25,427 bases of DNA, from positions 1-25,427 of the IMG/VR virus record IMGVR_UViG_3300010413_000153. One strand, given 5' to 3'. Position numbers and translations under genes: made by a program. The stretch is from a virus. The stretch's first letter is position 1. Each line of letters opens with the position of its first letter. The notes under the pieces were generated by a model, which was not told the origin of the DNA, ran no database searches, and was given only the letters and a program-made list of their open reading frames with translations. Shown here piece after piece: positions 1 to 25,427 of this stretch.

Positions 1-17
1 ATTATTGTCCGCTGACC

Positions 18-41
18 GCGCCCGGTGGGTGCCTTTTTTTT
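18..41 (+). terminator. Rho-independent terminator at left edge
   Basis: GCGCCC (18-23) pairs with GGGTGC (27-32), with one G-T wobble, around a 3-base loop. Eight T residues follow at 34-41. This is a typical intrinsic terminator for a + strand transcript entering from the left. It insulates the late operon from whatever lies upstream. Confidence 0.7.
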
Positions 42-52
42 AAAAAAGTCAC

Positions 53-102
53 TTGACATATCGAATCAAATTGTCATTGACAAAAATTTAGTGAGATATA
101 AT
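53..102 (+). promoter_or_regulatory. Promoter region of the terminase operon
   Basis: TTGACA occurs at 53-58 and again at 77-82, and a perfect TATAAT lies at 97-102. The spacer between the second TTGACA and TATAAT is only 14 bases, too short for ordinary sigma-70 recognition. It contains AGTGA exactly 7 bases after TTGACA, an arrangement repeated at 3893-3910. The predicted start near 109 would leave a leader of about 5 bases before the ATG at 114. No Shine-Dalgarno sequence is visible. Confidence 0.55.
71..83. repeat. 13-base palindrome overlapping the -35-like hexamer
   Basis: TTGTCA-T-TGACAA is a perfect inverted repeat around one central base. It overlaps the TTGACA at 77-82, where an operator for a repressor or activator would be expected. 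Its function is inferred only. Confidence 0.45.
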
Positions 103-113
103 TTTTTTAATCT

Positions 114-845
114 ATGAAAATCAGACAAAATAAATTGCCGGATATAATAGGCATAACTCGTCAGGCAATATCTCAGGCAAAGATGCAGGAGAAAATTGAT
201 TTTGATGAAAATGGATTTTTTAATACTCTAAATAAAAAAAATAAATTATGGCTTGGTTCAAAAGGGATAGATCCGAAAACAGGAAAGCAAATAGATATCC
301 AGGAAGAAGTCAAAGAATTAAAGGAGAGATATAAAAAGTCAGAGCCAGGTCAAAAAAAAAACCATAAAAAAAAAGAAGTCATTCGAAAAGTAAATTCAAA
401 ATCTATAGATAGAATTTCCGGTTCAGATTTTTCTGTTATGACCAGATTGCCCGAAGCAATGTTAAATATGACACTTCGGGAACTGGCAATTAAACATGGA
501 ACCCAACAAGGATTAAAAGTCTATGTAGAAATTCTTGATAAATTAATGTCGGCAGCTCGAAAGGATGTTGATATTCAAGAGCGCAGAAAAAATTTACTAC
601 CAAAAAGTTTGATGCAATACATGTTTCAATATTTAGATGTTTTTAATAATCAGGTTTTCGATTTTGCCAAGTCAATCACGGCGGAAGTTATCAGTATTTC
701 CAGGGCGGACGAAAAAAAAGCCAGGTCAAAAATTCCGGAAATGCTTACCGACGCCCTAAGCAAGCTGGCGAAAGAAAGTAGAAAAAATATTATCCGCGAA
801 TTGAATAAATATGAAAACGCATTGGAAAAAGAGGTTGAAGAGTGA
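114..845 (+). CDS. Putative terminase small subunit (HTH)
   Basis: This 243-residue protein probably recognises phage DNA and recruits the large terminase for packaging. Residues 8-35 read like a helix-turn-helix (IIGITRQAISQAKM), as in Nu1-like small subunits. Lys-rich linkers follow near residues 65-95, and the C-terminal half is rich in charged helices, consistent with oligomerisation. It directly precedes the terminase large subunit, and its TGA overlaps the GTG of that gene. The ATG at 114 is the first possible start after the promoter and has no Shine-Dalgarno sequence, so the mRNA is probably nearly leaderless. The assignment rests on position plus the HTH; sequence similarity to known small subunits is not strong by eye. 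Confidence 0.6.
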   Translation: MKIRQNKLPDIIGITRQAISQAKMQEKIDFDENGFFNTLNKKNKLWLGSKGIDPKTGKQIDIQEEVKELKERYKKSEPGQKKNHKKKEVIRKVNSKSIDRISGSDFSVMTRLPEAMLNMTLRELAIKHGTQQGLKVYVEILDKLMSAARKDVDIQERRKNLLPKSLMQYMFQYLDVFNNQVFDFAKSITAEVISISRADEKKARSKIPEMLTDALSKLAKESRKNIIRELNKYENALEKEVEE

Positions 846-2842
846 CAGTAAATTTAATCTCTCCAAACTACAGCGATATAGCATTTCTCCTAAACTCTTT
901 CGATAATCTCACTGTTGATAAAAAAATCGAACTTCCATCAGAGTATATAGAACGTATAAGATATCTTCCGCCGGAACTCACGCGCAAACCAGGGTATCAA
1001 AATTATAACTATACTCCATACCTGCGCGAAATTGTAAACCATGGGAGTCCACTTTCCAGGATCCAAGAAGTAATTTTGGTGAAGCCTTCTCAGATCGGAG
1101 CGACAACCGGAGTGCTTGAGCCGTTAGTCGCTTATAATATCGGAGCTGATCCTAAGCCTCAGTTATTTATTACCGCAGACAAGGAACTTGCGGAGAAACA
1201 ATTCGAATTAAAAATTGAAAGACTCATAGATTCATGCAATTTGAGAAATTTAATCAGGGCCCAAACCAACATTGGAAAAACACGGAAAACAGGAGACACG
1301 GAATTAAAAAAAGAATATCCTGGCGGATATCTGCACGGAATAGGTGGACGTTCTGGGTCACAAATGAGAATGACCAGCTATCCTTTCATACTTGTTGATG
1401 AATTTGAAGCGTTCCCGGCCCAGATAGGGAAAGAAGGCTCACCCAGGGGACTTTTTAAATCTCGGACAATGGGGTATGGAGAAGATTATAAAATTTTTTA
1501 TATCACAACTCCATTGATTTTACAAACATCATTTATCTGGCCGCTTTTCCTGGAAGGTGACCAAAGGTATTTTATGATTCCTTGCAAACACTGTGGTGAA
1601 TTCATTATTCTCAAATGGCAAATCCGGGAGAGTGAAACACAAACTGGAGATAAGGCAGGAATTATTTTTGATATTACAGAATCAGGTCGTCTGATTTCCG
1701 GGAGTGTAAAATACAAAACTCAATGTTGCGGTAAATTACTGGATAATGACGACAAGGCAATTTTCCTTGGAGACGGATTCTGGGAACCAACTGCGGAGCC
1801 TGTACACGATAAAATTGTGTCATATTTTCTTAACTCTCTTTACTCCCCGGTGGGTATGTATTCCTGGGAGCAAATGGCGCGGGATTGGCTTGAGTGCTGG
1901 GACCCGATAAAAGACAGGGTGAAAGATATCGATTTATATAAAACTTTTAGAAATACCAAACAGGGTCTCCCATGGGAAGAGATGGGACAGAGCCCTAAAT
2001 ATGAGCGTGTTATTGCGTATAGACGGCAATATGCCAGGAATCAAATTTTGAATCGGCAAATAATCCATGACACAGGATGGCCAATTTTATTATTGATTTG
2101 CACAGTTGATGTGCATGCCGACAATATCATGGTTGACATAAAGGGATTTTGTCCTGGGAAAATTTCATTCACTCTTGATTACCGAATTATCGAAGGCGAT
2201 ACGGCCAGCATTGAAAAACCAGTTTGGAGTGAATTGGAAAAAATTATCGAAGAGGAAATATGGATTGCAGACGATGGAAAAAAATACCGGATTCGGACAA
2301 CTTTTATAGACGATGGTTATCGCACAGATGTAGTGAGAGAATTTTGCTCAAGGTATTCATCCGGAGTATACCCAGCAAAGGGAAATGAATATATTGCAGG
2401 CGGGTTAAATATTAAACAAATGTCGAAAGAAGTGATTGAAAAAGCTGGTTGCTTTTGCTATCATGTAAATACAACAATATTTAAAGACCAAATAGCATAC
2501 AATTTCAAACGGAATTGGGACCAGGGAAAATTGCAGCCTCCTGGATATCCAAATTTCCCTAATGATTTGAGGGACGATTATTTTCGATATTTTGAATCAG
2601 AAATGAAGGTTGAAGAGATTGATAAAAAAACAAAAAAATTTACTAAATTTGTATGGCGCTTGATTTCACCAAACAAGGAAAATCACGGATTCGATACTTT
2701 TGTAAATCAACTTGCAGCATTAGAATTGATTGCTGACCAGGTTTGTACAAGAAAAATTGACGATGGCGGACTTGAACTTGATAGCATAAACTGGGATGCA
2801 TTCTGGGACTATGCGAAAACGGGGGTTTATTATGAGACTTAA
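842..2842 (+). CDS. terL: Terminase large subunit, GpA family
   Basis: This 666-residue packaging motor ATPase and nuclease pumps DNA into the prohead and cuts at the genome ends. The Walker A-like motif is KPSQIGATT (residues 81-89) and Walker B is FILVDE (182-187). CKHC (248-251) and CC (295-296) form the zinc-ribbon signature of the lambda gpA family. The C-terminal RNase H-like nuclease is marked by VDVH (422-425) and FIDDGYRTD (489-497), where the acidic residues are the likely metal ligands. The start is GTG at 842, preceded by GAGG (831-834) with a 7-base spacer and overlapping the upstream stop as GTGA, so translation is probably coupled. Length is close to lambda gpA (641 residues). 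The gene looks intact. Confidence 0.95.
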   Translation: MTVNLISPNYSDIAFLLNSFDNLTVDKKIELPSEYIERIRYLPPELTRKPGYQNYNYTPYLREIVNHGSPLSRIQEVILVKPSQIGATTGVLEPLVAYNIGADPKPQLFITADKELAEKQFELKIERLIDSCNLRNLIRAQTNIGKTRKTGDTELKKEYPGGYLHGIGGRSGSQMRMTSYPFILVDEFEAFPAQIGKEGSPRGLFKSRTMGYGEDYKIFYITTPLILQTSFIWPLFLEGDQRYFMIPCKHCGEFIILKWQIRESETQTGDKAGIIFDITESGRLISGSVKYKTQCCGKLLDNDDKAIFLGDGFWEPTAEPVHDKIVSYFLNSLYSPVGMYSWEQMARDWLECWDPIKDRVKDIDLYKTFRNTKQGLPWEEMGQSPKYERVIAYRRQYARNQILNRQIIHDTGWPILLLICTVDVHADNIMVDIKGFCPGKISFTLDYRIIEGDTASIEKPVWSELEKIIEEEIWIADDGKKYRIRTTFIDDGYRTDVVREFCSRYSSGVYPAKGNEYIAGGLNIKQMSKEVIEKAGCFCYHVNTTIFKDQIAYNFKRNWDQGKLQPPGYPNFPNDLRDDYFRYFESEMKVEEIDKKTKKFTKFVWRLISPNKENHGFDTFVNQLAALELIADQVCTRKIDDGGLELDSINWDAFWDYAKTGVYYET

Positions 2843-3551
2843 ATTTATTTTGGATGATAAAAAATTGATGAGAGGATTTTCTGATTTTCCAAAGGCCAAT
2901 GTGCGCTCAACCAGGGATACGCTAAATACAGTTGCGGCTATCTCGAGAAGAAATGCAATCGATCACGTACAGAGAGATTTTATTTTAAGAAATACATTTA
3001 CAACTCGTAATATCCAGTTCGATAAAGCCGAGGGAGACATTATAAGTAAAATGGTTTCCAGGACCGGTGCAACCGAGCGCGCTGACTATATGGAAACTCA
3101 GGAAACCGGAGGAAAAAGAAAATTATCTTCAAAATCATCTGGCGGAACCGCAATTCCTCAAAAAACAACCAGACTGGGCAGGTCGGCAAGAAAAGAGGTT
3201 TCAAAAAGTTTTTATTTGCGCTCTATTCGAGGGAAATTGGTCCGCGGACGGATGAAAAAGAATTTTACATCTCACAAGGCAAGGTTTGTTGCTCGGGCGG
3301 CAGTTGCGCACAAAACCGGAAAATTTATCAAAAGAAAAAGTGGCGCTATTGTTGTCGTAAATCAATTCAGCAAATCTGGAAGAAATCGCGTAACTGCAAG
3401 CACCGATTTATTATACACTCTTTCAAAAGGGAGAATCTACATAAAACCAGATCCATGGCTCAGGCCTTCTATAGCTAAACCGGTAAGAGATTTTTTTAAT
3501 ATTTATAAATCAAATTTGCGGAAACTTTGGAAAAATGGAGAATTTCATTAA
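2832..3551 (+). CDS. gpZ-like minor tail / tail-completion protein
   Basis: This 239-residue, strongly basic protein resembles the prophage minor tail protein Z family. In its N-terminal region (residues 15-60) a run like LNTVAAISRRNAIDHVQ is followed by a segment resembling the start of gpZ proteins, which act at the head-proximal tip of the tail. I chose the ATG at 2832 because it overlaps the terminase end by 11 bases; an upstream in-frame ATG at 2796 would only extend into terL. Known gpZ genes lie after the major capsid gene, so a position between terminase and joining protein is unusual. It could instead be another basic head-tail protein. Confidence 0.5.
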   Translation: MRLKFILDDKKLMRGFSDFPKANVRSTRDTLNTVAAISRRNAIDHVQRDFILRNTFTTRNIQFDKAEGDIISKMVSRTGATERADYMETQETGGKRKLSSKSSGGTAIPQKTTRLGRSARKEVSKSFYLRSIRGKLVRGRMKKNFTSHKARFVARAAVAHKTGKFIKRKSGAIVVVNQFSKSGRNRVTASTDLLYTLSKGRIYIKPDPWLRPSIAKPVRDFFNIYKSNLRKLWKNGEFH

Positions 3552-3820
3552 AATATACCCCATGTGATTCCCTCTCTTTTTCGTGAGCGATACATCCTCA
3601 CATTGAAATTATGGAGCTTTCTGTTTTTCTCTATCCAATTTTTATTTTTAGAAATATTTTTTTCTCTGTTTTGCTGATAGGAAATTTTACTGGCCAACCT
3701 GTCGCAAAACTTGCATCTTGCCTGAAGATATCCTCTCCGTTTGTTTTGATAATTAAAATCATAAATTGATTTCAATTCTTTGCACATTGAGCAAGTTTTT
3801 TTATCAAGCTGCGATTTCAT
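3548..3820 (-). CDS. Small zinc-finger protein, HNH-associated type (moron)
   Basis: This 90-residue basic protein is on the strand opposite its neighbours. Cys10-x2-Cys13 and Cys36-x2-Cys39 form a treble-clef or zinc-ribbon knuckle. The CSMCKE start and the xFCDR end are typical of the N-terminal half of phage HNH-type homing endonucleases. A helical Lys/Arg-rich tail with repeated REK/RKL motifs follows, but no HNH catalytic motif is present. Its stop overlaps the stop of the gpZ-like gene tail to tail by 3 bases. It has its own perfect consensus promoter (3827-3855) and no Shine-Dalgarno sequence. It may bind DNA or RNA as a moron expressed from the prophage, or it may be a remnant of a homing endonuclease. 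Confidence 0.6.
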   Translation of the reverse strand: MKSQLDKKTCSMCKELKSIYDFNYQNKRRGYLQARCKFCDRLASKISYQQNREKNISKNKNWIEKNRKLHNFNVRMYRSRKREGITWGIF

Positions 3821-3826
3821 ATGTAA

Positions 3827-3855
3827 ATTATAAAAATGTTATGTCTCAATGTCAA
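3827..3855 (-). promoter_or_regulatory. Perfect sigma-70 consensus promoter, leaderless output
   Basis: On the minus strand TTGACA (3855-3850) and TATAAT (3832-3827) are separated by exactly 17 bases, so both hexamers and the spacer are consensus. Six bases separate the -10 from the A of the start codon at 3820, which is where transcription should begin. The mRNA is therefore predicted to start at, or within a base or two of, the AUG. Confidence 0.8.
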
Positions 3856-3876
3856 TAAAATTAAAAATGTTATGTC
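3832..3876. repeat. 14-base direct repeat in the divergent intergenic region
   Basis: AAAAATGTTATGTC occurs at 3832-3845 and 3863-3876, 31 bases apart (about three helical turns). The first copy lies inside the minus-strand promoter spacer. Together with ATGTC at 3849-3853 and GACAT at 3895-3899, it makes a cluster of four identical half-sites within 60 bases, suggesting a cooperative operator. This function is inference. Confidence 0.5.
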
Positions 3877-3892
3877 GTATTTGTTTTTTTAT

Positions 3893-3916
3893 TTGACATA
3901 CTTAAAGTGATATAGT
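3893..3916 (+). promoter_or_regulatory. Putative promoter for gpW-like gene and downstream head genes
   Basis: TTGACA (3893-3898) is followed after 7 bases by AGTGA (3906-3910) and directly by TATAGT (3911-3916). The -10-like element ends 11 bases before the ATG at 3928, the same distance as at the terminase promoter. The 12-base hexamer spacing is not canonical, so a phage activator or an alternative contact is likely. There is no Shine-Dalgarno sequence before 3928. Confidence 0.45.
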
Positions 3917-3927
3917 TTTGTCGGCAC

Positions 3928-4182
3928 ATGGCAATTCTGATAACGACAAGAATAGCAGAAGTTGAATCTTTGATTTCTATTGTAAATACCGGAATAACGG
4001 AATTAATTTCATCCGGACATCAATCGTATGAACTTGATACGGGGCAATCAACGCAGCGAGTTCAGAGATTATCGTTGCAGCAACTTAGGGAAATGAGGAA
4101 ACAATTTTACGAAGAACTAAACGAACTCAACTCAATTGCCGGCAATAATAGGAACGCTGTCACCATGTCACAGGATTTTTAA
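3928..4182 (+). CDS. gpW-like head-tail joining protein
   Basis: This 84-residue protein precedes the portal, the position of lambda gene W. The alpha-beta-alpha layout of gpW can be followed: an N-terminal helix (IAEVESLISIVNTGI), a short strand pair with polar turn (SGHQSYELDTGQS), and a C-terminal helix (SLQQLREMRKQFYEELNEL). gpW plugs the portal after packaging and provides the surface for tail docking. The gene is the first after a likely promoter and lacks a Shine-Dalgarno sequence. The portal gene starts 3 bases after its stop. Confidence 0.75.
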   Translation: MAILITTRIAEVESLISIVNTGITELISSGHQSYELDTGQSTQRVQRLSLQQLREMRKQFYEELNELNSIAGNNRNAVTMSQDF

Positions 4183-4185
4183 TAA

Positions 4186-5955
4186 ATGGGTATTTTTCAA
4201 AAAATAAAATCTGCAATACCTAAAATCAGAATCGCAAACGATTCTGAAAAAAATCAAAATTATAATTATAAAAATTCTTACGTGGGAAGCATTCTCCATG
4301 ACATTTTCGACGGGTCCCCTTTCCCAGGTGCTTTTAATAACACAAAAATAAACTGGACAGATTACTATACTCTCCGTCTGCGCTCTCTCCAATTATTTCA
4401 GGAAAATCTTTATTGCAAGGGCCTTGTGCGCAGGTTAATCACGAATGAGATCCATACCGGATTAAATCTTGAGGCTCATCCAATAGCAAATTTGATAGGA
4501 ATTTCCGAAGACGATGCAATTCAGTGGAGCGATGACAGGGAAATCGATTGGAAATTATGGGCCAACGACCCTGAGCAATGCGACTGGCAGAAAAAACATA
4601 CTTTGCACGAATTGGCAAAAATCAGACGTCAAACAGCTCTAATTTCCGGAGATTGCCTGGTAGTGCAGAGGATAAATCAAAAAACAGGACTTCCATCTAT
4701 ACAATTAATCGATGGGAGACATATAAAAACTCCGTACGGAAAATCCGACAGCGCTCGGGCTGGAAATAAAATAATTCATGGCATAGAAATAGACCAAAAT
4801 AATAGGCAAGTTGCATTTTGGGTTCAGGAGCCTGACAAATATACTCTTGGCGAAAATTATGGCGAAACAATAGATTTTACAAAATCTTTCAAAAGAATTC
4901 CGGCTTACGGAGAAAAAACAGGTCGCCGGATAGCATGGTTGACATATGGAACCGAGAGGACAAAGCTTGACGATGTCCGCGGTGAGCCTTTCCTGGCAAT
5001 TGTTCTTTACATGATGAAAGAACTTTCCGATTACAGGGTATCAGAGCAACGGGCGGCAACCGTAAATTCTTTACTGGCATATTTTATAGAACGTGATTCT
5101 AATTCTCCGAGCATTGGCACAAATGCTGCCGATAGCACAGCTACAAGAAAAGGGTCACAGGAAATTACACAGCCTGACGGTTCAACCGGTGTCTGGAATT
5201 ATGCAAAGGGTTTACCTGGTGTAGTTATGCAAAATCTCGGCAAAGGAGAGAAGCCGACACCCTGGAATCCTAACCGGCCAAATCTGAATTTTGGTAAATT
5301 TGAAGAGGTGATAATTGACGCGTTCGCATGGCTCTATCAAATACCACCGGAAATTCTCAGATTAAAATTTCAAAGCAATTTTTCAGCTTCCAGGCAGGCA
5401 GATAATGAATTTAGAAATTATTTGAAAGTTGCCGTGCAGCAAAATGGAAAAGATTTCTATCAACCGATTTATGAAACGCATACTTTACAATCAGTTCGAC
5501 TCGGGCGATTCAACGCAAATGGCCTACTTGAGGCATGGCGTGACCCTGCTCAAAGAAATATTTATCTCGGTTGGATAAATTCTGAATGGACAGGCCTATC
5601 TAGGCAATCAGTTGATTTTAAAAAGGATGTCGATGGCGGGGCAAAGGCAATTGACTATGGATTCACGACACAGGATGAGCAATGCCGAAAATTGTCAGGC
5701 ATGAGCTATAGACAAGTGCTTCAAACTCGAAAAAGAGAAATTGAGGCAGCGAGAAAAGCAGGTGTCAGCTTTGCATCGGAAGAAGATCAAAATAGAAACC
5801 CGATTATCCAACCTGGTGAAGAAAATAACCCTGAACAAAATCAGTTATTGCAAGCAAGAGTCAGGAAACTTGAAAAAATTATTTATGAAATGCAATCAAA
5901 CTTTGATGAAATGGAAGAGAAACAAAATGAAATCGAGGTGGCAGTAAATGGCTAA
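4186..5955 (+). CDS. Portal protein, lambda gpB family
   Basis: This 589-residue protein forms the dodecameric vertex channel through which DNA enters and leaves. It has the hallmarks of the lambda portal family: an N-terminal region ending in LYCKGLVRRLITNEI, a SGDCLVVQR strand, the IQLIDGRHI segment, and a late FAWLYQIPPEILR helix followed by a NFSASRQADNEF turn. The C-terminus (about 550-585) is a charged coiled coil that overlaps the next gene. Length is near that of lambda gpB (533 residues) with a longer tail. The start at 4186 follows closely on the gpW-like gene. Confidence 0.93.
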   Translation: MGIFQKIKSAIPKIRIANDSEKNQNYNYKNSYVGSILHDIFDGSPFPGAFNNTKINWTDYYTLRLRSLQLFQENLYCKGLVRRLITNEIHTGLNLEAHPIANLIGISEDDAIQWSDDREIDWKLWANDPEQCDWQKKHTLHELAKIRRQTALISGDCLVVQRINQKTGLPSIQLIDGRHIKTPYGKSDSARAGNKIIHGIEIDQNNRQVAFWVQEPDKYTLGENYGETIDFTKSFKRIPAYGEKTGRRIAWLTYGTERTKLDDVRGEPFLAIVLYMMKELSDYRVSEQRAATVNSLLAYFIERDSNSPSIGTNAADSTATRKGSQEITQPDGSTGVWNYAKGLPGVVMQNLGKGEKPTPWNPNRPNLNFGKFEEVIIDAFAWLYQIPPEILRLKFQSNFSASRQADNEFRNYLKVAVQQNGKDFYQPIYETHTLQSVRLGRFNANGLLEAWRDPAQRNIYLGWINSEWTGLSRQSVDFKKDVDGGAKAIDYGFTTQDEQCRKLSGMSYRQVLQTRKREIEAARKAGVSFASEEDQNRNPIIQPGEENNPEQNQLLQARVRKLEKIIYEMQSNFDEMEEKQNEIEVAVNG

Positions 5956-6223
5956 TCCGTCAGTAGTTAATGTTCCGGTAGGTCAATATACCAAGGTAAC
6001 AACTGCGGTTGTTACCGGACAAATTTGGAAAATTATCGAGACAGAATATCGATATACTTATCGTCAAACCGGAGGAGCGGCTCCCACTGACCTTGACGAA
6101 GCTGTTAGGATTTTTAAGGATGACGATGAGTCCGACAATGTGGTTAATATTTCGGCAAATGAACAAATCGACATCTACCTCTGGGCAATTGGGAGCTCTG
6201 GCAAGGTAAGGGTGGACGTGTGA
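5948..6223 (+). CDS. Small hypothetical virion protein
   Basis: This 91-residue protein has no recognised family. It is predicted to be all-beta, with alternating hydrophobic strands (TKVTTAVVTGQIWKIIETEY, then VVNISANEQIDIYLWAI) and an acidic loop (KDDDESD). The start overlaps the portal end by 8 bases. Together with the next two genes it forms a block between portal and protease that is not part of the minimal lambda or Mu head module. A small capsid or fibre-base protein is a reasonable guess from fold and position, not from homology. Confidence 0.55.
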   Translation: MANPSVVNVPVGQYTKVTTAVVTGQIWKIIETEYRYTYRQTGGAAPTDLDEAVRIFKDDDESDNVVNISANEQIDIYLWAIGSSGKVRVDV

Positions 6224-6810
6224 ATGATATAGGAAACATAGGAAACGGTTCTTTACTCAAAAGACTTGACCACGCTCCAGTCGATGGCATAAATGGAATT
6301 GAGGGGAGCCTTGCTTATATTGTCGATGAAATTTCTTTACATAATCACAGCCAGGAAAGGTGGGTAGGGAAAAAAGGAACTCAAACAGCGACATCCTGGG
6401 CGGATGATGTTTTAACACCTTTTCGGGCAATATCCGGAAATAATACATACGGAGCTGACGCGAATGACGAAGCGAAAGTAATTGGTATTGATGACACGCC
6501 AATTATTTCAGGAAGCAAATATTATAATATCCATAGCTTACTTATTCATGCAGTATCGACAAGCACGGTTTGGAAAATTAGACTAATATATGGAAGCGGA
6601 ACAATGGCCGAAGCAATAGCGGCAGGTAAATTTTCAACAGAAATGTTTTTATTTGACCCAGTAAATCCGCAATTGAGTGCAGGAATTCCGATGGATATTT
6701 CTTTGCCGAAACTTGCTTGTGGAGTTGATAAAGTATGGGTCCAGGCATGGAATATGACAGATAATGCGACATTTGATTTTACAGTAGGAATTCACGAATA
6801 TCCAAATTAA
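6220..6810 (+). CDS. Putative capsid-associated structural protein
   Basis: This 196-residue protein starts at GTG 6220, which overlaps the upstream stop as GTGA and has AAGGG 7 bases before it. Residues 40-75 (HNHSQERWVGKKGTQTA) and the strand-rich C-terminus (VWVQAWNMTDNATFDFTVG) look like a beta-sandwich virion protein of a kind I have seen in other phage structural clusters without assigned function. Its N-terminus carries an IGNG motif also present in the next gene product, which may be a shared attachment peptide. It has no signal peptide or membrane span. Confidence 0.6.
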   Translation: MNDIGNIGNGSLLKRLDHAPVDGINGIEGSLAYIVDEISLHNHSQERWVGKKGTQTATSWADDVLTPFRAISGNNTYGADANDEAKVIGIDDTPIISGSKYYNIHSLLIHAVSTSTVWKIRLIYGSGTMAEAIAAGKFSTEMFLFDPVNPQLSAGIPMDISLPKLACGVDKVWVQAWNMTDNATFDFTVGIHEYPN

Positions 6811-6815
6811 AAAAA

Positions 6816-7388
6816 ATGGATAAACCAATCGGAAACGGAAATATTTTTTCAAAATCTTTTTTGCCAGACATTGGAGATATGGCGTGGATAGATTTTGCAA
6901 ATAAAAAAGTTTTTAGTAAAGAATGCTATGCTATATGTAAAAGATTTTTGATTGGTGCAAGTGCAACTGTAGATATCGTGATGGACCCTACCGGATGCAC
7001 AAAATACCATATTATAATGCTCCCATTTTTGTTTAGCGCGTATGGTGCGGGGCCAATTTTTATAGATGTTTATTCCGGTCCTACGGTAACACCTGTGACT
7101 GGTACTATATGGGACGACCAAGAAAGATATCACGGAGCTGGCAATCCTCCCGAATTGATTTTTACATTAAATCCAACGATTACTGATCCAGGAACAAAGA
7201 TGCCACCTGAGTTTTCTATTTTCTCGAATGGAACCGCAGCCATAGCCACAACCGGAGGACAGGCAACAGAGAATTTAATATGCAAACTGAATGTATCAGC
7301 GAAATATTTATTCAGACTTATAAACCAGGAAGGAAACCAAGCTTACGCTCATGCCGGGTTTAATTGGCTTGAGTTTGATAAACCATAG
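6816..7388 (+). CDS. Putative capsid-associated structural protein
   Basis: This 190-residue protein is probably a beta-rich virion component. The segment FLIGASATVDIVMDPTG followed by a GPIFIDVYSGP strand, and the late FRLINQEGNQAY strand, are typical of beta-sandwich phage proteins of unknown role. The N-terminus IGNGN resembles IGNIGNG of the preceding product. No Shine-Dalgarno sequence is visible; the six bases before the ATG are all A. The neighbouring ClpP-type protease suggests assembly on the head. A fibre-like or decoration role is inference. Confidence 0.6.
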   Translation: MDKPIGNGNIFSKSFLPDIGDMAWIDFANKKVFSKECYAICKRFLIGASATVDIVMDPTGCTKYHIIMLPFLFSAYGAGPIFIDVYSGPTVTPVTGTIWDDQERYHGAGNPPELIFTLNPTITDPGTKMPPEFSIFSNGTAAIATTGGQATENLICKLNVSAKYLFRLINQEGNQAYAHAGFNWLEFDKP

Positions 7389-7398
7389 GAGAAATAAT

Positions 7399-8781
7399 AT
7401 GCCTTATAAAATTGTCATAGATGGAATTATTGGCGGATGGGAAATTGACGGACGATATATTCGCAATGAACTTGAAAAAGCTGGCGGCCAACCTGTATAT
7501 GTTGAAATTGCGTCTCCTGGTGGATTTGTTTTTGATGGAATTGAAATTTATAATCTATTCAAAAATTACTCCGGTTTTGTTCACATGCACATTATCGGCC
7601 TGGCAGCCTCTATGGCGAGTTATATTCCTTTGGCTGGAAATAAAATTACAGCCGAAGAAAATGCAGTTTTTATGATCCATAATGTCTGGGGAGGAGTAAT
7701 TGGAGATTACAGGGAATTTGAAAAACAAGGTCAAATACTTCAAGGGCTTACAAATCTTTTGGCAAAGGCATACGCGGCAAAAACAGGAAAGCCACTATCT
7801 GAGATCATAAACTTAATGGATGCTGAGACATTTTTTTTTGGACAAGAAATAATCGATAACGGATTTATCGATGAAATTATACCAGTTGGTAAAAAAGCTG
7901 AATCAAAATCTGATTCTCTATTGCTGGCAAAAATGCAGGTTGAAGATTGCTTTTCCAAAATGAAAAAATTTGAAAATAAAAAAAGAGAAGATATCCAAAA
8001 GGCCGCTGCAATGCTTAATCTCAATGTCCCAATGGCAACTATAAACGGATTTGATAATTCAGTCAAATTAGTTGATGAACCTTGGAGTAAATCAGAGTCA
8101 GAGCAGAGATGGCGAGACCATTCCGGAGTTAGCACAAATGATGATTTGCCGAACGCGAAATATAGGAAAAGATTTGTTTATTATGATTCAGAGAACCAGA
8201 AATCATTATCCGAAGGATACAAACTTCCCATTATGGATTATAAAAATGGCGAGTTCGTAAATATCGCGGCCGTTAGAAACGCTCTTTCAAGATTGCCACA
8301 AACACAGGGAATTCCACAGGATGAAAAAGATAAAGCGGAAAAAGTTTTGAAAAAATATCTTGATAAGTTTAATGATGAAAATGCTCTCATAAATTTTAAT
8401 AATAAACCCGCCGAGTCGGGAAAAAAGGAGGGTTCTAAAATTATGAACTTAGACCAACTTAAGAAAGAACACCCCGATCTGTATAATAAAATTTTACAGG
8501 CGGGGATTGACAGTGAAAAGGAAAGATGGAAAGCGCATCTTGTTTGGTTCGATGCTGCCCCAAAAGAAGTAATTGAGGCAATAAAAAGTGGAGAACAGTT
8601 TACAAATGTTCATCTTTCTATTTATTCCAAGGCAAGCACAGCCAAAAAAGAGGTGCAAGCATCTATTGCTGAAAATCCGGGAAATATCCAAACTGAGACC
8701 GAACTGGATGACGAAGAACAAAAAGCAAAAGACCTCTTATCCGCAACACTTGCCCATTCCAAAAAGGGAGGCAATAAATAA
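7399..8781 (+). CDS. ClpP-type prohead protease with fused scaffold domain
   Basis: This 460-residue protein is the head maturation protease. Residues 1-165 form an S14 (ClpP) domain: EIASPGG (36-42), Ser71 in GLAASMAS and His94 in FMIHN. The third acidic position is Glu143 or Asp141, as often seen in phage relatives. Residues 226-325 hold a second module (YRKRFVYYD, YKLPI, AAVRNALSRL, AEKVLKKYLDKF) also found attached to other phage head proteins. Residues 349-460 are a charged helical scaffold. AGGAGA (7387-7392) selects the ATG at 7399 rather than an upstream in-frame ATG at 7351 inside the previous gene. A second start inside the gene probably produces the scaffold alone. Confidence 0.9.
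   Translation: MPYKIVIDGIIGGWEIDGRYIRNELEKAGGQPVYVEIASPGGFVFDGIEIYNLFKNYSGFVHMHIIGLAASMASYIPLAGNKITAEENAVFMIHNVWGGVIGDYREFEKQGQILQGLTNLLAKAYAAKTGKPLSEIINLMDAETFFFGQEIIDNGFIDEIIPVGKKAESKSDSLLLAKMQVEDCFSKMKKFENKKREDIQKAAAMLNLNVPMATINGFDNSVKLVDEPWSKSESEQRWRDHSGVSTNDDLPNAKYRKRFVYYDSENQKSLSEGYKLPIMDYKNGEFVNIAAVRNALSRLPQTQGIPQDEKDKAEKVLKKYLDKFNDENALINFNNKPAESGKKEGSKIMNLDQLKKEHPDLYNKILQAGIDSEKERWKAHLVWFDAAPKEVIEAIKSGEQFTNVHLSIYSKASTAKKEVQASIAENPGNIQTETELDDEEQKAKDLLSATLAHSKKGGNK
8425..8445 (+). promoter_or_regulatory. Internal ribosome binding site for the scaffold
   Basis: AAGGAGGG (8425-8432) precedes an in-frame ATG at 8443 by 10 bases. It is among the best Shine-Dalgarno sequences in the window although it lies inside a coding region. 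The layout matches lambda gene C/Nu3 and Mu I/Z, where the scaffold is translated from within the protease gene. Confidence 0.75.
8443..8781 (+). CDS. Putative internal scaffolding protein
   Basis: This is a 112-residue product from an internal start in the protease frame, equal to protease residues 349-460. It begins MNLDQLKKEHPDLYNKI, a pattern I recognise at the start of scaffold domains in Mu-like phages. It is rich in charged residues and predicted helical, with an acidic stretch (ELDDEEQ) and a Lys-rich end. The scaffold would shape the prohead and then be degraded by the protease that shares its C-terminus. The strong internal ribosome binding site supports separate synthesis. Confidence 0.65.
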   Translation: MNLDQLKKEHPDLYNKILQAGIDSEKERWKAHLVWFDAAPKEVIEAIKSGEQFTNVHLSIYSKASTAKKEVQASIAENPGNIQTETELDDEEQKAKDLLSATLAHSKKGGNK

Positions 8782-9473
8782 TGGCAAATCCAGAAATTAC
8801 GAATAATGACAGTACGCAGATACCTGTCTTTAATCCAAAATACAAAGATGCCACTTTGGTATTTGACGGAGCTGACACATGGGCAAAAGGAACAGTTTTG
8901 GGTCTCAGAAAAGTTGCTGCAGGTGCCGTAACTCCGGATGCTGGAAATACCGGTGATGGAACGGTCACGGCTCTGGCACTTGCTCCAGGCGGTCCCGCAA
9001 AGGTCGGGAGCTACAATTTGGAGTGTACTTTTGCCGTAACAAATGGCGGTGTTTTCAAGCTTGAAGACCCGGATGGTAACATAGTTGCAGATAATCTGAC
9101 ATTGAGGGTCGGTGCCGGATTGGCAACTACATTCTCTGTAGGTGGAATTTCATTCATCGTAACAGATGGAGCCACAGACTTTGCGGCAGGTGACAAATTC
9201 GCTTTGGCGATTTCCGCTGTAAACAAATGGAAATTTTATGATTCCAGTTCGGTAGATGGATCTGAAATTCCGAGCGGAGTATTGCCCAGGGAAGAGGTTG
9301 CAACTGGAGCCGGAGATTCTTATCGTAGAATTTTAATTGGTGGCGAAATATCTGAAAGTCAGTTAGTATTTGACCAGGGAGAAACTATCAACGACACAAT
9401 CAGAGAACAACTGCGTGATTATGGAATTATTACCAGGCCACAAACTGCACTTGATGCGCTGGATAACCAGTAA
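8781..9473 (+). CDS. gpD-like head decoration protein with inserted domain
   Basis: This 230-residue protein is about twice as long as lambda gpD (110 residues). The gpD fold appears split. Residues 1-47 carry the N-terminal strand and the FDGADTWAKGTVLG segment, while residues 148-215 carry DGSEIPSGVLPREEVATG, the RRILIGGEI strand and the terminal helix. Between them, about residues 48-147 form a separate beta-rich, Gly-rich module (NTGDGTVTAL to ALAISAVNK) of a kind also found in other phage capsid proteins. The protein trimerises on the capsid surface in the family, so the insert should face outward. GGGAGG lies just upstream, and the ATG overlaps the last base of the protease stop. Confidence 0.82.
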   Translation: MANPEITNNDSTQIPVFNPKYKDATLVFDGADTWAKGTVLGLRKVAAGAVTPDAGNTGDGTVTALALAPGGPAKVGSYNLECTFAVTNGGVFKLEDPDGNIVADNLTLRVGAGLATTFSVGGISFIVTDGATDFAAGDKFALAISAVNKWKFYDSSSVDGSEIPSGVLPREEVATGAGDSYRRILIGGEISESQLVFDQGETINDTIREQLRDYGIITRPQTALDALDNQ

Positions 9474-9490
9474 GGAGGTTATGAAATAAA

Positions 9491-10588
9491 ATGGCAACAG
9501 ATTTAACTTTAGAAAAACGCACGATGCTCGCAGCTTTCAAACAAAAGAAAGCGCCCACAATGTTTTTAGCGAGCTGGTTTAAGACAACTTCCAGGGATAT
9601 GTTCCGTAGCCGTAAATGCGTCATTGACGTGAAACGGAACGAGGAAAATATTTCTATCGATGTTGTACGTGGAACAGGTGGCCGTCTTAATAACAATAAG
9701 AGGTTCACCACCAAAGAGTACACTCCACCTTTGTATGATGAATACACGTCATATTTCGAGGAAGAGCTGAACGAAAGGCTCCCCGGAAACATTGAATACA
9801 GCAACCCGGAATATATGGCCCAACTCCTCGCAATAATGACGGATGACCAAGTTGAATTGCAGGAGAAGATTCTCCGGTCAATTGAATTGCAGGCATCTCA
9901 AGCTCTTTTTACCGGAGCTGTGACCCTATTAAATAACGATAGCCTTGATTTCAAACAAAAGGCAAGTCATAATTTTGCAGCCGCTACCGTCTGGAGCAAT
10001 ACGTCGGCGGTACCTACTGATGATTTTATCACAGCGGCAACACTTAACCGGAAAGATGGCAAAACAGATTCAAGGGTTGCTATCTTTGGAGAATCAGCTT
10101 GGGAAAATTTTATCAAGCGCAACGGAGCTAATAACAGGTTTGATTTAATCAACATGGACCTAGGAAAAATTCAACCTCCGGTTATGAACATGGACGGAGC
10201 TGTTTTCCATGGTGTTTTCACAGCCGGTTCATACCAATTCCAGGCATGGACATATCCGCAATTCTATCTGGTTCCGACTGGATGGGGACTTGCCAACGAG
10301 GGAACATTGGTTCCTTACGTGCCAACCGACAAGGTCCTTGTTTTGCCCATGGCGAATGCAATTGACCTGAGATTGGTTTATGCCGGAATACCTCAACTGG
10401 TGGAGCGCGTTGACCCGATGCTTCAGGGACTCGGAATAACCAGAGTGCCGGAAAACGTGCGCGGTGATTTCATGCCTTACGGTTTGGTAGATGACGAAGC
10501 TACCTGCATTAAAGCAGGTGTAAGGTCAGCTCCGCTTTGTATTCCTACCCAGATTGATGGTTGGTCCGTTATTAAATCTGAGGGATAA
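9491..10588 (+). CDS. Major capsid protein, lambda gpE family
   Basis: This 365-residue HK97-fold shell protein is related to lambda gpE (341 residues). Recognisable parts include the N-terminal PTMFLASWF segment, the E-loop region with DVVRGTGGRLN, the acidic YFEEELNERLPG motif, the long spine helix (DDQVELQEKILRSIELQASQ), and the late RLVYAGIPQLVERVDPM block. AAGGAGG (9472-9478) lies 12 bases before the ATG at 9491. A closer ATG at 9481 reads only two codons before a stop and is not used. It sits between decoration and connector genes, as in lambda-type heads. Confidence 0.95.
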   Translation: MATDLTLEKRTMLAAFKQKKAPTMFLASWFKTTSRDMFRSRKCVIDVKRNEENISIDVVRGTGGRLNNNKRFTTKEYTPPLYDEYTSYFEEELNERLPGNIEYSNPEYMAQLLAIMTDDQVELQEKILRSIELQASQALFTGAVTLLNNDSLDFKQKASHNFAAATVWSNTSAVPTDDFITAATLNRKDGKTDSRVAIFGESAWENFIKRNGANNRFDLINMDLGKIQPPVMNMDGAVFHGVFTAGSYQFQAWTYPQFYLVPTGWGLANEGTLVPYVPTDKVLVLPMANAIDLRLVYAGIPQLVERVDPMLQGLGITRVPENVRGDFMPYGLVDDEATCIKAGVRSAPLCIPTQIDGWSVIKSEG

Positions 10589-10592
10589 TTAT

Positions 10593-10943
10593 ATGTCAGA
10601 TAAAAAAATTAAGCGCTATACGGTTAATTCTGGTTTTACGCTTACCAGCAAAAAAGGAGTAATCCATGCTGGTGGCGTAGTCTCTGCCGATTTGCTCACA
10701 ATTAAAGATGCTCAAGAATATCTTGATAAGCTTGAAAAAGACGAAAAGATAACTTTGATTGTAGAAAAATCGGAGGAAACAAAACAGGAAAAACCGGAAC
10801 CGGAAAAGAAATCAGAGCCAGAGAAAAAATCCATCGAATCGGAAAAATCAGATACTGAAAGTGAACCGGAACCGGAAAAGAAATCAGAAAAGCAAAGCGG
10901 ATTTAAGGATAAGATTTTCTCGGGAGCACAGCGTAAAGAATAA
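10593..10943 (+). CDS. Mu gp35-like small head protein
   Basis: This 116-residue protein lies directly after the capsid gene, the position of Mu gp35. The first 65 residues contain YTVNSGFTLTSKKGVIHAGG and a LTIKDAQEYLDKLEKD helix, resembling the short gp35-like fold. The remainder is a low-complexity Pro-Glu-Lys-Ser tail built from near repeats (PEPEKKSE). I chose the ATG at 10593 with GAGGGA upstream; an earlier in-frame ATG at 10554 lies inside the capsid gene. The role is probably structural at the head or connector. Confidence 0.5.
   Translation: MSDKKIKRYTVNSGFTLTSKKGVIHAGGVVSADLLTIKDAQEYLDKLEKDEKITLIVEKSEETKQEKPEPEKKSEPEKKSIESEKSDTESEPEPEKKSEKQSGFKDKIFSGAQRKE
10792..10888 (+). repeat. 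25-base in-frame direct repeat in the Glu/Lys tail
   Basis: The same 25-base sequence occurs at 10792-10816 and 10864-10888, exactly 72 bases (24 codons) apart and in frame. It encodes EPEKKSE. The repeats allow slippage or recombination that would change tail length in steps of 24 residues. Confidence 0.85.
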
Positions 10944-11326
10944 TGAATCTCTTGGAACAGGCGGAGAAAGATTTAAGCTTCACGGTTGAGGATAAAGACA
11001 ATGGTTTTGGTATTTCCATAATCATTGTCAATAAAAACGGAACTCGATATGGTGAAAATGGAGAACTAATCGCTAAAACTCAAGACATAGGTTTCTTCAT
11101 TGACCCAGGGAGTGACGTTGGAGTCCAGGACCGTACAGTTTGGATTGACCTCCGCCTGTCAACATTGAAAACATTGGGAGTTAATATTCCAAAAACAAAA
11201 GACGGTTGGAAAATTATTTATACAGACAAGCAAGGCGATACCTGGAATTTCGCAATTGAACTCGCGGCACCTGACAGGACATTGGGACTTTTGAAATTAC
11301 ATCTTAAATTTTTGACAACGGCATAA
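10943..11326 (+). CDS. Putative head-tail connector (neck) protein
   Basis: This 127-residue, beta-rich protein has a pattern I recognise from neck genes of Mu-like phages. A GTRYGENGELIAKTQDIGF strand pair leads to a WIDLRLSTLKTLG segment, and the C-terminal APDRTLGLLKLHLKFL strand is typical of head-tail joining proteins of the FII/stopper type. Start and preceding stop overlap as TAATG. The position between the capsid protein and the tail terminator candidate fits. No confident family match can be claimed. Confidence 0.5.
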   Translation: MNLLEQAEKDLSFTVEDKDNGFGISIIIVNKNGTRYGENGELIAKTQDIGFFIDPGSDVGVQDRTVWIDLRLSTLKTLGVNIPKTKDGWKIIYTDKQGDTWNFAIELAAPDRTLGLLKLHLKFLTTA

Positions 11327-11329
11327 TAA

Positions 11330-12010
11330 ATGGCAGCAAAAATCACACAGTTAATAAATAAACAGGATTCATTTGAGTTAATCAGGGACCAAGTAGCTGC
11401 CATATTGGAGATTGAAAAAGAGAATCAAAAGTTACTATCAGGAGCAAGTGCGGCTGACTATGATTTTTCAGTATTTATAGAAAAATTTCATCCGTGGGAA
11501 CTTTTGATTAATAGCAATGGAGATATTTTGAGCGATACTCCATTGATAAATGTTTTTTTTGATACAGCGTCGCAGAATAGTGGCCAAACATCATTACCAA
11601 GTCAGACTCACGTATATGACGGGATTATAAATATCGATTGCTATGGCGCAAAAAATACAGAAGAAGTGAGCGAAGGTGTCCATCTTGCAGGTGATGAATT
11701 GGCAGCAAGGGAAAGTCAGAGGATAGCCAGATTGGCTAGAAATATATTGGCTTTTAATGAATATTATCCAAAATTGGCATTGTCCGGCATTGTAAATTTT
11801 TTTACTATTAAACAATTAAACTCATTGCAGCCAAATATTCAGGACAGGCCGTCAAGCAATATCATGGTCACTCGAATTATGCTCAATGTGAATTATAATG
11901 AATTTAATTTTTCAACCGTGCCGGCTACATTGGAATTATTAGTTAGCAAATGCACCCGGCAAGAGGATGGGTCTTTATATTTTCAACAAAATTTTGAATA
12001 CACTACTTGA
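11330..12010 (+). CDS. Putative tail terminator / Mu gp37-like protein
   Basis: This 226-residue protein lies directly before the sheath gene, in the position of the Mu gp37/gp38 proteins. An N-terminal helix (SFELIRDQVAAILEIEKE) is followed by a beta core with YDGIINIDCYGAKNT and an ARESQRIARLARNIL helix. This resembles tail terminator proteins, which cap the tube at the head end. A longer size than lambda gpU (131 residues) leaves the call provisional. The start lies 4 bases after the preceding stop. Confidence 0.5.
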   Translation: MAAKITQLINKQDSFELIRDQVAAILEIEKENQKLLSGASAADYDFSVFIEKFHPWELLINSNGDILSDTPLINVFFDTASQNSGQTSLPSQTHVYDGIINIDCYGAKNTEEVSEGVHLAGDELAARESQRIARLARNILAFNEYYPKLALSGIVNFFTIKQLNSLQPNIQDRPSSNIMVTRIMLNVNYNEFNFSTVPATLELLVSKCTRQEDGSLYFQQNFEYTT

Positions 12011-12024
12011 GGAGGATTTTTATT

Positions 12025-13497
12025 ATGGGTGTAGATATATCTGCTGTTTCGCGAGTTGTCGGAGTCGATGTCACTTTTGAAATTTTTGAAAGTGGTGCTG
12101 TAACTTATCTCCCGCAAAGAATAGCTCTTTTAGGGCAAGGAAATACGGCGGAAACTTTCAGCACCGACCCTGTTTCGGTTACAAGTCATGCAGAAGTTGC
12201 AGCATTATTGGGTTATGGTAGCCCTGGACATTTGGCAGCAAAGCAACTTTTCCCAAACAATGGTGACGGTGTTGGGAGTATTCCAGTTACTCTCTATCCA
12301 ATGGTGGATGATGGATCCGCTGTTGCCGCCGCTGGAAGTATTGCGGCTTCAGGTACTCAGACAACACAGCAAAGCTATATCGTATATGTAAATAATATTC
12401 CGAGTCTTGGAATAACGATTCCAGCTACCACAACGGCAGATGCTGCACTCGGTTTAATCAAAACAGCAATCGAAGGTGTTCTCGATATGCCGATTATTCC
12501 AGGTACGGTTGCTGCCGGTTCTTTGCCAATAACAGCAAAATGGAAAGGGTTAACCGGTAACGATATTTATATATCAATTTCCGGTACAGAGGATGGAATA
12601 ACTTTCACGGTAACTCAACCAACCGGCGGAACTATTAACCCGGATGTTGATACCCCACTGGCAAAAATAATTGAAGTTTGGGAAACCATGATTATCCCGA
12701 CAACTACATATGACGATGCAACCACTCTACAAAAATTTGAAACATGGGGAGACGGTCGCTGGGGTGAAACTGTAAAAAAGCCGGCACTTGTTTTCCATGG
12801 CACGTATGACGATAGATCAACCAGGACAGCAATTACAAACGCCGCGGCCAGAAAGGATGATAAAATAAATGTCCTCATTCCTGCTCCCGGTGCAAACCAT
12901 TTTGGTTTTGAAATTGCTGCCAGGGGTGTTGCCCGGATATCCAGGAAAGCACAAAATTATCCAGGTAATGACAATTATGACACACTTTCCGGTTTGGTTC
13001 CCGGTGCAGAGTCAAGCCAAGAGAGTTTTACTGAAAGGGATCTCGCGGTAAAGGCTGGAAGCTCAACCAGTATTCTTGTAAATGGTGACATTAAAATCAA
13101 TGATTTGGTTACCATGTATCATCCTGATGGTGAGACAAACCCTGGATTTCGTTATGTTTGCAATATCATAAAATTGATGAATATTATTTTTAATATTCGG
13201 ATAATTTTTGAAAGTGATGAATGGGCAGGGGCCCCGCTTATGCCAGCAGGTGTCTCGACCACAAGACCGGATGCAAAATCACCATCGCAGGCGCTGACGG
13301 CAATGGGAAATTTGGCAACAAATTTGCAAAAGCTGGCAATCATTGCCGATGCTTTATTCACACAGCAAAACATGACGTCTACCATAAATAGCCAAAATCC
13401 GAATAGACTGGATAATGTTTTCCCGGTCAAGCTTTCGGGCAACGTTCAAATAATTGACAATTATATTAAATTCGGATTTTATTTTCCGGCAGCTTAA
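12025..13497 (+). CDS. Tail sheath protein, Mu gpL-like
   Basis: This 490-residue contractile sheath subunit identifies the phage as a myovirus. The N-terminus (ISAVSRVVGVDVTFEIF, then YLPQRIALLGQGN) and the early DPVSVTSHAEVAALLGYGSP block are characteristic of the Mu gpL sheath family. The C-terminal domain includes KSPSQALTAMGNLATNLQKL and ends with a beta-strand (IKFGFYFP), as expected for the inter-subunit strand exchange. GAGGAGG upstream selects the ATG at 12025; an in-frame ATG at 12007 has no good ribosome site. The tube gene follows. Confidence 0.94.
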   Translation: MGVDISAVSRVVGVDVTFEIFESGAVTYLPQRIALLGQGNTAETFSTDPVSVTSHAEVAALLGYGSPGHLAAKQLFPNNGDGVGSIPVTLYPMVDDGSAVAAAGSIAASGTQTTQQSYIVYVNNIPSLGITIPATTTADAALGLIKTAIEGVLDMPIIPGTVAAGSLPITAKWKGLTGNDIYISISGTEDGITFTVTQPTGGTINPDVDTPLAKIIEVWETMIIPTTTYDDATTLQKFETWGDGRWGETVKKPALVFHGTYDDRSTRTAITNAAARKDDKINVLIPAPGANHFGFEIAARGVARISRKAQNYPGNDNYDTLSGLVPGAESSQESFTERDLAVKAGSSTSILVNGDIKINDLVTMYHPDGETNPGFRYVCNIIKLMNIIFNIRIIFESDEWAGAPLMPAGVSTTRPDAKSPSQALTAMGNLATNLQKLAIIADALFTQQNMTSTINSQNPNRLDNVFPVKLSGNVQIIDNYIKFGFYFPAA

Positions 13498-13519
13498 ATT
13501 TTAAGGAGGTTTATATAAC

Positions 13520-13900
13520 ATGGCAAGTCAAGGCGGTCCTATTGTAAACATGAGTATATCTGGGCGTACATTCGCCGTAACTCAGGATTCAGACCCACCA
13601 ATAGATTTGGGCGGGAATGAAAATGATGTTGAAATGAATGGAGATAAATCTGCCAGGATAGTTTCAAAAATTGTCCCAGGTAAAATCGGTCCTGTAGCGT
13701 TGGTGATAGACCATGCAAACGGTGACCAACAGTTCATCCAGGAAATCAGGGATAATAAAGAGCTGGTCGATGTCAGCATAGAGCTGGCGGATGGTTCAAT
13801 TTTTTATCATCGAGGTATCATCACTGATGCCGCTGAGTATAAGCCTAAAACTGGGACAATGGACGTTACCAGTAAAGGCGAACCACTGACGAAGCAATAA
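13520..13900 (+). CDS. Tail tube protein, Mu gpM-like
   Basis: This 126-residue subunit forms the inner tube of the contractile tail. VNMSISGRTFAVTQD at the N-terminus, the GNENDVEMNGD loop and the central DGSIFYHRGIITDAAEYKP segment match the Mu-type tube fold, a beta-barrel that stacks in rings of six. AAGGAGG upstream gives strong initiation, which fits an abundant product. It lies directly behind the sheath gene, the conserved order. Confidence 0.9.
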   Translation: MASQGGPIVNMSISGRTFAVTQDSDPPIDLGGNENDVEMNGDKSARIVSKIVPGKIGPVALVIDHANGDQQFIQEIRDNKELVDVSIELADGSIFYHRGIITDAAEYKPKTGTMDVTSKGEPLTKQ

Positions 13901-13919
13901 AAAAAAACGAGGTAAATTT

Positions 13920-14351
13920 ATGGGAGATAAACAAATAAAAGTAAATCGTGAAACTGCAATCGAAGAATTTGAATTATGGTCCATGGCGTGGCGTATTGGA
14001 AGAAAAATGCGGAACGCAAACCAAAAAGACAAAGAAGAATTCGAGGAAAAGAAAACTCAAATAATTGACCTAATAGAGGACGGTTTTTTGTTGTTCGATT
14101 CTGGAGAGGATTGTCTTGAATATATGTTCCAAAAACCGGAAAAGGCGCGTAATCTAAAAAGCATAAAAATACATCGTCCAAGTGGTGACGCGATAACCAG
14201 CGGAGACAAGTATGAAGAAAAAGCATCCGGACACAGAACATTTGAAATACTCCATGACATGACCGGCAAGGAGGTTGCATTTTTCAAGGGTATAGATTGG
14301 TTAGACCTTGAACCGCTTACAACAATCATGAACATTTTTTTAGCTTCGTGA
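13920..14351 (+). CDS. Tail assembly chaperone, upstream frame (Mu gp41-like)
   Basis: This 143-residue, highly charged helical protein lies between the tube and tape measure genes, the universal position of the tail assembly chaperone (lambda gpG, P2 gpE). A GAGGTAA site precedes the ATG. The last codons run over a T TTT TTA heptamer (14336-14342), where part of the ribosomes should slip back one base and continue into the next frame. Chaperones of this kind coat the tape measure during tail assembly and are absent from the virion. Confidence 0.82.
   Translation: MGDKQIKVNRETAIEEFELWSMAWRIGRKMRNANQKDKEEFEEKKTQIIDLIEDGFLLFDSGEDCLEYMFQKPEKARNLKSIKIHRPSGDAITSGDKYEEKASGHRTFEILHDMTGKEVAFFKGIDWLDLEPLTTIMNIFLAS
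14336..14342 (+). promoter_or_regulatory. Slippery heptamer T TTT TTA
   Basis: The heptamer is in the correct phase: the last base of an ATT codon, then TTT and TTA. Both tRNAs can re-pair after a one-base backward slip. It is the same heptamer as in the HIV-1 gag-pol shift site and one base different from the P2 tail site TTTTTTG. It lies 6 bases before the upstream stop codon. Confidence 0.8.
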
Positions 14352-14557
14352 CCTTCAGCCTTGCCTTAGATGGGCAGGAGGTCGAAAGGAGTGGTTTGAG
14401 TTGGGCGGCAATTCAGTTGAGGCAGATTTTGACAGATTATAACGGTTTGGGAGATTTCAGAAAATTAACATTAGATGAAATCTCTTTTTTTTATGAACCG
14501 TTAATCCCAGGGTTGGCAAAATATCAAAAGCAGCAAATGGAGCAGGATAAAAAATAA
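14348..14557 (+). CDS. Tail assembly chaperone, downstream frame (Mu gp42-like)
   Basis: The downstream part is 69 residues if read from GTG 14348, which overlaps the upstream stop as GTGA. It contains a Trp-Ala-Ala helix (LSWAAIQLRQIL) and a short KLTLDEISFFYE block, as expected for the T-like domain of the fused chaperone. I regard it mainly as the C-terminal portion of the frameshift product. Independent initiation at GTG cannot be excluded, but no Shine-Dalgarno sequence is seen. The tape measure gene starts on its last base. Confidence 0.7.
   Translation: MTFSLALDGQEVERSGLSWAAIQLRQILTDYNGLGDFRKLTLDEISFFYEPLIPGLAKYQKQQMEQDKK
14350..14383 (+). promoter_or_regulatory. Stem-loop stimulating the frameshift
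   Basis: GACCT (14350-14354) pairs with AGGTC (14379-14383). Inside, CCT (14359-14361) pairs with AGG (14376-14378) and GCC (14363-14365) pairs with GGC (14373-14375). A 4-base and a 1-base bulge lie on the 5' side, and the loop is 7 bases. The spacer from the heptamer is 7 bases, the usual optimum for -1 frameshifting. Confidence 0.6.
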
Positions 14558-16620
14558 TGTCCAGGTTTTCTGTAGAGGCAGTATTCAAAGCAATTGACCA
14601 CATGACAGCTCCTATTGCTAAGATGCAGGGAAGTACAACAAGTTTTTCAAAACACTTGCGCCGTGATTTTGCAAAAGCCCAGCGTAGTGTAGAAAATTTC
14701 AATCGTTCAGTTAGGCAGAAAACAGCGCAAGGATTGAAGATGGCCCTCACAGGAGGCGTTATGGCGCTCGGTGTTGGTCTTGGATACGTTGCAAGGGAGT
14801 TTGTAAATTTTGACCATGCAATTGTATCGGCTACTGCTAAATTTAATGATTTGGTACCTGGTTCCGAAAATGCAAAAAAGGCAATGGAAGAATTGCGCGA
14901 AGTAGCTCGCAAAATTGGAGCGGAAACTCAGTTCACCCCTACCGATGCAGCGAAGGGATTGGATTTCTTGGCAATGGCCGGATTCAAAAGCAAACAGGCA
15001 ATGGCACTTCTACCAGGTGTTGTAAATTTAGCAACAATTGCAAATACAGACCTTGGCAGGGCAACAGACATAGCTTCCGATATGCTTGGAGCTTTTGGTA
15101 TGGCTACAAAAGAGGCTCTTGATAATCCAGCTATATTGGCAAAAAATTTCACACGCGTACAGGATGTAGTCGCGAAAACAATAACTTCAACAAATACAAA
15201 TATGGAAGACTTGTTTGAGGCAATGAAATTTGGAGGTCCAGCATTCACGTCTGCCGGCCAATCTCTTGAAACTTTTAACGCGATAGCTGGGCGTATGGCG
15301 TCGTCCGGTATCAAGGGAAGCAATGCCGGAACTGCTCTCAGGTCAGCAATGGTTAGATTACAGAAACCGACAAAAGATGTTTTATTGGGATTACAGCAAT
15401 TTGGATTGAGTCAGGAAGATTTAATTAAAGACGGAAAACTCATGGACATGGTGGATATAATGAAACTCATGGAAGAGCGCGGTAAGGGTCTAACTGATGT
15501 ACAGAGAAACTCTGCACTCTCTGCCATAACCGGGAAAAATGCATTTAGCGCGTGGGCGGCAGTATTCAAAGAGGGGGTATGGCAAAGCGAAGCATTGAAA
15601 AAAAGTTTACAAAATTCCACAGGTGCATCCGCTGCAATGTCGGCAGAGATAAGAAAATCATTACTTAATCGTTTGAAAAGTCTTGGTTCGGCAGCAACAG
15701 AGCTTGGTTTTAAATTTATGGTTGCATTTGAAAAGCAGGGAGGAAATGCAATCGATAAATTGACAAAATTTGTTCGTGATTTCGACCCAACTCCTATAAT
15801 CGAAGGTTTGAAATTTATTGCAAAAGTATTTGTTTTTGTTATAGGTGTAATCAGAGATTTCTGGCCTTTAATCGTTACACTGATAGCAATATGGAAAGGG
15901 TACCAGGCTGTATTATTTGTCGCTGCCGCTGCACAGCAAATTATGAATGTAGTTATGATGGCAAATCCAATTGGTCTAATAATTATCGGAGTAGCGTTAC
16001 TTATTGCCGGCATAGTTACGTTATACAGAAATTGGGACTCGCTCAGTTTGAAAGCAAAAATATTTTTTGGAATATTGTCTTTTGCTTTAATGGGTCCGTT
16101 TGGTTTAATCATAGTCGGATTTATAGCATTAGCCAAACACGTTGGAGGTGTACAAAATGCTTTTATAGTTCTTGGAAAAATAATTGTCAGAGTTCTACTT
16201 GCTCCAATAAATTTATTGATTTTGAGCATTGAAGGAATTTTATATATGATGTCTAAAATTCCAGGTGTTGGCGGCAAATTCAAGGGAGCCTATGAGGCTG
16301 TATCAGGATTTCGTGGCAGGATAAACAAACCATTTGAAATTACAGAATTTGAAGAAAAGAAACGTGAAAGCTTCGGAGTTTTCAAATCAATGATGCCAGA
16401 AAACATGAGAGTCGGTGGACAAGGTGCGACCACGGCAGGGTCTGGTCAAGCTCCAACTACAAGCAGAAGTGTTTTTTCAAGCACTATAGAAAAAATGCAG
16501 AAACAAATTGTTGATATAAATATAAACAATCAATCTGATAATCCGGTAAACGTCGGTAGAGGGCGCCCAATTCATCGCGGTTCAAGGGCTATTGTTCCTG
16601 CATCTGGAAGTGCATCATAG
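14557..16620 (+). CDS. Tail tape measure protein (TP901-type)
   Basis: This 687-residue protein sets tail length and is later ejected. Residues 1-70 are a basic helical start. The TP901-type core follows, with FDHAIVSATAKFNDLVPGS near residue 90, FTPTDAAKGLDFLAMAGF near 128, and the SGIKGSNAGTALRSAMVRL segment near 250. Several hydrophobic stretches occupy about residues 425-535 (VFVFVIGVIRDFWPLIVTLI, then PIGLIIIGVALLIAGIVTLY), which may form the membrane pore at ejection. The C-terminus is Gly/Ser/Arg-rich. Using the lambda rule of about 1.5 angstrom per residue, the tail would be near 100 nm. The start overlaps the preceding stop as TAATG. Confidence 0.93.
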   Translation: MSRFSVEAVFKAIDHMTAPIAKMQGSTTSFSKHLRRDFAKAQRSVENFNRSVRQKTAQGLKMALTGGVMALGVGLGYVAREFVNFDHAIVSATAKFNDLVPGSENAKKAMEELREVARKIGAETQFTPTDAAKGLDFLAMAGFKSKQAMALLPGVVNLATIANTDLGRATDIASDMLGAFGMATKEALDNPAILAKNFTRVQDVVAKTITSTNTNMEDLFEAMKFGGPAFTSAGQSLETFNAIAGRMASSGIKGSNAGTALRSAMVRLQKPTKDVLLGLQQFGLSQEDLIKDGKLMDMVDIMKLMEERGKGLTDVQRNSALSAITGKNAFSAWAAVFKEGVWQSEALKKSLQNSTGASAAMSAEIRKSLLNRLKSLGSAATELGFKFMVAFEKQGGNAIDKLTKFVRDFDPTPIIEGLKFIAKVFVFVIGVIRDFWPLIVTLIAIWKGYQAVLFVAAAAQQIMNVVMMANPIGLIIIGVALLIAGIVTLYRNWDSLSLKAKIFFGILSFALMGPFGLIIVGFIALAKHVGGVQNAFIVLGKIIVRVLLAPINLLILSIEGILYMMSKIPGVGGKFKGAYEAVSGFRGRINKPFEITEFEEKKRESFGVFKSMMPENMRVGGQGATTAGSGQAPTTSRSVFSSTIEKMQKQIVDININNQSDNPVNVGRGRPIHRGSRAIVPASGSAS

Positions 16621-16631
16621 CGGTAAATGAT

Positions 16632-17945
16632 ATGACTTTTGGATCTACATTTGAAGAAAGACTCGGAGAACGAGATTTAACAATCATCACACCTGATGAC
16701 GAGGAGTATATTTTTACTGGCTGGACAGATTTTGAAATAACTAGGGAAAAGAAAATTTCTGAATATAAATTCGGAGACACAACAAAGCAGTTATTGCAAG
16801 ATTTCGGACTCGGGAAGGTTTCAATTCCATTAACAATTTATATCACTGGCATTCATTACGATAAAGATGCCGATAGATTTGATAAATCTCTTCAGGCACG
16901 CGGACGCTGCGAATTATTTCACCCGGTGTATGGTAGATTTGATTGCATAATTTCTCCATGGACTCGTAAAGATGCGCTTGTATCTGGAAGAGGACAGGCT
17001 GTTTTTAATCTTACTGTTACAGAAACAATAATCCCGGAAAGACCTGAAACAGGTCAGGAGACAAGGGCGCTTACGCTAAACGACATAGAAGAGCTCGCAA
17101 CTCTTCAGGTTGGTGTATTTGAGCAAAGTTTTTTAGCAGAGTTGGTGAGTGATATAATAGCAGCAAAGAATAGGATTACAAGTTTTGTTTCAAGTGTGCG
17201 GTCTGCTTTTCAATCTGTGTTAAATACAGTTGCGGATATCCAAAGCACATTTGATAATCTTGAAAAAAGTATTTTGAATAATATAGACTTTTTTCTCAGC
17301 GCCCCTGCTCTTCTGGCAACAAATTTGCAACGACTAATTGCATCGCCTGCGCGACTGGCAAATAATGTAAAAAAACGAGTCGATATTTATAGGGATTTAT
17401 ATAATAATTTATTAAATCCTGTTTCTGGGACAGGCCAGAACGCAAAAAATCAAGCTGCCGAAAAGCAACTTCAGTCTGTAGCGATATTATCTGCAATTTC
17501 AGAAAGCAATTTATTTCCAGAAAATATTCCCGACGATACTGCTGATACAAATGAAATTCTTGGATTTTTAACGCAAAACGATGCCATAAATGCAGCGACA
17601 GATTTAGCAAATGATTATTTCGCAATACAAACTTTTCTTGATGAATTGCAGCAATCAAGCGAGGGAGATACGCTTGAGTATAGGTTCGAGGTATCGGATG
17701 AAATAGCAAAGTTGATAAAAAAAATAACTTCTGAAACTGCAAAAAATTTAGTAAGACTTAGTTTTTCATTAAAAACTGAAAAAATAATTGAAGTTCAATC
17801 AGATACAAATTTAATAAATTTATGTTTTGATTTGTATGGGACAACAAGTAATTCTCAGATTGATTTTTTGATACAGACAAATGGGTTAACCGGAGAAGAT
17901 TTATTGACAATTAAAAAAGGAACACTGATAAAAAGTTATGCCTGA
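16632..17945 (+). CDS. Mu gpN-like DNA circularisation / tail protein
   Basis: This 437-residue protein carries the gpN N-terminal domain (residues 1-135): EYIFTGWTDFEITREKKISEY, a LLQDFGLG turn, the ITGIHYDKDADRFDKSLQ segment and the HPVYGRFDCIISPW strands. The middle is coiled coil. The last 50 residues (SDTNLINLCFDLYG, then TIKKGTLIKSY) look like a LysM or P2 gpX-like module that often binds near the baseplate hub. Mu gpN is a baseplate hub-associated component; the circularisation label comes from other members of the family. The ATG at 16632 has only a weak upstream site. Confidence 0.82.
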   Translation: MTFGSTFEERLGERDLTIITPDDEEYIFTGWTDFEITREKKISEYKFGDTTKQLLQDFGLGKVSIPLTIYITGIHYDKDADRFDKSLQARGRCELFHPVYGRFDCIISPWTRKDALVSGRGQAVFNLTVTETIIPERPETGQETRALTLNDIEELATLQVGVFEQSFLAELVSDIIAAKNRITSFVSSVRSAFQSVLNTVADIQSTFDNLEKSILNNIDFFLSAPALLATNLQRLIASPARLANNVKKRVDIYRDLYNNLLNPVSGTGQNAKNQAAEKQLQSVAILSAISESNLFPENIPDDTADTNEILGFLTQNDAINAATDLANDYFAIQTFLDELQQSSEGDTLEYRFEVSDEIAKLIKKITSETAKNLVRLSFSLKTEKIIEVQSDTNLINLCFDLYGTTSNSQIDFLIQTNGLTGEDLLTIKKGTLIKSYA

Positions 17946-19050
17946 TTTCCCAAATGAAATAGAAGTTTCAGAAAATAGTATCGACCCGGAAACCGGAAAG
18001 AGTGATGAGGTGTCTATTATTGTCGATGGGTCGATTTATCGATTTTGGGAAACCGTGGATATAAATTTTAGTTTTGATGATTTTGCAGATACTTTTACAA
18101 TTTCAGGACCTTTTGATTTTGAAAATAGAAAATTTCTTGATTTATTCAGGCCGTATAAATATAAAGAAATTGGATTGTATGTCGCAGGAGAGTTAAAATT
18201 GACAGGAACACTTTTAAGCCCATCTCCGTCAAATACTCCTGATTCAAGCACTATTTCAATTTCAGGGTATTCTGCTCCTGGAATAATAGCGGATTGCAAC
18301 GCTGCGCCTGTAGATTGGCCGATAGCAATAAATGGATTAAATCTTGAAGAAATTGCAAATAAATTGACAAATCCATTTGGAATAAAGGTTTTATTTGAGT
18401 CAGACCCTGGGCCGAAATTTTCAAAATCTGATAAAGTGAGAATGGATGTTGATGAAAAAATAGGAAATTTTTTAATAACATTGGCAAAACAACGCGGGTT
18501 AATTATAAATTCAAATATGAGCGGAGAGCTTGTTTTTAGCAAGGTAACATCAGAAAATGCAACTTTATCTATTGTTTCCGGGCAATGGCCATGGATTGGG
18601 AGTAATTGCAGTTTTGATGGACAAAATATGTTTTCGGCCATAACTGCAATCGGTACAAACAATAAGAGAGGATATGGTTCCAGGGTTACCGTGGAAAATC
18701 CGGCACTTGCTTCTGTGGAACCGGCAAGACATAAAATTTATCATGCTGCCGATGTTTTATCTGGAGGTCTCCAGACTTCGGCAAAGGCAGAACTTGGAAG
18801 GATGATTGCCGACAGCTTAAAAATAAATTTATCAGTTGTTGGATGGCACCGTCCGGATGGTTTAATATGGTCAGATAATCAGAAAATTATTTTTCACAGC
18901 CCGAGAGATTTACTTATCTCAGAACATGATTATGTAATCAGAAATGCTAAATTAACCAAGGGACCAGATAAGGCAACGACAGATTTAGAACTTGTTTTGC
19001 CTGAATCTTATAGCGGAGAAATACCTAAAAGTTTTCCATGGGAAGATTAA
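17938..19050 (+). CDS. Baseplate hub protein, Mu gpP/gp44-like
   Basis: This 370-residue protein corresponds to the Mu gp44 / T4 gp27-like hub, which forms the trimeric torus linking tube and spike. Key parts are YRFWETVDINFSFDDFADTF near residue 33, GYSAPGIIADCNAAP near 110, the NLEEIANKLTNPFGIKVLF block near 135, and FLITLAKQRGLIINSN near 175. It overlaps the gpN-like gene by 8 bases. The order hub-spike-gp46-gp47-gp48 downstream is exactly that of Mu. Confidence 0.9.
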   Translation: MPDFPNEIEVSENSIDPETGKSDEVSIIVDGSIYRFWETVDINFSFDDFADTFTISGPFDFENRKFLDLFRPYKYKEIGLYVAGELKLTGTLLSPSPSNTPDSSTISISGYSAPGIIADCNAAPVDWPIAINGLNLEEIANKLTNPFGIKVLFESDPGPKFSKSDKVRMDVDEKIGNFLITLAKQRGLIINSNMSGELVFSKVTSENATLSIVSGQWPWIGSNCSFDGQNMFSAITAIGTNNKRGYGSRVTVENPALASVEPARHKIYHAADVLSGGLQTSAKAELGRMIADSLKINLSVVGWHRPDGLIWSDNQKIIFHSPRDLLISEHDYVIRNAKLTKGPDKATTDLELVLPESYSGEIPKSFPWED

Positions 19051-19051
19051 A

Positions 19052-19567
19052 ATGTCAAAATCATTCATAGGAAAAATATTAAAATCTTTCATTGAAGACG
19101 AAGTACGAGAAATTTCAATTGAGGTTTATGAGGGATACACGCAAGAGTCAAGACAGGTTTTACCTCCCGGAATTGACGCAAATCCTCTTCCGGATGACCA
19201 GGGATTCGGAATGGAAATCGGAAAATCAAACGGGAAGGATGTTCAATTTGGGATTATTTATGATAAACCTTTAGTTGAAAATGGAGAAATAAAAATTTTC
19301 GGACGGGATTCAAGCGGAAATATTGTCAGCTCGGTATATTGCAAAAAAGATGGAAATATAGAAGTAAATGGAGGCTCAAAAAATGCGGCCCGCAAAGATG
19401 ATGCAATAAGCTCAACCAGTACCGAAGATTCTGTTTTTTGGACATGGATAGCAGCGGTTCACGCCGCATTGCAATCAAGCCCGGCGAATGGAGTAGTTGC
19501 CGTAGCGGCTCCGACAAGTATAACCGGAAAAATCACCGAGGGCACAACCGAGGTATTACTCCCATGA
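19052..19567 (+). CDS. Baseplate spike protein, Mu gp45-like
   Basis: This 171-residue protein lies between hub and gp46, the place of the Mu gp45 membrane-puncturing spike. The N-terminal part runs into ISIEVYEGYTQESRQVLPPGIDANPLPDDQ-type text typical of the OB-fold, and a later NAARKDDAISS segment is common in spike C-termini. No HxH iron-binding motif, as found at the Mu gp45 tip, is visible; the only nearby His is in AAVHAALQ. I chose the ATG at 19052 over an upstream in-frame ATG that lies inside the hub gene. Confidence 0.75.
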   Translation: MSKSFIGKILKSFIEDEVREISIEVYEGYTQESRQVLPPGIDANPLPDDQGFGMEIGKSNGKDVQFGIIYDKPLVENGEIKIFGRDSSGNIVSSVYCKKDGNIEVNGGSKNAARKDDAISSTSTEDSVFWTWIAAVHAALQSSPANGVVAVAAPTSITGKITEGTTEVLLP

Positions 19568-20010
19568 GCAAATTAAGACAGGGTGATATATTATTATTTA
19601 ATACCGAAGATGGGGGAGAAATAAAGGTTGTTAATGGCGAACCTGTAATGGACGGTGGTTTTGAATCCGCAATATATTTATCATTGTTTCAGGGAGATGG
19701 AAAATCTCACTGGATGGAAGAGTATCAAAATGAATCAGAAAAATCCAGAAGCGAAGGCATAAATTTCATTGAGGGAAATAATAAAACAATTTCAAATATA
19801 AATAGGGCTATAATTTTATTTCAGAAAGATTTGCAATGGCTAATTGATAAAGAAATTGCTGATATAATTGATATAGATTTTGACGATGTTTCAATTATTA
19901 GATCAAAATTCACTATTAATATTTTGAAAAACGGAAATACTGTTTCAAAAATTGAATTTCAGGTAAATTGGAATTATCAAAAATCAGACCCAGCGAGCGG
20001 GAGACTATAA
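19564..20010 (+). CDS. Baseplate wedge protein, Mu gp46-like
   Basis: This 148-residue protein of the GP46/gp25-like family anchors the sheath to the baseplate. DILLFNTEDGGEIKVVNGEP at the N-terminus, the DGGFESAIYLSLFQGD segment with HWMEEY, and the late helix QKDLQWLIDKEIAD match the family. The ATG overlaps the preceding stop as ATGA, which argues against the longer frame that starts inside the spike gene. Confidence 0.9.
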   Translation: MSKLRQGDILLFNTEDGGEIKVVNGEPVMDGGFESAIYLSLFQGDGKSHWMEEYQNESEKSRSEGINFIEGNNKTISNINRAIILFQKDLQWLIDKEIADIIDIDFDDVSIIRSKFTINILKNGNTVSKIEFQVNWNYQKSDPASGRL

Positions 20011-20013
20011 GCA

Positions 20014-21141
20014 ATGGCAATAAGCACAGCATCGTTATCAGAAATCAGGGACCAAATAGTTTCAGATATAGAATCCAAGGGTGGATTTACCATCCCGGTA
20101 TTATCGAAAGCAGTTTGGTATATTTGGGGATTTGCCCTTGCTGGGATTTGGATGATACTTTACAAATATGGGTCAGACGCATACAAACAGAGATTCGCTC
20201 AAACTGCCAGCCGTAGATTTTTGATACTTTTGGGCGAACTTATTGGAGTCACTATACAGCCCGAGACAATATGGGAAGGACAGGGACAGGTAGTATCAAC
20301 AACGGCAACTGGTAATCTTGAAGCAGGGACGCAGCTTGTAAATAATAATACAGGAGTTGTCTATACCGTATCGGTGACAATTCCGAAGTCAATCGGAACG
20401 ATGACGGTTGACTTGGTTTCTACCCAGGGCGGAGATATCTCTGATTTGCAAATTGGAGATATTTTGGATTTTATTTCTCCGCAACCTGGACTTGCCAATA
20501 CTTGCACAATCAGCGCAGTAACTACAGCCGGAGAAGACGAAGAGGACCTTGAGACATATCGGCAAAGAGTTATAAACGGATATCAGAAAAAGCCACAGGG
20601 AGGCGCAGAGGCAGATTACGAGGCTTGGGCACTCGAGGCTCCAAATGTAATCAATGCGTATCCGTACGCAGCAACGGATCCAGGGAAAGTTGATATTTAT
20701 ATCGAAGTTGACAACCAGCCGGATGGCATACCAACAATTGGTCAATTGACTGCAACAGAGGATTATATTTTATATGACCCAGTAACCGGCAAGAAAACAC
20801 GCCGGCCGGTCACAGCCGAGCCAGTTTTGAAAGCGATAACCAGGAAGGCATTTGATGTCACAATTTTGGCTTTGAGTCCTGATACTGGAACTATACGGGC
20901 AGCAATAGAAGAGGCAATTTCCGCAAATTTAATCGGGAAGGCTCCTTATCTTCAGGGACTTACCATAACCAGGAATGATACTATTTCCGATTCTGAGATT
21001 ACTAGTGTTGTCCAGAGTGTTATTTCTGACTATGCGGCAACTGTGTCCGAGGTGACTGTGTACGATAGTGGGACCCCGGTGGATAATTATGTATTGCAGG
21101 AAGGGGAAAAGGCAAAGAGCGGAACTGTAAGCTATGTTTAA
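20014..21141 (+). CDS. Baseplate protein, Mu gp47 / gpJ-like
   Basis: This 375-residue wedge protein belongs to the baseplate J family. Characteristic parts include the N-terminal SEIRDQIVSDIESK helix, YKQRFAQTASRRFLILLGELIGV near residue 62, the GNLEAGTQLVNNNTG block near 95, TYRQRVINGYQKKPQGGAEADY near 183, and the C-terminal TVSEVTVYDSG strands. In T4 terms it corresponds to gp6. It is followed by gp48 with an 8-base overlap. Confidence 0.93.
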   Translation: MAISTASLSEIRDQIVSDIESKGGFTIPVLSKAVWYIWGFALAGIWMILYKYGSDAYKQRFAQTASRRFLILLGELIGVTIQPETIWEGQGQVVSTTATGNLEAGTQLVNNNTGVVYTVSVTIPKSIGTMTVDLVSTQGGDISDLQIGDILDFISPQPGLANTCTISAVTTAGEDEEDLETYRQRVINGYQKKPQGGAEADYEAWALEAPNVINAYPYAATDPGKVDIYIEVDNQPDGIPTIGQLTATEDYILYDPVTGKKTRRPVTAEPVLKAITRKAFDVTILALSPDTGTIRAAIEEAISANLIGKAPYLQGLTITRNDTISDSEITSVVQSVISDYAATVSEVTVYDSGTPVDNYVLQEGEKAKSGTVSYV

Positions 21142-21823
21142 TTTTTTACCTACAATAAAAAAATTACTCCCAAATGGGAGAGCGTTTCGTGTTTTCTATA
21201 ATACGATGCATGAAAAAATTCTCGATGGTTCACAGGTAGAGGCTGGGCGTGTTAAGGATTTTACTGATTTAGTAAGAGATTCCGGGATACCTGATGGAAA
21301 TTTATCTGCAGATGTCCTATCAGACTGGGAAATATTTCTTGGGTTACAGCGCAACGATGATCTGACGGATGTTGAAAGAAATGATAGGATTTCCGGTAAA
21401 TACGCTTCTCAGGGAGGACAGGGTCCTGATTATATAGAAGAGGCATTGCAGGCATCCGGATATCCTGTTTATGTGCAAGAAAATCCTGCACCGCGGACAG
21501 ACCCGAGCACTGTAACCGGAACTTTAATTCCAGGGCCTCTGGTTTGGCAGGCAAGGCGGACATATTCGCGTACCCTGGGGAGTGCAACAACTCTGAGTAG
21601 TGCGGCCACATTAGGAATTTACTCCGGAACCGGAATTTTTGAAAAAGAATATACATTACCAAGTGACCCGAATTTATTTGTTTTTTTCTTTTTTTTGACA
21701 GGTCCATTGGGGCTTGGTGATTTTGTAAATATTGCGGCAACTAAAAAACAAGATTTTATTACTCGCGTTATACAATTAAAGCCGGCTCATGTTTGGTGTA
21801 TAGCGCAAATAAACTGGACTTGA
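21134..21823 (+). CDS. Tail protein, Mu gp48-like
   Basis: This 229-residue protein completes the baseplate wedge set and probably links to the fibres. The N-terminal LPTIKKLLPNGRAFRVF motif and the following DFTDLVRDSGIPDGNLSADVL region are typical of the DUF2313/gp48 family, as is the RNDRISGKYASQGGQGPDYIEEAL segment. The C-terminal half is beta-rich and ends in FITRVIQLKPAHVW. It is followed by the fibre gene after 10 bases. Confidence 0.88.
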   Translation: MFNFLPTIKKLLPNGRAFRVFYNTMHEKILDGSQVEAGRVKDFTDLVRDSGIPDGNLSADVLSDWEIFLGLQRNDDLTDVERNDRISGKYASQGGQGPDYIEEALQASGYPVYVQENPAPRTDPSTVTGTLIPGPLVWQARRTYSRTLGSATTLSSAATLGIYSGTGIFEKEYTLPSDPNLFVFFFFLTGPLGLGDFVNIAATKKQDFITRVIQLKPAHVWCIAQINWT

Positions 21824-21833
21824 GGGAAATAAA

Positions 21834-22976
21834 ATGTTTGATATAAGCGGATTAAGCAACATAGATGCACCCACGGCGAATTTGCCTTTAGGGGCAATGA
21901 GAAACGATATGATACCTGGAGATGGAACAGGTACAGAGATAGTCGAACCATATTTTCAGGATATGTATTACGCACTTTATGCTGTATTAAATGATGCTGG
22001 AATTGCACCGGATAACTCGGAAGAGGGGGCGACCGGGTCTCAATTTTTGGACTCTCTGAATACTATATATGTCCGCAAAGATACGGCGGAGTTTCGTCTT
22101 TATAACTCAGCCGTGGCTCACGGAATAACTGCACTCAATCTGACGACAAATACATATGGCATATCACAGATAAATGACGCCTCCGGGGGTGGGCTTGATA
22201 TCACTGGAGTAAGTGACTTGGCAGGGATAAGCGGGTTTACCATGCGCGGGATTATCGGGGTAACTGACCCGACGGACACAATCCCGGCAATTAGCTTAAT
22301 TGGTGGAAAGGCCGATGGTGCGGCGGGCTGGCAGGCATTGGGTGCGGCGGAAACTGTTTTCCAAGTGAGTAATTATACGACTGCTTTGATGACTATGTTG
22401 GGTGATGGGAAAGTCGGCATAAATAAATCATCTTCTTTGTTAGCCCAATTGCACGTGGAAACAGGCACTAGTGTTATATCTGGTATGTTCGGTACATCTA
22501 CAGATCAAAATGATATATATTTCATTAACTCTGGAATAAATTCTGGCTATGGGTATAATGGAGAGGCTGCATTATACCTCAGCTATGCGGGATATCAAAA
22601 TGGATACACTCAATTTAGAGATACAGTTGTCGGAAACGGAAAAGCGGGGATAATCGCAACTTTTGATGGAAGTGCTAACGCGTTTAACATCACGTCCGGC
22701 GGCGTGATGCAGCATAATGGAACTTCTGTACTCGGATACGAAGCCACCGGAAATAGTGCAGTGTTTTTGAGGTATATAAATTTTACAAGTACCACAAGCG
22801 TAAATACTTCATCGTTGCCAAATTATGTTGCTTATTCTGGAATAAGCTTCAATACTACTTCTGATTCATATATCGCTGTAATTTTTTATAATAGCGTACA
22901 AATAGGTTTTATGGAAGTCGGCACCGGCACAGCAAAGAGTTGCAGCGGGACCATTTGGTATTATGCCTCTGCTTAA
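21834..22976 (+). CDS. Tail fibre / receptor-binding protein
   Basis: This 380-residue protein is the predicted adhesin. The first 90 residues (MFDISGLSNIDAPTANLP, then EPYFQDMYYALYAVLNDAGI) resemble the baseplate-attachment part of short fibres. A Gly/Asn/Ser-rich beta-structure follows, with AQLHVETGTS near residue 203 and YLSYAGYQNGYTQFRDTVVG near 245, the latter a pattern common in fibre shafts. The C-terminus (KSCSGTIWYYASA) is probably the tip. No intramolecular chaperone or enzymatic motif is visible. GAGGGA upstream supports the start. This gene is the likely determinant of host range. Confidence 0.8.
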   Translation: MFDISGLSNIDAPTANLPLGAMRNDMIPGDGTGTEIVEPYFQDMYYALYAVLNDAGIAPDNSEEGATGSQFLDSLNTIYVRKDTAEFRLYNSAVAHGITALNLTTNTYGISQINDASGGGLDITGVSDLAGISGFTMRGIIGVTDPTDTIPAISLIGGKADGAAGWQALGAAETVFQVSNYTTALMTMLGDGKVGINKSSSLLAQLHVETGTSVISGMFGTSTDQNDIYFINSGINSGYGYNGEAALYLSYAGYQNGYTQFRDTVVGNGKAGIIATFDGSANAFNITSGGVMQHNGTSVLGYEATGNSAVFLRYINFTSTTSVNTSSLPNYVAYSGISFNTTSDSYIAVIFYNSVQIGFMEVGTGTAKSCSGTIWYYASA

Positions 22977-23002
22977 TATTTTTACAAGGAGAACTTCAAA
23001 TT

Positions 23003-23290
23003 ATGGCAATGCAAAAAACAATCGATTTTGACGGCTCCGGAAATGAGCTGAATTATCACAGAATTTCCAGGGTGTCTTATTCCCACGACTCTAAATCTGG
23101 GCAGGTTTATATCAGCTCGTATGTCTCACAGGATACCAGGGCCGGAGGTAAACAACGAGTTGGTGATGAGCGTCCTTTACCGTTTTCCCTGGAAGATTTA
23201 CCTGACCCGGTAGAGCCAACCAGGGAGAATATTTACAATTTCCTTTCCACTCAGGAGAATGGATTATTTTTTCAAGCATCAAAATTATAA
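23003..23290 (+). CDS. Small hypothetical protein after fibre gene
   Basis: This 95-residue protein has no named function. It begins MAMQKTIDFDGSGNELNYHR with alternating strands (VYISSYVSQDTRAGG) and ends in a short helix. I have seen similar short proteins next to tail fibre genes in other phages, so a fibre-associated role is plausible but unproven. AAGGAGA upstream selects the ATG at 23003; an in-frame ATG at 22940 lies within the fibre gene. Confidence 0.6.
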   Translation: MAMQKTIDFDGSGNELNYHRISRVSYSHDSKSGQVYISSYVSQDTRAGGKQRVGDERPLPFSLEDLPDPVEPTRENIYNFLSTQENGLFFQASKL

Positions 23291-23310
23291 ATTTTAGCGA
23301 GGTAAACTAT

Positions 23311-23673
23311 ATGTCAAAAGTAGATTTTAACCAGGAATTACACGATATGGACGGTGGCTCTATGTCAGAAATGGACAGGGACTATAAAACAGGAATGATG
23401 GTGAAAACAGGAAATATTGTCACATTGAAAAATGTTTCCTGCAACTCACTCAAGGTTTTAGTACAGGGAGAGGACCAGACTTTTGAAATTCAAAAGAAAA
23501 AATACGATCTCACACAAAAAATCTTGAAATCAAATGGACCTGTGGATATTACATCCGAGGAAGCAGTCTTAATCAAGGAAAGGATTGCCAAGATTTACCG
23601 TGATACCTGGATTACCGGCCAATGTGGTGAAATGCTGGAAGGGAATAAACCAAATTTGACATTGGCGGAATAG
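23311..23673 (+). CDS. Conserved phage protein of unknown function
   Basis: This 120-residue protein starts MSKVDFNQELHDMDGGS, continues with a VTLKNVSCNSLKVLV segment, and has a C-terminal part resembling short phage proteins seen elsewhere (SEEAVLIKERIAKIY, then TGQCGEMLEG). Such proteins often sit near tail or lysis genes, and no activity is known to me. GCGAGG upstream gives a fair ribosome site. It has no membrane segment. Confidence 0.6.
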   Translation: MSKVDFNQELHDMDGGSMSEMDRDYKTGMMVKTGNIVTLKNVSCNSLKVLVQGEDQTFEIQKKKYDLTQKILKSNGPVDITSEEAVLIKERIAKIYRDTWITGQCGEMLEGNKPNLTLAE

Positions 23674-23709
23674 ATTAATGGCCATGTCGTCAAATATAGA
23701 GGAATCAAA

Positions 23710-23928
23710 ATGCAAACCAATGCGCAAATTATTACTTATATCGTGGTTGTCATTATCATTGGCGGCATGGCTGTTTTTTTACAGTCTTTGGTTTTATTCC
23801 TACTTGGTTCAATCAAGAAATCTATTGACGATGTTTGGATTGAGGTAAACAAAATCAGGGACAATAATAAAGATATCGAAGTCGATATAGGAAAAATTCA
23901 AACTGAATGCAAAAATAATCATAGGTGA
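23710..23928 (+). CDS. Putative holin (single-span)
   Basis: This 72-residue protein has one strong N-terminal membrane segment (residues 8-33, IITYIVVVIIIGGMAVF and onward) and a charged coiled-coil tail (VNKIRDNNKDIEVDIGKIQ). It lies directly before a peptidase that lacks a secretion signal, which fits a holin or holin-like accessory controlling lysis time. AGAGGA is 6 bases before the ATG. One-span proteins of this kind can also be antiholins or membrane anchors. Confidence 0.55.
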   Translation: MQTNAQIITYIVVVIIIGGMAVFLQSLVLFLLGSIKKSIDDVWIEVNKIRDNNKDIEVDIGKIQTECKNNHR

Positions 23929-23936
23929 GGTAATAA

Positions 23937-24473
23937 ATGAAAACAATTGAAATTAAAATGCAACCTGTTAGTCAAGTAAAGCAATTGTGGAGTAAAATAA
24001 TTCAGTCATGGGGCTGCAACATAATGTGTATGCTCTCAATTATCATATTCTATACTCAGAAAAAAATCACGGCAAAAGATTTTTATTCCAGGCTCCTAAA
24101 GTATGATGTGGTTAGAGAAAAAAATGAATCCGACTATGCCTATATCCGTGATTACTATATGATTTTTAAAATTTATGGAATTGAAAAAGTCAGTTACCAT
24201 GTGACCACTAATTTTAATTATGAAATAATAGCGGATAAAATTTTTAGCAATATTCCGATAAAGGCAAGATGCAAGACTAAATCTGGATATCATTTTATGA
24301 TCATTCATGGATATACAGAATCTGATTTTGGTAAAATAATTTTCAACGTAATTGACCCGATGGAAAGAGATGATTTCGTTGACTCTGAAACATGGGAATT
24401 TTTTTCCATGAGGAAAGGTGACAGGGAATATTCTGGAAGAGTACTTGACCGGATTGAATGGTTTGAGGTGTAG
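23937..24473 (+). CDS. Papain-like (C39-type) cysteine peptidase, probable endolysin
   Basis: This 178-residue protein shows the order of a C39-like catalytic site: Gln23 and Cys27 in QSWGCN at the start of a hydrophobic helix, His119 in SGYHFMIIHGY, and Asp140 in NVIDPM. Bacteriocin-type C39 peptidases and phage relatives share this layout. It follows the holin candidate and precedes small membrane proteins, so it probably cuts peptide cross-links in the host wall as the endolysin. Cys31 is a second nearby Cys. There is no signal peptide, so release would need a holin. Other substrates cannot be excluded. Confidence 0.62.
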   Translation: MKTIEIKMQPVSQVKQLWSKIIQSWGCNIMCMLSIIIFYTQKKITAKDFYSRLLKYDVVREKNESDYAYIRDYYMIFKIYGIEKVSYHVTTNFNYEIIADKIFSNIPIKARCKTKSGYHFMIIHGYTESDFGKIIFNVIDPMERDDFVDSETWEFFSMRKGDREYSGRVLDRIEWFEV

Positions 24474-24474
24474 C

Positions 24475-24663
24475 ATGAAAGATAGAATGAAAAACTGGAT
24501 AGAATTCCTCTATGGTAAAAATGTTAAATGGCGCTGGGTAAAAATTATTTTAACCATATTGGCCATAGTGGTTGGGGCTATGATGTTATTTAATGTTACA
24601 TTGGACCTCGGATGGTTTAAGATCCGTCCCATTGATCCTTCAAAATTTAAGGCGGTGAAATAA
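24475..24663 (+). CDS. Small one-span membrane protein of lysis cassette
   Basis: This 62-residue protein has a basic N-terminus, one membrane segment (about residues 21-41, VKIILTILAIVVGAMMLF), and a short C-terminal tail. It starts directly after the peptidase and before a lipoprotein. It could be a second holin or an inner-membrane spanin partner, although it lacks the long periplasmic coiled coil of Rz. I chose the ATG at 24475 with GAGGTG upstream; an earlier in-frame ATG overlaps the peptidase gene. Confidence 0.5.
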   Translation: MKDRMKNWIEFLYGKNVKWRWVKIILTILAIVVGAMMLFNVTLDLGWFKIRPIDPSKFKAVK

Positions 24664-24664
24664 A

Positions 24665-24976
24665 ATGATAACCGATAAAATCAAAAAAATATTATTCTGG
24701 ATTTTATTTGTGATTATCATGGTCGCTGGCTGGATATTTGGATTGACCGGGTGCAAGACATTCTTTGAGCCAAAGCAATTACCTGATGAGCCTATGATTT
24801 GCTATCAAAGCAGATATTGTCTATATGCGTGCCAAAGGATAGGATGTAAAGATTTATCAGGTTGTATGCTTAACTATTCATCCCCATGTAAAAAGATAAT
24901 TCTAAAAGAATATTGCGATAAACTTTTTCAAAATGAAAAGTTAGAGTCAAAAACTTGTCAATTAAATCTGAATTAA
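24665..24976 (+). CDS. Cys-rich lipoprotein, possible outer-membrane spanin
   Basis: This 103-residue protein has a basic start, a hydrophobic signal segment (residues 9-26), and a lipobox LTGC with Cys30 as the expected lipidated residue. Eight more Cys follow (46, 52, 56, 61, 67, 75, 84, 98), so an oxidised, cross-linked fold is likely. As the last gene of the lysis cassette it could be an Rz1-like o-spanin, but Cys-rich rather than Pro-rich composition is unusual. A superinfection-exclusion lipoprotein is the main alternative. A strong terminator follows. Confidence 0.6.
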   Translation: MITDKIKKILFWILFVIIMVAGWIFGLTGCKTFFEPKQLPDEPMICYQSRYCLYACQRIGCKDLSGCMLNYSSPCKKIILKEYCDKLFQNEKLESKTCQLNLN

Positions 24977-25015
24977 ATGCCTTTCATAAATTACCTCGCA
25001 CAGTAAATTTAGCTT

Positions 25016-25043
25016 TCCGGTGTGCCAGCACCGGAGTTTTTTT
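25016..25043 (+). terminator. Intrinsic terminator of the late operon
   Basis: TCCGGTG (25016-25022) and CACCGGA (25029-25035) form a perfect 7-base-pair stem around a 6-base loop. Seven T residues follow at 25037-25043. On the minus strand no T run follows the stem, so it acts mainly on + strand transcripts. Confidence 0.9.
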
Positions 25044-25373
25044 ATTCTCTTATTACCTCATATATCCCGCCCATTTCTTCAAGGACTTTTCTAAAATCTT
25101 TTTGCTTTTCCGATAGGTCACCCGTTGCCTTTAATTCCCAGGCCGTGAAAATTGCGACCTTGTGTCCGACCATGTCAGGAGTTATGGCGACAGATGTCCA
25201 TCCGCTCATATCTGGATAACCATCGGGAAGACCTTCAACTTTTCCCCAATTGGTTCCAGCTTCCCGGCCCAAAATGATCCGGCATTGGTACGGAACATAC
25301 GCATATTTTTAGAAGGGTTAATCCTGATTTCATTCAGCTTTTTATTTTTGAGTTTGTTTTCTTTGCGTCCCAT
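25042..25373 (-). pseudogene. VRR-NUC domain nuclease gene, frameshifted
   Basis: The minus strand encodes a VRR-NUC (PD-D/E-x-K type) nuclease in two frames. The first runs from ATG at 25373 and gives MRMFRTNAGSFWAG near residues 24-37, the usual N-terminal signature, then reads to a TGA at 25206-25208. The second frame, open through 25042, carries GLPDGYPDMSGW and AWELKATGDLSEKQ, which hold the catalytic Asp and Glu/Lys. One extra base in the G run at 25268-25270 would restore a single protein of about 110 residues, the usual size of stand-alone members. AAGGA lies 8 bases before the ATG. It may be a real disruption or an assembly error. Confidence 0.75.
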
Positions 25374-25386
25374 ACGAGTTATCCTT

Positions 25387-25415
25387 GGTTATCACGACGT
25401 TAACGTCTGATAACC
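25387..25415. repeat. 29-base inverted repeat upstream of the nuclease gene
   Basis: The arms GGTTATCA and TGATAACC flank a 12-base perfect palindrome (GACGTTAACGTC at 25396-25407), with only C25395 unpaired. It lies 14 bases before the minus-strand start codon. It could be an operator, an mRNA hairpin or a recombination or replication site. There is no T run to make it a terminator. Confidence 0.8.
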
Positions 25416-25427
25416 TTGTGTTAGCTG

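Follow-up and report, generated by a model that had tools for sequence, protein, structure and literature searches.

The tail chaperone gene pair of this virus is very probably expressed by programmed −1 ribosomal frameshifting, as judged from the sequence of the locus and of its relatives. In the window, by which we mean the whole stretch of 25,427 nucleotides analysed (positions 1 to 25,427 of IMG/VR record IMGVR_UViG_3300010413_000153), positions 13920–14557 would act as one recoded gene. Most ribosomes would make a 143-aa chaperone and stop at the TGA at 14349. In a minority, tRNA-Phe on TTT and tRNA-Leu on TTA (14337–14342) would slip back by one base onto TTT TTT, and this tandem slippage on U_UUU_UUA would give a predicted fusion of 212 aa with a C-terminal E'/T-like domain. 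By analogy with gpG/gpGT of lambda and E/E+E' of P2, the short form may coat the tape measure and a few fusion molecules may bring in tube subunits; given such roles, the ratio of the two products would matter for tail assembly. That ratio is about 30:1 in lambda, the shift is two to three times as frequent in P2-like phages (PMC5009743), and two HK97-type chaperone genes show 6 and 7% frameshifting (PMC3711429). We consider the present case a well-supported but ordinary further example of the known lambda/P2-type trick, mostly unannotated in the phage family of the window.

The position of the locus fits this interpretation. Two overlapping frames of the + strand lie between a tail tube gene upstream (13520–13900, +; phrog_4699, E 1.5e-18) and a tape measure gene downstream (14557–16620, +; PF10145, E 3.3e-43; phrog_1533, E 3.9e-75), with a tail sheath also among the neighbours (phrog_165, E 8.5e-86). 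This is the arrangement of the G-GT and E-E+E' kind, and the tube and tape measure matches bear out the placement that the first-pass annotation had read from the letters of the window. The 0 frame encodes the E/G-like chaperone (13920–14351, +). The −1 extension, with the E'/T-like domain, covers 71 codons and a stop (14342–14557, +), and the program-listed ORF at 14348–14557 is its 3' part. In a group of Vibrio phages (L014:5396–6520, L017:5378–6342 and L018:5343–6363) small genes of the opposite strand are inserted as a cluster between the tube and chaperone genes, and the frameshift pair is intact despite the insertion.

The codons ATT TTT TTA GCT TCG TGA, read from 14334 in the ORF at 13920–14351, set the X_XXY_YYZ phase. 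They confirm the slippery heptamer T_TTT_TTA (14336–14342, +) as in phase and 6 nt (GCT TCG) ahead of the stop at 14349–14351, both as claimed earlier, and they agree with the proposed Leu141-Ser142 junction, Leu141 being TTA 14340–14342 and the first −1 codon AGC (Ser142). The −1 frame was also said to be open through the next gene; it runs open from 14312 to 14554, reaches the tape measure gene and closes at TAA 14555–14557, sharing one base with the tape measure ATG at 14557. Any shift has to occur where both frames are open, namely between the TAG at 14309–14311 and the TGA at 14349 that closes the 0 frame (14312–14348, +), and a scan of these 37 nt found no in-phase re-pairing site besides T_TTT_TTA. 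Taken alone the heptamer is weak evidence, because the ORFs of this AT-rich window (39% G+C) hold about 90 in-phase X_XXY_YYZ heptamers and because TTTTTTTA occurs 22 times on its two strands versus 8.3 expected, a count reached in 0 of 100 dinucleotide shuffles. Related sequences therefore had to decide. Elsewhere in the window, an in-phase A_AAG_GGA is found at 8763–8769, 18 nt ahead of the stop of the head protease gene (7351–8781).

The relatives were gathered through the tail sheath and the tape measure, and were also read in isolate records, because the divergence of the chaperone protein defeats single-sequence searches; a query of this kind with it against viral contigs found no close relatives. 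Sampled in this way, the relatives were chosen without regard to the slip site. From seed relatives we built profile models of the 0-frame protein and of the following −1 frame and ran both on the stop-to-stop frames of all loci; the 0-frame domain was detected in 101 loci and the −1 domain in 91. Wherever both domains were detected, in 91 of 91 loci (the window is included, and L103 duplicates L095), the second is in the −1 frame with respect to the first, and no locus carries the two in one frame. Where the second domain was missing, a contig end mostly cut the locus, and in L022 and L016 a diverged −1 extension can be read by eye. L022 is the nearest relative by tape measure (53% identity in the match) with a chaperone on its contig; its sheath is unlike that of the window and its slip site is again ATT TTT TTA. 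The regularity of the frame relation bears on the possibility that the break is an assembly or sequencing error within what is really one in-frame ORF, or a chance alignment of two frames. Homopolymers are error-prone sites, but the same −1 break recurs in 91/91 loci from many sources, isolate genomes included, so that such an error or chance alignment is barely conceivable.

One record has another frame relation. In Flavobacterium phage FL-1 (L015, 5840–5870) the second domain is +1 (or −2) after ACT ATT TTT TCA TAG, whereas it is −1 in the related phages FCV-1 (L016) and phiSM (L105); the odd frame may reflect either a genuine switch of direction or a wrongly recorded homopolymer length.

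Homology evidence was needed for the proposed tail chaperone identity of the 0-frame protein, and it was obtained through the family. The window protein matches phrog_4648 (E 9.1e-19), a family with no function assigned that is matched by 52 of 52 aligned members, and 22 of these 52 also match Pfam PF10109 (Phage_TAC_7, tail assembly chaperone proteins E, 41 or 14) at E<0.1. The protein of Shewanella phage SppYZU01 (L003) passes the PF10109 gathering score, with 29.3 bits against 25. The window protein itself (13920–14348) gave no match to PF10109, falling short of the 25 bits, so the name Phage_TAC_7 reaches it by transitivity. Its structural model (pLDDT 91.5) has as best solved fold match the HK97 tail assembly chaperone 2ob9, with a Z score of 5.5 over 75 residues (the next match scores 3.1) that is middling and below the level excluding common arrangements. 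A Foldseek search of the model against solved structures returned nothing significant by itself; in a viral structure library the model matches named tail chaperones over 64–91 residues. Fold likeness to the HK97 chaperone, as far as the model goes, is suggestive. The chaperone family profile gave no significant match to the single sequences of P2 E or Mu 41.

To describe the site across the family we used 77 non-redundant members (<90% identical in the chaperone), the window and L022 among them, and sought a slip site within the 3'-terminal 30 nt of the chaperone gene. T TTT TTN is found there in 42 of the 77 chaperone ORFs versus 1 of 686 other ORF ends of the same loci (Fisher p 1.6e-46), and T TTN in 75/77 versus 180/686 (26%), counts that treat related sequences as separate, which makes the p-values too small while the contrast is still very large. 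Going by these comparisons, the conserved place of the heptamer is not a matter of chance. The first-pass annotation had named related phages that keep both genes but lose the heptamer as the case against a frameshift; the strict T TTT TTN is kept by 42 of the 77, and a slippery site together with the frame relation by 75. Along with the frame relation in 91/91 loci, this slip site count supports the programmed −1 frameshift in the tail chaperone gene that had been predicted from the window.

At the same place, 33 of the 77 members have a single-tRNA U_UUN site: 13 have T TTY followed by another codon, and 20 have CTT TTA (CTT TTA ATG in 19 of them; examples are L004:7330–7365, L055, L060 and L092). 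Two members have no recognisable slip site. The site of the window is of the ordinary tandem kind. The parsimony reconstruction on the sheath tree requires 20 changes of site class, or 17 when tandem is set against the rest, 7 of these 17 being forced by well-supported branches; the counts could be inflated if sheath and chaperone have recombined. We hold it an even question whether the mode of slipping has changed many times with the −1 product kept, between tandem U_UUU_UUN and single-tRNA U_UUY or an almost invariant CUU_UUA_AUG. With strong and weak slippery sites occupying the same homologous position in different members, the family is a natural series in which to study how phages keep a protein ratio constant when the decoding signal is altered.

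The weaker sites deserve comment. A systematic study in E. coli lists a second class of −1 motifs, the Z_ZZN tetramers, in which U_UUY is shifty given a stimulator and U_UUA is among the motifs just 1.8 to 3.6 times above background (PMC4066793). The CTT TTA ATG group would depend on this weak U_UUA tetramer. Among the members with the peptide Leu-Leu-Met/Thr at the site, 20 of 21 use CTT TTA, all six Leu codons being in regular use. Upstream of the site a strong anti-Shine-Dalgarno match is present in 12 of the 20 CTT TTA members versus 3 of 100 control stretches, usually as GAGG about 13 nt before the tetramer. Such an arrangement may represent a weak-motif plus Shine-Dalgarno design in which GAGG makes up for the weakness of the tetramer; alternatively, GAGG may be a by-product, since the codons there also encode conserved residues.

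Some single cases depart from the T-rich pattern. L082:7380–7436 (CTG TTG ATG GAC TGA) and L104:7264–7320 (CTC ATG CTG GGG TAG) have both domains in the −1 relation without a U run; in the latter a slip could, from its sequence, take place at G_GGG ahead of the stop. In Cellulophaga phage phiSM (L105, 1615–1626) the chaperone ends in GTT TTT TAG, so that the slippery codon and the stop are adjacent (U_UUU_UAG); this may be a shifty-stop variant of the site.

The diversity of sites also bears on whether the fusion could arise from RNA polymerase slippage on the T7 run instead of from the ribosome. The window has seven consecutive T at the site, as this explanation would have it. Runs of six, five or four T are too short for efficient polymerase slippage, but the relatives manage with such runs (CTT TTA ATG, GTT TTC ATG) and keep the codon phase, and the window has many T7A octamers in other places. 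That four or five T suffice in relatives disfavours slippage of the transcript, which we consider extremely unlikely.

The −1 frame behaves as a protein sequence. Family HMMs built without the window found both parts in it (0-frame protein, E 2.9e-25; −1 domain, E 1.7e-17), these being the sole matches among 546 window ORFs. Past the first stop, the −1 frame shows 4968, 3296 and 10421 substitutions at codon positions 1, 2 and 3 (265 pairs of relatives), the third position thus varying most, and the median pN/pS of the domain over these pairs is 0.27. This pattern indicates that the −1 domain is protein-coding and under purifying selection. Its structural model has a pLDDT of 88.7. The window domain had no match in Pfam or PHROG, and the fold search against the viral library returned nothing at E<=0.001, the best hit being a 68-aa unnamed protein.

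A coding −1 frame could also be an ordinary separate gene, translated by coupling at GTG 14348 or TTG 14396, with the T run incidental. Here the window has two possible minor starts of the −1 domain: GTG 14348, which overlaps the TGA stop as it does in 10 relatives (L006, L008, L024, L031 and others), and the in-frame TTG 14396, with AAAGGAG (14385–14391) 4 nt upstream. Some GenBank relatives, moreover, have a small gene annotated at this place. But no start is conserved: in 31 of the 77 members the −1 frame lacks ATG, GTG and TTG between −45 and +60 nt of the stop, and in just 7 is a start there accompanied by a Shine-Dalgarno-like site. The −1 profile begins at the slip-site residues, ahead of any start in the window, and conservation of the slippery run at the end of the gene greatly exceeds chance expectation. 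On these sequence comparisons separate initiation across the family appears unlikely, and as an account of the second frame we find the separate gene very unlikely.

Known systems provide useful comparisons. One close system is P2 E/E+E' (T TTT TTG, −1, PF10109 + PF06528), which shares with the window a contractile tail, a chaperone directly upstream of the tape measure, a U-rich T TTT TTN heptamer near the stop, a short −1 domain and, at family level, PF10109. It differs in its 0-frame protein, of 91 aa versus 143 aa in the window, and in its domains: the window protein misses PF10109 directly, and the −1 domain resembles neither PF06528 (Phage_P2_GpE; no profile match for 42 members) nor the P2 E' segment (no match by hhalign). 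The slippery site of lambda is G GGA AAG. Its gpG/gpGT resembles the window in layout (chaperone, −1 extension, tape measure; PMC5009743), and the lambda tail is non-contractile, unlike that of the window phage. Mu gp41/FS-gp41 has the gene order sheath-tube-41-tape measure in common with the window, and Mu 41 is near the cut-off of PF10109 and matches the chaperone family HMM weakly; Mu is reported to use −2 frameshifting (PMC5009743), whereas the phrog_4648 family shifts by −1. The gpG-gpGT analogue of Vibrio phage phi 2 / X29 is like the window in belonging to a myovirus with a PF10109 chaperone and a −1 shift, at the site AAT TTT TTG. In Vibrio phage phi 2 the pair is already annotated as joined; its chaperone, a PF10109 protein from a different group, is not significant against the family HMM (E 0.02 in a four-sequence search). 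The direct relatives of the gene pair are VP16T, SppYZU01, PY6, AeroV_348 and similar isolates with phrog_4648, in the same arrangement.

In these isolates the second frame has been either missed or split off. It is unannotated in, for example, SppYZU01, PY6, 1.009.O and CKB-S1, and in VP16T apart from a small ORF, and it is given as a separate gene in AeroV_348, PD0307, phiSM and VK58; none of the isolate records of phrog_4648 relatives examined has a joined annotation of the pair. The present analysis corrects the annotation of this pair, which has been overlooked or divided across a widespread group of small myoviruses, and allows phrog_4648, listed as 'unknown function', to be named a tail chaperone.

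Downstream of the slip site the window has a candidate stimulatory hairpin (14350–14383, +; predicted fold), 34 nt long, with stems of 7 bp and 4 bp. A bulged hairpin beginning 7 bases downstream had been proposed; the hairpin and its 7-nt spacer stand, and the defect in it is a 1x1 mismatch, not a bulge. Its predicted energy is −15.4 kcal/mol, with a z of −2.6 for the chosen stretch and of about −1.5 to −2.0 when wider windows are folded. A strong downstream fold (z below −2) accompanies 16 of 75 family sites versus 26 of 300 control stretches (p 0.004), an enrichment that leaves most sites without one, and we rejected the hairpin as a family-wide conserved feature. It is credible for the window phage, where it may stimulate the shift, and across the family it may be an optional aid. 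A Shine-Dalgarno-like AGGAGG (14376–14381) sits within its 3' arm.
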